Source of the DNA: Fibrobacter sp.
Lineage (GTDB): Bacteria > Fibrobacterota > Fibrobacteria > Fibrobacterales > Fibrobacteraceae
DNA length: 64,000 nucleotides
Assembly (NCBI GenBank): GCA_017475045.1
Contig: JAFVGH010000138.1
Span: forward strand, 1 to 64,000
Direction: 5' to 3'
Shown here: positions 1 to 64,000 of the stretch, piece by piece
How positions within the stretch are numbered: the stretch's first letter is position 1
Layout of the letters: each line of letters opens with the position of its first letter
The notes under the pieces: generated by a model
Seen by the model: only the letters and a program-made list of their open reading frames with translations
What the model was told of the DNA's origin: nothing
Database searches by the model: none
Translations under genes and position numbers: made by a program

Positions 1-186
1 GAACAGCGAAAGCTGGTTGAGGATTTTGCCCTTACCAGGAATCGGGGTGGGGAGCACCACGTCAAAAGCGGAAAGACGGTCGCTGGCGACCATCAGGAAG
101 CTGTCGCCCAGGTCGTACATGTCGCGTACTTTGCCCTGGTGAAACAGCGGAACTTCGGTAATGGGGGTTTCAAATTTTAAGCTCAT
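1..186 (-). CDS. purC: SAICAR synthase, N-terminal part (cut by window edge)
   Basis: Phosphoribosylaminoimidazole-succinocarboxamide synthase joins aspartate to CAIR in purine synthesis. Only the first 62 codons are in the window. The reverse strand reads from ATG at 186 and contains the family N-terminal pattern [10 protein letters not shown] followed by [13 protein letters not shown], the nucleotide-binding start of SAICAR synthases. The gene continues past position 1. A TATATT hexamer on the same strand (197-202) lies 10 bp before the ATG. The match is to a highly conserved stretch, so identification is good despite the short length. Confidence 0.9.
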
Positions 187-267
187 AGTGACTACAAATA
201 TAGCAAAAAAGAAGGCTTGATTGTTAATAAAAATTTCTATTTTTGAGTCGGGGAGAGGGGGTGTAAA

Positions 268-1500
268 ATGTTTGGTTTGAGTATGCATTCAAAAACGGCA
301 AAGGCTCTGGTACTTTTGACCTTCGGCTTGCTTTCAGCAAGTGCTTTCGCTCAGATTGACGCCTGTACAGATGCTATGGGTCACGAAGGAACAGAAAAGA
401 TTACCTATGGCCAGAACAACAATAGCGTGACGGGTAACGTCGGTAGCTCTCCGTACCATTACGAAATCTGGTACCAGGGCGGTAACAACTCCCTGACTTA
501 CTACGACAATGGTACGTATAAGGCCAGCTGGAGCGGCACCAGCGACTTCCTTGCCCGCGTGGGTTTCAAGTATGATGAAAAGCAGACTTATGAACAAGTT
601 GGCCCCATCGATGCCTATTTCAACTGGAAAAAACAGGGTAGTGCCGGCGGTTACAACTACATCGGTATCTATGGCTGGACGGTTGATCCGCTCGTGGAAT
701 ACTACATCGTGGATGACTGGTTCAACAAGCCGGGTGCAAACCTCCTTGGCCAGAGAAAGGGTGAATTCACGGTTGATGGTGACACCTACGAAATTTGGCA
801 GAATACTCGTATTCAGCAGCCCTCCATCAAGGGTGAGGCGACCTTCCCGCAGTACTTCAGCGTCCGTAAGAGTTACCGTAATTGCGGCCATATCGACGTG
901 ACTGCCCACTTCAAGAAGTGGGAAGAACTTGGTATGAGAATGGGCAAGATGTACGAAGCCAAGGTGCTTATAGAAGCCGGTGGTGGCTCTGGTTCGTTTG
1001 ACGTTACCTATTTAAAGATGACAGATAAGGCTCATCCGCTCTCGGACCCTGATGAGTCCAGCTCTTCTGAAGCTAAATCTTCCAGCTCCATAGTACGACC
1101 TCAGCCTCCCAAGTCTTCTATGGCGGAATCGTCCAGTTCCTCTGAAGCCAAATCTTCTAGCTCTTCAAAACGTCCGAAGTCTAGCGCATCCAAAAGCAAA
1201 TCTGACAGTTCTGAAGAATCGAAATCTGACACGGAAGAACCGGAATCCAGCGATTCTGAAGAGGAATCCTCTAGCTCCGAAGAAAACAATACAACGGTTA
1301 TCGGGTCTCTGCAGAAAATTTTGACGGACGATTCGGGACGCTCGTTTTTGGTCTTTGATATGCAGGGACGCTACCTGGGAACAATTGAATACAGGCAGGG
1401 GTTGAACCTAAAACAGATCCTGTTTGAAAAGTTCCGTAAACCGGGAATATACCTGGTGCGTCGCGGCAAAACCACCCGGATGGTTCGCATTACACCATGA
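268..1500 (+). CDS. Secreted GH11 endo-1,4-beta-xylanase with Ser-rich linker and basic C-terminal domain
   Basis: Family GH11 enzymes cut the xylan backbone with retention. A signal peptide covers about residues 1-28 (ending SASAFA). The GH11 jelly-roll spans about 40-250. The nucleophile is probably E144 in [11 protein letters not shown] and the acid/base E236 in [13 protein letters not shown] serine/glutamate/lysine linker covers about 262-345. The last 60 residues form a separate basic domain ([26 protein letters not shown]) that resembles the C-terminal tails of other fibre-degrading secreted proteins and loosely a type IX sorting domain; that role is inference. The start at 268 is supported by a purine-rich site at 251-260; a second ATG lies at 283. 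The stop overlaps the next start (ATGA), so the two may be co-translated. Confidence 0.9.
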
Positions 1501-2345
1501 AATTCCCGATTATAGCGCTGTTCTGCCTTTGCTTTGCGGTATCCGCCTTTGCGGCCAAATACAGCGCCGACACTCGCTCAGGTTTTCTGACCAGCTGCCT
1601 TTCGGGCGCCGACAAGGCGGTGTGCGAATGCGTGTTGCAGAAGCTGGAATCCAAATACAGCGAGTCTGCCTTCAAGAAGATCGAGGCCCAGATGCTCATG
1701 GGCCAGGATGTTTCTACTTATGTGGACTTTATTGTAACGGCAAGCAAGAAATGTAGTGCGGGCCGCTCCGCCGGGGCCGCCTCAGGTTCGCTAGTTGCCG
1801 CTGTGACACCTGCCAAGCCTGCATCCTCCTCTGCTCAACCTGCGCCAAAGTCTGCTGAGACAACGCCCGCGCCTGCAAAAATTTCTGCCACCGACATGAT
1901 GCTTTTGCAGATGCTTCTGAACAACAAGGCCTTCAAAGATTCCTTTGTGGTGGAATGCACCAAGGAAGGGGACAAGTTTTTGGGAGCTACCCAGTCCAAG
2001 AAGTCTTGCCAGTGCGCCTATGACCACATGCTGCAAAACGATTCCCTGCTTTACATGCTGATGCATTCCATGAATGCAAACGGCGAGGTGACGGATTTTG
2101 AGAAGTTGAGCTACCGCCTGATTCTGCCCTGCTTGCCTGCCCAGTTTACCCCCGAGATGGAGGCGTTCCTCCAGAATGCCTGTCTGGAATCGGTGCGTGC
2201 GGGTAGCAAGACCCGCTGTGCCTGCGCCGTCAAGGAGATCAAGAAGTCTTACAGCATCCAGGAGCTGCTTCAGGATATTTTGCTGGATCAGGAAAGTTTC
2301 AAAATCAAGTTGATAAGGAAGGTGGGCAAGTGCGTTGCCCTGTAA
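1497..2345 (+). CDS. Exported protein with three four-cysteine repeats, unknown function
   Basis: I do not recognise a family. A signal peptide is seen at about residues 1-19 (AVSAFA). The mature protein holds three units with one cysteine pattern, C-x(8-16)-C-x-C-x(35-40)-C: C34/C43/C45/C86, C154/C171/C173/C212 and C229/C241/C243/C279. An Ala/Pro/Ser linker (about 95-128) separates unit 1 from units 2 and 3. Twelve regularly spaced cysteines in an exported protein suggest disulfides or metal/cofactor binding, but no haem CxxCH is present. It overlaps the xylanase gene by 4 bp, so it is probably in the same transcript. Confidence 0.75.
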   Translation: MKFPIIALFCLCFAVSAFAAKYSADTRSGFLTSCLSGADKAVCECVLQKLESKYSESAFKKIEAQMLMGQDVSTYVDFIVTASKKCSAGRSAGAASGSLVAAVTPAKPASSSAQPAPKSAETTPAPAKISATDMMLLQMLLNNKAFKDSFVVECTKEGDKFLGATQSKKSCQCAYDHMLQNDSLLYMLMHSMNANGEVTDFEKLSYRLILPCLPAQFTPEMEAFLQNACLESVRAGSKTRCACAVKEIKKSYSIQELLQDILLDQESFKIKLIRKVGKCVAL

Positions 2346-2360
2346 AGCGAGGATGTAGCT

Positions 2361-2786
2361 TTGTTTGAATCTTTGTTCCAGAAATACCCGTTCTTTCGCG
2401 CTGTTCCCTGTATCCTCTGTATGGCGATTATTTTCAAACTGTCATCGCTAACTAATGAACAGCTTGAAGACTTTCCCCAAATTTGGGATAAACTGGCTCA
2501 TTTTCTGGAATACGCCACCCTTGCGGGTTGTTACGCCATGGTCTGGACACGAAACGAATGGTCTAAGCGGCAGTGGCTGCGGGTGCTGATTGTAGGTGTG
2601 CTTGCCCTGGCTTACGGCTGTACAGATGAATACCACCAGAGTTTCGTGGAAGGTCGTGACTGTAGCGCCCTGGACTTGGTGGCTGACTTGACCGGTGGCT
2701 TGTTTGGGGGGGTGGTGTATGCGGTCATTACGCGGATCTTGAACCGCTTTGACCCGGTTACCCCTCAAAATTCCCCAGCAGAATAA
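2361..2786 (+). CDS. VanZ-like membrane protein
   Basis: A 141-residue protein with about four hydrophobic segments and the VanZ-like signatures WDKLAHFLEYATLA and TDEYHQSFVEGRDCSALDLVAD. VanZ-type proteins are small membrane proteins, one of which gives teicoplanin resistance; most have no known role. The frame opens with TTG at 2361; the first ATG in frame is at 2421, after the first part of transmembrane segment one, so the TTG start is more likely. The 3' end overlaps murB on the other strand tail-to-tail by 29 bp. Confidence 0.7.
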   Translation: MFESLFQKYPFFRAVPCILCMAIIFKLSSLTNEQLEDFPQIWDKLAHFLEYATLAGCYAMVWTRNEWSKRQWLRVLIVGVLALAYGCTDEYHQSFVEGRDCSALDLVADLTGGLFGGVVYAVITRILNRFDPVTPQNSPAE

Positions 2787-3705
2787 TTTCCCGCTGTAGT
2801 TGAATCCCGAATTTCTCGGCGACTTTACTTTGTACGTATTCGCTTAGGTTCTTGATGTCCTGTGCGGTAGCGTTACCGGCGTTTACGATAAAATTGGCGT
2901 GTAATGTGCTGACTTCTGCGCCGCCTATGCGGTAGCCCTTGAGCCCCGTCTGTTCGATGTAGTAGCCGGGGGCGATTTGCGTGGGCATGGTGGCGGCGCC
3001 AACCTCTAGCCGCTTGAAGGTGGAGCCTGCGTTGGGCATGTTCAGGGGTTGCGTGGCCTTGCGTTTGGCCATGCACTCGGCCAGTTCCGCTTCCAGGTCG
3101 GCGACGGTCAGTTCCTGCGAACTTGCGCTTTGCAGTTGGAAAGTAGCCGCGAGAATGATTTTTCCATTGTCATCCCCGGCTTGGCCGGGGATCTCCTTGC
3201 AGTAGTTGAAAATGCTCTGTCTGTATCCAAAGCAGCATTCGGCTGCGGGCAGCTCGCGGATGTTCCCGCCAGCATCAAGGACCGTCACGCCGGTGCAGCA
3301 GTTGCCGACCTCCTGGCCGTAGGCGCCTGCGTTCATGTACACCGCCCCGCCCAAGGTTCCAGGGATTCCAGCCAGCTTGTGTATGCCGGCGTAGCCCTGC
3401 TTTAGGGTGTGGCGGGCGAACCTGCCCAGGGGTGTTGCCGCACCTACCTTGAACTTGCCGTTCCCCAGGTCCGCGATTTCCGAAAAATCTCCGGCGAGGG
3501 AGATGATCACGCCATCGTAGCCCTTGTCCGAGACCAACAGGTTGGTCCCGTTTCCCAAGACAAAGTGGGGGAGTCCCTTTTCCCGAGCCAAGGCAAGGGC
3601 ATTTTTCAGGTCGTCCATGTGTTCGGCCTTGACAAAAAAACGGGCCGGACCACCCACCTTGAAAGAGGTGTGCGCTCTCATCAGCTCGTTTTCTAGGATA
3701 ACCAT
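2758..3705 (-). CDS. murB: UDP-N-acetylenolpyruvoylglucosamine reductase
   Basis: MurB reduces UDP-GlcNAc-enolpyruvate to UDP-MurNAc with NADPH and FAD in peptidoglycan synthesis. The FAD-binding part has SFKVGGPARFF near the N-terminus, then LAGIPGTLGGAVYMNAGAYG, and the catalytic serine lies in NAGSTFKR. About 11 residues (KEIPGQAGDDN) interrupt the normally short stretch between FGYRQSIFN and IILAATFQL. They are encoded by a GTCAT-type palindrome (3169-3196) that keeps the frame. A TATATT hexamer on this strand (3712-3717) is only 6 bp before the ATG, so the transcript may be leaderless. Confidence 0.93.
   Translation of the reverse strand: MVILENELMRAHTSFKVGGPARFFVKAEHMDDLKNALALAREKGLPHFVLGNGTNLLVSDKGYDGVIISLAGDFSEIADLGNGKFKVGAATPLGRFARHTLKQGYAGIHKLAGIPGTLGGAVYMNAGAYGQEVGNCCTGVTVLDAGGNIRELPAAECCFGYRQSIFNYCKEIPGQAGDDNGKIILAATFQLQSASSQELTVADLEAELAECMAKRKATQPLNMPNAGSTFKRLEVGAATMPTQIAPGYYIEQTGLKGYRIGGAEVSTLHANFIVNAGNATAQDIKNLSEYVQSKVAEKFGIQLQREIILLGNFEG
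3169..3196. repeat. GTCAT-type palindrome inserted in frame inside murB
   Basis: A 28-bp inverted repeat with arms CCCCGGC and GCCGGGG, opening with GTCAT and closing with ATCTCC. It has the same design as palindromes at 7057-7240, 7604-7815, 23550-23577, 23901-23927 and 61909-61937. It adds residues to MurB without a stop or frame change. Confidence 0.85.
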
Positions 3706-3739
3706 AGCCTAAATATAGGATTTACTATAATTCCAACAG

Positions 3740-4876
3740 ATGACCGACGAAGAGTTGAAACAGTTCAAGGACGCCTTGTCCATCACGGCGGTAGCCCGTT
3801 CCCTGGGCATAGATGTTGTCCGGGGCAAGTGCCGCTGTGCCTTTGCGAGCCGCCACGCCCATGGCGACAGGACCCCGTCGGTCTCCATCTCCGAAGAGAA
3901 AGGCTATTTCCGTTGCTGGGTCTGCGACGACGTCCGGGGCGACGTGATTTCCCTGGTGCAAAAATACAAGGGCTGCTCCTTTGTCGAAGCCCTGAACTAC
4001 CTTCGCGAAACCTTCCCGTTCCTGGCTCCCGCGGGCAAGACCTCTTCGGTGACCAAGTCTACTCCGACTGTAAAGTCTTTTATGGGCCCCCATCATAACG
4101 GTGCCGCACAGACTCCTCAAGAGATCTACGCCACAGAACCCATGCCCATGCCGGAGTCAGCCCCCGCCGAGGAGCTGGTCAGCGAAGACGAACGCAAAAA
4201 GATTATTTTGAATTTCTTGAAGATGCTCTCGCCGGTAGACGGTACCCAGGCCGCCGCCTGGCTCATGGGGCGTCGCATTTTTAAGCCCGTGTGGGACAAG
4301 ATGCTCCTCAGGACCATCAAGGACTACGGCCTCTTGAATCAGACCCTCAAGGACACCTACAGTATGGATGTCCTGCAATATGTGGGCCTGTTCAACGAGA
4401 AGGGCAACCTGAAGTTCTATAAGCACCCGCTGATATTCCCGTATTTGGACACCCAGCGCAGGGCTTTCTATTTCCAGTCACGGGCGCTGGAAAGTTCCGT
4501 GATTCCCAAGGAAATGAACCTGCGGGGCACCGTACCTTACCCGTACAACATGTCGGCCCTGGACGAAAAGCCCGGCTGGGTCTACCTGTGCGAGGGAGTG
4601 GTGGACACGCTTACCTTTTTAGGCCAGAAAATCGATGCGGTGGGCATACCCGGCGTACGCTCTTTCAAGGTGGAATGGCTACCTTTGTTCAAGAACAAGA
4701 ATGTGGTACTGTGCATGGACAAGGATAACGCTGGCCGCGAGGCTACCAAGTACCTGCAAGAGGTTTTTGGCAATGCCGGTATACGCACCATTGTGCTGGG
4801 CGAGGGAATGGAACATCTGGAGTCTTCCATGAAAGAGGGCGAAGACGTGAACGACTGGTTTGGCGGAAAAAGGTAA
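3740..4876 (+). CDS. DnaG-like primase with CHC2 zinc finger and Toprim domain
   Basis: The N-terminus (about 12-80) looks like a CHC2 zinc-binding domain, with C33, H41, C59 and C62 as likely ligands in CAFASRHAHGDRTP and FRCWVCDD. A low-complexity stretch follows (about 100-150). The C-terminal Toprim domain shows its glutamate in YLCEGVVDTL and the DxD in VVLCMDKDNAG. At 378 residues it is much shorter than DnaG (about 580-650) and lacks the helicase-binding C-terminus, so it is more like the compact primases of mobile elements than the replicative one. Neighbours are cell-wall genes, and the next gene starts 3 bp downstream. TATAAT at 3726-3731 lies 8 bp before the ATG. Confidence 0.8.
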   Translation: MTDEELKQFKDALSITAVARSLGIDVVRGKCRCAFASRHAHGDRTPSVSISEEKGYFRCWVCDDVRGDVISLVQKYKGCSFVEALNYLRETFPFLAPAGKTSSVTKSTPTVKSFMGPHHNGAAQTPQEIYATEPMPMPESAPAEELVSEDERKKIILNFLKMLSPVDGTQAAAWLMGRRIFKPVWDKMLLRTIKDYGLLNQTLKDTYSMDVLQYVGLFNEKGNLKFYKHPLIFPYLDTQRRAFYFQSRALESSVIPKEMNLRGTVPYPYNMSALDEKPGWVYLCEGVVDTLTFLGQKIDAVGIPGVRSFKVEWLPLFKNKNVVLCMDKDNAGREATKYLQEVFGNAGIRTIVLGEGMEHLESSMKEGEDVNDWFGGKR

Positions 4877-4879
4877 CCT

Positions 4880-5809
4880 ATGGCTTTTCAGAAATGCAGG
4901 GAAATTATCGACAAGATCAGGGACAGCCTGGTTTTCAAGATTTTCAAGGGACTTTACGGGTTTATCAATTTTCTGCTGCGTTGCGTTCTCCTGATCCTTA
5001 TCATCTATTCGGCGGTGTTCAGCATTGTAGCTTCTGTGGCGCTTTATAAGGCCTTTGTTTATGGTTACAACCTTTATGATGGCGTACAGTCCCTGAAGGA
5101 TACCCAGCCCGAGATGAGCCGCTACATGCAGGCCCTGGTAGATTCTAACCCGGCGGTAGAAATCAAGCATACCTACGTGCCTCTGGATTCCATAAGCCCC
5201 TACCTGCAGAAGGCGGTTATCGCCAGCGAAGACGCGGGTTTCTATTTCCACCCGGGCTTTGATGTGAACGCCATCGCCGAGGCTTTGAATGCAAACCGCA
5301 TGTCGGGCAAGACCAAGTTCGGCGGGTCTACCATTACCCAGCAGCTGGCCAAGAACCTTTTCTTGAGCGGGGAACGCTCCTGGGAACGCAAGTTCAAGGA
5401 GCTGGCCTACGCCCTGTTGATGGAACACGAGCTGGGGAAGGACCGCATTCTGGAACTGTACCTGAACTACGCCCAGTGGGGCAAGGATATTTTCGGATGC
5501 CAGGCGGCCTGTTCCACCTATTACAAGAAGAGTTGCAGCAAGCTCAGCGTGGACCAGGCCATCAATCTGGCCGCCATGCTGGCAAGCCCGGGCAAGCATC
5601 ACCCCAACATGCGTGAGAGCCAGTTCATGGCCAAGCGCCGGGCGGTCATCTACCAGAACATGTTCCCCAAGAAGGATAGCCTGCTGGTGGATTCCCTTAG
5701 GCAACTGATGGCGCCGCCTTCTGCTGCGGCTCCGGCAGCGACAGCGGCTGAACCTGTGGCGGTGCCCGTCGCGCCTGCAGAGGCTTCAGTTTCCGAGAAC
5801 CCGCTGTAG
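4880..5809 (+). CDS. Monofunctional GT51 peptidoglycan glycosyltransferase
   Basis: GT51 enzymes polymerise lipid II into glycan strands at the outer face of the inner membrane. One N-terminal transmembrane helix is seen at about residues 28-60. All main motifs are present: EDAGFYFHPG with the catalytic glutamate, GGSTITQQLAKNLFL, RKFKELAYALLMEHEL and ILELYLNYAQWG. No transpeptidase domain follows, so this is an MtgA-like stand-alone enzyme. The tail is Ala/Pro rich. It starts 3 bp after the primase-like gene and ends overlapping the convergent GspE-like gene by 24 bp. Confidence 0.88.
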   Translation: MAFQKCREIIDKIRDSLVFKIFKGLYGFINFLLRCVLLILIIYSAVFSIVASVALYKAFVYGYNLYDGVQSLKDTQPEMSRYMQALVDSNPAVEIKHTYVPLDSISPYLQKAVIASEDAGFYFHPGFDVNAIAEALNANRMSGKTKFGGSTITQQLAKNLFLSGERSWERKFKELAYALLMEHELGKDRILELYLNYAQWGKDIFGCQAACSTYYKKSCSKLSVDQAINLAAMLASPGKHHPNMRESQFMAKRRAVIYQNMFPKKDSLLVDSLRQLMAPPSAAAPAATAAEPVAVPVAPAEASVSENPL

Positions 5810-7012
5810 TTCTTCTCTTTCTACAAGTCCCTCTTGCACAAGCCGGCGGGCGTATTCCCGCAGGCTGCCGTCGGCATAGGTTCCGTCGGGTCGCAACAGC
5901 TCTAGCGTAGCGATACGGCCGCCGGACTTTTTACGCAGGAGCCTTTGGGCGACGACCCCCAGCAGGGAATCTTGCAGCGAGCTTTTGGTGATTCCCAAGT
6001 CTTGGAGTCGCGCAAAGGCCCCCATTGCGCTGTTGGTATGTAACGTTGAAAGCACCAGGTGGCCTGTCTGGGCGGCGCGGAGCGCAATGCGGGCCGTTTC
6101 TTCGTCCCGGATTTCGCCTACCAGAATCACGTCCGGGTCTTGTCGCAGTATGGAGCGGAGCGCCGCGGCGAAGGTGAACCCGCATTTTTCGTTGACCTGC
6201 ACCTGGTTTGCGCCGGCAAGGCTGTATTCCACCGGGTTTTCTATGGTGGTGACGTTGATTTTTTTGCCGATGATTTCCCGCAGGCCAGCATAAAGCGTGG
6301 TGGTCTTGCCACTTCCGGTGGGGCCCGTTATCAGGAACAGCCCCTGGGGCATGGCGAAAATACGCCGGAGTTCCGCGAGAACCTTTGGGCTGAACTGCAG
6401 GCTCTCTAGAGTGCCGCCTTCGTCTTTGGCGGGCAAGAGCCGTAGTACGCAGGTCTCGCCAAACTGTACCGGCAGGGTGCTGAGCCTTATGCGCACCGTT
6501 CCCGCCACACTCTGGAACTTGAAACTTCCGTCGTGGGGGATTCTCTTGTCTGTAATGTCCACTTGGGCAAGGAGCTTTAGGCGTACAAGAATCGGGTCTT
6601 TCAGCCAGCCGGGCAGGCTCCTGTGGAGTTGCAACAGTCCATCGATGCGGAACCGCACCTTCAACTCTTTTTCGGTGGGTTCCAGATGAATATCGCTGGC
6701 ATTCTGCTCCAGGGCCTTGTCGATCAGGCTGTCCACAAGGTTTATTACGGGCTCCGATTCCCAAGAGCCAGCCTTGCCCTCTTGCAGGGTTTCCACCTGG
6801 TCTGCAAATTTTGCCCGTATAGTCCGGAGTACTTCGGCCTCGGTCATGGGACAGGGGATGATAGGGCCGTTCTGTGTGAACCGCAGACGCTCAAGGAGCA
6901 TCTCGTCGTAGGGGTTGGCCATTCCAAGGTATAGGGCGGCCGGGTCGCCCCCATCGGGTGTGGCCAGCGGGATTGTCAGGTGTGCCTTGCACCAGGCGTT
7001 GCTAAAAATCAT
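5786..7012 (-). CDS. GspE/PilB-family secretion or pilus ATPase
   Basis: A hexameric ATPase that powers type II secretion or type IV pilus assembly. Seen in order: ASDIHLEP with FRIDGLLQ (N2 domain), Walker A GPTGSGKTTTLY, Asp box, Walker B ILVGEIRDEETA, and the His box TGHLVLSTLHTNSA. At 408 residues it is shorter than GspE (about 500-560): the N1 domain is reduced and the four-cysteine zinc site is absent. I start at 7012, because the frame further upstream runs into a palindromic repeat array and is unlikely to be coding. No other secretion or pilus gene is adjacent. Confidence 0.82.
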   Translation of the reverse strand: MIFSNAWCKAHLTIPLATPDGGDPAALYLGMANPYDEMLLERLRFTQNGPIIPCPMTEAEVLRTIRAKFADQVETLQEGKAGSWESEPVINLVDSLIDKALEQNASDIHLEPTEKELKVRFRIDGLLQLHRSLPGWLKDPILVRLKLLAQVDITDKRIPHDGSFKFQSVAGTVRIRLSTLPVQFGETCVLRLLPAKDEGGTLESLQFSPKVLAELRRIFAMPQGLFLITGPTGSGKTTTLYAGLREIIGKKINVTTIENPVEYSLAGANQVQVNEKCGFTFAAALRSILRQDPDVILVGEIRDEETARIALRAAQTGHLVLSTLHTNSAMGAFARLQDLGITKSSLQDSLLGVVAQRLLRKKSGGRIATLELLRPDGTYADGSLREYARRLVQEGLVEREELQRVLGN

Positions 7013-7056
7013 GCCGCTGAAAATACAAAACACCGGTTCCGAAAAACCAGTTTTTA

Positions 7057-7240
7057 CGTCATGGCGGTTCCGGGTCAAGCCCGGAATGACGTCCGATCCG
7101 CCATCTAGATTCCGGCTCCCCGGATCGGTGTCCGGGGCAGGCTCTGGCCGGAATGACGAAGGAGGGTTATGCTAGATTCCGGGTCAAGCCCGGAATGACG
7201 AAGGGGTTGTACGTCATGGCGGCCTAGAGCCGCCATCTAG
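7057..7240. repeat. Array of GTCAT-type palindromes, upstream side of GIY-YIG gene
   Basis: Four or five short inverted repeats lie end to end. Types seen are GTCATGGCGG...CCGCCATCTAG and CTAGATTCCGG...CCGGAATGACG. At 7057-7108 one unit (TTCCGGGTCAAGCCCGGAA) sits inside the loop of another, a nested insertion. At 7108-7158 a CCCCGG/CCGGGG core is nested in a third. The last unit, 7212-7240, ends 3 bp from the GIY-YIG stop codon. Confidence 0.85.
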
Positions 7241-7243
7241 CCT

Positions 7244-7561
7244 TTAATCAATAGGATTATATTCCATTACTTGGGGAATGAGATTATCCCATGTGGGATT
7301 TTTCTTCATTACAAGATCATTTTTCCATACTCTTTTCCAATTCTTCAGCTGTTTTTCGCGAGAGATTGCATCTCTTATATCTGTATAAACTTCATAATAA
7401 ACCAACTTATGAACTTTATACTTGCCTGTGAAACCCTTATTTGCATCGGATAAGTGGAATTCCATCCGTTGTCTAAGATCACCTGTTACACCGACATACA
7501 TAATGCTGTCCTTTGAATTAGTCATTATGTATACAAAGCTCTTTTTCTGTGTGATATTCAT
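7244..7561 (-). CDS. GIY-YIG endonuclease-fold protein
   Basis: A 105-residue single-domain protein of the UPF0213/YhbQ-like GIY-YIG class. The hallmark YIM..., YVGVTGDLRQRMEFH, GFTGKYKVHKLVYYE, and AISREKQLKNWKRVWK motifs give the catalytic Tyr, Arg and the Glu of SREKQLK. Members are small nucleases with poorly known roles. Arrays of GTCAT-type palindromes flank it on both sides (7057-7240 and 7604-7815), which is unusual and suggests that the gene and the palindromes are linked (inference). Base composition is more AT-rich than the flanking genes. Confidence 0.88.
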   Translation of the reverse strand: MNITQKKSFVYIMTNSKDSIMYVGVTGDLRQRMEFHLSDANKGFTGKYKVHKLVYYEVYTDIRDAISREKQLKNWKRVWKNDLVMKKNPTWDNLIPQVMEYNPID

Positions 7562-7603
7562 GTGTAATAATATAAATACAAAGGTATGACAAATTATGTC
7601 GTT

Positions 7604-7815
7604 ATGCTAAATTCCGTGTCCCCGGATCGAGTCCGGGGCAGGCTCTACCCGGAATGACGTTTAATACAATCGTCATGGCGGGCCTGACCCGCCATCTAGA
7701 ATCTAGATTCCGGCTCGGGGGCCGGAATGACGCAGGAGGGGGGGGCCGGAATGACGCAGGAGGGGTATGCTAGATTCCGGGTCAAGCCCGGAATGACGTT
7801 TAGCCTGGAATGACG
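7604..7815. repeat. Array of GTCAT-type palindromes, second side of GIY-YIG gene
   Basis: Five or six palindromic units including a CCCCGGATCGAGTCCGGGG core within an ATTCCG...CGGAATGACG frame, a GTCATGGCGGG...CCCGCCATCTAG unit (7672-7699), and two CCGGAATGACG units. The stretch GCCGGAATGACGCAGGAGG is tandemly duplicated at about 7721-7765. Nothing in the segment looks coding. Confidence 0.85.
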
Positions 7816-7820
7816 ATGAA

Positions 7821-7850
7821 AAAAAAGTCCGGCGTGGGGCCGGACTTTTT
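7821..7850 (-). terminator. Rho-independent terminator of the RND efflux operon
   Basis: Hairpin with arms AAGTCCGGC and GCCGGACTT and a short GGGG-type loop, followed on the minus strand by a run of eight T. It sits just past the last gene of the minus-strand efflux operon. Confidence 0.85.
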
Positions 7851-7867
7851 ATAGCTACAATTAAGCG

Positions 7868-9310
7868 TTACGCTTTTGCCTTGTTGAATTTGTCTTTCAG
7901 GTTGCTGGCCTTTTTCTTCGCCTTGTGGAACAGGGCGTTGGGTAGCCAGAAGAAGGTGGGCACCAGGTACATGGTGAGGATGGCGGATACGATCAGGCCA
8001 CCCACGGATGCGATACCCATGGGCTGGGTCATGGCGGCCACGTTACCGCCCAAGGCCATGGCCAAGGGCATCTGGGCCACCACAGAAGCGAAGGTAGCCA
8101 GGGCGATGGGCTGGAACTTGGTCTTGCCCGCCGTCATAATGGCGGAGCGCCTTCCCATAGAACCGCTTCGGAGTAGCCTGTTGGCTTCGTCAAGCAATAG
8201 AATGGCGTTGTTCACCACCACACCGATAAGCATCACGATAGCCATGAGGGCGATCATGGAAAGAGCCTTGCCGGTGAATATCAGGGCGAGGAACACGCCG
8301 ATGGCACCCATCGGGATGGTAGTCATGATAATGAAGGGCTGTGCAAAGCTTTCCAGCAGGGCCACCAGCAAGATATAGGTGAGCAAGATGGCCATGATAA
8401 TGGCGGTCTTGAATTCGTTCACCATGTCTTCTTGCATGTCTGCCTGGGCACCGAAGCTGAAGGAAATACCCTCGGGGAGTTCGTCCTTCATGCTGGCGGT
8501 TAGCTTGCCCAGGTTGCCCATGACCTCGCCGGTGGTGTGGCCAGGCAACAGGTTCATGGAAACGTCCACGCGGGTCATCTTGCGCTTGCGGTCAATACGG
8601 GTGGGGCCTGCACCGTCTTCGATGTAGAACAGGTCGCGGGCGGCCACATAGCCCTTGGGGGTCTTCATGGGCAGGTCTTCGATGTCGGCATGGCTCTTGC
8701 GGTTCTTCTCCTGCATGCGCACATACACGTCGTATTCTTCACCGTCTTCGGTGTACTGACCCGCTTCATAACCGCTCACGGCGATGTAGTTGTAGGTGGC
8801 AAGGGACTGCAGGGTCACGCCGTAGTCGGCCAGGGCCTGCCTGTTGGGAACCAGGCGGATTTCGGGCTTACCCGCCTCGTAGCTGGTCTTTACGTCCACT
8901 ACGCCGGCAATGGTTTCCTTGACCCGGTCCATAATGAGTTCAGAGGCCTTGATCACGGAGTCCTTCTTGAGACCGTTCACTTCGAGCACCACGTCGCCTG
9001 CGCTGTTGTTGTTCATTTCGGAGGCGGATGTGGACTTGATGGCGATATAGGCGTCGGGGATGTCGGCCAGGTAGGGACGCAGGGAGTCCACGATCTGGTC
9101 GGTACTCCTGGTACGGCCTTCCCAGTCCTTCAACAGCTTGATACGCATGGTAGCCTGGTTCACCGTAGCAAAACCGTTGGAACCACCCACGTTCACGCTG
9201 TAATGGACAATTTCGGGAACATCCTTGACACGGTCCTCGATAATTTTCGCGATACTGTCGGTGGTTTCCACGTTGGTGCCCACGGGCATTTCCAGCTTGA
9301 TGCTGATCAT
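7868..9310 (-). CDS. RND efflux pump, C-terminal half (split gene)
   Basis: This is the second half of an AcrB/HAE1-type resistance-nodulation-division transporter: periplasmic DN/DC-type subdomains, then the second group of transmembrane segments (FKTAIIMAILLTYILLVALLE, MIALMAIVMLIGVVVNNAILLLDEANR). It reads in the same frame as the upstream half and is separated from it only by one TAG (9314-9316). Its own ATG is two codons beyond that stop, with no clear ribosome site. It may be a dead remnant, a reinitiated half-protein, or a product of read-through. Together the halves have 1046 residues, a normal RND length. Confidence 0.85.
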   Translation of the reverse strand: MISIKLEMPVGTNVETTDSIAKIIEDRVKDVPEIVHYSVNVGGSNGFATVNQATMRIKLLKDWEGRTRSTDQIVDSLRPYLADIPDAYIAIKSTSASEMNNNSAGDVVLEVNGLKKDSVIKASELIMDRVKETIAGVVDVKTSYEAGKPEIRLVPNRQALADYGVTLQSLATYNYIAVSGYEAGQYTEDGEEYDVYVRMQEKNRKSHADIEDLPMKTPKGYVAARDLFYIEDGAGPTRIDRKRKMTRVDVSMNLLPGHTTGEVMGNLGKLTASMKDELPEGISFSFGAQADMQEDMVNEFKTAIIMAILLTYILLVALLESFAQPFIIMTTIPMGAIGVFLALIFTGKALSMIALMAIVMLIGVVVNNAILLLDEANRLLRSGSMGRRSAIMTAGKTKFQPIALATFASVVAQMPLAMALGGNVAAMTQPMGIASVGGLIVSAILTMYLVPTFFWLPNALFHKAKKKASNLKDKFNKAKA

Positions 9311-9313
9311 GCC

Positions 9314-11014
9314 CTAGTCCTGCTTAGGCATAATTTCCACCGTCATGTGGTTGGCGGCCATATAGCCCACGAAAAGGAGCATAGCGATCAGGGCGACCAC
9401 CTGGAACAGCACTCCCGGAATGGAAAGGCAGAACGACAGGGTTTTCAGATATACAAAGCGGATGCCGTTGAGGGCAGTGGGGAACAGCCCGAGAATGCGT
9501 CCCACCACGGAGGGCTTTTCTTCGATAATGTTTCCGTTCTCGTCTTTCTTTTTGCCCTTGAACAGGTAGGCCGCCAGAAGCGGGGTCAAGGTAAAGGTGG
9601 CGAGCAGGGACACCAAGGTGGCAAACACCATGGTAAGGCCGAAGGTACGGAAGAAGATACCGGCGATGGATTTCATGAAGGCGATAGGCACGAACACGCA
9701 CACGTTAGTAAGCGTAGATGCCATGATAGCCACCATGATTTCGGAGGTTCCCTTGTAGGCTGCCTCTTTCGGATCCAGGCCTTCGTTCAGTTTCACGTTG
9801 ATATTTTCAAGCACCACGATGGCGTTGGTCACCAACAAGCCCACCGACGATGACAATGCCATCAGGGACATCATGTTGATGCCGAATCCAGCAAAGTACA
9901 TCAGGGTAAAGGCACCGATCACGGAGGTCGGCATGGTGAGGGCCGCAATGAACATGGTGGAGAACTTGCCGAGGAACAAGAGCAAGAGTCCTGCGGTAAG
10001 CACGATAGCGATAATCACGTTCTGGATCACGTTGTCGATGGATTCGTTCACCGCTTCGGACTTGTCGTACACCAGGTGAAGTTCGAAACCTTCGGGAAGG
10101 CTCTTGTTGACGGCGTTCATGCGCTTGATGACGCCCTTGGAAACGTCCACCACGTTGGCGTCGGAACGCTTCTTGATATCCAGGGAGATAGAACTTGTGC
10201 CGTTGAAACGGGAAATGGATGAAATGGTCTCGATGGTGTCCTTGACTTTTGCAACCTCGGAGAGCTTGATAACGCCGTTGGCCGTGGGAATATCCATGTT
10301 GCGCATTTCGTCCAGGCTCTGGAACTTGCCTGCCGTACGCACAGAGGTGTTCTTGTGCTTGCCGATGACTTCGCCCACGGGGTAGTTCAGGTTGGACTGG
10401 CCGTACATACCCATGATGGTGGCAATGTCGATGCCACGGTCCTTCATCTTGTCCTTGTCAAGTTCGATAGAAATCTGGCGGGTAGTACCACCGAAAACAT
10501 CCACGCTGGCCACACCCGAGACGGAGGTGAACAGGGGTTCGATTTCGTCTTCCACCATCTGGCGGAGTTCCGTGGAGTTCAGCGGACCCGTAAAGGAAAT
10601 AGCCATGATGGCTGCACCGTTGATGTCCACCTTGGAAATGATAGGGGGTTCCACGGCGTCGGGGAAGTCGGCCGCCGCAAGTTCCACCTTGGAACGCACG
10701 TCGTTTGCCGCCACGTCTACGTTGACGCCCATGTTGAACATGGCGACGATAATGCCGTAGTTCTCGAGGCAGATGGACTGCACGTAGTCGATACCGTCCA
10801 CCAGTTCCACCTGTTCTTCGACAGGCTTGATAACGGTGGTCTCGATTTCTTCGGGGCTTGCGCCCGCGTAAATCATGGTTGCCGTGACCACCGGAACTTC
10901 GAATTTCGGCATCAGGTCCACGACCATCATGGTGTAGGTGTACAGACCGAAAACCACCACGGTCAAGATGACCATGAGCATGGTAATCGGTTTATAAATA
11001 CTGGCCTTGATCAT
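9314..11014 (-). CDS. RND efflux pump, N-terminal half, ends at in-frame TAG
   Basis: It begins with the typical MIKASIYKPITMLMVILTVVVFGLYTY helix, then periplasmic PN1/PN2-type sequence and transmembrane segments 2-6, including the charged-relay helix region LMALSSSVGLLVTNAIVVLENI. The reading ends with MPKQD followed by TAG, then GMISIKLEMPVGT in the same frame. Homologues have a residue such as Q at this point, so a single CAG to TAG change is the simplest explanation. TAG is an ordinary stop elsewhere in the window (for example at 5809), so recoding is not expected. First helix start and 3-gene operon order (TolC, adaptor, pump) are normal. Confidence 0.87.
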   Translation of the reverse strand: MIKASIYKPITMLMVILTVVVFGLYTYTMMVVDLMPKFEVPVVTATMIYAGASPEEIETTVIKPVEEQVELVDGIDYVQSICLENYGIIVAMFNMGVNVDVAANDVRSKVELAAADFPDAVEPPIISKVDINGAAIMAISFTGPLNSTELRQMVEDEIEPLFTSVSGVASVDVFGGTTRQISIELDKDKMKDRGIDIATIMGMYGQSNLNYPVGEVIGKHKNTSVRTAGKFQSLDEMRNMDIPTANGVIKLSEVAKVKDTIETISSISRFNGTSSISLDIKKRSDANVVDVSKGVIKRMNAVNKSLPEGFELHLVYDKSEAVNESIDNVIQNVIIAIVLTAGLLLLFLGKFSTMFIAALTMPTSVIGAFTLMYFAGFGINMMSLMALSSSVGLLVTNAIVVLENINVKLNEGLDPKEAAYKGTSEIMVAIMASTLTNVCVFVPIAFMKSIAGIFFRTFGLTMVFATLVSLLATFTLTPLLAAYLFKGKKKDENGNIIEEKPSVVGRILGLFPTALNGIRFVYLKTLSFCLSIPGVLFQVVALIAMLLFVGYMAANHMTVEIMPKQD

Positions 11015-11034
11015 TCAGCGTATCTCCAGTAAAA

Positions 11035-12084
11035 TTATTTGACGATGTTGACCTTGTCGCCGTCGTTCATCTTGGACATGCCTTCCACCATGACGGTCTC
11101 GCCGCCCTTGAGGCCTTCGGCAATCTGCACCTGGTCCTTGGTCTGGATGCCGACCTTCACGATTTTGCGGCGGGCGGTACCGTCTTTATCGACAGTCCAC
11201 ACCATGTTGAGTCCGTTCTTGTAGATCACGGCTTCGGCGGGCACAACCACGCCGTTCACCTGCTTGGTCTCGATCTCGGCGGTCATGTACATGCCGGGGA
11301 GCAACCTCTTGCTGCTGTTGTCAAACGTTACTTCTACGGGGAAGAACCTGGTCACGGGGTTTGCGGCCAGGGGAATCAGCGTCACCTTACCCTTCATCTT
11401 TTTGCCGGCCACCTCCACGGTGGCAGAAGCGCCGTTCTTGAAGAGGGCGATATCCTTGCTGGTCACGTTGAGCTTCAGGATCACCTTGTCCAGGTTGGCG
11501 ATGGTGCAGAGCGTTGCGCCAACACCGGGGGTCTGGCCTTCTTGGAAGTTCAGTTCGGTAACCACGCCTGCGGCCGGTGCCAAAATCTTGGTGGCGCGGC
11601 GGGCGGTTTCCAGGTTCATCTTGGCGATCTTCAGCTGCATCTCGGCCTGGTCAAGGTCCTGCTGGCTAAGGCCGCCCTTGGCGTGTACCTCGCGAAGGCG
11701 CTGGGTGGACTTTTCGAGGAGGGCCACCTGTTCCTGTACCTGCTGGTACTGGGTGTTGTCACCGGTAAAGATGTATTCGGCCAGCACCTGGTCTTTCTTG
11801 ACGGTGGAACCCACCTGCACGTAGATCTTTTCCAGAGGGTCGCCCATCTTGGAGATGGCGTTGGTCTGCTGCATGCCCTCGACGGTACCGCTGAATTCGC
11901 GGATATCCTTGAGGCTAGACTTCTTGGCCTTGGCCACGCGGGCGGGCTTGCCTTTTTCTTTCTGGATTTCTTCGATGGTGGAGGGGCTTGCTGCGGCCGC
12001 TGCCTTGTCTTCCTTGCCTTTACAGCCGACAAGGATAAATGTTAGGGCGGAAAGGGTGATGATGTACTTTTTGATGCTGTTCAT
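11035..12084 (-). CDS. RND periplasmic adaptor (membrane fusion lipoprotein)
   Basis: Links the inner-membrane RND pump to the outer-membrane channel. A lipoprotein signal is seen (ITLSALTFILVGC, acylated Cys near residue 21). Then come the barrel-sandwich/lipoyl halves, a coiled-coil hairpin around residues 110-165 (QQVQEQVALLEKSTQRLREV), and the beta-barrel and membrane-proximal domains (GMYMTAEIETKQVNGVVVPAEAV). The length of 349 residues is standard. It lies 20 bp before the pump gene and 10 bp after the TolC-like gene, so the three form one operon. Confidence 0.92.
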   Translation of the reverse strand: MNSIKKYIITLSALTFILVGCKGKEDKAAAAASPSTIEEIQKEKGKPARVAKAKKSSLKDIREFSGTVEGMQQTNAISKMGDPLEKIYVQVGSTVKKDQVLAEYIFTGDNTQYQQVQEQVALLEKSTQRLREVHAKGGLSQQDLDQAEMQLKIAKMNLETARRATKILAPAAGVVTELNFQEGQTPGVGATLCTIANLDKVILKLNVTSKDIALFKNGASATVEVAGKKMKGKVTLIPLAANPVTRFFPVEVTFDNSSKRLLPGMYMTAEIETKQVNGVVVPAEAVIYKNGLNMVWTVDKDGTARRKIVKVGIQTKDQVQIAEGLKGGETVMVEGMSKMNDGDKVNIVK

Positions 12085-12094
12085 AATCGTCTTC

Positions 12095-13495
12095 CTATTG
12101 ATATTCTCCGGTGGCCTGCAAGAGGGCGTTATAGGCGTTGTTCCAGTTGAGTACGGCTTCCATGTACTTGAGCTTGGTGCTGCGCAGCGTCATGGAGGCG
12201 TCCAGGTAGTCCAGCTGGGTGGACTTACCCACCTTGTACGAGGCCTCGGTCAAGTCGTAGTTGCGGGTGGCCAGGTCCACCTGGCGCTTCTGGAGCTCCA
12301 GCTGGCGTACCGCGTCTTCAAGGGTGTTGGCGCAAGATTCGATCTGCATGCGGAACCCGCGTTCGGCGGTTTCTTTCTGGATCTGGGTGTCACGTAGTTT
12401 CGATTTCGCCTGGACCACGGCTTCTTTAGTCTTTAAGCCGTTGAACAGGTTCATGGTCAGGTTCAGGCCCACGTACTTGTTGATGTTCTTGTCCCAGTCG
12501 GGAGCGTCCCACTGCTGGATCTCGTTCTTGTTGTTGGTGTACTTGAGTCCGCCCACCAAAACCACGGTAGGCTTGTAGCCACCTTCTTCGATTTCGATAT
12601 TCTTGTTGAGCATTTCCTCGGACTGGGAAAGCATCACCAGTTCCTTGCGGCGCTTTTTCACATTGGCCATGGCGGTGTCGGGGTAGGGCAGGTTAGAGCT
12701 CGGGTCACGGAGCTCTCCCTTGAACTGCACGTCGGCTTCCCAGTCCATGCCCATGGTGTTCAGCAGGGCGTTGCGGGCGAGAATCTGGCTCTTCTTGGTC
12801 TTTTCGAGCTCGGACTTGAGCTGGTCCAGCTGGAGCTGGGCGCGGATCTGGTCCAGTTCAGAGGCCAGGCCGCTCTCCACGGCGCCGTTCACGTAGTCGA
12901 TATGCTGCTGCGTCTGGGCGATGCTCGCGTCCAAGATGGCCACGGCGGAATCCAGGTAGATCAGCTGGTCAAAGGCGGTTTCCACGTTGTACTTGACGGT
13001 GGCCTTCACGTTTTCCAGGTTCACTTCTTTCAAGCGCCTGTAAATCTTGGCGATATCGATGCCGGTTCCCACCTTGCCCTGGGCGTACAGAATCTGGGTG
13101 GCGGTGAGGCCCACGCTGGACTGCCAGCGGTAACCCTGGGATTTCATGCCGTAAATCAGGCCGTCAACGGCGGGAGCCATGACCTGTTGGTCATAATCGG
13201 GTGCGCCCATCTGGGTGGCCGCGTTGGTCAGGGCATGGTCGTTCTTGACGTCGTCCAGCCCGAAAATGCGTGTGACGCCTGCGCTCAGGTCGATAGAGGG
13301 CATGGCGTTTCCATAACCGGCGTCCACCTGGGAGTTGGCAGAAACCAGCTCTTCTTCGGCGGTCTTGATGGTCGTGGACTTTTCCATGGCAATCTTGAGC
13401 GCGTCTTCGCGGGTATAGGCCTGCCCGGCCCATGCGGGCAATGCCAGCGAAAGCGCGAAAGCCACGGAAGGTAGGATAGCAAATTGCCTTGACAT
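12095..13495 (-). CDS. TolC-family outer-membrane efflux channel
   Basis: A 466-residue protein with a signal peptide (about 1-23, ending PAWAG). It has the duplicated long-helix architecture of TolC/NodT proteins, with repeated Ala/Gln/Leu-rich coiled-coil helices (QTQQHIDYVNGAVESGLASE and RQVDLATRNYDLTEASYKVGK). It forms the trimeric outer-membrane duct for the pump encoded downstream and is the first gene of the operon. Confidence 0.92.
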   Translation of the reverse strand: MSRQFAILPSVAFALSLALPAWAGQAYTREDALKIAMEKSTTIKTAEEELVSANSQVDAGYGNAMPSIDLSAGVTRIFGLDDVKNDHALTNAATQMGAPDYDQQVMAPAVDGLIYGMKSQGYRWQSSVGLTATQILYAQGKVGTGIDIAKIYRRLKEVNLENVKATVKYNVETAFDQLIYLDSAVAILDASIAQTQQHIDYVNGAVESGLASELDQIRAQLQLDQLKSELEKTKKSQILARNALLNTMGMDWEADVQFKGELRDPSSNLPYPDTAMANVKKRRKELVMLSQSEEMLNKNIEIEEGGYKPTVVLVGGLKYTNNKNEIQQWDAPDWDKNINKYVGLNLTMNLFNGLKTKEAVVQAKSKLRDTQIQKETAERGFRMQIESCANTLEDAVRQLELQKRQVDLATRNYDLTEASYKVGKSTQLDYLDASMTLRSTKLKYMEAVLNWNNAYNALLQATGEYQ

Positions 13496-13530
13496 TCGTT
13501 CTCCAGTTTGTAATATGGGCCAAATTTAGC

Positions 13531-13558
13531 AAAAAAGCCCCCTTTTATATAGGGAGCT
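13531..13558 (-). terminator. Rho-independent terminator after ebfC
   Basis: On the minus strand AGCTCCC and GGGGGCT form a 7-bp stem (one G-T pair) followed by six T. It ends the dnaX-ebfC transcript before the efflux operon begins. Confidence 0.7.
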
Positions 13559-13616
13559 CCGTTTATTTGTGGATAAAATGCCCTTTATAGCGGATAAAAG
13601 GCACAGCCTGCCAAAG

Positions 13617-13925
13617 CTACATCAGGCCGGGGATTTTCATGCCGCCGGTGACACCGCTGATGCTTTCCTGGGTGGCGTCGTCCTTTTTCTTGACGGCCGC
13701 GTTGATGGCCGCCATAATCAGGTCTTCCAGGGCTTCCACGTCGTCCTTGTCGACGGCGTCGGGATTGATCTTGATCATGGTGAGTACCCCGCGACCGTTC
13801 ATGGCGACTTTCACCATGCCGCCACCTGCTTCGGCATCGAAACTCTGGGCTTTCAGGTCGCTTTGTGCCTTCAGCATCTTGCTCTGCATCTTCTGAAGGT
13901 CCTTCAGCATTTTACTCATGTCCAT
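13617..13925 (-). CDS. ebfC: YbaB/EbfC nucleoid-associated protein
   Basis: A 102-residue member of the YbaB/EbfC family, small dimeric DNA-binding proteins usually encoded right after dnaX. Seen are the N-terminal MSKMLKDLQKMQSKMLKAQ helix and the core VKVAMNGRGVLTMIKINPDAVD...DLIMAAINAA. It lies 15 bp downstream of dnaX on the same strand, the standard arrangement, often with recR following; here the efflux operon follows instead. Confidence 0.93.
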   Translation of the reverse strand: MDMSKMLKDLQKMQSKMLKAQSDLKAQSFDAEAGGGMVKVAMNGRGVLTMIKINPDAVDKDDVEALEDLIMAAINAAVKKKDDATQESISGVTGGMKIPGLM

Positions 13926-13940
13926 GGGATAAACTCCTTT

Positions 13941-15674
13941 CTAGTTGTCGTTGTCTTCTTCTAGGTCGTCTTGGGCCATGCTGGCCGTGTCCTTTTTCAA
14001 CGCTACAGAATATACCAATTCTGCGGCGAACATTTCTTGCAAATCCTTCAAAATGGGCTCCCTGTCCTTGTCCAGCTCGTAGGGGCTCTTTTTGGCGTTT
14101 TCCCGCATGAGCCGTTCGGTTTCCGTGTAGGCGCGGGTCTTGACCGAAAGGGAAACCTTGGTCTGGAGCTTGTCTTCGAGCAGGTTCTGCAGGCGGGTCA
14201 TGAATTCCGGGTGTTCCTGCAGCTGCTGGAAGTTCCAGGAGTCATTTTTTGACGTTTCACCCACGAAGGTGAGGGCGATGGGGAAGGGGTTCTCGTGCAT
14301 GTCGCCGGTCTCTAGGACCGTGCCCGCCATGGCGGCCGAGAAGTACAGGTCGCCGTCGTCGGCAAAGCTGGCGCAGATAGAGGGCCAGGCTGCCGCAATC
14401 TCGTAGCGCGTATAGGTGGCACCGCCTTCGGAACCCTGATAGTTCTCGAAGGGGTCGGCATAGGGGGTGGGGGCCGGTTCGGCCTCAAGGGCCTGGGCGA
14501 CTTCAGCTACTTTTTTTTTTACCGCCTCGTCGGCGGCGGATTTGGGGTCGTTTATGGCGGCCAGCGCCCGTTTCAGGTCGGTGAGCCGGTCGAGCCACGC
14601 CATTCGGGCAAAGGTGGTCTCTACCACGAGCCTCGGGTTGGTGCTGTAGCGCAAGTTCGCCTGCAGGTCTATGAGCATCTTGCTTAGGCGTAGCAGGTCG
14701 CCGTTGCCGATTCCTTGGCCGGCGCTCTTGAACTTGTTGAAAAGCTCTTCGGTCACGTTTAGCTCGTCGGCGGTAAAGGCGTCTAGGCGGCTGTAGATCA
14801 TGTTCCGCAGGAATTTGCCGAAACCATCCAGCAGGGGGGCGAACTCGATGCCTATCTTGACGGCGTCGTCTACCATCTTGAAACAGCCCTTCAGGTCGTG
14901 GGTCTCGATGGCTTGGATCAAGGAGAAGAACAGCTCCACCGGCGGAATTCCCAGGATGGAACGGACAGAATCGGCGGTCATGTCGCTGCCGGTAAAGGCG
15001 TAGGCCTGGTCAAAGTAGGTGAGGCCGTCGCGCATGGAGCCGTCCGCCTTCTCGGCAAAGATGTCCAGGGCCTCGTCGGAGGCGTTGATGTGTTCCTGCT
15101 CGCAGATGTAGCGGAGTCGGCTCCGAATCTGGTCCATGGTGAGCCGCTTGAAGTCGAAACGCTGCACGCGGCTGAGGATGGTCTGGGGAACCTTGTTCAC
15201 CTCGGTGGTGGCAAAGATGAAAATCACATGCGGAGGAGGCTCTTCGAGGGTCTTGAGCAGGGCATTGAAGGCACCTGTAGAGAGCATGTGGACTTCGTCG
15301 ATGATAAAGACCTTGTACTTGCCGATGACCGGGGGGTACTGCACCCGCTCGATGACGTCGCGGATGTTCTCGACGCCGGTATTGGAGGCTGCGTCTATTT
15401 CATAGACGTCCATGGGGTTGCCGCTGGCGATATCCTTGCAGCTGTCGCACTCGCCACAGGGGTGCAGCGGGTCGCCGCCCTTGCAGTTCAGGGTGCGGGC
15501 GAGGATTCTGGCACTGGTGGTCTTGCCCACGCCGCGGGTGCCGGTAAAGAGGAAGGCATGGTGCAGGCGGCCGCCCTCGATTGCGTTCTGGAGGGTTTTT
15601 GCGATATGTTCCTGTCCGACCATGTCGGAGAAAGACTGCGGACGCCACTTTCGGGCCATTGCTACGTATGCCAT
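13941..15674 (-). CDS. dnaX: DNA polymerase III subunit gamma/tau
   Basis: Clamp-loader ATPase of the replisome. Domain I has Walker A GTRGVGKTTSARI, the zinc module C..CGECDSC, Walker B VFIIDEVHML and sensor SRVQRFDF; domains II and III follow to about residue 370. The remainder is a shorter tau-like tail (577 residues in total). An A10 run (14511-14520) covers codons 385-388. Slipping by one base either way meets a stop within three codons, giving a protein of about 388-390 residues, the expected size of a gamma form. TATATT (15682-15687, this strand) lies 7 bp before the ATG. Confidence 0.95.
   Translation of the reverse strand: MAYVAMARKWRPQSFSDMVGQEHIAKTLQNAIEGGRLHHAFLFTGTRGVGKTTSARILARTLNCKGGDPLHPCGECDSCKDIASGNPMDVYEIDAASNTGVENIRDVIERVQYPPVIGKYKVFIIDEVHMLSTGAFNALLKTLEEPPPHVIFIFATTEVNKVPQTILSRVQRFDFKRLTMDQIRSRLRYICEQEHINASDEALDIFAEKADGSMRDGLTYFDQAYAFTGSDMTADSVRSILGIPPVELFFSLIQAIETHDLKGCFKMVDDAVKIGIEFAPLLDGFGKFLRNMIYSRLDAFTADELNVTEELFNKFKSAGQGIGNGDLLRLSKMLIDLQANLRYSTNPRLVVETTFARMAWLDRLTDLKRALAAINDPKSAADEAVKKKVAEVAQALEAEPAPTPYADPFENYQGSEGGATYTRYEIAAAWPSICASFADDGDLYFSAAMAGTVLETGDMHENPFPIALTFVGETSKNDSWNFQQLQEHPEFMTRLQNLLEDKLQTKVSLSVKTRAYTETERLMRENAKKSPYELDKDREPILKDLQEMFAAELVYSVALKKDTASMAQDDLEEDNDN
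14511..14520 (-). promoter_or_regulatory. A10 slippery run in dnaX (probable gamma/tau switch)
   Basis: The coding strand has GT followed by ten A and then GTAGC. Normal reading gives V-K-K-K-V-A. With nine A, TAG follows at once; with eleven A or a -1 shift, AGT AGC TGA is read. Thermus dnaX uses a comparable A9 run for transcriptional slippage and E. coli dnaX uses A AAA AAG for -1 frameshifting. Confidence 0.65.
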
Positions 15675-15709
15675 GGCTGGAAATATAGTAAAAATTTATA
15701 TTTAGGCCC

Positions 15710-16975
15710 ATGACAACGCGTTTTGAAAAGAAAGTCTGGCTCTCTAGCCCCACCATGCACGGGGACGAAATCAAGTACGTTACCGAAGCTTACGAAACCA
15801 ACTGGATGAGTACCGTGGGTGCCAACATCAACGAGGTGGAACGCCTGGCCGCCGAAAAGGTTGGCTGCAAGTATGCCGTGGCGCTCTCTGCCGGAACCGC
15901 TGCACTCCACCTGTGCACCAAGCTGGCGGGCGAGGCCCTGTACGGCATGCCCAAGGCGGGCGAGGGAAGCCTGCGCAACCACAAGGTGTTCTGCAGCGAC
16001 ATGACTTTCGATGCCACCGTGAACCCCATCGCCTACGAGAACGGCGAAGCCGTGTTTATAGACACCGAATACGATACTTGGAACATGGACCCGGTGGCCC
16101 TGGAAAAAGCCTTTGAAATTTACCCCGACGTGCGCCTGGTGGTGCTGGTGCACCTGTACGGAACCCCCGCCAAGGTCGATGAAATCCGCGCCATCTGCAA
16201 AAAACATAACGCGCTGCTTATCGAAGACGCCGCCGAAAGCTTCGGTGCCAGCTACAAGGGCAAGCAGACCGGGGGCTTCGGCGACTACAGCGCCATCAGC
16301 TTCAACGGCAACAAGATCATCACCGGCTCCAGTGGCGGCATGTTCCTTACCGACAGCAAGGAAGACGCCGAAAAGGTCCGCAAGTGGAGCACCCAGAGCC
16401 GCGAAGCCGCCCCCTGGTACCAGCACGAAGAAATCGGCTACAACTACCGCATGAGCAACGTGATCGCCGGCGTGGTCCGTGGCCAGATGCCCTATCTCGA
16501 CGAACACATCGCCCAGAAAAAGGCTATCTACATGCGCTACAAACAAGGCCTGAAGGGCCTGCCCGTGGCCATGAACCCCTACGACAGCGCCAACAGTGAA
16601 CCGAACTTCTGGCTCAGCTGCCTGATTATCGACAAGAACGCCTTGTGTAAGCAGGTGCGCGGCGAAACCGAAGCCCTGTACGTGCACGAAAAAGGCAAGA
16701 GCTGCCCCACGGAAATTTTGGAGCGCATTGCCGCCATGAACGCCGAAGGCCGCCCCATCTGGAAACCCATGCACATGCAGCCCATGTACATGAGCCACGC
16801 CTTTATCACCGCAAACGGCAACGGACGCGCACGCACCAACGCCTATATTGCAGGCGAGTGCCAGGACAACGGCGCCGACATTTTCGCCCGGGGCCTGTGC
16901 CTGCCTAGCGATAACAAGATGACTGCCGAACAGCAGGACGCTATAATCCAGACCATCCGGGACTGCTTCGAGTAG
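15710..16975 (+). CDS. DegT/DnrJ/EryC1/StrS-family PLP-dependent aminotransferase
   Basis: Sugar aminotransferases of this family make amino sugars for surface glycans. Seen are the substrate/PLP loop LSAGTAALHLCTKLAG, the conserved LIEDAAESFGASYKGKQTGG, and the Schiff-base lysine in SFNGNKIITGSSGGM (about K204). YNYRMSNVIAGVVRGQM follows. The length of 421 residues is slightly long for the family (about 370-400). It does not lie in the polysaccharide cluster but only 3.4 kb upstream of it. It is divergent from dnaX; TATATT at 15697-15702 is 7 bp before the ATG. The exact sugar substrate cannot be told from sequence. Confidence 0.88.
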   Translation: MTTRFEKKVWLSSPTMHGDEIKYVTEAYETNWMSTVGANINEVERLAAEKVGCKYAVALSAGTAALHLCTKLAGEALYGMPKAGEGSLRNHKVFCSDMTFDATVNPIAYENGEAVFIDTEYDTWNMDPVALEKAFEIYPDVRLVVLVHLYGTPAKVDEIRAICKKHNALLIEDAAESFGASYKGKQTGGFGDYSAISFNGNKIITGSSGGMFLTDSKEDAEKVRKWSTQSREAAPWYQHEEIGYNYRMSNVIAGVVRGQMPYLDEHIAQKKAIYMRYKQGLKGLPVAMNPYDSANSEPNFWLSCLIIDKNALCKQVRGETEALYVHEKGKSCPTEILERIAAMNAEGRPIWKPMHMQPMYMSHAFITANGNGRARTNAYIAGECQDNGADIFARGLCLPSDNKMTAEQQDAIIQTIRDCFE

Positions 16976-16998
16976 AATCGGATCCCTCTTTTTAAAAG

Positions 16999-18834
16999 AT
17001 GCCTGCTATCTCGCCAAAAATATTCCACTTGGTATGGCCGGTGCTGGCGTTTTTCTGTTGCTCCTGCGACTTTTTTAGCGATGAATGTGTTGATTTCCAG
17101 TGCGACGAAGAGTGGACTTTTGTAGACCATACGGATTCCGCTGCGGTTGTCCCGAGGTTCGGCATGCCGTATGCTGGGTTTTACAAGCCCTTTACCCTGA
17201 ACCCGCCAAAGGCCGAAAACGGCGGGGTTGTCCGCTGCACCTTCGACGGATCTGAACCCACCGCGGCGACAGGTGCGTTTGTGGCACCCCAAAGGGTCGA
17301 CTCGACCATGGTTGTCTCTTGCTACGAATATGTGGACACGAATATCGTCGCCAAGAGTACGCAGACCTATTTTATCGACGAAGACCTGGTAATGCCGGTG
17401 TTCTCGATTCGGGTGGACCCCGGATACCTTACCGAGATACTGGGCCACCCTGACCGTTCCGAGGCGATTGCGACCGATGACAGTGAACTGCCGGTCCATG
17501 TGGAATTTTTCGAGAACGGGAGCCGTTCAAAGGTAAAGTCGTTCGAGGTCGATGCAGGGCTTTCGCTTTTCGGGTTTGGGAGCCGTTCCTATGCCAAGCA
17601 TTCTGTGGCCATAACCATGCGGAAAACATATCAGAAGGGGCGGATAAAGTACCCCCTGTTCAAGACCCGCCCGGAACAAAGCATGTTTAAGTCCCTGGTA
17701 TTGCGCAACGGCGGCAACCGTTTTGCCATAGACTACTATGGCGACCCCATGGCGACAAGCCTGCTGGAAGGTTCAGGCATCGATTACCAGCGGTCCCGCA
17801 TGGTGGTGGTGTTCTATAATGGACATTTTTGGGGAATCCATGACCTGCGCGAAAAGATCAACGAGCATTTTATAGAGAACATCCACGGGTTCGACTCGAA
17901 AACGGTGGATGTGCTGAAGCACAGCGACATAAGTATCGACGTGAACGGAGGCAGCAGGGACGATTACATACAGATGCTGGAATTTGTTGCCGGCAGTTCT
18001 TTTGCCGATTCTGGCAGTGCCGCCTACGATTCCCTGAAGGGCATGGTCGATGTAGTGAACTTTGCAAAGTACATGGCTGCAGAAATTTACTACCGCAATG
18101 TGGATTGGCCCATTAACAATGTGCGGGTATGGCGCGCTGCCGGTGGACTCTGGAAATACATAGTCTTCGATGTGGACCAGGGCTTTGACTGGGACTACGA
18201 AAGCAGGTATACCAAGAACATGTTCATGTACATAGCCCATAGCGATGAACAGTGCCGTGGGTATCCCGGACCGACGGAAAGGTGTTTCCCCATAATGTTC
18301 CAGAAACTGAAAAAGAATGCGGAATTCAGGGAACTGTTCATCAACGCCGCCTCCGTGATGTACACCACCTACCTTAATTCAGAAAGGGTAAAGGCCGCAA
18401 TAGATTCCAAGGCCTCGGAGCTGGGCTGGCAAGAGGTCAGGCGCGATCACGAAAAGTATCCGAGGGACGTGTACAACATCTTTGGGCAGTACAATACATG
18501 TGGTGAGTCGTTCGCCCTGACCGGCTCTTGTCTGGAAAGCTGGTCCAAGAAAAGGGACAGGGTGGTCCGGGAAGAGTTCAGGGAGGAATTCGGCCTGTCG
18601 GGGGACATTTCTGTCACGATCGAGTCGGTGGGGAAGGGGCGTGTGCTGCTCGACGGTATGGATCTGCCTTCGAAGGTTTACAGGGGCGATTTCTTTGGTG
18701 GGAACGGGATGACTCTCTTGGCGGTTCCCGAATCGGGAGCCAAGTTCAAAAGCTGGGAGGATGGCTCGACGCAAAACCCCCGCCGGATAGCGAATCCGCT
18801 CGATGGCGCCCGCTACAAGGCTGTCTTCGAGTGA
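16999..18834 (+). CDS. Secreted CotH-family protein with FN3-assoc and C-terminal repeat domains
   Basis: An N-terminal signal with a cysteine cluster (FFCCSC, residues 18-23) may be lipoprotein-like. Residues about 50-130 resemble a chitobiase/FN3-associated domain (CTFDGSEPTAATGAF). The centre (about 145-530) is a CotH domain: KHSVAITMRKTYQKG, SLVLRNGGNRF, VVFYNGHFWGIHDLREKINEHF, and YIVFDVDQGFDWDY. CotH proteins are atypical protein kinases in spore formers; in fibre-degrading anaerobes they are often cell-surface or cellulosome-associated. The last 75 residues (SVGKGRVLLDG...GARYKAVFE) look like an InlB-type bacterial repeat. It is convergent with nothing and followed by a 247-bp gap. Confidence 0.82.
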   Translation: MPAISPKIFHLVWPVLAFFCCSCDFFSDECVDFQCDEEWTFVDHTDSAAVVPRFGMPYAGFYKPFTLNPPKAENGGVVRCTFDGSEPTAATGAFVAPQRVDSTMVVSCYEYVDTNIVAKSTQTYFIDEDLVMPVFSIRVDPGYLTEILGHPDRSEAIATDDSELPVHVEFFENGSRSKVKSFEVDAGLSLFGFGSRSYAKHSVAITMRKTYQKGRIKYPLFKTRPEQSMFKSLVLRNGGNRFAIDYYGDPMATSLLEGSGIDYQRSRMVVVFYNGHFWGIHDLREKINEHFIENIHGFDSKTVDVLKHSDISIDVNGGSRDDYIQMLEFVAGSSFADSGSAAYDSLKGMVDVVNFAKYMAAEIYYRNVDWPINNVRVWRAAGGLWKYIVFDVDQGFDWDYESRYTKNMFMYIAHSDEQCRGYPGPTERCFPIMFQKLKKNAEFRELFINAASVMYTTYLNSERVKAAIDSKASELGWQEVRRDHEKYPRDVYNIFGQYNTCGESFALTGSCLESWSKKRDRVVREEFREEFGLSGDISVTIESVGKGRVLLDGMDLPSKVYRGDFFGGNGMTLLAVPESGAKFKSWEDGSTQNPRRIANPLDGARYKAVFE

Positions 18835-18912
18835 TTCTCCCGCTCCTCTCCGCCTACATGCTTGAAAAGACGGGGTTTTATTCTACTCACTTGTGCACTA
18901 AATATAACTTCT

Positions 18913-18947
18913 CGGCGCTTCTTCCACCCCCGTAGGTTGTCTGTAAT
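18913..18947 (+). repeat. 35-bp element, copy 1, upstream of ATPase gene
   Basis: It contains CGGCGCTTCTTCC and CCCCCGTAGGTTGTC followed by GTAAT. A near-identical copy (two differences) is at 21593-21627, in front of the sugar-phosphate transferase gene. In the second copy its TTGTC part acts as a possible -35. Confidence 0.8.
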
Positions 18948-19001
18948 CCTCCGAAAGTCGTTATACGCGCGGAATATTTGGTATATTCTTGCACGACAAT
19001 G

Positions 19002-19030
19002 TTGCTTAAGATAGGCGAAAATGCTATATT
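19002..19030 (+). promoter_or_regulatory. Promoter-like site for the 19.1-kb ATPase gene
   Basis: TTGCTT, a 17-bp spacer, then TATATT at 19025-19030. It precedes the ATG at 19082 by about 50 bp. Confidence 0.55.
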
Positions 19031-19081
19031 GAATCATGATGCGAAATTTTTCGCATTGATTTTTTTCGCATTGGAAGGCCT

Positions 19082-20146
19082 ATGAACCCGTTCAAGTTCG
19101 GAACCATCGTAGAAGACGAGTATTTCACGGACCGCGTGAACGAGCTTGCGCAGATCAAGCAGATGCTGGACAGCGAGAACCACCTGGTGCTGATATCCCC
19201 CCGCAGGTTCGGCAAGAGCAGCCTGGTGGCGAGGGCGCTCCAGCAGCTTGGTCGCCCCTCCATCACCATCGACCTCATGAAGGTCCTGAACGTGGAGGAC
19301 TTTGCCTCACAGATCTTGCGTCAGGTGTTCCGGGTGTACAAGTTCGAGAAGGTCAAGCACCTTTTGAAGCATTTCCGTGTTGTGCCCACGCTGTCGTACA
19401 ACCCGGTGACCGAGGGCATGGACGTGAGCTTTGTCCCTTCGGTGGGCAAGCCCTCCGCTATGCTGGAAGACTCCCTGGAACTGCTGGAGAAGGTGTCTTC
19501 TGCCAAGAATCGCCTCATCGTAGTGTTTGACGAGTTCCAGGAGGTGAACTCCATCGACAAGACCCTGGCAAGGCAGCTGCGCGCCATTATGCAGCGGCAG
19601 AAAGGGCTGAACTACGTGTTCATGGGTAGCCAGGAATCCATGATGGAGGAAATATTCGAGAAAAAGAAGTCCCCGTTCTTTCATTTCGGCGAACGCATGA
19701 ACCTGAAGAAAATCCCGTACGAGGACTTTTACGCCTATATCGAATGCCGCCTGCCCAAGATGCCTGCGGCACAGAAGGCGACCATTACCGAAGAAATCCT
19801 GAAGTTCACAAACGTTCATCCCTACTATACACTGCAGCTAGCCTCCGCGGTCTACAACGCCATTGAGTACGGCAAGGTCAAGGAGGACCCGGTGGCCTTT
19901 GCCATAAAGAAGCAGGTGGAGGAGCATTCCCTGGACTACGAACGCCTGTGGGCGAACATGAACCGCACCGATCGCAAGGTGATGCTCGCTCTTGCCCACA
20001 GGGAAAACCCCATGGCCGACAGGTCTGTACCCGCCAGCACCCTGTTCAGTTCCATCAAGCGCCTGCTGAAGCAGGGGTACGTCATCAAGACTGGCAGTTA
20101 TGAGCTTGAAGACCCGTTCTTTGGCGAATGGATACTGGGGGCCTGA
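19082..20146 (+). CDS. AAA ATPase of the archaeal-ATPase/STAND-like type with winged-helix tail
   Basis: A 354-residue protein with MNPFKFGTIVEDEYFTDR followed by Walker A SPRRFGKSSL, Walker B LIVVFDEFQEV and sensor VFMGSQESMM. The C-terminal 90 residues look like a winged helix (LANMNRTDRKVMLALAHRE...LLKQGYVIK). Proteins of this type are common in anaerobe genomes, often near mobile or variable regions, with no assigned role. The stop codon overlaps the ATG of a truncated sugar transferase copy (TGATG, 20144-20148), so the insert or duplication joined the genes exactly. Confidence 0.78.
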   Translation: MNPFKFGTIVEDEYFTDRVNELAQIKQMLDSENHLVLISPRRFGKSSLVARALQQLGRPSITIDLMKVLNVEDFASQILRQVFRVYKFEKVKHLLKHFRVVPTLSYNPVTEGMDVSFVPSVGKPSAMLEDSLELLEKVSSAKNRLIVVFDEFQEVNSIDKTLARQLRAIMQRQKGLNYVFMGSQESMMEEIFEKKKSPFFHFGERMNLKKIPYEDFYAYIECRLPKMPAAQKATITEEILKFTNVHPYYTLQLASAVYNAIEYGKVKEDPVAFAIKKQVEEHSLDYERLWANMNRTDRKVMLALAHRENPMADRSVPASTLFSSIKRLLKQGYVIKTGSYELEDPFFGEWILGA

Positions 20147-20317
20147 TGTACGCCCGCTTCCTCAAACGACCCCTGGACTTCTGCTGCGCGCTGGCCGCGA
20201 TTCTCGCCCTGAGCCCGCTGCTGCTCGTGCTCACCGTCCTCGGCGCCGTCAAGATGCATGGCAACCCCTTCTTCACGCAGCCCCGCCCGGGCAAGGGCGA
20301 AAGGATATTCAGGCTCG
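20146..20317 (+). pseudogene. Truncated 5' copy of the sugar-phosphate transferase gene
   Basis: The first 57 codons (MYARFLKRPLDFCC... to ...GERIFRL) are almost identical to 21655-21826. Identity stops sharply after AGGCTCG at 20317, and the frame then runs through unrelated GC-rich sequence to a stop at 20379. The catalytic part is missing, so it cannot be active. Confidence 0.88.
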
Positions 20318-20436
20318 ACTTTATTTTGGGCGGCTCGGCGGGCCCGCGTCGCGGCTTTGCCACCCCGCGCACCTCGTAAAACGGGGCCATGCACCGCTCG
20401 CTTTGCTTGCGGCACCCGTCTCCGCCCTTATGGGTC

Positions 20437-20474
20437 ACGATCGTTGCCGCGAAACTCTGGGGGAGGCCGCCTGA
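20437..20474 (+). repeat. 38-bp element copy 1 (before rhuM 3' end)
   Basis: Contains ACGATCGTTGCCGCGAAAC then CTCTGG.GGAGGCCGCCTGA. The same sequence, with one difference, occurs at 23704-23741, where its GGAGGAGG supplies the ribosome site of the GT2 gene. The stretch 20318-20436 between the truncated gene and this element is GC-rich and non-coding, like 23390-23700. Confidence 0.8.
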
Positions 20475-20528
20475 GATTGTTTTTGTTCGATTGCGGCAAC
20501 GCGTAGCTTGCTTCGGTGAGCTTTTCTC

Positions 20529-21521
20529 TTACGCCTTGTATTCTGCGATAGACTCCATCAACTTGTCAAAATCGCTCTTGTAATTGGCGTCGCGGATTAC
20601 CCTGAACTTGTCATATTCACCTTCTGCGAAGGCCTTCGCAATTTCGTGTGTGACCTTGCCCTTGTCTTCAAGGATATCGCGCTCGTTGAATTGAAGGAAA
20701 GCGTTTAGCTTTTCCACCCAGTCCTTCATGTACATGACCTGGCCGCGTTTCGCCTGCAACTCAGCGTAGTCCAGATACATGGTGACAATCCTGTTTAGGG
20801 TGTCTATTTCTTCTTGCGAAAGGTAGTTCTTGGCGATGGATACGTCTGGCTTGCGTATGTCGCCGTTGGGGGCGTTTTTCCATGTCGTGAGCCCCATATT
20901 CATCTTTTTGCTGTCTGCGCGGGAGTATATGATTTCTGCGGCGGTCTGGTGCGTTACGGCATAGTGCATCTTGTTCTGCACCGTTGCGAAGAAATCTTGC
21001 GTAATCTGGCTGTCTGGACTGTAGTCGGCGCTGCATCTGGCGTAGATGTCCGTGATTTTCTGGTAAAAACGGCGCTCGCTCGCCCTGATTTCGCGGATAC
21101 GTTCGAGCTGCTCCTCGAAGTAGTCCTTGCCGAAGAAATTCTGCGGCTCTTTCAGGCGTTCGTCGTTCATGGCGAAGCCCTTGATTATGTACTCCTTTAG
21201 GACCTGTGTCGCCCAGATGCGGAACATGGTCGCTTTTTTCGAGTTGATGCGGTAGCCTACCGCGATAATGGCATCGAGATTATAGATGTTGGTTTGATAG
21301 TTCTTGCCGTCAGAAGCAGTTGTTTCCATTTTGGAAACAACTGACGACTCCTGCAATTCGCCATCAGCAAAGATGTTCTTCAGATGTTTTGAAATGGCCG
21401 CCTTCTGCACATCGAAAAGCTCGGCCATCTTGGCCTGGGTTAGCCAGAGGTTCTCGTTTTGCAGCAGAATCTCGACCTTGACTTCTGCATTGTCGGTTTT
21501 GTACAGTAAAATCTCGTTCAT
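20529..21521 (-). CDS. RhuM-family protein
   Basis: It matches RhuM-type proteins, named from a Salmonella pathogenicity island and of unknown biochemical function. The N-terminus has a winged-helix-like LWLTQAKMAELFDVQKAAISKHLKNI. Then come the conserved YQTNIYNLDAIIAVGYRINSKKATMFRIWATQVLKEYIIKGF and, later, the NKMHYAVTHQTAAEIIYSRAD region. I start at ATG 21521 rather than TTG 21530, because the -10 box covers 21530-21535. A perfect 11-bp inverted repeat (21317-21343) lies inside the gene. The gene sits exactly between the truncated and full copies of a sugar transferase gene, as if it arrived with the duplication. Confidence 0.88.
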   Translation of the reverse strand: MNEILLYKTDNAEVKVEILLQNENLWLTQAKMAELFDVQKAAISKHLKNIFADGELQESSVVSKMETTASDGKNYQTNIYNLDAIIAVGYRINSKKATMFRIWATQVLKEYIIKGFAMNDERLKEPQNFFGKDYFEEQLERIREIRASERRFYQKITDIYARCSADYSPDSQITQDFFATVQNKMHYAVTHQTAAEIIYSRADSKKMNMGLTTWKNAPNGDIRKPDVSIAKNYLSQEEIDTLNRIVTMYLDYAELQAKRGQVMYMKDWVEKLNAFLQFNERDILEDKGKVTHEIAKAFAEGEYDKFRVIRDANYKSDFDKLMESIAEYKA

Positions 21522-21529
21522 ACTGCACA

Positions 21530-21558
21530 AATATACACTAACCAGCTGGCGAAGTCAA
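21530..21558 (-). promoter_or_regulatory. Promoter of rhuM
   Basis: Minus strand: TTGACT (21558-21553), 17-bp spacer, TATATT (21535-21530). The predicted transcript start is about 21523, two bases before the ATG, so the mRNA would be essentially leaderless. Confidence 0.7.
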
Positions 21559-21592
21559 GGGGTTTCGCATAAAAACGTTAAATTCGCCTATA

Positions 21593-21627
21593 CGGCGCTT
21601 CTTCCGCCCCCGTAGGTTGTCCGTAAT
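21593..21627 (+). repeat. 35-bp element, copy 2, upstream of sugar-phosphate transferase
   Basis: Second copy of the element at 18913-18947. It overlaps the -35 box of the downstream promoter. Confidence 0.8.
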
Positions 21628-21654
21628 TCCCCTAAAAACTATATTTAGGGGAAT
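21617..21654 (+). promoter_or_regulatory. Promoter with operator-like inverted repeat, sugar-phosphate transferase
   Basis: TTGTCC, 17 bp, TATATT (21640-21645). A perfect 11-bp inverted repeat, ATTCCCCTAAA (21626-21636) and TTTAGGGGAAT (21644-21654), encloses the -10 box and ends at the ATG. Its right arm also contains the only Shine-Dalgarno-like AGGGGA. It could be a repressor site, or a hairpin that hides the ribosome site. Confidence 0.6.
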
Positions 21655-22341
21655 ATGTACGCTCGCTTCCTCAAACGACCCCTGGACTTCTGCTGCGCGC
21701 TTGCCGCGATTCTCGCCCTGAGCCCGCTGCTGCTCGTGCTCACCGTCCTCGGCGCCGTCAAGATGCATGGCAACCCCTTCTTCACGCAGCCCCGCCCGGG
21801 CAAGGGCGAAAGGATATTCAGGCTCGTCAAGTTCCGCACCATGACCAACGAGCGTGACGCGCAGGGGAACCTGCTCCCCGACGACGTGCGGCTGAACGCC
21901 TACGGCAAGTTCCTCCGCTCCACCAGCCTCGACGAACTGCCCGAACTCTTCAACATCCTCAAGGGCGACATGGCCGTAATCGGGCCCAGGCCCCAGCTCG
22001 TGCGCGACATGGTATTCATGACCGCCGAACAGCGCAAACGCCACACCGTGCGCCAGGGCCTCAGCGGGCTTGCGCAGGTGAACGGGCGCAACGCCGTCAC
22101 CTGGGAATCGAAAATCGCCTACGACCTGCAGTACATCGAGAAAATCACACTCCTCGGCGACATCAGGATAATCCTCACCACGCTCGGCAAGGTGTTCAAG
22201 CGCGACGGGATCACCGAAGAAGGTTCCGACACCGCCACCGACCTCGGCGACTACCTGCTCGCAAGCGGCAAGATCACCCGCGAACAGTACGACCGCGGGC
22301 AACAGGAGGCCAGGCGCCTCATCGCGGAGGCGTCATGCTAA
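21655..22341 (+). CDS. Polyprenyl-phosphate sugar-1-phosphate transferase (PglC-like)
   Basis: It starts glycan assembly by moving a sugar-1-phosphate from a UDP-sugar to undecaprenyl phosphate at the inner membrane. The small monotopic type is seen: one re-entrant hydrophobic segment (FCCALAAILALSPLLLVLTV), KFRTMTNERD, the RSTSLDELPELFNILKGDM stretch and the signature GPRPQLV. About 35 extra C-terminal residues follow the usual end. Its first 57 codons are duplicated at 20146-20317. This is the likely first enzyme of the polysaccharide pathway encoded downstream. Confidence 0.9.
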   Translation: MYARFLKRPLDFCCALAAILALSPLLLVLTVLGAVKMHGNPFFTQPRPGKGERIFRLVKFRTMTNERDAQGNLLPDDVRLNAYGKFLRSTSLDELPELFNILKGDMAVIGPRPQLVRDMVFMTAEQRKRHTVRQGLSGLAQVNGRNAVTWESKIAYDLQYIEKITLLGDIRIILTTLGKVFKRDGITEEGSDTATDLGDYLLASGKITREQYDRGQQEARRLIAEASC

Positions 22342-22562
22342 GGCTTCCAGGAAAGGATTTCTTCTACGGGGATAGAATAGTGGCGGGAAATAACCTCGGC
22401 GGAGACACCGTCGCTGAAAAGGCCCTTGGCCTTCTCCCTGTCCCTTTCGGCAAGTTCTTCTTCCTCGACCTCGGCGATGGACTTGTAGCCGTAAACTTGA
22501 CTGCATTTAAGAAAATCCATTTTGAACTGCTCCCTGGCATCGCCCTTGAACCACTGCTTCAA
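22338..22562 (-). pseudogene. C-terminal piece of an Rpn-type protein in a separate frame
   Basis: 74 residues with a charged helix (VEEEELAERDREKAKGLF) and a short helix-turn-helix-like end (SAEVISRHYSIPVEEILSW). I read it as the tail normally joined to the nuclease domain encoded just upstream (22641-23303), now cut off by a stop and about 75 bp of hairpin-rich sequence. Its own start would be TTG without a clear ribosome site. A small stand-alone protein is possible. Confidence 0.45.
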
Positions 22563-22584
22563 AAGCGTGCAAGGCGAGTGCAGG

Positions 22585-22606
22585 AAAAATATGCTTGCAT
22601 ATTTTT
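22585..22606. repeat. Perfect 10-bp inverted repeat
   Basis: AAAAATATGC, TT, GCATATTTTT. It looks like a two-way terminator lying between the Rpn nuclease domain and the detached tail. A second small hairpin (GACGC/GCGTC) is at 22627-22641. Confidence 0.6.
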
Positions 22607-22640
22607 ATTACCGAGCCGCCGCCGCGGACGCTTTATGCGT

Positions 22641-23303
22641 CTAATATATAAAAGTTTGAGAAAGAAAGTCCTCCGCCTCTTCCCGCGGGAGAGACTTGAG
22701 TCCGGCCATGGCCGCCCTGAGGTGTTTCTCCAGGTTCTCCCCGGTGAATACATACTTCAGCGCCACCAGGGCAAGCGCGATTTTGGGCGAAATCTGCGGA
22801 ATCTCCTCGTCCCTGTAGATTTCCCGCACGTCCACGACCTCCAGCAAGAACGGAAGGCCGATCCTGTGGTAGTATTCGGGATAGTTCGGGAACATTGTCT
22901 CGCGCTTGACACGCCACGCATCTTTGCCGTTGTAAAGCACAATCGCCACGGTCGGGATGTTCTTCTGATTCCTGACCATGATCTGGAACCAGTATCTGAC
23001 CAGTTGCTGGATAAGCCCGGAGTCAGGGTAGCTCTTGTGCTCCTCGATGATCCCCACGAGCAGTTCGGCCTGCCTCGGCTCCTCGCTTGCGATCTTGACG
23101 GTAAACGCGAGGTCGCCCTCACCGTGGGAAACCGTATCGCTGTAGGCCTCGGAAATTTCCTGCAGTGTGTCGAGTCTCACGGTCTCGAGGAACTGGGCGA
23201 GGTTCCTGTTCTTCCGTGCTGCAAGTTGCAGAAGTTCCGCCGTTCGCGCCGGGTCCTTGAGCACGGACCTCACGTAAGAATCATGCGAATGTCTTTTAAC
23301 CAT
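22641..23303 (-). CDS. Rpn-family PD-(D/E)XK nuclease (recombination-promoting nuclease/transposase_31 type)
   Basis: Rpn proteins are DNA endonucleases linked to RecA-independent recombination and horizontal transfer. The start at 23303 is fixed by a strong GGAGGA ribosome site. The family N-terminus [15 protein letters not shown] is present, then the catalytic region GDLAFTVK...[14 protein letters not shown] and LVRYWFQIM. The gene ends early (220 residues); typical members are near 300, and a matching tail follows in another frame (22338-22562). Confidence 0.82.
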
Positions 23304-23486
23304 AATGCATCCTCCTTCGTTTTGGGGGGCGAATTTACAAATTGTCCCCCCGGAAGAGTGCAAACAACTGTTGCTTTTTTGAAGGGCGGCCCGGCGCTCC
23401 CGCGCCGTCACGCTCTATTTTGTGGGGCTCCGCTTCGCCTGGCGGCTCGCGCACCCCTCACAAAACCGAGCCTCGCTTCACTCGCC

Positions 23487-23577
23487 GTCATCCCCGCGCG
23501 CAATCATGTCATCCCCGCGCGCCATCATGTCATCCCCGCGCACCATCATGTCATCCCCGCGAAGGCGGGGATCTCCT
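23487..23577 (+). repeat. Four 21-bp tandem half-palindromes ending in a full GTCAT palindrome
   Basis: GTCATCCCCGCG starts at 23487, 23508, 23529 and 23550, each exactly 21 bp apart, with CAATCAT, CCATCAT, CCATCAT between. Only the last copy continues into the second arm (GGCGGGGATCTCC). The surrounding 23304-23740 (437 bp) is GC-rich and holds no gene I can support. Confidence 0.88.
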
Positions 23578-23703
23578 TGCTCGTTCCGCGAGTCTCGGCC
23601 CCGACACGACCGCTCGGCGTAAAGTCAGGTCGAAGCCTTTTGGTATCGCCTCGCTCTCGCCAACACGACTCGTTAAGACGAGTCGCTTATGGCTCACGGG
23701 GTA

Positions 23704-23741
23704 ACGATCGTTGCCGCGAAACTCTGGAGGAGGCCGCCTGA
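23704..23741 (+). repeat. 38-bp element copy 2, carries the GT2 ribosome site
   Basis: Second copy of the element at 20437-20474. It ends on the A of the GT2 start codon. Confidence 0.8.
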
Positions 23742-24529
23742 TGCACGGTCTTGTCTCCATAATCATGCCCAGCTACAACACGGGTCGGTTCATAGCCGAG
23801 TCGATACAGTCCGTATTGGCTCAGACCTACACCAACTGGGAACTGATTATCGTTGACGACGCCAGCACCGACAACACCGACGAAGTTGTTGCCCCCTATT
23901 GTCATCCCCGCGAAGGCGGGGATCTCCTGTCATCAAAAATCCATTACCTCAAAAACGCCCAAAACAGCGGGGCCGCGGTCTCCCGCAACCGCGCCCTCGC
24001 ACAGGCAAAAGGCAAATGGATAGCCTTCCTCGACAGCGACGACCTCTGGGCCCCCGAAAAACTCGAAAAACAAATCAAGTTCATGGCCGGAAACGGCTAT
24101 GCCTTCAGTTACACCCGCTACGAAGAAATTGACGAAAATGGCAACCCGACAGGAACGCTCGTGGGCGGCCCAAGACGCATCACCAAGACGGGAATGTTCA
24201 ATTACTGCTGGCCCGGTTGCCTGACTGTGATGTATAACCGCGAAGTCGTAGGCGACATCCAGATTGCCGATATCCGTAAGAACAACGATTACGCCATCTG
24301 GCTCAAGGCATGTCGCAAGGCGGATTGCTACTTGCTCCCTGAAACGCTGGCAAGTTACCGCAAAAGGGGCGGCTCAATCAGCAATCACAGCTATGTAGCC
24401 CTTATCAAGTGGCATTACAAGCTCTATCGCGAAGCCGAAGGCTTGAATCCAATCAGTTCGCTCTGGATTACTGCGAGGAATCTGTTTTTCGGCGTATGGA
24501 AAAAATTTAGGTATGTAAGAACTAAATAA
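23741..24529 (+). CDS. GT2-family glycosyltransferase with in-frame palindrome insert
   Basis: A GT-A enzyme for surface-glycan assembly: SIIMPSYNTGRFIAESIQSVLAQTY, LIIVDDASTDNTDEVV, AAVSRNRAL and the DxD metal site FLDSDDLW. Between DEVVAPY and KIHYLKN sit about ten extra residues (CHPREGGDLLS) encoded by a GTCAT palindrome (23901-23927). The frame is kept and the motifs on either side are intact. It starts after GGAGGAGG at 23726-23733. It is the last GC-rich gene before the AT-rich part of the cluster. Confidence 0.88.
   Translation: MHGLVSIIMPSYNTGRFIAESIQSVLAQTYTNWELIIVDDASTDNTDEVVAPYCHPREGGDLLSSKIHYLKNAQNSGAAVSRNRALAQAKGKWIAFLDSDDLWAPEKLEKQIKFMAGNGYAFSYTRYEEIDENGNPTGTLVGGPRRITKTGMFNYCWPGCLTVMYNREVVGDIQIADIRKNNDYAIWLKACRKADCYLLPETLASYRKRGGSISNHSYVALIKWHYKLYREAEGLNPISSLWITARNLFFGVWKKFRYVRTK
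23901..23927. repeat. GTCAT palindrome inserted in frame inside the GT2 gene
   Basis: GTCATCCCCGCG and GGCGGGGATCTCC, identical to the last unit of the tandem array 350 bp upstream. It is translated as CHPREGGDL. Confidence 0.88.
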
Positions 24530-24534
24530 AAGAT

Positions 24535-25647
24535 ATGGATAGGGTTTTATACATAATAGACCATTTGCAGAATCGATCTGGGATTGCATCTGTAGCAATG
24601 AATTATTATCGTTTTTTTCAAAAAGACGGGTTTAATGTTGATTTTTTGACTTATGACGAAAATGATGAATCGCTAGAAAATGAAGTAAGACAAATGGGTG
24701 GGAATATAAATTATATTCCATATTTGTCAATAAAGAATTTTTTTCGTTTTTTCATTTCACTTAAGGCCTTTTTTGAGAAAAATGCAGGTCAATATAAAGT
24801 GGTTCACTCTCATTTCCCACAAATAGATTTATTTGCTATTCCTATTGCGAAAAAATATGGTGGAGTGTCTCATTATATATCCCATAGCCATAATACAAAG
24901 CATGCAGACTCTTTTTTGAAAATAGTTAGAAATTTCTGTTTTTGTTATCCCTTGCGTTTTATTTCTGATTATCGTGCGGCGTGTTCTATAAAAGCGGGAA
25001 AATTTATGTATGGCCGCGGCTTTTCTAAGTCAAAAAAAGATATTGTAGTTAATAATGCTGTAGATTGCAGCAAATATATTTTTGATATTGAAAAAAGAAA
25101 AGAGCTTCGAAAGACTTTAAATGTTGGTGATGCTGTAGTGGTCGGAACTGTTGGTGGATTAAGAGTTCAAAAAAATTATTCATTTTTGATTGATGTCATG
25201 AAAATTCTTTCTCAAACGGAAAAGAAATACAAGCTTATAATCGTTGGGGAAGGTCCGTTAAAGGAAAATCTTGAACAAAAAGTAAAAAAATACAATCTTG
25301 AAAAAGACGTGATGTTTCTTGGCCGTAGAAGCGATGTTGATGAACTGTATTCTGCGATGGATGTCTTTGTTTTGCCGTCAATATATGAAGGACTTCCTGT
25401 TGTTGGAATAGAAGCACAGGCTACGGGATTACAATGCTTGTTTAGCGATAGAATAACAAGGGAAGTAGGAGTTGTTAATTCATCCTTTTTGCCGATAACG
25501 GATGCTTTTTTGTGGGCGAAGAAAATAGAACTTTTGAATAGTTGTGTAGACAGAAATAAATCGGCTTCAGAGATTAGAACTCTAGGATTTGATATTGCTT
25601 GTGAGGCAAAGAAAATCCAGTCGTTTTACAAGGAGATGATGAAATAA
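24535..25647 (+). CDS. GT4-family glycosyltransferase
   Basis: A GT-B fold retaining glycosyltransferase of 370 residues. The donor domain shows VVGTVGGLRVQKNYSFLID, YKLIIVGEGPLKENLEQ, VMFLGRRSDVDELYSAMDVFVLPSIYEGLPVVGIEAQATG, with the EGLPVVGIE glutamates typical of GT4. The acceptor half has HSHFPQIDLF. Base composition drops sharply to AT-rich from here to about 31.5 kb, a sign that this block was acquired separately from the GC-rich genes before it. The next gene starts within its stop codon (TAATG). Confidence 0.88.
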   Translation: MDRVLYIIDHLQNRSGIASVAMNYYRFFQKDGFNVDFLTYDENDESLENEVRQMGGNINYIPYLSIKNFFRFFISLKAFFEKNAGQYKVVHSHFPQIDLFAIPIAKKYGGVSHYISHSHNTKHADSFLKIVRNFCFCYPLRFISDYRAACSIKAGKFMYGRGFSKSKKDIVVNNAVDCSKYIFDIEKRKELRKTLNVGDAVVVGTVGGLRVQKNYSFLIDVMKILSQTEKKYKLIIVGEGPLKENLEQKVKKYNLEKDVMFLGRRSDVDELYSAMDVFVLPSIYEGLPVVGIEAQATGLQCLFSDRITREVGVVNSSFLPITDAFLWAKKIELLNSCVDRNKSASEIRTLGFDIACEAKKIQSFYKEMMK

Positions 25648-26057
25648 TGGATAAAGAAGGAATTGTAATTAAGTTCTACAGAATAGAACGTTTTCTATAT
25701 ATCCATCATTTTAAGCTTTTGGCGAGGATGGTCTATTACGTAATTTACATAATGTTTAATTGCGTGATACCACCAAGTGCAGATTTGAAGAAAAATGTGA
25801 AAATAGCTCATGGAATAGGAATTGTTATTCATCACAATGCAATTATAGGAGCGAATACGAAAATTTATCAAAATGTAACTATCGGGGGCGGGGATGGTAT
25901 TGTTGTTGGCGAAAATTGTTTAATTGGTGCCGGAGCTGTTCTTTTGGGAAAAATTGTGATTGGCGATAATGTGAAAATTGGTGCGAATACTTTTGTCAAT
26001 TTTGATGTGCCTTCTGGTTCTACTGTTGTTGGTGTAAAAGGCAAGATATTAGATTAG
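25647..26057 (+). CDS. Hexapeptide-repeat acyltransferase, serine acetyltransferase-like
   Basis: 136 residues, with left-handed beta-helix repeats in the second half (GIVIHHNAIIGANTKIYQNVTIGG, VVGENCLIGAGAVLLGKIVIGDNVKIGANTFV). This is the CysE-like small acetyltransferase type found in capsule loci, likely to acetylate a glycan sugar. The N-terminus carries a hydrophobic stretch (LARMVYYVIYIMFNCVI). Coupled by overlap to the GT4 gene. Confidence 0.82.
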   Translation: MDKEGIVIKFYRIERFLYIHHFKLLARMVYYVIYIMFNCVIPPSADLKKNVKIAHGIGIVIHHNAIIGANTKIYQNVTIGGGDGIVVGENCLIGAGAVLLGKIVIGDNVKIGANTFVNFDVPSGSTVVGVKGKILD

Positions 26058-26068
26058 TTAATAAAAAA

Positions 26069-26959
26069 ATGAATATTTTGGAATTGAAACAAGATATGTG
26101 TAGTTTGCATAATAAAGATATTGGTTGGTGCTACTATAATCATTCGGTAGTCCCAACGACTGCACCACATGAGGAACCGGACTTGTCCCCTATTGAGGAT
26201 GGATCGATATGGCATATTGACGGACAAAAACCTTTATTTGTACGATATACCACTGATTGGGATTGTGGCTTTGATACGGGCTGGTGGTATGTCATTAAAG
26301 ACGCTCCTTTTGATATAGAGAGTCTATCCAAAAGTTCGAGAAAACATATAAGGTCAGCTTTGCGAAAAGTTCGAGTGGAACGAATAAATCCGTCTGAACA
26401 TTTTTCAGAGTTGTTCGAATGCTACAAACAAGCTTGCCAGAAATATAAACTTGCAGACAATTTGTTTTCTTTTGAGAGCTTTCAAAAATATTATATCAAT
26501 GCAGAAGCTAAAAAGATTGCTTTTTGGGCTGGTTTCAGCATGCAAGACAATAAACTTGTTGGTTATATGACTGTCAAACAGAATCAAGATTGGAGTGAAA
26601 TCTGTGCCGCCAAGTTTGATCCTCGTTTTTTAAATTTGCAGATATCTGACGCTCTTTATGCATCTGTTTTAGATTATTATTTAAATAAACAAGGAAATAA
26701 ATATATCTCCAGTGGTTCCCGGTCTATCAATCATCTTACAAACACCCAAGAATATAAAGAACAGCATTTTAATTATCGAAAATGTTATTGTAGGTTAAAT
26801 ATAGTTTATCGTCCGGATGTGAAGAAAATTGTGAAAATTTTGTACCCGTTACGTTATATAATAAATTTTTTGGGTCGATTTAGTAGTGCCTTTCATCAAA
26901 TCTCCGGAGTTTTAAAAATGGAGAGCATTGTGAGAAAAAATTCGCGTACTTGTGTTTGA
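26069..26959 (+). CDS. GNAT/FemAB-like acyltransferase of polysaccharide locus
   Basis: 296 residues. The centre has SKSSRKHIRSALRKVRVER and a GNAT-like NKLVGYMTVKQNQDWSEICAAKFDP, as in GNAT-type proteins encoded in capsule loci. No substrate can be named. It starts 11 bp after the previous gene and shares its AT-rich codon use. Confidence 0.6.
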   Translation: MNILELKQDMCSLHNKDIGWCYYNHSVVPTTAPHEEPDLSPIEDGSIWHIDGQKPLFVRYTTDWDCGFDTGWWYVIKDAPFDIESLSKSSRKHIRSALRKVRVERINPSEHFSELFECYKQACQKYKLADNLFSFESFQKYYINAEAKKIAFWAGFSMQDNKLVGYMTVKQNQDWSEICAAKFDPRFLNLQISDALYASVLDYYLNKQGNKYISSGSRSINHLTNTQEYKEQHFNYRKCYCRLNIVYRPDVKKIVKILYPLRYIINFLGRFSSAFHQISGVLKMESIVRKNSRTCV

Positions 26960-27010
26960 AAGAAGGTCAGTTAATTTCTATTTGAAACTATTGAACTCAA
27001 GGATGAAGTA

Positions 27011-28414
27011 ATGCGTCTTTTCGGTGTCTTGTTTTTCGTTGTCCTTTTGTCGTTACTTTCTTCTTTTTTCATATTCTTAGAAAAAAGTCCCCCTCCGGGA
27101 TATGAGACGCTTTTTCTTTTGCCACTAGCCTTTACTATCGTGTCTGTTTTGTTTAACAAACTTTATTCCTATATACCAGATAATCTAGCCATTACATTGA
27201 TTATTTTTTTGTTTTTTTGTAGAATGGTAATTGCACCATTTTTCTTGAGTCTTGGAGGCTATTCATCACCAATAAATTTGAACATAGAGGATAACTTATT
27301 TCATGCGATTTTACTTATAGCGTATGAATTTGCCGCAGTTATGGGAACATTGTTTTTTGCAAGTCAATCAGGAATTGTTAACCAGCAAAAACTTGTCCAG
27401 CATGGATTTTTATCTCTAAGTAGAAGGGGTAAGTATACATACATCTTCTTTGTTCTGATTTCGATCCTGATTTTGGCATGTTGTTTTTATATTGCCCCTT
27501 TCCTTAAGGAAATGTATAGATCAATAACTCAAATTGGGGATGAGTTTTTTGTGAATTATGAAGATAGTTATATTATCTCTAAATATGCGACGAATTTTAC
27601 GTCAAGGTTAGGTGTTGTTGTAGGGATGTATTTGATGCGGGCTATGCTGATAATTTTTCCTGCGTTAATTATTGTTCTTTGTCATGAATCAAAGAGTCAA
27701 AATGTGTTTGTGCGTTTTATTTCTGTTGTTTGTTGCTTTGTGCCGTTCTTTTTTATTGGAGGCGCAATAGCAAGAAGTTTGATTTATGTAGTGTGCTTAC
27801 TTTTGTTGAGGGAATATTTGTTTGGTTCTGGTAAGTTGGGAAATAAAATTTTAGCGTTAGGATTATTTTGTGTCATGTTAATACTTATATGGTGGCTTGT
27901 ATTTAATGTGAAAGCTTCATTATCTTTTTATGAAACGATGTCAACACGATTGAGTGCTTATTTTTCAGGGGTGAATATTGTTTCGGGCGTGTTTAATTTG
28001 CCGTATGAGTTGGATTATCGTATTAGGTATTTTCTATATGACTTTATTGCAACGATTCCTTTTGGTCATACGATTTTTGGAGTTAGTAATCAAAATATAC
28101 AGGAATTTTTTAATTCGTATAATTATTCACAGGGGCAAATTCCTACCACGATTGGAATGGGTTATTACTATTTCGGTAATATATTTGCACCTGTTTATTC
28201 TATGATTTTTGCATACTTTGCATATAGGTCTTCTCATTTGCTTGAAATGGGGAAAGTTTTCTCTCCATTCCAATATATAAGGCTTTTATATTCAATATTT
28301 GTTTTTTCTATGGGAATTGTGATGTATAATATCGAAATAACAATGATTCTTGTTTTTAGTGTTTTGATTCCCATGTATATTTTAGAAAGGTTGGCGTATG
28401 ACTCTCCAAAATAA
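27011..28414 (+). CDS. Wzy-like O-antigen/capsule polymerase
   Basis: A 467-residue protein with about ten to twelve transmembrane segments and no strong soluble domain except one loop (about 160-190). Membrane topology, length and position between glycosyltransferases and the flippase fit a Wzy polymerase, which joins repeat units on the periplasmic side. Wzy proteins share little sequence, so the call rests on topology and context. The 3' end overlaps the next gene by 17 bp. Confidence 0.75.
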   Translation: MRLFGVLFFVVLLSLLSSFFIFLEKSPPPGYETLFLLPLAFTIVSVLFNKLYSYIPDNLAITLIIFLFFCRMVIAPFFLSLGGYSSPINLNIEDNLFHAILLIAYEFAAVMGTLFFASQSGIVNQQKLVQHGFLSLSRRGKYTYIFFVLISILILACCFYIAPFLKEMYRSITQIGDEFFVNYEDSYIISKYATNFTSRLGVVVGMYLMRAMLIIFPALIIVLCHESKSQNVFVRFISVVCCFVPFFFIGGAIARSLIYVVCLLLLREYLFGSGKLGNKILALGLFCVMLILIWWLVFNVKASLSFYETMSTRLSAYFSGVNIVSGVFNLPYELDYRIRYFLYDFIATIPFGHTIFGVSNQNIQEFFNSYNYSQGQIPTTIGMGYYYFGNIFAPVYSMIFAYFAYRSSHLLEMGKVFSPFQYIRLLYSIFVFSMGIVMYNIEITMILVFSVLIPMYILERLAYDSPK

Positions 28415-29147
28415 CATTCCTAAAAAAATTCATTATTGCTGGTTTGGTGGAAATCCGCTGCCGCCAAAGGCAATAAAGTGTATCAATAGTTGGAAAAAAT
28501 TTTTTCCTGATTATGAGATAATTGAGTGGGACGAACAAAATTTTGATATCAATAAATATGAGTACACAAAAAACGCGTACGCTGCAAAAAAGTATGCCTT
28601 TGTCTCGGATATGGCAAGACTTTTTGTCCTGTCACAATATGGTGGAATATATTTTGATACGGATGTAGAAGTCATTAGACCTTTTGAAGACATCCTTGAA
28701 ACAGGTGGATATTTGGGTATAGAGGTTCATAAAAAGCAATTTTATGTGAATCCGGGATTGGGCTTTGCTTGCGTTAAAGGTTCTCCTGTAATCAGTGGAA
28801 TTTTTAATGTGTACAAGAACCAAATCTTTGATGAGAAAAAATTGAAAGATTGTAATATCGTCACGTTGACAACGGAATTTTTGCTTGAAAAAGGGTTGCA
28901 AAAGACAAATGAGATCCAAAAAATTGACGATATTACGGTTTACCCCCAAGATTTTTTTAATCCCCGTGATATGAGTACCGGAAAACTCAATCTTACATCG
29001 AATACAAGATCGATACATCTTTTTTCTGCAAGTTGGGTTAACAAGGGATTCTTGCTTAGAGGAAAGATTTATCGATTTATAAATCGACATTTTGGTAATA
29101 ATGTTGCTACTTTAGTACGAAAAGTTTTTGGAAGACATAATAAGTGA
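28398..29147 (+). CDS. GT32-type glycosyltransferase with DXD sugar-binding motif
   Basis: 249 residues: IPKKIHYCWFGGNPLPPKAIKCINSWKK, YEIIEWDEQNFD, and FVSDMARLFVLSQYGGIYFDTDVEVIRPFE, with the DTD metal motif of the OCH1/capsular mannosyltransferase-like group. It acts in the cytoplasm on lipid-linked repeat units. Overlaps Wzy at its start and the Wzx GTG start at its end (GTGA). Confidence 0.88.
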   Translation: MTLQNNIPKKIHYCWFGGNPLPPKAIKCINSWKKFFPDYEIIEWDEQNFDINKYEYTKNAYAAKKYAFVSDMARLFVLSQYGGIYFDTDVEVIRPFEDILETGGYLGIEVHKKQFYVNPGLGFACVKGSPVISGIFNVYKNQIFDEKKLKDCNIVTLTTEFLLEKGLQKTNEIQKIDDITVYPQDFFNPRDMSTGKLNLTSNTRSIHLFSASWVNKGFLLRGKIYRFINRHFGNNVATLVRKVFGRHNK

Positions 29148-30670
29148 CTTCTCAAATTAGAAATAGCAAGCGTATAGTCAAGAACACGATGTTCCTGTAT
29201 TTCAGGCACATATTTATCATGTTTATATCATTCTTTTCGGCAAGAATTGTGCTTGATAAACTTGGTGTTGTTGATTTTGGAATCCAGAATGTAGTCGGCG
29301 GCATGGCCGGCATGTTTGCTTTCTTTCGCTCTTCACTTTCTAATGCAACTCAACGTTTCTTAAGTATTGCTCTTGGGAAAAATTCAGAAGAAGAGTTGTC
29401 TAAAACCTTCAGACAACATCAAAGCATCTATATTGTTATCACGCTTGTTGTTCTCGCTTTACTAGAGAGCGTAGGTTTGTATTTCTTTTATAACAAACTG
29501 GTTATTCCTATAGACAGGTTAGATGCCGCATTCTGGGTTTTTCAGTTGACCATCGCCTCTCTATGCATAACACTGTTAAGTGTTGTGTATGATGCGGTTC
29601 TTATTGCTCACGAAAATATGAAAATTTATTCGTATGTTAGTGTTTTTGAAGCCCTTGCAAAACTTGCAATTGCTTTTGGAATTGCGTTTTCTCCTGTTGA
29701 TCGTTTGATTTCATACGCATTCCTTCTATTTTGTGTAGCCTTGTCAATTAGGCTTTTTTACACTTTCTACTGCAAACGCCTTTATAAGGAATGCTCATTT
29801 ACATTTTTATGGGAAAAACAAGAAATAAAAAATACTTTTGCATTCATATCTTGGAATTTTATTGGAACTGCAGTTTGGGCTATAAATAATAATGGTATTG
29901 ATATCCTTCTGAATTTGTTTTTTGGACCGATTGTTAACGCAGCAAAGGGTGTCGCTAGCCAGGTGAGTTTTGCTATAACCAATTTCTCAAACGGTTTCAT
30001 TGTTTCTGTCCAACCTCAGTTGATAAAGTCCTATGCAGCAAAGGATTTTGATTATCTATACACGCTCTTTTTTAAAAGTTCCAAATATTCCTTTATTTTG
30101 CTTTGGTTCTTGTGTTTTCCTTTCTTCTTTGTTATTGATGATGTTTTATCGATATGGTTGAAACAGGTGCCCGATTATGCTGGTTCATTTGTATTTCTAA
30201 TTCTCCTATATTCTTTAGTGAATTCTTTAAATCAACCCATTTGGACGTTAGCTCAGGCTGTGGGAAAACTAAGGGGGTATATCTGTATTGGTAGTGCTGT
30301 TTTTTTGATGGTTTTCCCTATTTCTTATATATTACTCAGGCAGGGTTTTTCACCAAACGCAGTTTTTGAAACAAATGTCATTGTTAGAGTTTTTTATCTG
30401 ATAACGGTCTTTGTTATTATTCGCAAATATATCCCCGTTTCTATTTATCGATATTTCAAGGAAACATTATTGCCAATTATTCTGGTTTGTATTGTTTCAG
30501 TTGTTCCCGTGATGGCTTTAGGTACTTATATTTCTAATATGGCTTATAATCATTGGATCTCATGCGCTTTTGCATTCCTTTGGAATACAATTGTGATATT
30601 CTTGTGTGGCCTTTCTAGGAACGAACGAGTTCTGGTGAAATCAAAAATTTTAAATAGGATGAAAAGATGA
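29144..30670 (+). CDS. Wzx-like polysaccharide flippase
   Basis: 508 residues with about 12-14 transmembrane segments: FLYFRHIFIMFISFFSARIVLDKLGVVDFGIQNVVGG is the typical MATE/PST N-terminus, and LNLFFGPIVNAAKGVASQV lies in the middle. It flips the lipid-linked repeat unit to the periplasm. The start is GTG inside the stop region of the previous gene. Confidence 0.88.
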   Translation: MTSQIRNSKRIVKNTMFLYFRHIFIMFISFFSARIVLDKLGVVDFGIQNVVGGMAGMFAFFRSSLSNATQRFLSIALGKNSEEELSKTFRQHQSIYIVITLVVLALLESVGLYFFYNKLVIPIDRLDAAFWVFQLTIASLCITLLSVVYDAVLIAHENMKIYSYVSVFEALAKLAIAFGIAFSPVDRLISYAFLLFCVALSIRLFYTFYCKRLYKECSFTFLWEKQEIKNTFAFISWNFIGTAVWAINNNGIDILLNLFFGPIVNAAKGVASQVSFAITNFSNGFIVSVQPQLIKSYAAKDFDYLYTLFFKSSKYSFILLWFLCFPFFFVIDDVLSIWLKQVPDYAGSFVFLILLYSLVNSLNQPIWTLAQAVGKLRGYICIGSAVFLMVFPISYILLRQGFSPNAVFETNVIVRVFYLITVFVIIRKYIPVSIYRYFKETLLPIILVCIVSVVPVMALGTYISNMAYNHWISCAFAFLWNTIVIFLCGLSRNERVLVKSKILNRMKR

Positions 30671-31488
30671 CGCTAAAACGTTTTTTTCGTGGAATTCGGG
30701 TGGGGATGGAAATGGTGCTTCGCCTTCCGTTTATAAATTGGTTCAATCCTATTTTGACGGTTTATTTGAATTTGAGGAGCTTCCCTCTTAGGCAAGCTAT
30801 AAAAATGCCTGTTTTTGTTTATGGATGGCCTAAATTATTTACTCTGCTTGGATCAATGGAGTGTATGGATGTCTGTAAAATGGGCATGATAAAATTTAAT
30901 TCTATGGATATTGGTGGCCCAGATTATCCTGGTATGGGAACAGCGTTGAACAATTGGGGTAAGATTGTTTTTTATGGTTCATGTGTAATTTCTACGGGCA
31001 TTAAGATTAATGTGTTTCGCTTTGGAACGCTGGAACTAGGAAAAGATTGTCGAATTATGCCTAATAGTATTATTAGTGTTTGGAGTTCTGTTCATATTGG
31101 TGCAAAAACAAGAGTGGCTCATCGGAGTCAGATAATGGATTCAAATTATCATTATATAGTTGACATTGAGAAAAAAACTGTTCGCAGAAGAGAAAACCCT
31201 ATTTACATCGGTGATTGTGTTTGGATATGTAATAGTGCGACGATTACGGCGGGTGCAAAGATCCCCTCGCATTCAATTGTTGCAAGCCATAGCCTTGTAA
31301 ATAAGGATTTTTCGGATGTTCCCGAAGGTTCGATTATTGGTGGCGCACCTGCAAAATTGCTCAAGACAAATTACAGGCGTATATTTAACCAGGAATTAGA
31401 ACATAAAGTAAGTAGTTATTTTGTGCAGAACCCTGACAGCTCTTTTTATCCGTTGGAAAAAGACTTTGATGCTTCTCAATGTGATTAG
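30667..31488 (+). CDS. Hexapeptide-repeat acyltransferase, end of polysaccharide cluster
   Basis: 273 residues with the catalytic-type left-handed helix coils VISTGIKINVFRFGTLELGKDCRIMPNSIISVWSSVHIGAKTRVAHRSQIMDSNYH, IYIGDCVWICNSATITAGAKIP and GSIIGGAPAKLLK. Related proteins acetylate glycan sugars. ATGA overlap with the flippase gene. It is the last gene of the AT-rich glycan block; 120 bp of sequence without a gene follows. Confidence 0.82.
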   Translation: MTLKRFFRGIRVGMEMVLRLPFINWFNPILTVYLNLRSFPLRQAIKMPVFVYGWPKLFTLLGSMECMDVCKMGMIKFNSMDIGGPDYPGMGTALNNWGKIVFYGSCVISTGIKINVFRFGTLELGKDCRIMPNSIISVWSSVHIGAKTRVAHRSQIMDSNYHYIVDIEKKTVRRRENPIYIGDCVWICNSATITAGAKIPSHSIVASHSLVNKDFSDVPEGSIIGGAPAKLLKTNYRRIFNQELEHKVSSYFVQNPDSSFYPLEKDFDASQCD

Positions 31489-31610
31489 ATTGATGGTGGG
31501 GGAATAGGATTTCTTTTTTAAGCCCTCCCGGAGAGTCCTGTTGTCCAGGGTGAGTCCGGTGGATAAGAAAATTTTTATTAGATTCTAAAAAATTTTAGAA
31601 AGTGAATAGT

Positions 31611-32228
31611 ATGGCAAAAAAATCAGATGAATATTCTAACGCCTTTCGGTTTATATGGATTGCTGTTGATGTAGTTATGGCTTTTGTTGCCGTTGCATGG
31701 GCTCATAATAACGCGTCTTTTGCTTCAACGATGGATTATTTCACATATTGGGGTTTTGTTGTATCTGTTTTGGCTGGCCTTGCAACTTTTTTTGAAATTT
31801 TGAATGCATCGGTGAATAGTAAAAAACTCTCTGAAGAAATTAATGAACGCACTATTTCCATTGAGAAGTCTGCAAATGAATTAAAAAACTCAAATAAACT
31901 TATTTCTGCTTCAGAATGTACTGTTCTGCTTGATCAGATTATTGATCTCGTTGATTCTGAACGGTTTGATGAGGCTGTAGTTTATATTCGAGAAATCCGA
32001 AAAAACTTATTAAAAACGGAACTAAAACGGATCTTTGATGAAAAAATCAAGGTGTATGTAGATGTTAAAACAAAACAATCTATTTGTTATGATTATTATG
32101 AGATGGAACGTATGATAGAGGCATACAGAACGTCAAAAAAAGGAAAGGGTGCTGTTGCAAAATATCAAATTGTTCGTGCTAAAATCTTTTACGCAAGTTT
32201 TAGAACGAATCTGTCAAGGTTGATTTGA
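31611..32228 (+). CDS. Unknown protein with two membrane helices and a coiled coil
   Basis: I do not recognise it. Two N-terminal helices (about residues 13-32 and 42-63) are followed by a charged coiled coil (KKLSEEINERTISIEKSANELKNSN) and a soluble helical C-terminus. Membrane anchor plus cytoplasmic helical part resembles effector or sensor proteins of immune loci in layout only. GTG at 31602 is an alternative start. It is likely co-transcribed with the next gene (18 bp apart). Confidence 0.6.
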   Translation: MAKKSDEYSNAFRFIWIAVDVVMAFVAVAWAHNNASFASTMDYFTYWGFVVSVLAGLATFFEILNASVNSKKLSEEINERTISIEKSANELKNSNKLISASECTVLLDQIIDLVDSERFDEAVVYIREIRKNLLKTELKRIFDEKIKVYVDVKTKQSICYDYYEMERMIEAYRTSKKGKGAVAKYQIVRAKIFYASFRTNLSRLI

Positions 32229-32246
32229 AATGGAGATGATTAAATT

Positions 32247-32543
32247 ATGATACCTAAAAAAATCTTAACTATAATTGAAGATCTTTTTAATAAGACTGAA
32301 AACGGGGATTTGGAATGGGGGTATAACGACGAATTAGCCACCGTTTATATTACTATTCAAGATAGGGAATATGAAATATCATATAATTTTTTAGAAACCT
32401 ATGAGGAAGGCCAATTTAGGATGAAGATAACTAAACATGGACGAGATTCAACAACCGACTATTATTATGATGTTCGAGAAAGTGAAGCTGATTATGATAA
32501 ATTGAAAAACTTATATGACTCCGCACAAGCTAGCAATTTGTGA
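32247..32543 (+). CDS. Small acidic protein of unknown function
   Basis: 98 residues with alternating strands (ATVYITIQDREYEISYNFLETYEEGQFRMKITKHG), probably a small alpha/beta domain. No family recognised. Pairing with the membrane protein gene just upstream suggests that they act together, perhaps as effector and partner (inference). The following 32544-32797 holds nothing I can support as a gene. Confidence 0.5.
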   Translation: MIPKKILTIIEDLFNKTENGDLEWGYNDELATVYITIQDREYEISYNFLETYEEGQFRMKITKHGRDSTTDYYYDVRESEADYDKLKNLYDSAQASNL

Positions 32544-32797
32544 TTGTTTGACTATTTTGGCGAAAATGAATTGACATTCCGGAAAGGCGGAAACCGCCTA
32601 ACCGGGATATAGAAAGCTGCATTAGATGTTCTAATCAATTCAGCCAATTTCAGAGTATTGGGAGCGTACGGGATTCTTTGGCTCATTCGTGCGAGCAAAC
32701 CGCATATAGGCATATTCAGATGTAGATGACCATGATACAAGCCCCTCCTAAAAATAACCAATCCAAAGAATGACAGATTCAAAAAGGATCATGCAAA

Positions 32798-33910
32798 ATG
32801 AAGTATGTTTATGTAGATGAATGTTCTTACTCTTTTTCAGGAGAAGAATATATCGGAACAGGGATTTTGGTTTCAGATTTGCCAATTGGTGATGAAATTA
32901 TTGATAGAGCTCTTGAAAATCTGAGAAACGATCCTGATATTTCTTCTGCTGCAGACTGTGTAAAGAAAATGAATGATGCAACGTTGGAGCATGGGTATTT
33001 CCATGCATGTGAAGATTCAAAAGATGCTCATTCTCATTTTTTAAACGAAATTAATGCGGTGCAAAAGAATCAGTTTATTTGTGACTTCAATAAAAAGACA
33101 GAAAAAAAAGATTCTTTTTTATTTGATAAGTCTTTTTATAATGCCTTGTGTTCTATTCTTGGAAAAGAAGAAATGGCCTTTTATGTAGAACAAAGAGGTT
33201 CGTTGTCAGAAAACAAACTTGTAAACATGTATAATGAATTTGTTGATTATGTATTGACTTTGGGATACGAACAAACATGGAATCCGATTTTTCTACCTAA
33301 AGCAGAGTTCCATATTGTAAATAAAAGATGTGCTGGAGTACAATGTTGCGATTTTTTACTTTGGGCTGTAGAAAGATCTTTGCAAGGAAACTCTATATGG
33401 TTAGATAGAATCAAATTGGTTGTGAAATCTGATGCTAAAATGGAAGGGAGTGGATGGCAAAGTCAGGAAATGATTTTTGACGCGAAATTTTTGTCGCATG
33501 AATTTTATTACGATATTTCTGATTGTCCTAATAAGAAGTTAAAAGAATTAAGAGTTAATGAGGTTTATAAGTTACTTGTTTTTATTCTGAAAACTTGTTG
33601 CGATTGTTTGACAAATGTCCCGAAGGAAATTCTTTTTATGGAAGACGAACTACGATATATTAAGGAAAATATGTATTCAATAGATTCTGAAGATTTTGAT
33701 TACAGAATGTTCAAATGTTTTGCAAGAATATTTGATTTAATTGATGTCGTAAAAAAAGATATGCCATCTGAAGAAAAAAAGAATTGTCTAATGGCAAAAA
33801 AAATGTCTGCTTATGTGTTAGCATCTGAAGGTTCGTGTGCCTCTTTGAGAGAAATGAGAATAAGAAATATTCTAAATTTGGAAAATGATATAAAATTTTT
33901 TTCATGGTGA
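32798..33910 (+). CDS. DUF3800-type RNase H-fold protein
   Basis: Starts MKYVYVDECSYSF with the first acidic residues of the fold; later RCAGVQCCDFLLWAVERSL matches the conserved Q-x(2)-D segment of DUF3800 proteins, which have an RNase H-like core and often occur in phage-defence and mobile loci. The C-terminal 120 residues are an added helical part. A second, smaller DUF3800 gene is at 46193-46882. Function not established. Confidence 0.7.
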   Translation: MKYVYVDECSYSFSGEEYIGTGILVSDLPIGDEIIDRALENLRNDPDISSAADCVKKMNDATLEHGYFHACEDSKDAHSHFLNEINAVQKNQFICDFNKKTEKKDSFLFDKSFYNALCSILGKEEMAFYVEQRGSLSENKLVNMYNEFVDYVLTLGYEQTWNPIFLPKAEFHIVNKRCAGVQCCDFLLWAVERSLQGNSIWLDRIKLVVKSDAKMEGSGWQSQEMIFDAKFLSHEFYYDISDCPNKKLKELRVNEVYKLLVFILKTCCDCLTNVPKEILFMEDELRYIKENMYSIDSEDFDYRMFKCFARIFDLIDVVKKDMPSEEKKNCLMAKKMSAYVLASEGSCASLREMRIRNILNLENDIKFFSW

Positions 33911-34020
33911 GAATTACATGTGTAAGCTTCTCCGTAATTGTCCAGAATGGTGGCCCCGCCGCTCCGGAATAATCACGCCTTCGCCACACATTGTCAAGGA
34001 TTATTATTTTTGGTTCGAAT

Positions 34021-35424
34021 TTAAGCATAAAATTTAAAAATGCGATTTATGTTATTGGTTGTATCCTTAAAAATAATTTCTTGGACTTCATTTGGACATA
34101 TTAGCATCTGCCTCATGATGTCAAAAATATAATCTCCAAATTTAATTTCATATCGTTTGTCAAAAAGAATCGGCAACTCCTGCATAAGCTCATCTTCTGA
34201 AAAAAAGTGTTTTGTACGTTTGTTTGCTAAGGTTAAAGAAAACATCAGGTAGAGATCTTTTTGCAGAATATACTCGCCCCATTCGAACTGTGTTGCTACT
34301 ATTTTGATTGCTGTTTTCTTCAGTGTCATTAAATATTCTTCTTTTGAAGAATAACCTACGCATAAGCCGAGTATTAATAATTGTTCTAATCCATTAAATT
34401 TGTTAATGCAATCGTGGTTGTTTATGCAGTTTTCTCGCCAATAATTCATGATTGTCCTCGAATCATTGGCGATACCCCTTTCGTTTGCATTCTTTAAATA
34501 GCCGTAACTAAAGGCTTCTCTATCGTTATCAGATAAATCTTTTATAAGTGGTAAATATTCTTGCAAAAAGTCTTTGTAAGCTGTAGCACACAATCCGGCT
34601 AAGTAATTAAAATTTTTTGAATTTAAAAAACCTAATAAATTCCTCAAATCTTTCAAATTAGTACTGTATGAAAAAATAAAATCTTTTATTATCTCACAAT
34701 AAAACCAAATTTGATTGCTTGCCTCTTCATAAAAATCTTTTTTTTCTAGAAAACTAACAAAAAATATCATTGATCGAATTGCAGGATATCGGCTTTTGCT
34801 ATGTAAAGTTTGTTGTATTATGTCCTTTGCATTTTCTTTCAATGAGAAAAGGATTAGCTCCATTTTAAAGGACCAGTCATTTTCATTTAGAAAATCAATG
34901 ATTTTCTTCCTATCAACAGTCCAAAGCCATTTGATAATTACTGCTGCAATATTTTTAGTATGAGTTTCAAATGCAGGTCCGTTATAAAATGGTTGTAATT
35001 CGCGAATGATTGATATGTTGTCTTTGCTTTGGGCTGCAACGTCAATTTTTTCCATACACTCCTTGTCTGAATAAGGAGCCCAATCGGGTACGCTTATAAT
35101 AAAATGAATGTGGTCAAATATCTGATCTATTTTGACAATAATGGGTTCATTTTTTAAATCAACTTTTAAAACGGGTGGTTTCTCGTTTAAATAATCAAAT
35201 ATGATTAATGATATCAGTAAACTGTTTGTATTGTTGCTTATTATAGCATTTTCAAATAAAATATGTGCATATTCAGAACATTGTTGTTTGCCTGATTTGG
35301 AATTTTGTGAAATATATTGCTCAATAGCAGAATAAATTTGATGATAGAAATCATCTAGAGAAATATTAGAGGTTTCTTCAGTAAAATTACAAAATAAAGA
35401 TGACAACTCGTTTTTGGCGATCAT
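34021..35424 (-). CDS. Large helical protein, fourth gene of the Gabija-like operon
   Basis: 467 residues, almost all predicted helix by eye, with several Leu/Ile-rich amphipathic repeats; no catalytic motif or membrane segment seen. It overlaps the previous gene by 4 bp (ATGA), so the two products are probably made together. I do not know the family. Context says a partner of the PLD-like protein in a defence operon (inference). Confidence 0.55.
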   Translation of the reverse strand: MIAKNELSSLFCNFTEETSNISLDDFYHQIYSAIEQYISQNSKSGKQQCSEYAHILFENAIISNNTNSLLISLIIFDYLNEKPPVLKVDLKNEPIIVKIDQIFDHIHFIISVPDWAPYSDKECMEKIDVAAQSKDNISIIRELQPFYNGPAFETHTKNIAAVIIKWLWTVDRKKIIDFLNENDWSFKMELILFSLKENAKDIIQQTLHSKSRYPAIRSMIFFVSFLEKKDFYEEASNQIWFYCEIIKDFIFSYSTNLKDLRNLLGFLNSKNFNYLAGLCATAYKDFLQEYLPLIKDLSDNDREAFSYGYLKNANERGIANDSRTIMNYWRENCINNHDCINKFNGLEQLLILGLCVGYSSKEEYLMTLKKTAIKIVATQFEWGEYILQKDLYLMFSLTLANKRTKHFFSEDELMQELPILFDKRYEIKFGDYIFDIMRQMLICPNEVQEIIFKDTTNNINRIFKFYA

Positions 35425-37127
35425 AATGAATCCTTCATTTTTGGAAATTCAACAACGCAACAAGCTTCATTATCTAGTTCTTTCCATAATTTCTCAAAAT
35501 TCTTTAAAATTTCTCTTGAATCTGTTACCTTTTGGATAATATGGTGTTTTTCTCCAATTTGGTTTACCGATATTCCTAAAGAATAAACCTCAGGTAATTG
35601 AGAAGACTCGTAAGGAATAAAAATTAAGAATCGATCGTGGAATTTCCATCCATAATTATCGTGCTGTGCTAAAAATTTCAGAGAAATATTTAAATTGTTA
35701 GATTCTTTGAATAGAACTCTAGATTCTTTGCAAAATTCTTCAAAGCCATTGTGCCTAATATCTTTTTTTGCATAAGTATACCCATGATTACGGCATAATT
35801 TTTCATAGTCTCCCAGTTTCTTGCTTTTATGTGATAAAGAATTTGCAGAGGATATGCAAGTTATGCAACGGAAGTTTTTTCCTGTTGGTTCGTAATATAG
35901 AGTATCCATTATGTCTTTAGCGCTCAAATAGGGATCCCAAAGGCATATTTCTTTTGCATCAGTTTGTCGTATTTTTTTTCTTATGAAATCTAATGCTTTT
36001 TTTGATTCTTTTCCTTTAAATACTTGGTAGTCTCCGCTTCTCTTCAGTATATTGTCATTCTGATTTCTTTTCAGAATTTGATTGCTGTAATCGGTTTCTA
36101 ACGAAATGCCTACATTTATCGGCATTATTGTTTCAAGATTTACTTTTTTTATAGAGCCATCTGCTTGAGGAATTGTCCTCGGTGGCATAAGCCCTTGAAT
36201 ATGCATATCTCCATGAAAAGTTTTTATAAAATTAAATTCATTATCATATAAAATAATTTTATTTTCAAAGTCGGAAACTGTTACATGTACATTATTATCA
36301 TCGCCTAATTTCGAATCAAATGTGAAGTCTAAACCCTTGAAAACTTGAGAATCAAAACCTGTAATGGTGTTGTCAAAAGATGTTTGGACATGAACATTGA
36401 TATTCTTTTCAATTTTTGATTTGATGTGTGATTTGGCTGTAGTTCTGATTTCAGATCCTTGGCTGATTAGTGCTGTGTCTAAATCCATAATTGTAACAGG
36501 GAATTGGAAAATAACATTCCCGATTCTGTCTGAAACTTTTGCTAAATCAATATTTATGATTTTTTTGATGGCTTGGTTGATAAAATCGAATTTTGTCCTT
36601 TGGGTTTCTCCCAAGGAGAAGTCTTTCTTTTCATTAAAAAATTCGATTACATAACTTGCTCCCCAAAAATTCGTTTTCAATGCGTTGTTTAGCATAGGTT
36701 CTGTTGTTCCATAGCGCAGAGGTACGAATGTTTTGGGTAAAAGAACCATTTGTTTTGAAACACTGCAATTTTCGTTGTTAAAAATTATTTTGTTTTGCTG
36801 TTGAATGTTTTTGAATTGTTCTTTTGCATCTTCTATAGAAATCCTCTTTTGGAGAACTCCAAATTTGAATTTTTTATCAATTTTTTGCAATTCAGGAAAA
36901 AGATACTTGTCCTTGGAGTCTTTGGGGGCTATTTCTTCAAAAACAAAGAGAGTGTAATAGTTCTGGACACTTTTGTTTTCTTGTTCATACAGAAATATCT
37001 GTGTCATTTCGCAACTTTCGTAGAAGGCAATCTTGTCATTCTGAAGCAATAGATCGAAATCCGCATTTGCAATATCGGCCTTTGTTTTTAATTCTGTTAT
37101 TCGTTCTTCTTTAAAATCATGCATCAA
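35421..37127 (-). CDS. PLD-like protein resembling the VPA1262 family, third gene of the Gabija-like operon
   Basis: 568 residues. The C-terminal third has the layout of phospholipase-D-like nucleases: EICLWDPYLSAKDIMDTLYYEP, then WKFHDRFLIFIP, then SLGISVNQIGEKHHIIQKV. From memory this set matches proteins named after Vibrio VPA1262; I could not check it. The N-terminal two thirds have no motif I know. It starts 22 bp after gajB and overlaps the next gene by 4 bp. Possible nuclease or phosphodiesterase added to a Gabija pair. Confidence 0.6.
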   Translation of the reverse strand: MMHDFKEERITELKTKADIANADFDLLLQNDKIAFYESCEMTQIFLYEQENKSVQNYYTLFVFEEIAPKDSKDKYLFPELQKIDKKFKFGVLQKRISIEDAKEQFKNIQQQNKIIFNNENCSVSKQMVLLPKTFVPLRYGTTEPMLNNALKTNFWGASYVIEFFNEKKDFSLGETQRTKFDFINQAIKKIINIDLAKVSDRIGNVIFQFPVTIMDLDTALISQGSEIRTTAKSHIKSKIEKNINVHVQTSFDNTITGFDSQVFKGLDFTFDSKLGDDNNVHVTVSDFENKIILYDNEFNFIKTFHGDMHIQGLMPPRTIPQADGSIKKVNLETIMPINVGISLETDYSNQILKRNQNDNILKRSGDYQVFKGKESKKALDFIRKKIRQTDAKEICLWDPYLSAKDIMDTLYYEPTGKNFRCITCISSANSLSHKSKKLGDYEKLCRNHGYTYAKKDIRHNGFEEFCKESRVLFKESNNLNISLKFLAQHDNYGWKFHDRFLIFIPYESSQLPEVYSLGISVNQIGEKHHIIQKVTDSREILKNFEKLWKELDNEACCVVEFPKMKDSL

Positions 37128-37149
37128 GATACTTACCTCCAGATTTTTT

Positions 37150-38949
37150 TTAGATTAAATCCTTCCAATTTGGTTCAGGAGCAAAGTCTTCAATATTCAT
37201 TACTTCAAAACAATCGTAAAATGCTGGTTGCTTAGCTTTCAAATTTTGTAGAGTTTCTTTTGATACAATCATGTAAAAATCTTTTCTAGATCGAGTCATT
37301 GCCACATAGGCTACTCTCCGCTCCTCTTCATCTACAGAATTGTTGCTCCACCACAAATCTGAAGGGCATCGATTTTTTCCTTTGCCAATGGGTGGTGTTA
37401 CTAAAACCGTAACATCATGAGTTTGCCCTTTTACAGAATGTATTGTTTGAAGTGACGGCCCGTTTACTTTTTTTCTTAAGGAAGGAAAGAAAATCGACAT
37501 CTGTTCATCGCATCCTTTCTTTTCTCGGTCTTTTTTGTAATTTGTCGGCTTCAAATGCTTTGGAGGATTTTTTTTTACAAAAGCCGATTTGTTGATTTTT
37601 TCTTCAATTTTAGCTCCAACTTCTAGTTGCCATTTCTCATAAGTTAGGGTCTCGTCTGTTTTTACAGAATCTAATAAACATGATACAACTAGTCTTTTCC
37701 AGTCATCATAGACGACCTGCTTTGTAGAAAGTTCTTCTTTGGATATTCCCTCGTAGTTAAATAGCCATAAAGAAATAGATGATTCGGCAAGACCTAGCGC
37801 TTTGACATTATTTCCTTGATAAAATGCTTGAACAGCGTGGCTCATAAGGGTTAAAGCGGGACAACCAAGAGTTGTTAATTCTTTATTTTTCTTTTTATTT
37901 AAGCTATAAACAGTCTTGTTTAGTCTTGTAATAAATTTTAAATCTTGGTTTGGATGTTGATTGCATAATTCTTCGATAAGGTAAGGAACATCTTTTTCAA
38001 AATTAGAATAACTGATTAAAATGTTTTTCCCATTTTCCTTGTCGTTTGGGTTCATTGCGCTGGGGATTAAGCAATTTGCAATAGAAACGATTGATTTAGG
38101 ACAACGTCGGCTCGTTTCTAATTGGCGCTCTGCTCCTAGAGTTGTGAATTGGTTGAATAGAGACGGAGTTGCTCCGTTAAATTCATAAATAGCTTGGTTT
38201 GGGTCTCCAACAAGTAAAGCTTTTATGTTTACAGGTTCTTTTAGCAATTCTAAAAGAGTCTTTCCTGCGAAGAACCCAGTATCTTGCAATTCATCTACAA
38301 CGATAAATGGAAATTTTTTTGCGATTACGTTTGAAATTATTTCACCATAAAAAGAATCACTTAAAATTCTGTATGAACATAAGGCTACGTCGGCATGTGT
38401 CATCCAGCCGCTTTTTTTGATAAAATTTCGTTTTACATTACGAACCCAGTCAAATTCTCCAGAAATGATTTCATACCCTTGTCCATATTTGTTTTTATAT
38501 GTCAATATTTCATTGTTAAAGATGTCTAATCCGCTATATGTTATTTTTAATAGATTATATCCTTTCTTTGAATGGATTAAACTTTCTCCATCAGGAGCCT
38601 TAGCCCATTTTTCAGCACCGCATTCCGCTGGGATTAAGCGGGGCCTGGCGTAATCAGGGTGGATTTTGTTCCAAAAAGGTTTTACAATATATCTGAAAAG
38701 AAACGAATCTAGAGTCCCGACAAAGTGTGGCAAACTAAGTTCGTATCCCACTGCATTGCGGATTTCTTCGCCTCCGACTCGTGTGAATGACAATGCCGCA
38801 ATTCCGCCAGGTTTGTTCCAATTTTCAATTTCTTTTTTTATGATTTGCCCGACAAGCCAGGTCTTGCCGCTTCCGGGTGCGGCGCGGACTATTCGAATAC
38901 GACTTGTGTCGTCGATTATTCGTTGTTGTTCTGGGCTTGGATTTGACAT
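37150..38949 (-). CDS. gajB: Gabija protein GajB, UvrD-like helicase
   Basis: GajB is the superfamily 1A helicase-like partner of GajA in the Gabija anti-phage complex, which senses nucleotide depletion and cuts DNA. Seen: PSPEQQRIIDD (Q motif), Walker A AAPGSGKT (23-30), ALSFTRVGGEEIRN (motif Ia), VVDELQDT with D219/E220 (motif II), LLVGDPNQAIYEFNGA (motif III), HSVKGQTHDVTVLV (motif V) and RVAYVAMTRSRK (motif VI). At 599 residues it is longer than the first described GajB (about 490). Its ATG shares one base with the gajA stop. Confidence 0.85.
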   Translation of the reverse strand: MSNPSPEQQRIIDDTSRIRIVRAAPGSGKTWLVGQIIKKEIENWNKPGGIAALSFTRVGGEEIRNAVGYELSLPHFVGTLDSFLFRYIVKPFWNKIHPDYARPRLIPAECGAEKWAKAPDGESLIHSKKGYNLLKITYSGLDIFNNEILTYKNKYGQGYEIISGEFDWVRNVKRNFIKKSGWMTHADVALCSYRILSDSFYGEIISNVIAKKFPFIVVDELQDTGFFAGKTLLELLKEPVNIKALLVGDPNQAIYEFNGATPSLFNQFTTLGAERQLETSRRCPKSIVSIANCLIPSAMNPNDKENGKNILISYSNFEKDVPYLIEELCNQHPNQDLKFITRLNKTVYSLNKKKNKELTTLGCPALTLMSHAVQAFYQGNNVKALGLAESSISLWLFNYEGISKEELSTKQVVYDDWKRLVVSCLLDSVKTDETLTYEKWQLEVGAKIEEKINKSAFVKKNPPKHLKPTNYKKDREKKGCDEQMSIFFPSLRKKVNGPSLQTIHSVKGQTHDVTVLVTPPIGKGKNRCPSDLWWSNNSVDEEERRVAYVAMTRSRKDFYMIVSKETLQNLKAKQPAFYDCFEVMNIEDFAPEPNWKDLI

Positions 38950-40757
38950 TAATTAACTCGCGTACTTACAAAATTAATGGCTCGTTGAATGTATATGGGC
39001 ACTTCAAAATGGTTGACAAATTTACCGTCGCCGTCAATTTCTTCCAAGATGGCCGCCAAATTGCTTGCGAAGTCGCCTTTGCCATGGCAGTTTCCTGAAA
39101 GACAAATGACTCGCCATATCCGTTTAGCCTTTTCTTCAAGGGTTGGCAATTGCTGAATTGAATCTTCTGTTAATGAGCGTGGAAGTCCTTTGAAGCAATT
39201 TATCCATGCTTTGACCATTGTCAAAGGGTTGCCTTCTGATGCTTTTGCTAAATCGTATTCCAGAGTGATTGTAGAATGCCGAATGACAACATTGTCAATT
39301 TCATTAAAAGAGTTGATTAGATTTTGTGTTCTTGCACAGATTTGATTTGTGTCTAATACATCGGCGTTTTCCCAATCTGCAATTTGTCTTGTTTTTCCTT
39401 CTTTTGTTATTGTTTTTGAGGGATAATAAATGTCTGGATCCCCGTCTGTGATTATTGCTACGGGAATATCAAAAATATCTTCGTTGAAGATTTTCTTAAA
39501 GATTTCAAAAGAAACGCCACAAATCGGAATAACAGAAATTTGTTGTCTTCCTAAATCAATTCCAAGTCGTTGAGCAAGAATCGGAATCAGAATGGCTTCT
39601 GATATGCCTTCGACAAGAATGACTCCTTTTGCAAAATATAGCGTTGACCTTGTTATATCCATCAAACGACTGAATTGTTTCTTTTCCAAATCATTAAAAC
39701 CAGCTTTTTTCAATGCATTACAACAAACAGAATTGTCCTTTTTGAAAAGGAGGTGGATTTTATCTATTGGAATGTCGGTTACTAGTGTCGGAGAATGTGT
39801 TGTTATAATAGTCTGGGGAGTTAGATTTTCTGACAAATAACGGGACAAAGATAAGACCATTTGTGGATGCAGATGTGCTTCAGGCTCCTCAATCAGAAGA
39901 ACAGGGCATTCATCTTCGCCAATGGATTTTAAATATTGCAAAACAACTGCGATGTAGAGTAGATTGTTTGAGCCAAGTCCGTTTGCGTAAAGATCTTCAA
40001 CCGGATTTCCATCCATCTGTACCTGTAGCGTTCGCAGTATCTTTGTGAAGTCGCTATTTGCTGCTAAAATTTTTGATTTTTGTGCGTCGGATGCAGCTAC
40101 ACTTTTTGTTATATCGTTTATGCCATTGATTATATTCTTAATCAAATCATTGTCAGACAATTTTTCATTTGAATCGTTATAAAGCTGTTCAATATTTTGC
40201 TTATTTTCATCATTTGCGAGATTTTTCAGAAGTGTTGCGAGTTGGCTTTTGTTGCCTGCGGTTAATGCCGTTTCGGCATCTCGCAAAGCAGGCAAATAAA
40301 TAACGGAGAATTGCTCCATTATTTTCTGAGGCACTTCTGATTTCTCTGGGCCTTCTGGTCCACCAGTCCTTTTTACAGAAACTCTGCTACCGTTTTTCAA
40401 CGGCCAAGAGGCGTTGTACTCTAATTTTGCAATGGAGTCATTTATGTTGGCAAGGTCAAAATCAACAATTTCAAAGAACTTGACTCTTTGCTTCTCATTT
40501 AAATCGGCGAATTCCATTTTGATTGTAAACGATTCTTCTCGCTCCTGTTGATTTGAGTCTTTGTAGAAATCATCTTCTGAAATCCAAATGGGGTTTGGAT
40601 TGTTCATAGATGTTCCGAGAGCAAGTCTTATTGCGTCAATGATAGAGCTTTTGCCAGTATTGTTTTTCCCGACGAAAACGTTCAGGTCCTTCTGAAAATC
40701 AATCGTCACATCTTTGATGCTTCGAAAATTTTGTATGGAGAGTTTGGATAAATACAT
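38949..40757 (-). CDS. gajA: Gabija protein GajA, OLD-family ATPase-Toprim nuclease
   Basis: OLD class 2 nucleases next to a UvrD-like helicase define Gabija. The ATPase part has FRSIKD, Walker A GKNNTGKS (30-37), Walker B VLLIEEPEAHLHP (286-298) and switch His321 (TTHSP). The Toprim part has E383 (LVEGISEAILIP) and D438/D440 (IITDGDPD). At 602 residues it is close to the described GajA. AAGGA ribosome site 8 bp before the ATG. First gene of a four-gene operon (40757 to 34021). Confidence 0.87.
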   Translation of the reverse strand: MYLSKLSIQNFRSIKDVTIDFQKDLNVFVGKNNTGKSSIIDAIRLALGTSMNNPNPIWISEDDFYKDSNQQEREESFTIKMEFADLNEKQRVKFFEIVDFDLANINDSIAKLEYNASWPLKNGSRVSVKRTGGPEGPEKSEVPQKIMEQFSVIYLPALRDAETALTAGNKSQLATLLKNLANDENKQNIEQLYNDSNEKLSDNDLIKNIINGINDITKSVAASDAQKSKILAANSDFTKILRTLQVQMDGNPVEDLYANGLGSNNLLYIAVVLQYLKSIGEDECPVLLIEEPEAHLHPQMVLSLSRYLSENLTPQTIITTHSPTLVTDIPIDKIHLLFKKDNSVCCNALKKAGFNDLEKKQFSRLMDITRSTLYFAKGVILVEGISEAILIPILAQRLGIDLGRQQISVIPICGVSFEIFKKIFNEDIFDIPVAIITDGDPDIYYPSKTITKEGKTRQIADWENADVLDTNQICARTQNLINSFNEIDNVVIRHSTITLEYDLAKASEGNPLTMVKAWINCFKGLPRSLTEDSIQQLPTLEEKAKRIWRVICLSGNCHGKGDFASNLAAILEEIDGDGKFVNHFEVPIYIQRAINFVSTRVN

Positions 40758-40857
40758 TTTGTTTCCTTGTCACTATGAAAAATACATTCATTTAGGTGCA
40801 AATAGCCTTTTATTGAAAAAAATGTTCCTTTTTGAGGTAATTCTTGTTCCTTAGGTT

Positions 40858-40990
40858 GCGTTAGGGATCGAAGCCCGAAGGGCCGGGAGGGCCGCCGGTG
40901 TCCCGCGCTCGGCCCTCTAGGCGGGGAAGCCGTGGGGTGATGCCACGGCTTCGTGCCGCGAGAGCCCGACCCTGCGCAGCAGGGAACGCC
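40858..40990 (+). repeat. Island repeat, copy 1
   Basis: 133 bp from GCGTTAGGG to GGGAACGCC. Contains AGGGCCG/CGGCCCT, AAGCCGTGG/CCACGGCTT and CCCTGC/GCAGGG hairpins in series. Left boundary of the cassette array, 100 bp upstream of gajA. Copies 1 and 5 are the two followed by an FrhB-like gene stump. Confidence 0.9.
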
Positions 40991-41020
40991 CGTAAGGCAC
41001 CCTGTGGGCTGCATCATGGT

Positions 41021-41464
41021 CGCTCGAAATACATGCGCCTGTTCCTGAGCCATATTTGCCAGAATGTCTCTTGCGATGACTGCCGCTACCGCAAGAAGCC
41101 TCGAATTGCCGACATCACTCAGGGCGACTATTGGCGAGTCTCCAAGTATCACCCCGAAATGAACGACAACAAGGGAACGTCGGTGGTTCTCTTGAATACT
41201 ACTCCAGGTAGTATGCTGTTTGAATCCGTCGCCGATAAAGTCGTCCAATGCGATTCTAAGGTCGAAAACGCCATCGCCGGCAACCCCTGCATCGTCCGTT
41301 CCAGCAAACCGCACCCCAAGCGCGCCGAATTCTTCGCCAACCTGGACAAATACACCCTCGATCAGCTGATAAAGATGTATTGCCCCTTCCCGTCACCCCT
41401 CAAGCGGGTGTATCTCCGGGTACGTGGGCTGCTCGGGCGGGTAAAGCGGAAGGTTGTGGGGTAG
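41021..41464 (+). pseudogene. 3' stump of an FrhB/FdhB C-terminal family gene, copy 1
   Basis: The encoded KYMRLFLSHICQNVSCDDC...RYRKKPRIADITQGDYW...NKGTSVVLLNTTPGSMLFE...KPHPKRAEFF matches the C-terminal part of coenzyme F420 hydrogenase/dehydrogenase beta subunit family proteins, which occur in polysaccharide loci. The N-terminal iron-sulfur part is missing; the homology begins directly after the island repeat. A second copy is at 49877-50407. Confidence 0.75.
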
Positions 41465-41473
41465 GGAAAGACA

Positions 41474-41499
41474 AAAGGACCGCCTTACGGCGGTCCTTT
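41474..41499. terminator. Strong hairpin terminator
   Basis: AAAGGACCGCC and GGCGGTCCTTT, 11-bp stem, loop TTAC. It can serve the FrhB stump from the left and the small minus-strand gene from the right. Confidence 0.75.
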
Positions 41500-41520
41500 C
41501 GTTGGTTTGAAGTTGCTTGG

Positions 41521-41652
41521 TTATTTGCGTCTTGGCTCTCTTTGCGAAAGAGCGCTGCCAGCCACACTTTTCGAAGTTTTACTGGCTTGTCCATTTCGAA
41601 GTATTTGAGATGCCTTTGACGCAATTTTAGGCGATGTTACCTTCTTTGCCAT
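41521..41652 (-). CDS. 43-residue basic protein (SPKIASKAS...SALSQ type)
   Basis: Reads MAKKVTSPKIASKASQILRN to ...SVAGSALSQREPRRK, stop at 41521. An AGGAG site lies 8 bp before the ATG. Very similar short Lys/Ser/Ala-rich proteins are, from memory, common in mobile and defence islands of many phyla, often ending in SALSQ; none has a proven role. The composition fits a small nucleic-acid-binding protein. A terminator follows at 41474-41499. The unit is independent of the ATPase gene on the other strand; 41653-41996 holds only leader or promoter sequence. Confidence 0.75.
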   Translation of the reverse strand: MAKKVTSPKIASKASQILRNGQASKTSKSVAGSALSQREPRRK

Positions 41653-41842
41653 TTTATCGCTCCTGGATCTTATGGATCCGGTGTTCCTTATTCGAAGGCT
41701 AAACCTGCAGTGCAGGTCTAGTGGATCGAAAAAGGTGTGTTAAAGAGACTAGAATGGATTGTCTCTGGACAAATTGGAGGATTTCGGCTATATTTGGGGT
41801 CCTGTCACTCAAACGGAGCCGAACCATTCGGTCCTTTGAATT

Positions 41843-41872
41843 GGGCTTCGCCTTAGCGGGCGGAGCCCTTTT
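41843..41872 (+). terminator. Hairpin with T-run before the RloA-like gene
   Basis: GGGCTTCGCC pairs with GGCGGAGCCC (one G-T), followed by four T. It lies between the 43-residue gene and the + strand ATPase gene and could shield the latter from upstream transcription. Confidence 0.55.
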
Positions 41873-41996
41873 CTCTTACAAAGATAGTAAAAAAATGTAG
41901 AAATGTTACGATTTGTTGCAAAATATTTTTGTTTTAGGTGAATTTTTTGTATATTTTTGTAGTGCAATTACAAATTTTATACAGAAAGGCACGTCC

Positions 41997-43277
41997 ATGA
42001 TAAGAGAATTTTGGGTAAAAAATTACCTTTCCATTCGAGATAAACAAGAATTGAATTTCTTGGCAAAAGGGCCTTCGTCGGAGCTTGTTGCGGAAGTTGC
42101 CGATGGAGTATTCTTGTATAAATTGGGAATCCTTTATGGTTCGAATGCTTCTGGAAAATCAAACATGCTTGTTGCGTTGAATGAAGTGTTTCGCATATTG
42201 GTTATGTCGAAATCAGATGCAAGCAAGAAAATTTACGAAAGTATTCCATTTGCTCTCACGAAAAATGAACCCATAGAGATGCATGTCTCATTCTATGCTA
42301 ACGGTATTAGGTATGATTATGATGTAAAGTTCAACGAGAAATACATTTTGAATGAAACCTTGTACTATTATCCCAACAAGTCAAAGTCTTTATTCTATGA
42401 ACGTTCGTTTGTAGGCGAAAACTTGCAGGCGGATATCAAGTTTGGCACAAGTCTTAAGCTGCTGGTCAAGACCCAAGACAGTATCCGTGAGAACACATTG
42501 AACAACCATAGTGTTTTATCCGTTTGCAGAAAGGCCGCGCTGAAAGAGGATATTGCCCCCTTCAATGTGCTCCATAGTTGGATTATGGACAACTATCATG
42601 ATGTGGATGGTGATGGTGAAAAGGGTGTTGTTGAAATCCTAACCGAGGCTTATAATAATCCAAGGAAACGTAAGTTCTATAACACTATGCTACAAAAGGC
42701 TGATTTGAACATTGTAGAATATCGGCCTAGTACAGAAGATAGTTTTCTATCAGCAGAACTTCGTGAACGCATAAAAAAGGAAAATTTTCCCGATAAAATG
42801 AAGGAAGAATTGCTTAAGCCAACAGTCGATTCTGTAGCATTTGTCAATCATTCCATCAATGGCGATTTTGATATTTCTCTCAATTGGCAGTCTAAAGGGA
42901 CCCAGAAATACATACGCATTCTAGATGCTCTATATGATATGATTACCGCTTCTCATGTGTACTACCTTGATGAATTAGGAGAGGATCTACACAATGACTT
43001 GTTGTATTATTATCTTAATGTTTTCATTTTTAATTCGGATAAATCGCAATTGATTATCACGAGCCAGGAAACGACGCTCTTGTCTCAGGATTTGATTAAT
43101 GAAAACAGAGGCGTTGTATGGTTTGTTGAAAAAAACAAAGAGACTGCGTCGTCGACGTATTCTCGCGGAGATTCTTTTGGATTGCATAAGAACCTTTCCC
43201 TTTACAATTCATATCGCATTGGTCGACTGGGAGCAAAGCCCGAACTTGGCAGTATCTTTATAAATCTGGATGATTGA
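41997..43277 (+). CDS. AbiL/RloA-type AAA ATPase
   Basis: Defence ATPase of the AAA15/21 group paired with a Toprim protein. Start at 41997 is supported by AAAGG 9 bp upstream. Seen: FWVKNYLSIRDKQELNF, Walker A GSNASGKS (48-55), the RILDALYDM region and a Walker B-like VYYLDELGEDLH, then LIITSQETTLLS (switch) and a C-terminal LHKNLSLYNSYRIGRLGAKP with the RxGxxGAxP end typical of RloA-like proteins. 426 residues. Confidence 0.82.
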   Translation: MIREFWVKNYLSIRDKQELNFLAKGPSSELVAEVADGVFLYKLGILYGSNASGKSNMLVALNEVFRILVMSKSDASKKIYESIPFALTKNEPIEMHVSFYANGIRYDYDVKFNEKYILNETLYYYPNKSKSLFYERSFVGENLQADIKFGTSLKLLVKTQDSIRENTLNNHSVLSVCRKAALKEDIAPFNVLHSWIMDNYHDVDGDGEKGVVEILTEAYNNPRKRKFYNTMLQKADLNIVEYRPSTEDSFLSAELRERIKKENFPDKMKEELLKPTVDSVAFVNHSINGDFDISLNWQSKGTQKYIRILDALYDMITASHVYYLDELGEDLHNDLLYYYLNVFIFNSDKSQLIITSQETTLLSQDLINENRGVVWFVEKNKETASSTYSRGDSFGLHKNLSLYNSYRIGRLGAKPELGSIFINLDD

Positions 43278-43878
43278 TATGGGCCAACTACGTCAAACAG
43301 TTCTTATCTTAGGTGAAGGGCCTACTGAATTCTATTACTTCAAGTCCTTGTGCGATGTATTCAAACGTTTGACCATCAAACCAGACTCTCCAAAGCATAC
43401 GAACCTAACGGAATTTGAGGCTAAGATAAAAGAGGGCATTGAATTGGGCTTCAACCATATCTTCTGCATTATCGACATGGATACGAAGGACAAAGAGCCG
43501 GAACTTTCTCAATATCAAAAGTTAAAGAAAAAATATGCCGAACCAATCAGCAAACCGAAGAAAGGTATTTATTGTAAGGTCGAGTTTTTCGAAACACATC
43601 GCTGTACAGAGTTGTTCTTCCTTTACTATTTCCGATACACATCGCGTCCTTATGAAAATCAAGAACAACTTCTAAATGATTTGAATCAGTGTGTGGTTTA
43701 CAAGAAGGCAAATGAGTTCTTCAGAAAGGGTTTGCACAGCTACTTTGAACGGAACAAAGGAAGTCTTGATAATGCAGTGGCCAATGCTGAAAGATCAATG
43801 GCGGAAAAGCAGAAGGATGGAAGAGAATATACTTACTCAGAGTTGGGTCGATTGATGACTTTATTGAAAGAATTATAA
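43270..43878 (+). CDS. AbiL/RloB-type Toprim protein
   Basis: Partner of the ATPase. The Toprim-like core shows LILGEGPTEFYYF with the catalytic Glu and IFCIIDMDTKD with the acidic triad, then KVEFFETHRCTELFFLYYF. RloB/AbiLii-type proteins are thought to be nucleases or toxins activated on phage infection. 202 residues; ATG at 43279 is an alternative start. Overlaps the ATPase gene by 8 bp. Confidence 0.82.
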   Translation: MIDMGQLRQTVLILGEGPTEFYYFKSLCDVFKRLTIKPDSPKHTNLTEFEAKIKEGIELGFNHIFCIIDMDTKDKEPELSQYQKLKKKYAEPISKPKKGIYCKVEFFETHRCTELFFLYYFRYTSRPYENQEQLLNDLNQCVVYKKANEFFRKGLHSYFERNKGSLDNAVANAERSMAEKQKDGREYTYSELGRLMTLLKEL

Positions 43879-43882
43879 TGGT

Positions 43883-43906
43883 AAGAGGGGCTTATGCCTC
43901 TCTTTT
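43883..43906 (+). terminator. Terminator after the ATPase-Toprim pair
   Basis: AAGAGGGGC and GCCTCTCTT (one G-T pair), loop TTAT, then TT. Immediately after the stop at 43878. Confidence 0.7.
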
Positions 43907-43950
43907 GGGATTTCTCTCATTTTGATTTTGATGACCGCTTGTTGATTGTG

Positions 43951-43969
43951 AATTCGGAAATTCCGAATT
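43951..43969. repeat. Perfect AATT-ended palindrome
   Basis: AATTCGGAA, A, TTCCGAATT, followed by TTTTGCG. It has the same design as the palindrome at 51458-51484, which is also followed by TTTTGCG. Confidence 0.7.
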
Positions 43970-44116
43970 TTTGCGAAAATTGAAGAAAAAAGTGTTTGTT
44001 CGGGTATTCCGAATAACCACTTCACGTAGGGGCAATACTTAGACAACGAGCAATGATTATGCATTCCGCATATGGTCTCCAGTCACATACGGATGTGCAT
44101 TTTGTCTCCTGCGTCC

Positions 44117-44272
44117 GCGTTAGGGATCGAAGCCCGTAGGGCCGGGAGGACCGCTGGTGTCCTGCGCTCGGCCCTCTAGGCGGGGAAGCCGTGGCCCCGG
44201 AACAAGTCCGGGGTAAAGTCCGCGCCACGGCTTCGTGCCGCGAGAGCCCGCCCCTGCGCAGCAGGGAACGCC
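44117..44272 (+). repeat. Island repeat, copy 2, with nested palindrome in hairpin 3
   Basis: 156 bp. The AAGCCGTGG/CCACGGCTT stem is kept, but its loop holds an extra CCCCGGAACAAGTCCGGGG palindrome, which resembles the cores of the GTCAT family. A degenerate leader unit (44070-44116) precedes it. Confidence 0.88.
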
Positions 44273-44273
44273 C

Positions 44274-44513
44274 TTACCCCTTCATGGCCTCGATCAAATC
44301 GAAACCGTCGCCGACCTCCGGCAGGGCTCCGTATTTCTTGTCGAAGTAGTCCTTTTCGAAAATCCTGTCCCTGCGGACCTTGCGGAATTCGCCCTCGTCG
44401 CTCATCTCGATATCGCTAAGCCGCTTTAGCACAGTCGCTTCGTGGGGCTTGCCCTTCTCGGCGAACCATATCTGGTCATGGTATTGGGTAATTTTTGTAA
44501 AAATGTTCTTACG
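44274..44513 (-). pseudogene. 3' stump of an AAA ATPase gene against repeat copy 2
   Basis: The minus strand reads FTKITQYHDQIWFAEKG...EATVLKRLSDIE...FEKDYFDKKYGALPEVG, ending in TAA at 44274. The DQIWF...YGALP pattern is the C-terminus of RloA-like AAA ATPases. Everything upstream of about 80 codons is missing. The stop codon is one base from the end of the repeat. Confidence 0.7.
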
Positions 44514-44892
44514 AGATTAACGCCCTAAATTGGCTAAATTCGTTTAGAAAGGGCGAAAAATCACTGGCTGGTAGACTTTTTTATCCCAACCGAGCTGCAT
44601 TTTTGCCCGGTGATGTCCCGGCTACTCGCTATAATATCTACGGGAGCCTTTTCTCCAATGTTGAAGAGAGGTTTAAACCTCGCTAGGATACATGTAATCC
44701 TGGCGGGAAACCGTAAACATTAAACCAAGGATGGTATGTCATGGGGTAGGCGAGAATTCCCTGCCGCTTGAAAACGGGATAAATAACACTGAATTTATAA
44801 GAATTTCATAAAAATGACTTTTTTGATGTGGAAAAGCTTTTTTTTTTGTTTAAATGTCTGACGATGTTGTCAGCATAAGAAAGGAGGTCAAT
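44514..44892. other. Unexplained non-coding segment with hairpins
   Basis: 379 bp with no supportable gene. Features: CGCCCT/AGGGCG stem with an inner CTAAA/TTTAG pair (44520-44556), palindrome GAGGTTTAAACCTC (about 44668-44682), and a strong GGAGG ribosome site at the right end belonging to the next gene. Could hold a structured RNA or the remains of a lost gene. Confidence 0.4.
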
Positions 44893-45069
44893 ATGGCGAC
44901 AAATCCGCCATCTGGAGACAATCATAGGAATGGAGCGGTCCGCTCCCGTTCCCAAACCTTTAATCCGAGGACGCAGCAGTTTGTAAAGCGTAATGCCGAA
45001 ACGGGCCGCTTTATGGACGTCAAGCAAAATGGCACGCCATTTAAGGGGGTGAGAAAGGATGCTCTATGA
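44893..45069 (+). CDS. 58-residue basic protein (PPSGDNHRNGAVRSRSQ type)
   Basis: Starts after AAAGGAGGT, the best ribosome site in the island. Sequence has NRNGAVR-like NHRNGAVRSRSQTFNPRTQQ, KRNAETGRFMDVK and PFKGVRKD. From memory, close relatives occur next to nuclease genes in many bacterial islands, with no known role. It overlaps the DUF1016 gene by 11 bp, so the pair is probably translationally coupled; it may be a regulator or partner of that nuclease. Confidence 0.75.
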   Translation: MATNPPSGDNHRNGAVRSRSQTFNPRTQQFVKRNAETGRFMDVKQNGTPFKGVRKDAL

Positions 45070-45985
45070 TGAGTATTCGTCTGTGGATTTCCTTAATTTT
45101 GTTCAGTCAAAACTGAATCCTGAATTTGTGCAGTTGGAAACTGCACAATTGGAAAATATTCAAAAACGGGATGCGATTAATTCGTCGTCGTTAATTGTGC
45201 AATCGGAAACTGCACAATTGCCAGCTTTCCCGAAGTTTATCGGCTTGACTTCATTTACAAATCATGTGGCGATTCTTTGCAATTGCAAGTCGTATGAGCA
45301 GAGATTGTTCTACATGCTATATGCTAATAAAGAAAGACTGTGCTGCGATGAATTGAAACGCAGTATTGCAAATGATACGTTTACGACCCTCTTGCGGTCA
45401 AAGAAGAATCTGTCAAAGGGAATGTTGAAAAATTATCCGCAGGCAGGCATAACCTTCAAAGACGAACTTTTTCTGGATTTTTTGAATTTGCCGGAGAAAC
45501 ATTCGGAAAACAAGCTGAAAAAGTCTATCGTGGAACAGATGAAAAATTTCATTCTGGAACTCGGCAGCAGGGAATTTTTGTTTGTTGATATGGAGTATGT
45601 TCTGCAGGTGGGTGCATCTTCCTACAAGGCTGATTTGCTCTTTTACCATAGAGGCTTGCAGGCCCTGGTGGCGATCGAACTCAAAACGACAAAGTTCCAT
45701 CCTAAGGATTTAGGGCAACTTGAGCTTTACTTGGAGGCATTGGATCGGGATGTCCGAAAGTCCAACGAAAATCCGTCAATCGGCATGATTCTTTGTCCAT
45801 CGGCAGACCAGGTCGTTGTCGAATATGCGATGAGTCGTTCTATGAGCCCGACTTTGATTGCCGAATACAAGAAGAAACTGATTCCGCAGGAAACGGTCCA
45901 GAAATTGCTTGGCGAATACTGCGCCTCATTTGAAATGGGAGCAACCCAAAGGAAAAAGGTCTCAACGAAACGAAAGAATAAGTGA
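45059..45985 (+). CDS. DUF1016/YhcG-type PD-(D/E)XK nuclease
   Basis: The C-terminal half is a PD-(D/E)XK domain: KADLLFYHRGLQALVAIELKTTKFHPKDLGQLELYLEALDR gives D, ExK and the downstream glutamine/leucine helix. The N-terminal half is the DUF1016_N helical domain (YEQRLFYMLYANKERLCCDELKRS). Between residues 20 and 60 the peptide QLETAQL/SETAQLP is repeated; the DNA under it forms two inverted repeats (45126-45148, 45193-45219). 308 residues, normal for the family. Confidence 0.85.
   Translation: MLYDEYSSVDFLNFVQSKLNPEFVQLETAQLENIQKRDAINSSSLIVQSETAQLPAFPKFIGLTSFTNHVAILCNCKSYEQRLFYMLYANKERLCCDELKRSIANDTFTTLLRSKKNLSKGMLKNYPQAGITFKDELFLDFLNLPEKHSENKLKKSIVEQMKNFILELGSREFLFVDMEYVLQVGASSYKADLLFYHRGLQALVAIELKTTKFHPKDLGQLELYLEALDRDVRKSNENPSIGMILCPSADQVVVEYAMSRSMSPTLIAEYKKKLIPQETVQKLLGEYCASFEMGATQRKKVSTKRKNK
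45126..45148. repeat. Inverted repeat inside DUF1016 gene, first
   Basis: TTGTGCAGTT, GGA, AACTGCACAA: perfect 10-bp arms, in frame. Same core as the intergenic palindrome at 51458-51484. Confidence 0.8.
45193..45219. repeat. Inverted repeat inside DUF1016 gene, second
   Basis: AATTGTGCA and TGCACAATT arms around a 9-bp centre, in frame, 67 bp after the first. Confidence 0.75.
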
Positions 45986-46042
45986 ATTTGTTCGCATTAG
46001 ACCTCCTGCCATTTGCAGATCTTCATCTTGTCACTCGCATCC

Positions 46043-46175
46043 GCGTTAGGGATCGAAGCCCGAAGGGCCGGGAGGGCCGCTCGTATCTTGTGCTCGGCCC
46101 TCTAGGCGGGGAAGCCGTGGGGTGACGCCACGGCTTCGTGCCGCGAGAGCCCGCCCCTGCGCAGCAGGGAACGCC
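46043..46175 (+). repeat. Island repeat, copy 3
   Basis: 133 bp, close to copies 1 and 5. Preceded by a degenerate leader unit (about 45990-46042). The DUF3800 gene ends 17 bp past it. Confidence 0.9.
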
Positions 46176-46192
46176 TGTGAGTGGGTGGCTTG

Positions 46193-46882
46193 TTAATTCC
46201 ACTCCTTCTTTTTTAGGGCTTTCAAATAGTTCTGCTTCAAATCTCTCCTGTTGCCGAAGAATGCCATTTCTGACTTTGAGAAAAGGTTGCTTTCAAGTTT
46301 CAGGTTTATAAGTTCCATCGTGCAAATAAAGTCTGCGACTTGGAATAATCTGTAATCGGATGGCATCACTTTTCGAAAAATCGGATTGGGCAACAGAGCG
46401 TTAAATACGGACGATAAAAGCTTGCTTACTTCAACTTGTCCGTTGTCGTAGTAAATTTTGACATCGTCAAAAGTGAGAAATTCATCATAATGACTTCTTA
46501 AAAATGAAGAAATTTGCTTTGAAAGTTTGCCTGTTGCTTCTACAGAATCTTTGATGTGCTTTTTTTCGATAGAGAAGCATTTATATTGAATCCCTGCAGA
46601 ACGAATAAACGCCATCATTTTGTTGAAAATACGTCTCCGTTCAACGATACTCATGTCTTTGTAAATTTCTTCCTTGCGGATAATTGGGCCGGTATGGATG
46701 CAAAGATTATCTAGTCCGAGATATGACAATTCCGTGTCAAGACGGTGGACATTTTCCTGAATGTCGATATCCTGCTTATGGAACACCATTGTTATTATGT
46801 AGTACGGAGAATGTGGGCTGTATTCGCCAAAGTCCCCCGATTCATCGATGAAAACGCTTAGTTCCTTCAAGATTCTCTCCAC
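46193..46882 (-). CDS. DUF3800-family protein behind a terminated leader
   Basis: About 229 residues: LSVFIDESGDFG with the first aspartate pair, YYIITMVFHKQ, KIYYDNGQVEV, and DYRLFQVADFICTMELI near the C-terminus, the DUF3800/RNase H-like set. The first start (GTG 46882) is at the very end of a terminator T-run; TTG at 46873 behind GGAGAG is an alternative. A consensus promoter and a 56-nt terminated transcript lie directly upstream, so expression probably depends on read-through or on a separate RNA. Confidence 0.78.
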   Translation of the reverse strand: MERILKELSVFIDESGDFGEYSPHSPYYIITMVFHKQDIDIQENVHRLDTELSYLGLDNLCIHTGPIIRKEEIYKDMSIVERRRIFNKMMAFIRSAGIQYKCFSIEKKHIKDSVEATGKLSKQISSFLRSHYDEFLTFDDVKIYYDNGQVEVSKLLSSVFNALLPNPIFRKVMPSDYRLFQVADFICTMELINLKLESNLFSKSEMAFFGNRRDLKQNYLKALKKKEWN

Positions 46883-46938
46883 AAAAAAAAGCGAGGAACT
46901 TCCTCGCCAGAGATGGACCTGGGTCTTTCGACCAGCCC
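46883..46938 (-). ncRNA. Probable 56-nt small RNA or attenuator leader
   Basis: Predicted transcript from about 46938 to the end of the T8 run at 46883. It has a 5' hairpin (CTGGTC...GACCCAG) and a 3' terminator hairpin GCGAGGAA/TTCCTCGC followed by eight T. The gene downstream begins directly at the T-run. Confidence 0.6.
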
Positions 46939-46944
46939 AATAAG

Positions 46945-46973
46945 AATATACTTAATTATAAGCCAAATGTCAA
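46945..46973 (-). promoter_or_regulatory. Consensus promoter of the small RNA
   Basis: TTGACA (46973-46968), exactly 17 bp, TATATT (46950-46945), minus strand. Confidence 0.8.
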
Positions 46974-47008
46974 TAGGTTGAACGAATAAAGATGATCATT
47001 TTACGTCC

Positions 47009-47150
47009 GCGTTAGGCCTCCAGCCACTTGCGACTGTGCATCTTGTTTCCCGCGTCTGCGTAGGGATCGAAGCCCGTAGGGCCGGGAGGGCCGCCCGTAT
47101 ATTGTGCTCGGCCCTTAGGCGGGTATAAGGGGCTGCGCAGCGGGGATTGC
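47009..47150 (+). repeat. Island repeat, copy 4 (degenerate) with leader unit
   Basis: 47009-47057 is a leader unit opening GCGTTAGGCCTCC; 47058-47150 is a shortened main unit that has lost hairpin 3 and ends TTAGGCGGG...GCTGCGCAGCGGGG. Confidence 0.8.
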
Positions 47151-47187
47151 TCTTTTTTTAAATAAAGAAGTTATTATATTACCATGT

Positions 47188-47888
47188 ATGGATTATTGTG
47201 AGCTCGCTACCGACCGGTTTCTCAACTCTACGTTCCTTAACACATGCGTGTTGGGCTTGTTCTCTTTTCTGCTGGCCGTGGCGACGGTCGTGATTGCTGT
47301 ATGCCAATATCGTTTCCAGAAGAACAGCCATGAGCAAAAACTCCTGCTGGACCGTGAAAACAGAATCCTTGATATCTACAATGTTTTTGCTGATTGCGGG
47401 CGAGTCTTTATTACGAAATACCCGAGTGTAAATCTCAAGTTGGGAATTTTGCCGAATGAATCGAACGTGAAAAACAGCAGGAGCATCGAAGTCAGGTTTG
47501 CAATACGTTTGGCATGGCAAAATTAATCTTTAAATCTGATCCGGTGATTATTGGCCAATTGGAAAAGATTATGAAAAGATTCCTTGAACTGAGTTCAAGG
47601 GAGCTCAAGGTTATCCTTACGCAAAGGGATGTGTTTATGAAGGCTTTTGAACAGGTGAGGGTCGCTTTTGCAGATAAGGGCATTTCCACCTTGCAAGATG
47701 TCTGGCTGAATCCGGAAGCGTTCGATATGCTGAACAAATTGAACAACACTCAAGACGTTATTGACCTTGAAAGGGAAATAGATGCCTTCCGGAATAACGA
47801 ACTCTCCGATGAGAATTTCGATAAGTACTTCGAACCGTATATCAGCAAAATTCCGAGGAATGGCAAAAAATCTGCTAAAATCTCTTGA
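47188..47888 (+). pseudogene. Membrane-anchored protein gene, probably frameshifted
   Basis: Two overlapping frames: 47188-47526 (one helix, LNTCVLGLFSFLLAVATVVIAVCQYRF, then a cytoplasmic start) and 47514-47888 (helical, no start signal needed). Adding one A to the A5 run at about 47471 would join them as ...NVKKQQEHRSQVCNTFGMAKLIF..., a single protein of about 233 residues. No family recognised. It precedes the ATPase gene by 40 bp. Confidence 0.5.
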
Positions 47889-47928
47889 TTTGTCACTTTG
47901 TGACAAGATGAATTTGTATTTTTGTGGT

Positions 47929-49098
47929 ATGAAGCTGTCAATTAAGAATTTTGGACCTGTCAAACAGGCAGTGGTGGATTTCAAGAGGATTAATGTCCTT
48001 GTCGGGCCGCAGAGCTCGGGCAAGAGCACTATCCTTAAAATTGCCAGTTTCTGCAATTGGATTGAAAAACATATTCAATTGACTCAGTCCCCGGGCGATT
48101 GGGTAAATCCAGACGTGGTAAAGTACCATTTGGTTTTATTCCATAAACTGGATGGTTATGCCTATCCGGGTTCTGAAATTTCCTATAAGTCGGAGACTTT
48201 ACAGTTCAAGATAAGCTTTGACAAGAATCTGCTCATTGAAACGCATTTTGAATGGACCAATAAGCGTTGGAGTTATAGGCGTACAAAAAACACCTATATC
48301 CCTGCAGAGCGTAACATTGTTGCGTCTATCCCAAATTGGCTCGATGTAAACTTTGACAAGTTCAACAACATTCGCAACTATATGGCGGAATGGGATGTGG
48401 CACGCCGAAATTTTGACAACCGGCACAAGTTGGATATTCTGAATATGGGCGTGTCGTATTTCTATGATGATGCGGACAAGTCGGACCATGTAGCATTGAA
48501 CGGGAAACAGTTGAAGTTCTCTAATGCTTCAAGCGGCCTGCAGTCTTTGATTCCGCAGTATGCCCTTTTGTCATATCTGTTCGATATCTCGCTTGTGTCC
48601 GAGCCGGCGAGTCTCCGGAAAATGCAGACAGACCTGATGCTTAAGGATATTATTGAGCAAGACCCAAAACTGAAAAATATGGGGATTGCCGATAACTACC
48701 TGAAAAATTGCGGTGTCAAGGTTTTCCTTGAAGAACCTGAACAGAATCTGTTCCCGAAGGCACAGTACGGGCTTGTTAAGTGGTTCGCTCAGAAGCTGAA
48801 CGGGAATTCGAACAATTCCTTGTTTGTAAGTACCCATAGCCCATATATACTGTCTTCGTTGAATAATTTGATTCAGGCGCACGATTCTGCGGCGAAGAGA
48901 GATGCTGCTAGGCAGAGTGCTGAGAAGATTGTGGGTCAAAAGGATTTTGTTGATTTTGACGATGTTCGCGTTTATGGTGTAAGCAATGGGCGCGTAAAGA
49001 ACTTGATGGACAAGGAAAACCGGCTGATTGCGCAGTCGTTCCTGGATTCTGCATCTTTGGATATTTCGAACGAATTTAGCCGGTTGCTTGATCTATGA
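47929..49098 (+). CDS. AAA15/21-type ATPase, first gene of a two-gene system
   Basis: 389 residues from ATG 47929. LSIKNFGPVKQAVVDFKRINVLVGPQSSGKSTILK holds Walker A (GPQSSGKS). Later come SSGLQSLIPQYALLSYL (signature-like), VFLEEPEQNLFPKAQYGL (Walker B) and LFVSTHSPYILSSLNNL (switch His). This is the SMC-like/OLD-like ATPase set without a Toprim domain. The next gene overlaps by 4 bp and has a nuclease-like motif, so the two probably form one defence unit. I do not recognise it as a named system. Confidence 0.8.
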   Translation: MKLSIKNFGPVKQAVVDFKRINVLVGPQSSGKSTILKIASFCNWIEKHIQLTQSPGDWVNPDVVKYHLVLFHKLDGYAYPGSEISYKSETLQFKISFDKNLLIETHFEWTNKRWSYRRTKNTYIPAERNIVASIPNWLDVNFDKFNNIRNYMAEWDVARRNFDNRHKLDILNMGVSYFYDDADKSDHVALNGKQLKFSNASSGLQSLIPQYALLSYLFDISLVSEPASLRKMQTDLMLKDIIEQDPKLKNMGIADNYLKNCGVKVFLEEPEQNLFPKAQYGLVKWFAQKLNGNSNNSLFVSTHSPYILSSLNNLIQAHDSAAKRDAARQSAEKIVGQKDFVDFDDVRVYGVSNGRVKNLMDKENRLIAQSFLDSASLDISNEFSRLLDL

Positions 49099-49559
49099 AA
49101 AAGTTTGAATCGGCATTGAAGGAATGGGCGGGTTCGTTGCCCAAAGGCTCTTGTTGTTCGACTAGGGATTCTAACATCAAGTTCGAAGAACAGAAAAGCA
49201 GCATTACTTTTGTTAATAAGTCAAAGAAGTCTTGCCTGAAGGTAAATGTCGATGGGAGTGTTATCCCGTCTGCAGAGAGCAGCTTGCGCTGTGATAAGCT
49301 GCTTGTAGAAAGATCGAGTCCGCTATTTTGTTTTGTAGAATTGAAGGGTGGTAATATTGGACACGCTATCAAACAACTTGAGACTTCTCTTGCGGATCCT
49401 CGACTGAATCCTGATTGTGATCAACAAAAACTTGCATTTGTTGTAGGTAAGAACCATTTCCCGGCATCTTCGCCACTGATCCAAAAGGGCATGAAGAAAA
49501 TTAGTGCCCTAAATGCGAAATTGATTGTTGTAAATACGCCTGCATCATATCTGCTGTAG
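49095..49559 (+). CDS. PD-(D/E)XK-like partner of the ATPase
   Basis: 154 residues: after FEEQKSSITFVNKSKKSCLKVNVDG comes RCDKLLVERSSPLFCFVELKGGNIGHAIKQLETSL, which gives D...E-x-K followed by a helix with a glutamine, the core of PD-(D/E)XK nucleases (compare ELKTTK...QLELYL in the DUF1016 gene). A final strand LAFVVGKNHFP follows. The family is inferred from this motif only. ATGA overlap with the ATPase gene. Confidence 0.65.
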   Translation: MKKFESALKEWAGSLPKGSCCSTRDSNIKFEEQKSSITFVNKSKKSCLKVNVDGSVIPSAESSLRCDKLLVERSSPLFCFVELKGGNIGHAIKQLETSLADPRLNPDCDQQKLAFVVGKNHFPASSPLIQKGMKKISALNAKLIVVNTPASYLL

Positions 49560-49713
49560 ATCGCGGATGTTCCGAACGGCGAAGGATTCACAAAGATTGT
49601 CTTTTGATTACTCTGAGTGAGATCTGTGTCGTTGGTCTCTATTGTGATGTTGCGTGTTACGTTTGATGATGCTTTCAGTTGAAATGCTTTGTAAAAACCG
49701 CGGTGTGAATTCC

Positions 49714-49846
49714 GCGTTAGGGATCGAAGCCCGAAGGGCCGGGAGGGCCGCCCGTATCCTGCGCTCGGCCCTCTAGGCGGGGAAGCCGTGGGGTGACGCC
49801 ACGGCTTCGTGCCGCGAGAGACCGCCCCTGCGCAGCAGGGAACGCC
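49714..49846 (+). repeat. Island repeat, copy 5
   Basis: 133 bp, nearly identical to copy 1; the identity continues into the FrhB stump for a further 400 bp. Confidence 0.9.
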
Positions 49847-49876
49847 CGTAAGGCACCCTGTGGGCAGCATCATGGT

Positions 49877-50407
49877 CGCTCGAAATACATGCGCCTGTTC
49901 CTGAGCCGTATTTGCCAGAATGTCTCTTGCGATGACTGCCGCTACCGCAAGAAGCCTTGAATTGCCGACATCACTCAGGGCGACTATTGGCGAGTCTCCA
50001 AGTATCACCCCGGAATGAACTACAACAAGGGAACGTCGGTGATTCTCTTGAATACTACTCCGGGTAGTATGCTATTTGAATCCGTCGCCGATAAAGTCGT
50101 CCAATGCGATTCTAAGATCGAAAACGCCATCGCCGGCAATCCCTGCATCGTCCGTTCCAGCGAACCGCACCCCAAGCGCGCCGAATTCTTCGCCAACTTG
50201 GACAAATACACCCTTGACCAGCTGATAAAGAAGTATTGCCCGTTTCCGTCACCCCTCAAGCGGGCGTATATCCGTGTGCGGGGGGGGGGGATGCTCGGTC
50301 GGATGGGGAAGCTTACACCACAGAAAATTCCAGCAAAAAACGGGGCGGACCTATTGACAACCGCCCTGCGTTTGTGTATATTTGATAGTGAACAAATGTG
50401 TAGATAG
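49877..50407 (+). pseudogene. 3' stump of FrhB/FdhB-family gene, copy 2, with stop and G11 run
   Basis: Same stump as 41021-41464. CGA in copy 1 (41102-41104) is TGA here (49958-49960), so the frame is broken. After PSPLKRAYIRVR a run of eleven G (50280-50290) replaces a short G3 tract and the sequence diverges. Confidence 0.75.
50354..50382 (+). promoter_or_regulatory. Consensus promoter of the DUF3990 operon
   Basis: TTGACA (50354-50359), 17 bp, TATATT (50377-50382). About 108 bp of leader before the first gene. Confidence 0.8.
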
Positions 50408-50496
50408 TCTTTTCTGCGCTACATGGGGCAGGGCTTCAGTCAAAGTAGCGCATTGACGCGGACATCTAGTGAATGTATATTTGGAAAGAGGATTAA

Positions 50497-50733
50497 ATGA
50501 CCGGAAAACTGAATAAGAAAATGTTCGAGCCGTTTGAAGGCTCTGTGTCCATCCAGAAGGGGGATGGACGTCGTGTATCGTATTTGTCGGTCAAGCGTTA
50601 TGCGGATTCTCTCAAGGAACTCGCCCTGAAAAAACGGACTTCGATTGCGGCGGTTCTCGGTGAGGCGTGTCGACCTATTGCTGTTGCGAAACGCCCTGCG
50701 GCAAGGCTCGATCGGAAGGATTCCAAGGCGTAG
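50497..50733 (+). CDS. Small basic protein, first gene of the DUF3990 operon
   Basis: 78 residues, ribosome site AGAGGA. The centre (RRVSYLSVKRYADSLKELALKKRTSIAAVLGEA) looks like a ribbon-helix-helix DNA-binding domain: a strand followed by two helices. This would fit an antitoxin or operon regulator (inference). Lies 14 bp before the DUF3990 gene. Confidence 0.6.
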   Translation: MTGKLNKKMFEPFEGSVSIQKGDGRRVSYLSVKRYADSLKELALKKRTSIAAVLGEACRPIAVAKRPAARLDRKDSKA

Positions 50734-50747
50734 GTTTGGGGGTAACG

Positions 50748-51236
50748 ATGAGTGATTCTCTGATTCTTTACCACGGCACCGATTCCAAAATTTTAACCCC
50801 CGACTTAGCGAAATGTAATTCGTACCGGGATTTCGGTCGTGCGTTTTATCTGTCCTACAATAAGGGGCTCGCCAAGAATTGGGCGGAAAAGAAAAATCCT
50901 GTCCGAGCAAAGGTGAACGATTACGGGATTATGTTGAATAATGCCGAAGATGGTTGCCTGAAGATAAAACGGTTCAAGGCCGATGCGAAATGGGCAAAGT
51001 TTGTTTACGACAACCGGACAAACGCGAATTTCGTCCGCCCGGATTACGACATCGTCATCGGCCCAATTGCGGATAATACCTTGCAGGACTGGTTCAACAA
51101 GATCGATGAAGAAGGTCTGAGCTTTGGCGATGTGGCTTCCAAGATTCAGTACAAGAAGTTCAAGGATGATCAGTTTGCGTTTTGTTCCACAAAGGCCTTG
51201 AACCTTCTGAAATGGGTGGGGTGTCATGACTGCTAG
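50748..51236 (+). CDS. DUF3990 protein, ADP-ribosyltransferase-like fold suspected
   Basis: 162 residues. Opens SLILYHGTDSKILTPDL with the YHGT motif, then RDFGRAFYLSYNKGLAKNWAEKK, PDYDIVIGPIADN and DQFAFCSTKALNLL, the DUF3990 pattern. H-G-T plus FYLS resembles the NAD-binding part of ADP-ribosyltransferase toxins; that is inference. Forms a set with a DUF3791 gene downstream (overlap 11 bp). A decayed relative is at 51969-52183. Confidence 0.8.
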   Translation: MSDSLILYHGTDSKILTPDLAKCNSYRDFGRAFYLSYNKGLAKNWAEKKNPVRAKVNDYGIMLNNAEDGCLKIKRFKADAKWAKFVYDNRTNANFVRPDYDIVIGPIADNTLQDWFNKIDEEGLSFGDVASKIQYKKFKDDQFAFCSTKALNLLKWVGCHDC

Positions 51237-51444
51237 TGTCAAATTGTCCTTGATGGACCACTACGTGAAGAAAATGACTATGATGCTTGCGAACGAGTTT
51301 AACTTGTCCGTAGAGAGTGCTATGCAGTTTGTTCTGGCTTCATCTTGCTTCAAGGAATTGCACGAAAAGTCATTTTTGCTCGAAGAAGGCGATTTGTTCC
51401 ATTTTGAACGCTTGAAAAAAGAGTTTGCCGACAAGGCCAAATAA
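51226..51444 (+). CDS. DUF3791 protein
   Basis: 72 residues, mostly helical: MDHYVKKMTMMLANEFNLSVESAMQFVLASSCFKELHEK, as in DUF3791 proteins found beside DUF3990 genes. Probably the partner (antitoxin or adaptor) of the DUF3990 protein. Two relatives are at 51754 and 52183. Confidence 0.75.
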   Translation: MTASVKLSLMDHYVKKMTMMLANEFNLSVESAMQFVLASSCFKELHEKSFLLEEGDLFHFERLKKEFADKAK

Positions 51445-51457
51445 AAAAATATTCGGA

Positions 51458-51484
51458 AATTGTGCAGTTGCCAACTGCACAATT
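51458..51484. repeat. 27-bp perfect palindrome
   Basis: AATTGTGCAGTTG, C, CAACTGCACAATT. Shares the GTGCAGTT core with the inverted repeats inside the DUF1016 gene. It ends in TTTT and touches island repeat copy 6, so it may also act as a terminator for the operon. Confidence 0.85.
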
Positions 51485-51486
51485 TT

Positions 51487-51672
51487 GCGTTAGGCCAATA
51501 GCCACTTGCGGCTATGCCGCTTAGTGGCTATGGTCCCCTTTAGGGGAGATCGAAGCCCGAAGGGCCGGGAGGGCTATCCGTATCCCGCGCACGGCCCTCT
51601 AGGTGGAAAAATTGCGGCGTGAGGCCGCAATTTTATGCCACGAGAGCCCGCCCCTGCGCAGCAGGGAACGCC
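51487..51672 (+). repeat. Island repeat, copy 6, hairpin 3 replaced
   Basis: 186 bp with an extra left part (GCCACTTGCGGC...). Hairpin 3 is AAAATTGCGGC/GCCGCAATTTT instead of AAGCCGTGG/CCACGGCTT: both arms changed together. Flanks AGGGC...GGCCCT and CCCTGC/GCAGGG are kept. Confidence 0.88.
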
Positions 51673-51718
51673 ATTTATATGTTTTGACTCCTTTTTCTGC
51701 CCGAAAATGAAATCCGGC

Positions 51719-51747
51719 TTGTTTTTAACGACTACATAATCTATATT
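51719..51747 (+). promoter_or_regulatory. Promoter of second DUF3990/DUF3791 set
   Basis: TTGTTT, 17 bp, TATATT (51742-51747); the ATG at 51754 coincides with the predicted transcript start, so the mRNA would be leaderless. Confidence 0.65.
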
Positions 51748-51753
51748 CAAATT

Positions 51754-51972
51754 ATGGCCGACAAGTACAAAATACCTTACGTGAACATGTGCATCCGTCT
51801 TTTTGCGCGGCGTTTCCAAATGACGCTTCAGGGGGCGGCAGATTACCTGTGCAAGTTTAAGGGAATTCGGTTTCTGGATGACTGCTATCCTTCGGAACAT
51901 CTTCTGCCTGTGGAAGATGCCTTGGACGACCTTGTCGCCGTCTGCAAAAATAACGGTGGGGCCATTGGATGA
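51754..51972 (+). CDS. DUF3791-like protein, second set
   Basis: 72 residues: YVNMCIRLFARRFQMTLQGAADYLCKFKGIRFLDDCY, related in pattern to 51226-51444. It overlaps the start of the decayed DUF3990 gene (ATGA). Confidence 0.65.
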   Translation: MADKYKIPYVNMCIRLFARRFQMTLQGAADYLCKFKGIRFLDDCYPSEHLLPVEDALDDLVAVCKNNGGAIG

Positions 51973-52183
51973 TTCTGTATCATGGGACCAATTCTGACTT
52001 TTCCCAAATTAATCTGGGGAAGGGCCCATTGCAGATGACGGAGTTGCCTATTTGTTGAATTTGTACGAAGAAGGCCTGCGGACTTTGGAAGAACTGGCAA
52101 AGGAACTTGAATACAAGGACCTGAACAATCAGTTCTGCTTTTTGACGGATCGGGCAATTTCACTTTTGCATCGGGTAAAATAA
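51969..52183 (+). pseudogene. Decayed DUF3990 gene
   Basis: Begins MILYHGTNSDFSQINLGKG, then loses about 90 codons and shifts frame. In the next frame IADDGVAYLLNLYEEGLRTL...NNQFCFLTDRAISLLHRVK matches the DUF3990 C-terminus. Both ends of the gene remain, the middle is gone. Confidence 0.8.
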
Positions 52184-52401
52184 TGACGGCAGCTCAAAGC
52201 GAATCTCTCGTATCAAAAATTGTCGAGAAAAACGTTCAGCTCTTGATGAACGAGTTCTCCTTGGATTTGGAGTCCGCTTTCGCCTTCATATACAAGACGA
52301 AGGTGTTCGAGTCATTGAACGCGCCTGACACGGGATTGCGTGCCCGTAGCGCCGATTATATTTACGAACTTGTGCGCGAAGAATTTTTAGCTAAACGGTA
52401 G
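52183..52401 (+). CDS. DUF3791 protein, second set
   Basis: 72 residues: VSKIVEKNVQLLMNEFSLDLESAFAFIYKTKVFESLN, closely patterned on 51226-51444. Start overlaps the stop of the decayed DUF3990 gene (TAATG). It may persist without its partner. Confidence 0.72.
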   Translation: MTAAQSESLVSKIVEKNVQLLMNEFSLDLESAFAFIYKTKVFESLNAPDTGLRARSADYIYELVREEFLAKR

Positions 52402-52406
52402 TTTTT

Positions 52407-52443
52407 GCGTTAGGCCTCCAGCCCCTGCGCAGCAGGGAACGCC
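52407..52443 (+). repeat. Island repeat, copy 7 (minimal, right boundary)
   Basis: 37 bp: GCGTTAGGCCTCCAG joined to CCCCTGCGCAGCAGGGAACG and CC. Only the two ends and hairpin 4 remain. Lies 23 bp before tadA and marks the return to chromosomal sequence. Confidence 0.88.
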
Positions 52444-52466
52444 CGTGTTTTTTTCTATATTCACCC

Positions 52467-53006
52467 ATGATGGACGAGGTAAAGGACATTTCCCCAGACG
52501 GCGTGTCGGCAGACGACGAGCGCTACATGCGCATGGCTCTTCGGGAGGCGGAGCGTGCCTTTGACGAGGGGGAAATTCCCATCGGCTGCGTCATCGTGAA
52601 GGATGGTACGGTCATCGGTCGTGGGCACAACCAGGTGGAAATGCTGAAAGATGCCACGGCCCATGCCGAGATTTTGTCCATCGGCACCGCCTCGGGCAAG
52701 CTGGAAAACTGGCGCCTGGACGGGGCCACCCTGTATGTAACCCTGGAGCCTTGCCCCATGTGCGCGGGGGCTATCCTGAATAGCCGCGTCGCCCGGGTGG
52801 TGTACGGCTCGCCGGATACCCGTTTCGGGGGTTGCGGCACCACGGTGGACGTGATTTCGGGGAATGCCCTGAAGCGAGACGTGAAGGTGGAGGGGGGCCT
52901 GCTTGCCGACCAGTGCCTGGGTCTTTTGAAGGCGTTTTTCCAGAAGATGCGCCTGGAGAAGGGCGACAGTGGCAATAAAGGTGATGTTGGCCCCAAAGCC
53001 AGCTAG
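52467..53006 (+). CDS. tadA: tRNA-specific adenosine deaminase
   Basis: Converts A34 to inosine in the tRNA-Arg anticodon (essential in most bacteria). Cytidine-deaminase fold with zinc ligands H66 (HAE, with E68 as proton shuttle), C96 and C99 (PCPMCAGAI). Length 179 residues is normal with short extensions. TATATT at 52456-52461 is 5 bp before the ATG. Confidence 0.95.
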   Translation: MMDEVKDISPDGVSADDERYMRMALREAERAFDEGEIPIGCVIVKDGTVIGRGHNQVEMLKDATAHAEILSIGTASGKLENWRLDGATLYVTLEPCPMCAGAILNSRVARVVYGSPDTRFGGCGTTVDVISGNALKRDVKVEGGLLADQCLGLLKAFFQKMRLEKGDSGNKGDVGPKAS

Positions 53007-53042
53007 GTTTTTATTATATTTGCGCCGAACAATGGAGATTTT

Positions 53043-53312
53043 ATGTCTGATTTGAACCAGAAGATCAAGGAAGTGATTATCAAGGCCCTCGAGCTGGAAG
53101 ATATCACCCCCGCAGATATCGTTGACGATGCACCCCTCTTTGGCGAAGGCGAGAACAGCCTGGGCCTCGACAGTATCGACGCCCTGGAACTGGGTATCGC
53201 CATCAAGGAGAACTTCGGCGTGTCTTTCTCGGTAGTGAACGAGGAGACCAAGAAGCACTTTGCCTCGGTCAACGCCCTGGCCGCCTACATTTCTGCCAAT
53301 TCCCCTAGCTGA
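53043..53312 (+). CDS. Acyl carrier protein 1 of aryl-polyene-type locus
   Basis: 89 residues with the phosphopantetheine serine in LGLDSIDALELG. First gene of the operon 53043-61904. Carries the growing chain or the aryl starter. Confidence 0.88.
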   Translation: MSDLNQKIKEVIIKALELEDITPADIVDDAPLFGEGENSLGLDSIDALELGIAIKENFGVSFSVVNEETKKHFASVNALAAYISANSPS

Positions 53313-53326
53313 TTAAAGGACTGAAC

Positions 53327-53584
53327 ATGGAAAAACAGGAAATTTTCGATAGAATCAAGAACGCCCTGGTCGAGGAATTCGACATGGACGCCTCCAAGCT
53401 GGTCCCCGAGGCTAGGCTTTACGAAGATCTGGAATTGGACAGCATCGATGCCGTGGACCTGATCGTGAAGCTCAAGTCCATGCTGCCCCGCAATATCGAC
53501 CCCGAAGTGTTCAAGGCCGTGCGCACCCTGCAAGACGTGGTGGACGCCATCTATGGCTTGATCCACGAACCGGAATCCAAGTAA
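53327..53584 (+). CDS. Acyl carrier protein 2 of aryl-polyene-type locus
   Basis: 85 residues with LELDSIDAVDLIVKL around the phosphopantetheine serine. Two adjacent ACPs are typical for aryl polyene clusters. TAATG overlap with the next gene. Confidence 0.88.
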   Translation: MEKQEIFDRIKNALVEEFDMDASKLVPEARLYEDLELDSIDAVDLIVKLKSMLPRNIDPEVFKAVRTLQDVVDAIYGLIHEPESK

Positions 53585-55935
53585 TGAAATCCGTGGCGGG
53601 AAAGGTAATCTTTGCCGCACTTTCGGTACTTTACCCTGCGCTGGTCTTTTGCGGACTGGTGTTTTGGAATGTTTCGCCCCGACGCCTGAGTCTGCTGCTC
53701 ATTGGCCTTGCCTTTGTGCTGTTCTTCAACACGACCCAGGGCCGCAGGGGAGGCGCGAACGCTTCGGCTCAAAGGAGCGGTGCGCCGGGTGAGGCCGGTG
53801 TGAAAGGTGCGCCGGGCACTCTTAAGGACTACGCCCTGGTGGTGCTGATGCTTGCCTGCGGGGGCGTCTCGTTTTTTGCGGACAGCCTCTTGTTCCTGGA
53901 GTTTTACCCTGTGCTGGTGAGCCTTTCGCTGCTGGCGTTTTTCGGGGTTTCCCTCTGGAAAAAGCCCAGCTTTGCCTTCCGCATGGCCTGCCTGGGCGAC
54001 CATCGTGTGGCCACCTCGCCGGAACGGGCCTTCGTGGAGCGTTACTGCGACCGGGTGACCCTTGCCTGGTGCGGATTTTTCGTGTTCAACGCCGCCGTGG
54101 CCACCTTTACAGTTTTTGTAGGCGACAGCAGAATCTGGTCGCTGTACAACGGCTTAATCTCCTATATTTTAATCGGCTTGTTTTTTGCCATAGAATGGAC
54201 GATTCGAAAGATGATGCAGAAAAAGATGCATTCCTACATTCCCGTATGCGCCCTGGAGCGGGACTCCCGCCCAGGCGACATGGTGGTGTGCTTTGACGGT
54301 GATTCGGTGCGCACCTGGGCTGACTTTACCGACGACGTTTCCAAGGTACGGCGCTATCTGGAAGAGCGGCCTAACGCCCCCTGGATTATCCACTGCGAGG
54401 ATTCGTACTACTTTATGGTTGGCCTGCTGGCTATGCTGCAGGGTGGCCGCAAGGCCCTGGTGACGGCGAACCGCCAGGAGGCCTTTATCAAGGAAATCCA
54501 GAAGCCCGGCTACGGGTTCTTGACCGACGAGCCTTTTGCGGGCGCCACCCTGATTCAGGATGTGCTTCGGGATACCGAGTCTGACGGCCGCTGGAATACC
54601 TTCGACAAGAATTCCGCCGCCATGGTGATGTACACCTCTGGCACTACCGGCGAGCCCAAGATGGTCCCCAAGATGTTCTGCCAGTTCGAGAACGAGCTTT
54701 TTGAGCTGGTGAAGGTTTTCGGAGACGGCTGGGTGAACCGCAAGGTCTACAGCACGGTGAACCACCACCATATTTACGGTCTGCTTTTCACGGTGCTGCT
54801 GCCTACGGCTACCGGGCTGCCTTACCGTAGGCACCGCATCGATTACCCCAGCGAGCTTGTGAGCCTCTCGGGGGAGGCTGCGGTGATTGCTTCGAGCCCT
54901 GCCTACCTGAAACGTTTGGCCGCCGATGCCGAACAGCCCATTCCCTTCAAGACCACGCCTATCATCTATTCTTCGGGCGGCCCCCTGCCAGAAGAAGTGG
55001 CCCGCAAGTGCGAAGACATCACGGGTTACTGGACTATGGAAATCTACGGCAGCACCGAGACCGGCGGCATTGCTTACAGGCAGTCCAAGAACGGCCCCAT
55101 CTGGAAACCCTTCGAGGTCTGCAAGATGAGCATCGGCGAAAACGACTGCCTGAACGTGAAGTCCAGTTACATTCTGGAGCCCGAAGGTTTTACCACCGGC
55201 GACCTGGTGGAAATCTACGACGACGGACGGTTCCTGTTGAAGGGCCGTGCCGATTCCATTGTGAAGATCGAGGAAAAACGCATCTCGCTCCCCGAGGTGG
55301 AAGCCCGCCTGAAGCAGACGAACCTGGTGCAAGATGTTCGCGTGGTGCCTATGGTGGGTAAGCGTCAGTACCTGGCGGCCGCTATCGTGCTGAATGCCGA
55401 AGGCCGCGATAAGTTTAAGGATCAGCCCAAGCTTGAAATCAACAACTTCTTCAAGGCGCACTTGGCTCAGTATCTCGAGAACACGGTGACTCCCAAGAAA
55501 TGGCGTTACCTGGAAGAGCTCCCTCAGGATACCCAGGGCAAAATCAAGATGCGCGATATCCAGGCTATGTTCAACCTCCCCGAATCCAGGAATTTCAAGA
55601 TTTTGAAGATGCACCGTGAACCGGGCGCCCTTTCGTTGAAGCTCGTGTTCCCGGCGGACAGTGACTTTTATGACGGGCACTTTCCGGCATTCAAGTTGCT
55701 CCCGGCCGTAGCCCAGGTGGACATGGTGGCTGTGTTTGCCCATGCTTTGCTGGAGACGCCCCGTGCGGTTCAGAAAATCCAGCGGACCAAGTTCAGCTAC
55801 CCGGTGTTGCCCGATGCGGTGACCAATCTGGAAATGACTTACAAGGCCGAGAGCAACAAGGTGCTGTTCACCTACACTAACGAGGCCGGGCGTATGCTTT
55901 CTACCGGCACGCTTTTGATGCAGGCGGCTACATGA
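53584..55935 (+). CDS. Fusion: membrane domain, AMP-dependent acyl/aryl ligase and hotdog dehydratase
   Basis: 783 residues in three parts. Residues 1-210 have about six membrane helices (COG4648-like). About 220-640 is an ANL-family adenylating enzyme: VMYTSGTTGEPKMVPK (P-loop), YSSGG, YGSTETGGI, TGDLVEIYDDGRFLLKGR, and a catalytic lysine near QGKIKMRD. About 650-783 is a hotdog domain (FDSDFYDGHFPAFKLLPAVAQVDM-like) as in ApeI-type dehydratases. In many aryl polyene clusters these three are separate genes. Likely loads an aryl acid onto ACP and takes part in chain processing. Confidence 0.87.
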   Translation: MKSVAGKVIFAALSVLYPALVFCGLVFWNVSPRRLSLLLIGLAFVLFFNTTQGRRGGANASAQRSGAPGEAGVKGAPGTLKDYALVVLMLACGGVSFFADSLLFLEFYPVLVSLSLLAFFGVSLWKKPSFAFRMACLGDHRVATSPERAFVERYCDRVTLAWCGFFVFNAAVATFTVFVGDSRIWSLYNGLISYILIGLFFAIEWTIRKMMQKKMHSYIPVCALERDSRPGDMVVCFDGDSVRTWADFTDDVSKVRRYLEERPNAPWIIHCEDSYYFMVGLLAMLQGGRKALVTANRQEAFIKEIQKPGYGFLTDEPFAGATLIQDVLRDTESDGRWNTFDKNSAAMVMYTSGTTGEPKMVPKMFCQFENELFELVKVFGDGWVNRKVYSTVNHHHIYGLLFTVLLPTATGLPYRRHRIDYPSELVSLSGEAAVIASSPAYLKRLAADAEQPIPFKTTPIIYSSGGPLPEEVARKCEDITGYWTMEIYGSTETGGIAYRQSKNGPIWKPFEVCKMSIGENDCLNVKSSYILEPEGFTTGDLVEIYDDGRFLLKGRADSIVKIEEKRISLPEVEARLKQTNLVQDVRVVPMVGKRQYLAAAIVLNAEGRDKFKDQPKLEINNFFKAHLAQYLENTVTPKKWRYLEELPQDTQGKIKMRDIQAMFNLPESRNFKILKMHREPGALSLKLVFPADSDFYDGHFPAFKLLPAVAQVDMVAVFAHALLETPRAVQKIQRTKFSYPVLPDAVTNLEMTYKAESNKVLFTYTNEAGRMLSTGTLLMQAAT

Positions 55936-56687
55936 GAGAACTTGCAGACCTGAAATTTTGCGCCATAGTGCCGGTGTACAGGCATGAATCTACCACCCGC
56001 AAGGTGGCCGAAAGCCTTTCGGCCCAGGGCCTTGCCGTGATTCTGGTGGACGACGGCAACACGCCCGAGGGGCACGCCATCTTGGAGGCTGTGGCCAGTG
56101 AAGTGCCGAATACGGTGCTCGTGACCCGCGCCCAGAACGGTGGCAAGGGCGCGGCCGTGATAAGCGGGCTTGAAAAGGCTCACGAGTTGGGTTTTACTCA
56201 CGCTTTGCAGATGGATGCCGACGGCCAACACGACGCCGACGCTATCCCCTTCTTTTTGAAGGCCGCCCGCAAGCATCCGGGGGATTTGATTGCGGGGTTT
56301 CCGCAGTACGACGGCAGCGTACCCAAGTCCCGGGAACAGGGGCGGAAAATTACCAACTTCTGGGTGGCCATCGAGACGCTCTCGAAGGACATTCCCGATT
56401 CCATGTGCGGTTTCCGGATCTATCCGGTAGAGTCCACGATGCCCGTGGCAAAGAAACTGACCAGCTTCCGTATGGGCTTTGACATCGAGATTCTGGTTCG
56501 CCTTTCTTGGGCGGGAGTCAAGATGCGCTTTTACCCCATCAAGGTCACTTACCCCGAAGACGGTGTCTCGAATTTCAGGGTTTTCGGGAGCAATGTTGAA
56601 ATTTCCTGGACCCACACCAAGCTCTGTTTGGGAATGCTCCTGCGCCTGCCCTTGCTCCTTTGGCGCCGCCATAAGGCCAAGAAATAA
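55932..56687 (+). CDS. GT2 glycosyltransferase of aryl-polyene-type locus
   Basis: 251 residues: CAIVPVYRHESTTRKV, VILVDDGN, GGKGAAVISGLEKA, QMDADGQHD (DxD) and DSMCGFRIYP, a dolichol-phosphate-mannose-synthase-like GT2. Such genes are regular members of aryl polyene and flexirubin clusters. ATGA overlap with the previous gene. Confidence 0.85.
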   Translation: MRELADLKFCAIVPVYRHESTTRKVAESLSAQGLAVILVDDGNTPEGHAILEAVASEVPNTVLVTRAQNGGKGAAVISGLEKAHELGFTHALQMDADGQHDADAIPFFLKAARKHPGDLIAGFPQYDGSVPKSREQGRKITNFWVAIETLSKDIPDSMCGFRIYPVESTMPVAKKLTSFRMGFDIEILVRLSWAGVKMRFYPIKVTYPEDGVSNFRVFGSNVEISWTHTKLCLGMLLRLPLLLWRRHKAKK

Positions 56688-56692
56688 CCGTC

Positions 56693-57652
56693 ATGGACGC
56701 CAGTAAGCAACAGTGGTTTGAATTGAAGGAAGTGGGTGGGAGCCTATGGCATTTCCGCTTTATGCTCTGGATTACCTGCCACCTGCCGCTCCCGGTGGTG
56801 GAGTTCTTGACCGCGGTGGTGTGCTTTTTCTTTTGGCTTGGGGCAGCTCCTGTGCGGGCCCGTTCGGCGGCTTACTTGAAGCGGCTCTACGCGGTGCAGG
56901 GCCGGAATGTTCCGCCCTTTGCCACCTATAGGCACGTACTTTCTTTTGCCCTTTCCATGATCGAAAAACTTTTGGGCTGGCGTGGCGTGATCAAGCTTGC
57001 CCAGGTAGAGACCCAGGGCGATGACCTGGACATGCTGGTGGAACAGCTTGACCGTGGGGAAGGTGCTTTTTTAATTTGTTCGCATTTGGGGAACATGGAA
57101 ATGCTCCGTTCCCTTACGGGTTATGGCAAGATTCATACCCACAGGCAGTTCACGGTGCACCCGGTGGTGGATTTTTCAGGAACTTCCAAGTTCAACGCCC
57201 TCTTGTACGAGCTGAACCCTGACCTGATGAAGGTGGTGGTGGACGCCAACAAGATTGGCGTGGACAGTGCCGTATGGATGAAGGAATGGATTGCCGCAGG
57301 CGACCTGGTGGTGATCGCTGGCGACCGCACGTCGGCCAACTCTACGGACCGTAATGTGGAGATGCCGTTCTTGGGGGAGACCGCCAACTTCCCTGAAGGG
57401 GCCTTTACCCTGGCCAGCATCTTGAACGCCCCGATTTACTTTGCCTTTGCTATCCGCAAGAAAGACTTTGATATCCGTTCGCCCTACGAGATGCATATCG
57501 TGCGGGCAAAGACCGGTTTTGACTGTAGCCGCAAAGAGAGGCACGCCCGCTTAACCGCATTAGTAGAGGAATACGTGGGTTTGCTTCAAAAGCATTGCCA
57601 GCGGCACCCGTACCAGTGGTACAATTTCTATAATTTCTGGCGCAAAAATTGA
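56693..57652 (+). CDS. LpxL-like lipid acyltransferase of aryl-polyene-type locus
   Basis: 319 residues with a membrane-anchoring helix (about 25-45) and LPLAT motifs: CSHLGNMEMLRSL (HxxxxD/E type) and VVIAGDRTSAN...FLGETANFPEGAFTLASI. Probably attaches the polyene chain or an acyl group to a lipid anchor in the inner membrane. Confidence 0.83.
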   Translation: MDASKQQWFELKEVGGSLWHFRFMLWITCHLPLPVVEFLTAVVCFFFWLGAAPVRARSAAYLKRLYAVQGRNVPPFATYRHVLSFALSMIEKLLGWRGVIKLAQVETQGDDLDMLVEQLDRGEGAFLICSHLGNMEMLRSLTGYGKIHTHRQFTVHPVVDFSGTSKFNALLYELNPDLMKVVVDANKIGVDSAVWMKEWIAAGDLVVIAGDRTSANSTDRNVEMPFLGETANFPEGAFTLASILNAPIYFAFAIRKKDFDIRSPYEMHIVRAKTGFDCSRKERHARLTALVEEYVGLLQKHCQRHPYQWYNFYNFWRKN

Positions 57653-57666
57653 TAAAGGATTACAAC

Positions 57667-59193
57667 ATGAAGACTGTCGTCATTGGACCCGAAAAGTTGA
57701 CCATCGAACAGGTGGTTGCCATTGCTAAACGCGAAGTGCTGGTGGAGCTGGATTCCAGTTCCAAGTTCCAGAAGAAGATCGATGCGGGTGCTGCGTTCTT
57801 GGACGAGGCCCTGGCCGAACATGGCGGCATTTACGGCGTGACTACGGGTTACGGTGATTCTTGCACCCAGGTGGTGCCGCCTGACCGTTACTATGAACTG
57901 CCTATCAACCTGTCGCGCTTTCATGGTTGCGGCATGGGCGCTTACTTTGACGAAGAGACTACCCGCGCCATCATGGTGGTGCGCTTGAATACGTTGGCCC
58001 GCGGCTTTTCTGGCGTGAGCTATGCTCTGCTCAAGATTATCATGGATTTTTTGCAGAACGACATTCTGCCCCTGATTCCGCAGGAAGGTTCTGTAGGTGC
58101 TAGCGGCGACCTGACGCCCCTTTCTTACCTGGCCGGTGCCATAATCGGTGAACGCGATGTGCTTTACAAGGGGCAGCGTCGCCCCTCTAAAGATGTGATG
58201 TCTGAACTGGGCATTACGCCCCACAGGTTCCGCCCCAAGGAGGCAATCGCCATCATGAACGGTACGGCTGTGATGAATGCCGTGGCCTGCATGGCCTTTA
58301 GCCGCGCCCAGTACCTGGCCGACTTGAGCTGCCGCATTACCGCTATGAATACCATCGCCATGAAGGGTAATGCCTACCATTTCTACGAACGCTTGTTCGC
58401 CGTGAAGCCCCACCCGGGTCTTGTGACTGCCGCCAAGAAGATGCGCGATGCCATGAACCTGGAAGTGGAAAAGAACGTGATTCCCGAAAAGATTCAGGAC
58501 CCGTATTCTCTGCGTTGCGCACCCCACGTGGTGGGCGTGTTCTACGATTCTGAACCGCTGCTCCGTCAGCTTATCGAAATCGAGATGAACAGCGCCAACG
58601 ACAACCCGATTATCGACCCCGAGACAAGGAACATTTTCCACGGCGGTCATTTCTATGGCGGTCATATTTGCCTGGCCATGGATACCCTCAAGAATATCGT
58701 GGCGAACTTTGCCGACCTGCTGGACCGCCAGCTGGCGACCATTGTCGATATCAAGTTCAACCGCAACTTGCCGCCTAACCTTTCCGGTAGCCAGGGTGAG
58801 TTTGCGCTTAACCACGGCTTTAAGGCGGTGCAGATTGGCGTTTCGGCCTGGACAGCCGAGGCCTTGCACAATACCATGCCCATGAGCGTGTTCAGCCGCT
58901 CCACCGAATGCCACAACCAGGACAAGGTGAGCATGGGAACCATTGCCGCCCGTGACTGTATCCGCGTGATTGAGCTGACCGAGCAGGTGGCTGCCGCCGT
59001 GTTGCTGGCCGCGTCCCAGGCTCTCCGGATTCGCCTCGAACGCGGTGAGATTTTCGACGTGCGCCTTGCCGGTGTCCGCGCCACTTACGACCAGGTGTTC
59101 GAGCACTTTGCGCCTTTGGCTTGCGACCGTCAGCTTGAAGGCGACCTTCGCAAGACTCTGGAACTGATTCGCGAAAAGCACTACGCAGTGTAA
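57667..59193 (+). CDS. Aromatic amino acid ammonia-lyase (HAL/TAL family)
   Basis: 508 residues from ATG 57667 (AAGGA upstream; TTG at 57649 rejected). The MIO cofactor triad is A145-S146-G147 in VGASGDLTPLSYLAGAI; IYGVTTGYG supplies the catalytic tyrosine loop. At the position that sorts substrates, the residues are Phe-His (LSRFHGCG), neither the classical HAL Ser-His nor Rhodobacter TAL His-Leu, so the substrate is open. By cluster logic it likely makes a cinnamate-type starter. Confidence 0.88.
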   Translation: MKTVVIGPEKLTIEQVVAIAKREVLVELDSSSKFQKKIDAGAAFLDEALAEHGGIYGVTTGYGDSCTQVVPPDRYYELPINLSRFHGCGMGAYFDEETTRAIMVVRLNTLARGFSGVSYALLKIIMDFLQNDILPLIPQEGSVGASGDLTPLSYLAGAIIGERDVLYKGQRRPSKDVMSELGITPHRFRPKEAIAIMNGTAVMNAVACMAFSRAQYLADLSCRITAMNTIAMKGNAYHFYERLFAVKPHPGLVTAAKKMRDAMNLEVEKNVIPEKIQDPYSLRCAPHVVGVFYDSEPLLRQLIEIEMNSANDNPIIDPETRNIFHGGHFYGGHICLAMDTLKNIVANFADLLDRQLATIVDIKFNRNLPPNLSGSQGEFALNHGFKAVQIGVSAWTAEALHNTMPMSVFSRSTECHNQDKVSMGTIAARDCIRVIELTEQVAAAVLLAASQALRIRLERGEIFDVRLAGVRATYDQVFEHFAPLACDRQLEGDLRKTLELIREKHYAV

Positions 59194-59205
59194 GCGGGGT
59201 TGGCC

Positions 59206-59637
59206 ATGGCTCAGAAAAAACTGAAGGCGACGGTAGAATTCCAGGTGGAATTCTACGACGTGGATTCCATGAAGGTGGCCTGGCACGGCAATTACGTGAA
59301 GTACATGGAAATGGCCCGCTGCGCCTTGCTCACCAAGATCAAGTACGACTACTTTGCCATGGAAAAGAGCGGTTTTGCCTGGCCCGTGGTGGACATGCAC
59401 GTGCGCTACCTGCGCCCCATGATCTTTATGCAGCGTATCCGCGCCGAAGTGACCCTCGAGGAATACGAGGTGTGCCTCAAGCTTTCGTACAAGTTCTTTG
59501 ACGCGGCCTCTGGCACTCTCCTTTGCAAGGCCGAAAGCATGCAGATGGCCGTGAACATGCAGACTCTTGAATCCCTGATGGTGTGCCCGCCCTGCTTTGT
59601 GGACCAGGTTCGCGCGGCCCTTGCCCAAGAGGAATAG
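59206..59637 (+). CDS. 4-hydroxybenzoyl-CoA-type hotdog thioesterase
   Basis: 143 residues: FQVEFYDVDSMKVAWHGNYVKYMEMARCALL is the catalytic start of the YbgC/4HBT group (Asp in YDVDSM). Regular member of aryl polyene clusters, perhaps releasing or editing the chain. Start ATG at 59206; an earlier TTG is in frame. Confidence 0.87.
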   Translation: MAQKKLKATVEFQVEFYDVDSMKVAWHGNYVKYMEMARCALLTKIKYDYFAMEKSGFAWPVVDMHVRYLRPMIFMQRIRAEVTLEEYEVCLKLSYKFFDAASGTLLCKAESMQMAVNMQTLESLMVCPPCFVDQVRAALAQEE

Positions 59638-59639
59638 TC

Positions 59640-60236
59640 GTGGCCGTCTTGCGAGCCCTAGTCTTGGCGTTCCTGTTGGCGTTGGTGGGCTGCCATCACA
59701 GCCGTGTGGCGCCGGGCGTTGCGCCGGTCTATTATTCTGACACCCGCTCGGTGGAGTTGCTCCCTACGGCAGCCATGACCGAACCCATTGACATGCCCCA
59801 GCATATCGCGGGGAGCTTTACCAAGCCCGACGGCTCTACCGATTCCTTTGAGGCGGATTCTTGGGTGCGGGCCAACGACAGCATCCTCTCCATCACCATG
59901 TTTACGGGCTTTGGCACCACCCTGGGCGAGATTACCTACGAGCGTGACTCGGTAAAGGCTGAAAGTTCCGTCCTCGACGTGACTAAAATGAAGGCGGAGT
60001 ACTTGGTGGCTGATTTTCAGGTTTGTTTTTATCCTTTTGCACAGCTTAAAGTAAACTTCGAGAAGGCTGGATTCACCTTTGTGGAGTCCCGCGATGCTTC
60101 TGCCGATGGCGACTACGTGCGGACCCTGAAAGAGGGCGACCGCGTGATTCTTGTGGCAACAAAGAAGGCCCGCGAAGTAAGCCTGGTGAACGAACTGCGC
60201 AAGTACAGCTACCGCATAACCCTGGGGGACAAGTGA
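59640..60236 (+). CDS. DUF3261-type outer-membrane lipoprotein
   Basis: 198 residues from GTG 59640, two bases after the previous stop and behind AAGAGGAA. Lipobox LALVGC (Cys about residue 18). The body (ITMFTGFGTTLGEITYERDSVKAE, and ISVRITLG-like end) fits DUF3261, a lipoprotein family seen in aryl polyene loci and thought to help place the product in the outer membrane. Confidence 0.72.
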   Translation: MAVLRALVLAFLLALVGCHHSRVAPGVAPVYYSDTRSVELLPTAAMTEPIDMPQHIAGSFTKPDGSTDSFEADSWVRANDSILSITMFTGFGTTLGEITYERDSVKAESSVLDVTKMKAEYLVADFQVCFYPFAQLKVNFEKAGFTFVESRDASADGDYVRTLKEGDRVILVATKKAREVSLVNELRKYSYRITLGDK

Positions 60237-61429
60237 TGAGCCGTCCGCTTTATGTCAATGACTTCGGTTTTTACTGCATTCTGGGGGGCGACAAGGAAGC
60301 TGTCTTTCAGAAGCTTACCCGTGGTGAACGTGGGAACTTTACCATGCACGATGTGGCAGGAGTCATGCGGCCTGCGGCTACCATCGAGCCCGATACGCTT
60401 GCACCGGTGGAAAATTCAGAGTTCGACAACCGGGTGAACCGCCTGAGCCGTGCAGCTCTGGACCAGATAGAGCCTACGGTTCGCAAGGCCATTGAAAAGT
60501 TTGGCGCCCATAGGGTAGGCATTTTTATGGGCTCTTGCGACAACGGCTCGGAATCTTCTTTAGCGGCCCTCCGGTGCTTCAAGGAGACGGGCAAGTTTCC
60601 CGAAGGCTACAAGCTGGAATACCAGAGTGCGGACTTTCCGCTGCGCTATATTGCAGAACGTTTCGGCATTACGGGAATGGCATCTGTACATTCTACGGCC
60701 TGTGCGTCCAGTGCCAGCGCCTTTGTGTCGGCCCGGAACAACATTTACGCTGGCAACTGCGACGCCGCCGTCGTAGGCGGCGTGGACATTGCTTCCCTTT
60801 CCGTGATTCTCGGATTTGCTTCTTTGGAAGCAATGTCCGACAGGCCCACCAACCCCTTCAGCGCGAACCGCTCGGGCCTGACTTTGGGAGATGCGGCTGT
60901 GTACTTTGTGGTGACCCGCGATAGCTTTGCGGACTTGTGCCGGCCCGAGTGCGAGGGGCTTACGGTGCTTGGCTTTGGCGAGAGCGCCGACGCCGACCAC
61001 ATTACCGCTCCACGTGCCGATGGGGAAGGGGCTTACCTGGCTATGTCTGCCGCCCTAGAAGATGCGGGCGTGGCGGCCTCTGACATTGGCTATATCAACC
61101 TGCATGGCACGGGAACCCGGCTGAACGATGCCATGGAATCCCGTGCGGTGAACCGGATTTTCGGTGAGAACGTTCCTGCAAGTTCCACCAAGGCACTGAC
61201 GGGGCATACCCTCGGGGCGGCAGGTGCTTTGGAGGCGGCCTTCTGCTGCCTTGCCCTGACTCACGGTGGGAAGTTGCCCGCCCACCTGTTCGACGGCGCT
61301 ATGGACCCAGAACTCCCGAAGGTCCGGCTGGTAAAATCGGGAGAAAGCGTGGAAAACCTGAAATACTGCATCAGCAATTCCTTCGCCTTCGGCGGCTGTA
61401 ATGTATCTTTGGTCTTGGGAAAGAAATAA
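60236..61429 (+). CDS. Beta-ketoacyl-ACP synthase of aryl-polyene-type locus
   Basis: 397 residues, thiolase fold. The Cys-His-His triad is C156 (HSTACASSASA), H290 (NLHGTGT) and H324 (LTGHTLGAAG). NPFSANRSGLTLGDA is the usual KAS loop. It extends the chain with malonyl-ACP units. It is the only ketosynthase in this operon. GTG at 60233 is an alternative start; overlaps the previous stop. Confidence 0.9.
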   Translation: MSRPLYVNDFGFYCILGGDKEAVFQKLTRGERGNFTMHDVAGVMRPAATIEPDTLAPVENSEFDNRVNRLSRAALDQIEPTVRKAIEKFGAHRVGIFMGSCDNGSESSLAALRCFKETGKFPEGYKLEYQSADFPLRYIAERFGITGMASVHSTACASSASAFVSARNNIYAGNCDAAVVGGVDIASLSVILGFASLEAMSDRPTNPFSANRSGLTLGDAAVYFVVTRDSFADLCRPECEGLTVLGFGESADADHITAPRADGEGAYLAMSAALEDAGVAASDIGYINLHGTGTRLNDAMESRAVNRIFGENVPASSTKALTGHTLGAAGALEAAFCCLALTHGGKLPAHLFDGAMDPELPKVRLVKSGESVENLKYCISNSFAFGGCNVSLVLGKK

Positions 61430-61430
61430 G

Positions 61431-61904
61431 ATGGACAAGATGGAATTCAAAACGCGCGACGAGATTTCGGCCCTGGTGCCCCACAAGGGCAAGATGCTCC
61501 TTCTGGATCGAATCAAGAAGTTCGATCTTCAGGAGATTTTCATCGATACGGAAGTGGACATTTCCGAAGACTGTATGTTCTTTAACGAGGAACTGGGCGG
61601 TGTGCCCTCTTACGTGGCGTTTGAATACATGGCCCAGAGCATTTCGGCCCTTTCTGGAATTTACGGACGTTCCTGCGGGAACAGCCCCAAGGAAGGGTTT
61701 ATCATGAGCGTTTCCAACTGCAAGTCCGACGTAGCCGCCTTTAAGCCCGGCGAGGTGGTGGAAATTCACGTGAAGCAGACCATGCGCATGGACATGGCGG
61801 TCACTTTCGATGGGGTGGCTAGCGTTGGGGGTAAGCAGGTGTTGTCCGCCACCCTGAGCACCGTCGAGGTGGAAGACGCCAAGTCGATTATAGACGCGAA
61901 ATAA
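61431..61904 (+). CDS. ApeP-like 3-hydroxyacyl-ACP dehydratase
   Basis: 157 residues, hotdog fold: LVPHKGKMLLLDRIKKFD with the catalytic-loop His, GGVPSYVAFEYMAQSISAL (helix with Glu). Matches the ApeP/FabZ-like dehydratases of aryl polyene clusters. GGGAAAG upstream of ATG 61431. Last gene of the operon; no ketoreductase or exporter follows here. Confidence 0.85.
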   Translation: MDKMEFKTRDEISALVPHKGKMLLLDRIKKFDLQEIFIDTEVDISEDCMFFNEELGGVPSYVAFEYMAQSISALSGIYGRSCGNSPKEGFIMSVSNCKSDVAAFKPGEVVEIHVKQTMRMDMAVTFDGVASVGGKQVLSATLSTVEVEDAKSIIDAK

Positions 61905-61908
61905 CGAA

Positions 61909-61937
61909 CGTCATGGCGGCCTTGAGCCGCCATCTAG
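61909..61937. repeat. GTCAT palindrome at the end of the aryl-polyene-type operon
   Basis: GTCATGGCGGC...GCCGCCATCTAG, same type as 7212-7240. It lies between two convergent genes, the typical place for a palindrome to act as terminator or survive without harm. Confidence 0.85.
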
Positions 61938-61939
61938 CA

Positions 61940-62815
61940 TTACAATAAGCTTTCCACTTGTGCGATAATCTTGTCCCGCTCCCCGCACCAGTTGGGGGCG
62001 ATAAGCATTTCGCTGGGACTTTCGCCGCTGAACCGCTCGATAGCGGTTTCAGGCCCGATAATCTTGATCATCTCGGCCACAGCTGCGCAGTATTCCTCGA
62101 ATTCAAGCAGCTTGAACTGCCCCGCGATATAGTCTTGGGCCATGACGGTCCCTGTGACGATATGCAGCGGGTGGATCTTGACGGCGGCAAGGTGCAGGTC
62201 CCGCACTACTTCGGCGGTGTGCTTGAAGTCTATGAGGGTCTCGCCCGGGAGCCCCACGATCACGTGGGTGGTCACGGTGAGTCCCGCTCCTTGGCAGCGC
62301 TTGACGGCGTCGGTAAATTCCGCCAGGGTATGCCTCCGGTTGATGGCGGCAAGAGTCAGGTCGTTAGCCGTCTGGAGCCCGATCTCTACGATGATGGGCT
62401 TCTTGCGGTTCAGTTCTGCAAGGTAGGCAATCTTTTCGTCTTCTAGGCAGTCAGGCCGCGTGCCTATGGCAAGGCCCGCGATTTCTTTGTGCTTTATGAT
62501 GGGGTCGATAATTTCCCGCAGTTTTTCTAGAGGCGCGTGGGTGTTGGTGTAGGGCTGCAGGTAGGCGAGGATCCCCGCGTTGGGATATTTTTCCCGGAGC
62601 CTTGGAACGAACTTGTCCAATTGTTCCTGGATGGCGACCTGGGCCTGGTCAAAGACGGGGCTGAAACTCCGGTTGTTGCAGTAACTGCAGCCGGCGAAAC
62701 CCTTGGTTCCGTCTAGGTTGGGGCAGCTCATGCCACCGTTCAGCGGCAACTTGCGCACCTTCAGGTAGTTGGGGAAAAGCTTCAGCAGTAAATCGCGGTA
62801 AGGAGTGTAGTGCAT
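61940..62815 (-). CDS. TIGR01212/YhcC-type radical SAM protein
   Basis: 291 residues. The 4Fe-4S cysteines lie in CPNLDGTKGFAGCSYCNNRSFSP (an insert is normal for this family). Also GLAIGTRPDC, IVEIGLQTANDLTL, THVIVGLPGETLIDF and HPLHIVTGT. Members are uncharacterised radical SAM enzymes, thought to modify RNA. Single gene between convergent and divergent neighbours. Confidence 0.88.
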   Translation of the reverse strand: MHYTPYRDLLLKLFPNYLKVRKLPLNGGMSCPNLDGTKGFAGCSYCNNRSFSPVFDQAQVAIQEQLDKFVPRLREKYPNAGILAYLQPYTNTHAPLEKLREIIDPIIKHKEIAGLAIGTRPDCLEDEKIAYLAELNRKKPIIVEIGLQTANDLTLAAINRRHTLAEFTDAVKRCQGAGLTVTTHVIVGLPGETLIDFKHTAEVVRDLHLAAVKIHPLHIVTGTVMAQDYIAGQFKLLEFEEYCAAVAEMIKIIGPETAIERFSGESPSEMLIAPNWCGERDKIIAQVESLL

Positions 62816-62877
62816 ATGAGGAAAGATAATTTATTATATTGCCATAGAGGTGAGCTTAGAACACAAGGAACGAATTT

Positions 62878-64000
62878 ATGTTTAAGACCTTCAAGAATGT
62901 GAGTGTGGCGATTGGTTTTCTATCGGCCTTCGCCCTGGCCCAGAACGTGCTGGACAACGGCGACCTGGCCTACGGCGACGGCGGCTGGTATGTATGGAAC
63001 AACCCCGATGGCCCTGCCAAGTACGAAGCCAAGCTGGGCGAAAAGGGCCTGGGTGTCGACGGCTCCGAAGGCGTGAAGCTCACGGTGACTGATCTTCCGA
63101 ACCCCACGTGGGGTCTGCAGTTGCAGCCGCCCAAGTGGCTTGCCGATTCTGCTTATTATACGCTCACCTTTAAGGCCAAGGGCAACATGCCCATCAACGC
63201 CATCATTCAGGGCGGTGCTCCCGACTGGCGCCAAAAAGAAAGCGCCTCGTTCATGCTCACCAACGAATGGAAGACTTACTCCATGGTGTTCCTTGCCGAC
63301 CAGAAGGGTTACGGCTTGAACAACGTTACGTTCCACGTGGGCCTTGCCAAGGGCTGGCTGCAGATGGACGATGTGACCATCGAGAAGGTGGAGGGCATGG
63401 ATGACATGACCTGGTACAACAACTCCGCTGCCCGTATCGATAGCCTGCGCAAGAAGGATTTGACTTTGAAGGCTGCTCCCGGCGCCCAGGTGAAGGTGGA
63501 GCTGATGCGCCACGCGTTCCCCTTCGGTACGGCCCTGGCGCTTTACCCCAGCAAGGACAGTGTCGAAACTTGGTATAGAAAGACCGCCAATAAGTACTTC
63601 TGGTACGGCGTTCCCGAGAACCAGTTCAAGTGGCCGGAATACGAACCCAAGAAGGGCAAGATCCGTCGCGACGAATTCAAGCAGTACCTGGACTATGTGG
63701 ATGCCTACAAGTGGGGTTTCCGCGCCCATACCCTTATGTGGGGCATTCAGGGATACGGCTACGACAAACACTTTAGCCTTCAGGGCAGCTGTAAGGAAAT
63801 CAGCCAGAAGCTCAAGGCCCGTATCGACCGCGACATGAAGGAATACAAGGGCCGCATCAAGGAATACGACGTGTGGAACGAGGTTTTCCACGAACCCTTC
63901 GTGTTCAACAAGTGCGGCTGGGACCTTTTGGATAGCGCCCACATTTGGGCCCACAAGGCCGATCCTGATGCTCGTCTCTTTATCAATGAATACAATGTGA
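62878..64000 (+). CDS. Secreted GH10 endo-1,4-beta-xylanase (3' end outside window)
   Basis: Signal peptide about 1-21 (FLSAFALA). Residues about 22-175 look like a CBM4/9/22-type beta-sandwich (NGDLAYGDGGWYVWN, LTFKAKGNMPINAIIQGG). The GH10 barrel starts near 205: AFPFGTALALYPSKD, NQFKWPEYEPKKGK, FRAHTLMWGIQGY, and the acid/base E335 in YDVWNEVFHEPF. The nucleophile lies beyond the window. AAGGAA ribosome site at 62865-62870. Second xylanase in the window after the GH11 at the left edge. Confidence 0.92.
   Translation, partial: MFKTFKNVSVAIGFLSAFALAQNVLDNGDLAYGDGGWYVWNNPDGPAKYEAKLGEKGLGVDGSEGVKLTVTDLPNPTWGLQLQPPKWLADSAYYTLTFKAKGNMPINAIIQGGAPDWRQKESASFMLTNEWKTYSMVFLADQKGYGLNNVTFHVGLAKGWLQMDDVTIEKVEGMDDMTWYNNSAARIDSLRKKDLTLKAAPGAQVKVELMRHAFPFGTALALYPSKDSVETWYRKTANKYFWYGVPENQFKWPEYEPKKGKIRRDEFKQYLDYVDAYKWGFRAHTLMWGIQGYGYDKHFSLQGSCKEISQKLKARIDRDMKEYKGRIKEYDVWNEVFHEPFVFNKCGWDLLDSAHIWAHKADPDARLFINEYNV

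Follow-up and report, generated by a model that had tools for sequence, protein, structure and literature searches.

A subfamily of small, single-domain GIY-YIG nucleases is probably the dedicated partner of the CGTC-tagged REP palindromes of bacteria, in a role like that of the RAYT transposases. The gene behind this proposal lies in a 64-kb stretch of Fibrobacter DNA, analysed at its full length and called the window below. An earlier note on this DNA had described the gene as embedded between two palindrome clusters, and the arrangement is borne out: six of the ten clear tagged hairpins in the window fall at 7057–7798, and the rest lie near 3168, 23549, 23900 and 61909 (Table 1). Well beyond the window, the association between the GIY-YIG gene and CGTC REPs is established computationally. 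By analogy with the RAYT system, spreading of these REPs by the enzyme appears likely, and the family is the best candidate yet for that function.

Judged by their sequence, the palindromes fit a known class, the CGTC-tagged REPs (PMC3733652); the family picked out in the earlier note is real but had already been classified. Members are defined by a CGTC (or TGTC, CCTC) tag, an AT at the stem base, a stem of 8–9, a loop of 4–5 and a short tail. The class, with palindromes of 20–40 bp, comprises CGTC-1 to -4, Neisseria dRS3, and Rickettsia RPE-4 and RPE-6 (PMC3733652). Di Nocera (2013) stated that CGTC REPs "lack a dedicated transposase", found no RAYT with CGTC-unit flanks, and predicted extinct or borrowed transposases (PMC3733652). 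The units studied here share with that class its tag, the AT that every stem has at its base, the 4–5 nt loops and the short unpaired tails. What goes beyond the published account is a specific, probable GIY-YIG partner and the occurrence in Fibrobacterota and many other phyla that are not on the paper's list. The label 'GTCAT palindromes' holds for the family and not for its exact form: GTCAT-N4-ATGAC is absent, and the actual unit, (C/T)GTC-AT-stem-loop-stem-AT-C(T/C)N, carries its tag at one end only.

Loops in the window are 4–6 nt long, usually CTTGA, and the short tail is CTAG; this 3′-tail and the nested and large-loop units add to what had been noted before. The base preceding GTC is C in 104 units, T in 84, A in 11 and G in 1. 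A stem of 8 with a loop of 5 occurs in 147 of 192 near-gene units, and the tails observed are CCAG, CCAT, CTAG and CTCC. Among 60 distinct units near GIY-YIG genes the 8-bp stem is 100% paired, five of its eight pairs show compensatory change, three never vary (A-T, T-A and one G-C), and stem covariation is 0.635 against 0.188 after shuffling. Orphan half units found beside identical full units represent the tagged side rather than the other side by 12 to 1; in this small sample, the excess is a hint of polar cleavage or insertion.

REP-type units fill 7057–7240 and about 7603–7815, on either side of the gene, which is also bracketed by a 55-nt direct repeat (7744–7798 and 7146–7200, 96%). The sequence CCGGAATGAC occurs seven times in the window, each time within 7081–7797. 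The 52-nt composite at 7057–7108 has a near-identical copy elsewhere in the genome (G000:C17, about 12007). Genome-wide, one stem type gave 51 listed matches with at most three mismatches against 0 for a reversed-pattern control, and the covariance model matched at least 55 REPs, the majority of which lie at a distance from GIY-YIG genes. Dispersed copies number at least 99 and at least 105 in two other genomes. Some features of the window stand by themselves. A ladder of three CCCCGCG half units with 21-nt spacing runs through 23485–23577 beside a glycosyltransferase-like ORF, and the TGTC copy at about 23900 appears to lie inside this same ORF. The loop CCCCGGATCnAGTCCGGGGCArGCTC, itself palindromic, is common to 7603–7659 and a Polaromonas GIY-YIG locus (L084:10300-10325). 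An RND efflux gene (7868–9310 and 9314–11014, minus strand) is split by an in-frame TAG at 9311–9313; two relatives (L179 and L181) read CTGGTC where the window has CTAGTC, so the stop is a point change or an assembly error here.

Table 1. The GIY-YIG gene and the palindromic units of the window, with positions in the 64-kb stretch
Positions	Strand	Feature	Evidence
3168..3196	+	Solitary TGTC REP, stem ATCCCCGG	
7057..7108	.	Composite: TTCCGGG-type REP (-) nested in the loop of a TGGCGG-type REP (+)	Sequence, second copy
7105..7158	-	Large-loop REP (ATTCCGG...CCGGAATGACG), inner palindrome within the loop	Sequence
7172..7200	-	CGTC REP, stem ATTCCGGG, loop CTTGA, tail CTAG; model R1, 47 bits	Sequence, covariance model
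7212..7240	+	CGTC REP, stem ATGGCGGC, tail CTAG; 4 bp past the GIY-YIG stop codon	
7244..7561	-	GIY-YIG gene, 105 aa, single domain	ORF, Pfam, 40-homologue alignment, AlphaFold2
7603..7659	-	Large-loop REP upstream of the GIY-YIG gene, inner loop CCCCGGATCnAGTCCGGGGCAGGCTC	
7671..7699	+	CGTC REP, stem ATGGCGGG, tail CTAG	
7703..7732	-	CGTC REP, stem ATTCCGGC, 6-nt loop	
7744..7756	-	Orphan 5′ half unit CGTCATTCCGGCC, partner arm missing	
7770..7798	-	CGTC REP, sequence identical to 7172-7200	
7804..7815	-	Orphan 5′ half unit CGTCATTCCAGG	
23549..23577	+	TGTC REP, stem ATCCCCGC, ends the half-unit ladder	
23900..23928	+	Second copy of the 23549-23577 TGTC REP	
61909..61937	+	Solitary CGTC REP, TGGCGG type, far from the GIY-YIG gene	

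The predicted protein matches Pfam GIY-YIG (PF01541) over residues 8–78 (64.3 bits, E=1.3e-17, profile positions 2–74 of 78). This was the only family matched in the Pfam search, and the HUH/Y1 domain PF01797 was unmatched. An alignment of 40 homologues has 20 invariant residues, which include the catalytic Tyr, Tyr, Arg and Glu (Y11, Y22, R32 and E69), H36 and N88, and a REKQLK...W motif; REKQLKNWKR and a conserved C-terminal N-P-x-W are hallmarks of the subfamily. AlphaFold2 confidently models one GIY-YIG fold (mean pLDDT 90); among solved structures, UPF0213 proteins and Slx1 come closest to it. The UPF0213 structure 1zg2 also matches in sequence (E=4e-6), and the NCBIfam UPF0213 profile gives no match. 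UPF0213/YhbQ proteins (1zg2, 1ywl) are likewise single domains, of about 95 aa, and are the nearest solved relatives by sequence and fold; the present proteins appear to form a distinct subfamily. The catalytic fold and residues are those of I-TevI, I-BmoI and Slx1, enzymes from which the subfamily differs in having no NUMOD/DNA-binding or RING domain and no intron, and in its REP flanks. Three GIY-YIG genes, UvrC among them, occur in the source genome, and a close relative (L034) has a homologous protein that is 92% identical. Across genomes the subfamily is multicopy and patchy. In three Bacteroidota genomes (G327, G361 and G340) there are 13–18 GIY-YIG model matches each, weaker subfamilies included, several with internal stops, as expected for a proliferating and decaying mobile gene.

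Beyond Fibrobacter, REPs hug this gene to a degree that makes the proximity bias very strong across 15 named phyla. We examined 80 loci from these phyla, picked from genome contigs by protein sequence alone. The density of GTC-tagged hairpins falls from 6.38 per kb within 100 bp of the gene to 2.60 at 100–200 bp, 1.25 at 200–400 bp, 0.37 at 400–700 bp and ∼0.05 beyond 1 kb. In intergenic DNA only, it is 4.4 per kb near the gene and 0.24 per kb far from it, an 18-fold difference. A GTC hairpin lies within 300 bp of 66 of the 80 GIY-YIG genes and of 38 of 620 control ORFs on the same contigs. When one control ORF per locus was drawn 10,000 times, the maximum was 12 loci against 64 of 77 observed. 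The signal is also specific to the tag: of 14 tags put through the same hairpin rule within 500 bp, GTC gave 191 hairpins and the 13 others 0–4 (GTA gave none). All 15 of the named phyla sampled have REP flanks; they include Bacteroidota, Pseudomonadota, Bacillota, Campylobacterota, Elusimicrobiota, Spirochaetota and several candidate phyla. REPs stand on both sides at 41 of the 80 loci, and the nearest flanking units are inverted, with GTC outward, at 23 of 34 two-sided loci (binomial p=2e-7 against 25%).

Possession of a GIY-YIG domain does not by itself account for the flanks. The control set comprised 20 alphaproteobacterial and 20 Fibrobacterota genes of other GIY-YIG subfamilies (model scores 24–63 bits), not individually typed as UPF0213. 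Flanking GTC hairpins were found at 0 of these 40 under the strict rule and at 2 of 40 under a relaxed one, and we reject the explanation that any GIY-YIG gene would be so flanked. Among close homologues, 119 of 180 have a GTC hairpin under the relaxed rule, and about one third have no recognizable GTC-tagged hairpin even with relaxed rules. Many close homologues that are negative under the strict rule have variant units; at one such locus (L366) the gene has GTC-GTCCCGGC...GCCGGGAC on either side, so the true REP-flanked rate is probably higher. Two other candidates were set aside. DUF559 was considered as a second REP partner because a DUF559 gene occupies the sufB-sufC gap in Sphingomonas; GTC hairpins were present at 0 of 8 DUF559 loci from REP-rich genomes, and DUF559 in only 4 of the 20 genomes searched. 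Phages as carriers gave two weak matches only.

Gene and REPs also occur together in unselected genomes, significantly so in Bacteroidota and Alphaproteobacteria. REP counts per genome are lower bounds, the model (R1) favours the 5-nt-loop class, and the genomes are not phylogenetically independent. With these limits, at least five REPs are found in 21 of 50 Bacteroidota genomes with the subfamily and 0 of 68 without it (118 genomes, p=7e-10), and in 14 of 32 and 5 of 74 genomes of Alphaproteobacteria (106 genomes, p=2e-5). In Fibrobacterota outside Fibrobacter (72 genomes) the trend is weak: 5 of 10 genomes with the subfamily have at least one REP against 8 of 62 without, and at five or more copies the counts of 2 of 10 and 2 of 62 do not differ significantly (p=0.09). 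A Mantel-Haenszel test over the three samples, at five or more copies and with genomes treated as independent, gives p=5e-14. Gene-bearing genomes had no R1 match in 21 of 50 Bacteroidota and 15 of 32 Alphaproteobacteria, where R1 covers mainly one loop class. The expectation that palindromes are lost where the gene is absent holds between lineages but fails inside Fibrobacter, where six genomes without any GIY-YIG match keep 8–28 copies (lower bounds). REPs without a detected subfamily gene also occur in G049 (at least 37) and in the alphaproteobacterial G148 (at least 70) and G251 (at least 50). In such genomes they may be relics of a lost gene, signs of unassembled genes, or the mark of another partner. 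Proximity, co-occurrence and the lack of palindromes at other GIY-YIG subfamilies together support the RAYT/REP analogy drawn in the earlier note.

Stem type follows protein sequence. Over 99 loci, a shared stem type goes with greater protein similarity, by 0.08 identity units over all pairs and by 0.065 over pairs from different classes, and neither value was reached in any of 5000 within-class permutations. Nearest neighbours agree in stem type in 61% of cases against 32% expected. Such covariation can mean that the protein recognizes the stem or that gene and repeats are transferred jointly; joint inheritance of gene and repeats would also produce covariation without recognition. Whether by recognition or by joint transfer, the GIY-YIG gene and its REPs would be bound as a unit. 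Isoleucine at alignment column 6 occurs in 3 of 28 TG-type proteins and 57 of 71 others, a contrast confounded by phylogeny, and for that reason stem-type-linked residues of this kind are not claimed as specificity determinants.

Known carriers of CGTC REPs provide three further examples, all from a plasmid collection that includes some mis-filed chromosomes. The Neisseria, S. meliloti and A. lipoferum groups are all on the published carrier list (PMC3733652). In Neisseria gonorrhoeae dRS3 units surround the gene, 11 of them within about 1 kb on either side, and on Sinorhizobium meliloti pSymB it lies amid CCTC-tagged units. In Azospirillum lipoferum 4B four REPs, arranged as two inverted pairs, accompany the gene in the sufB-sufC interval (L207:2877-3377). 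This interval is only 87–129 bp long, with no GIY-YIG gene or REP, in three relatives with ∼94% identical flanks, namely A. oryzae, A. ramasamyi and Azospirillum sp. B510. Another GIY-YIG gene, with different stems, occupies what is apparently the corresponding suf-cluster gap in Shinella sp. PSBB067 (L211:1629-2047). Insertion sites vary, and the sufB-sufC gap is apparently used in both Azospirillum and Shinella. The DUF559 gene of the Sphingomonas gap (L212:1696-2106) stands without REPs, and the gap is possibly an insertion hot spot for small nuclease genes. In a Fibrobacter relative with no GIY-YIG match (G113), 101 bp take the place of 862 bp in the window. Two orthologous sites of this relative are also without their units: a single REP at one (L028) and, at the other (L015), a nested composite nearly identical to window 7057–7108. 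These presence/absence sites are unpolarized, their junctions are not clean, none shows a clean duplication of the target, and deletion could account for part of them; the intergenic DNA of relatives is too diverged for clean insertion boundaries.

Other accounts of the association differ in what the gene would be doing beside the REPs. It could be a homing-type parasite that cuts at REPs and inserts by recombination, with the REPs spreading otherwise or no longer at all. GIY-YIG domains are classical homing nucleases (PMC1564403), the gene often sits between the arms of an inverted REP pair, several genomes have REPs without it, and it is often multicopy, with up to 18 model matches (weaker subfamilies included) in one Bacteroidota genome. 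Such a parasite would need resident REPs, yet many gene-bearing genomes show few or none, and the REP-rich Bacteroidota (at least five copies) have the gene in 21 of 21 cases. In A. lipoferum and N. gonorrhoeae, moreover, the gene is not inside a REP pair but has a complete pair on each side, and the protein has no DNA-binding domain besides the catalytic one, unlike the I-TevI type. We consider homing at REPs unlikely. A maintenance nuclease dedicated to REPs, which would cut or trim extruded palindromes or process REP transcripts without spreading them, the flanking units being regulatory (for example, terminators or feedback sites), is an improbable reading. Its UPF0213 and Slx1 relatives by fold would suit hairpin or branch recognition, and REPs do hug the gene ends, as with the unit just past the stop codon in the window; the presence and absence of gene and REPs, the high copy number, the patchiness and the pseudogenized copies look mobile rather than housekeeping.

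Mobilization of CGTC REPs by RAYT or other Y1 (HUH) transposases, a possibility raised in the 2013 study (PMC3733652), is very improbable. Y1 transposase matches occur in 17 of 24 REP-rich genomes, and GTC hairpins lie near 2 of 30 Y1 loci from REP-rich genomes, one of them in the GIY-less, REP-rich G148. The remaining 28 loci have none, the REP-rich G105, G063, G151 and G251 have no Y1 match, and in that same study no RAYT gene had CGTC units at its flanks; Y1/RAYT enzymes were accordingly rejected as the agents that move these REPs. At the G148 locus itself (L415:202-777 region), in a GIY-YIG-poor genome, a pair of inverted GTC hairpins lies close to an ORF that resembles a Y1 transposase, possibly an alternative partner in that lineage. 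Least credible is hitch-hiking, in which REPs and small nuclease genes would pile up in neutral intergenic or island DNA. Both are indeed intergenic and patchily distributed, but the far intergenic DNA of the same loci is 18-fold poorer in REPs, other GIY-YIG subfamilies, DUF559 and Y1 genes are without REP enrichment, and the outward orientation bias and the stem/protein covariation are left unexplained. The controls bring this account close to refutation.

The reading of the GIY-YIG subfamily as a dedicated REP partner has a close parallel. RAYT/REP systems (REPIN, BIME) pair GTAG-tagged palindromes with HUH, IS200/IS605-like tyrosine transposases (PMC2817692, PMC3116915), and an inverted flanking pair is the arrangement reported for RAYT genes (PMC2817692). 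In both systems a pair of short palindromes, inverted relative to each other and each with a fixed tetranucleotide at one foot, encloses a single gene; non-autonomous copies are scattered in large numbers, palindrome type covaries with the protein, and gene presence tracks abundance. The differences lie in the enzyme, by family a hydrolytic GIY-YIG nuclease that has neither the HUH fold nor covalent tyrosine chemistry, in the tag, which is CGTC or TGTC and not GTAG, and in the GIY-YIG gene also being multicopy. Selfish-gene behaviour would be shared with the homing enzymes I-TevI and I-BmoI, and the branched-DNA specificity of Slx1 offers another parallel.

GIY-YIG enzymes hydrolyse DNA with no covalent intermediate and, to our knowledge, have no strand-transfer chemistry; Slx1 is a structure-selective nuclease of branched DNA. 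We lean towards a broader model, in which CGTC REPs, dRS3 included, would be mobile palindromes of pan-bacterial range that owe their spread to a hydrolytic, non-HUH enzyme of GIY-YIG type; this enzyme would read hairpins through the GTC foot and a family-specific stem. The system would then be a second, independently evolved solution of REP/RAYT type, working by homing-like cut-and-repair and not as a transposase. The nuclease would recognize the REP, extruded as a hairpin or cruciform, from the GTC foot together with the sequence of the stem, and would nick or cut the REP at the foot. Re-joining would be left to host repair. At a second intergenic site that is broken or single-stranded, this repair would copy or capture the palindrome, in some cases along with the gene that the REPs enclose; copying is assigned to the host since enzymes of this hydrolytic family are not known to carry out strand transfer. 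The GIY-YIG gene would thus travel as a REP-bounded unit, and most palindromes would be its non-autonomous copies.

Few short repeats of bacteria are as widespread as the CGTC palindromes, and how they spread has been a question since 2013, when the study that defined them concluded that no transposase is dedicated to them. Our search of the open-access literature (subscription journals and preprints lay outside its scope) found no paper that links a GIY-YIG gene to CGTC REPs. The partner reported missing in 2013 now has a candidate in one small, expressible enzyme family, and with a likely partner family named, the question becomes testable in the tube. If the proposal is true, two nucleases of unrelated origin have each given rise to a REP lifestyle, and a class of hairpin-reading GIY-YIG enzymes, with naturally diversified stem specificity, would be added to those known.
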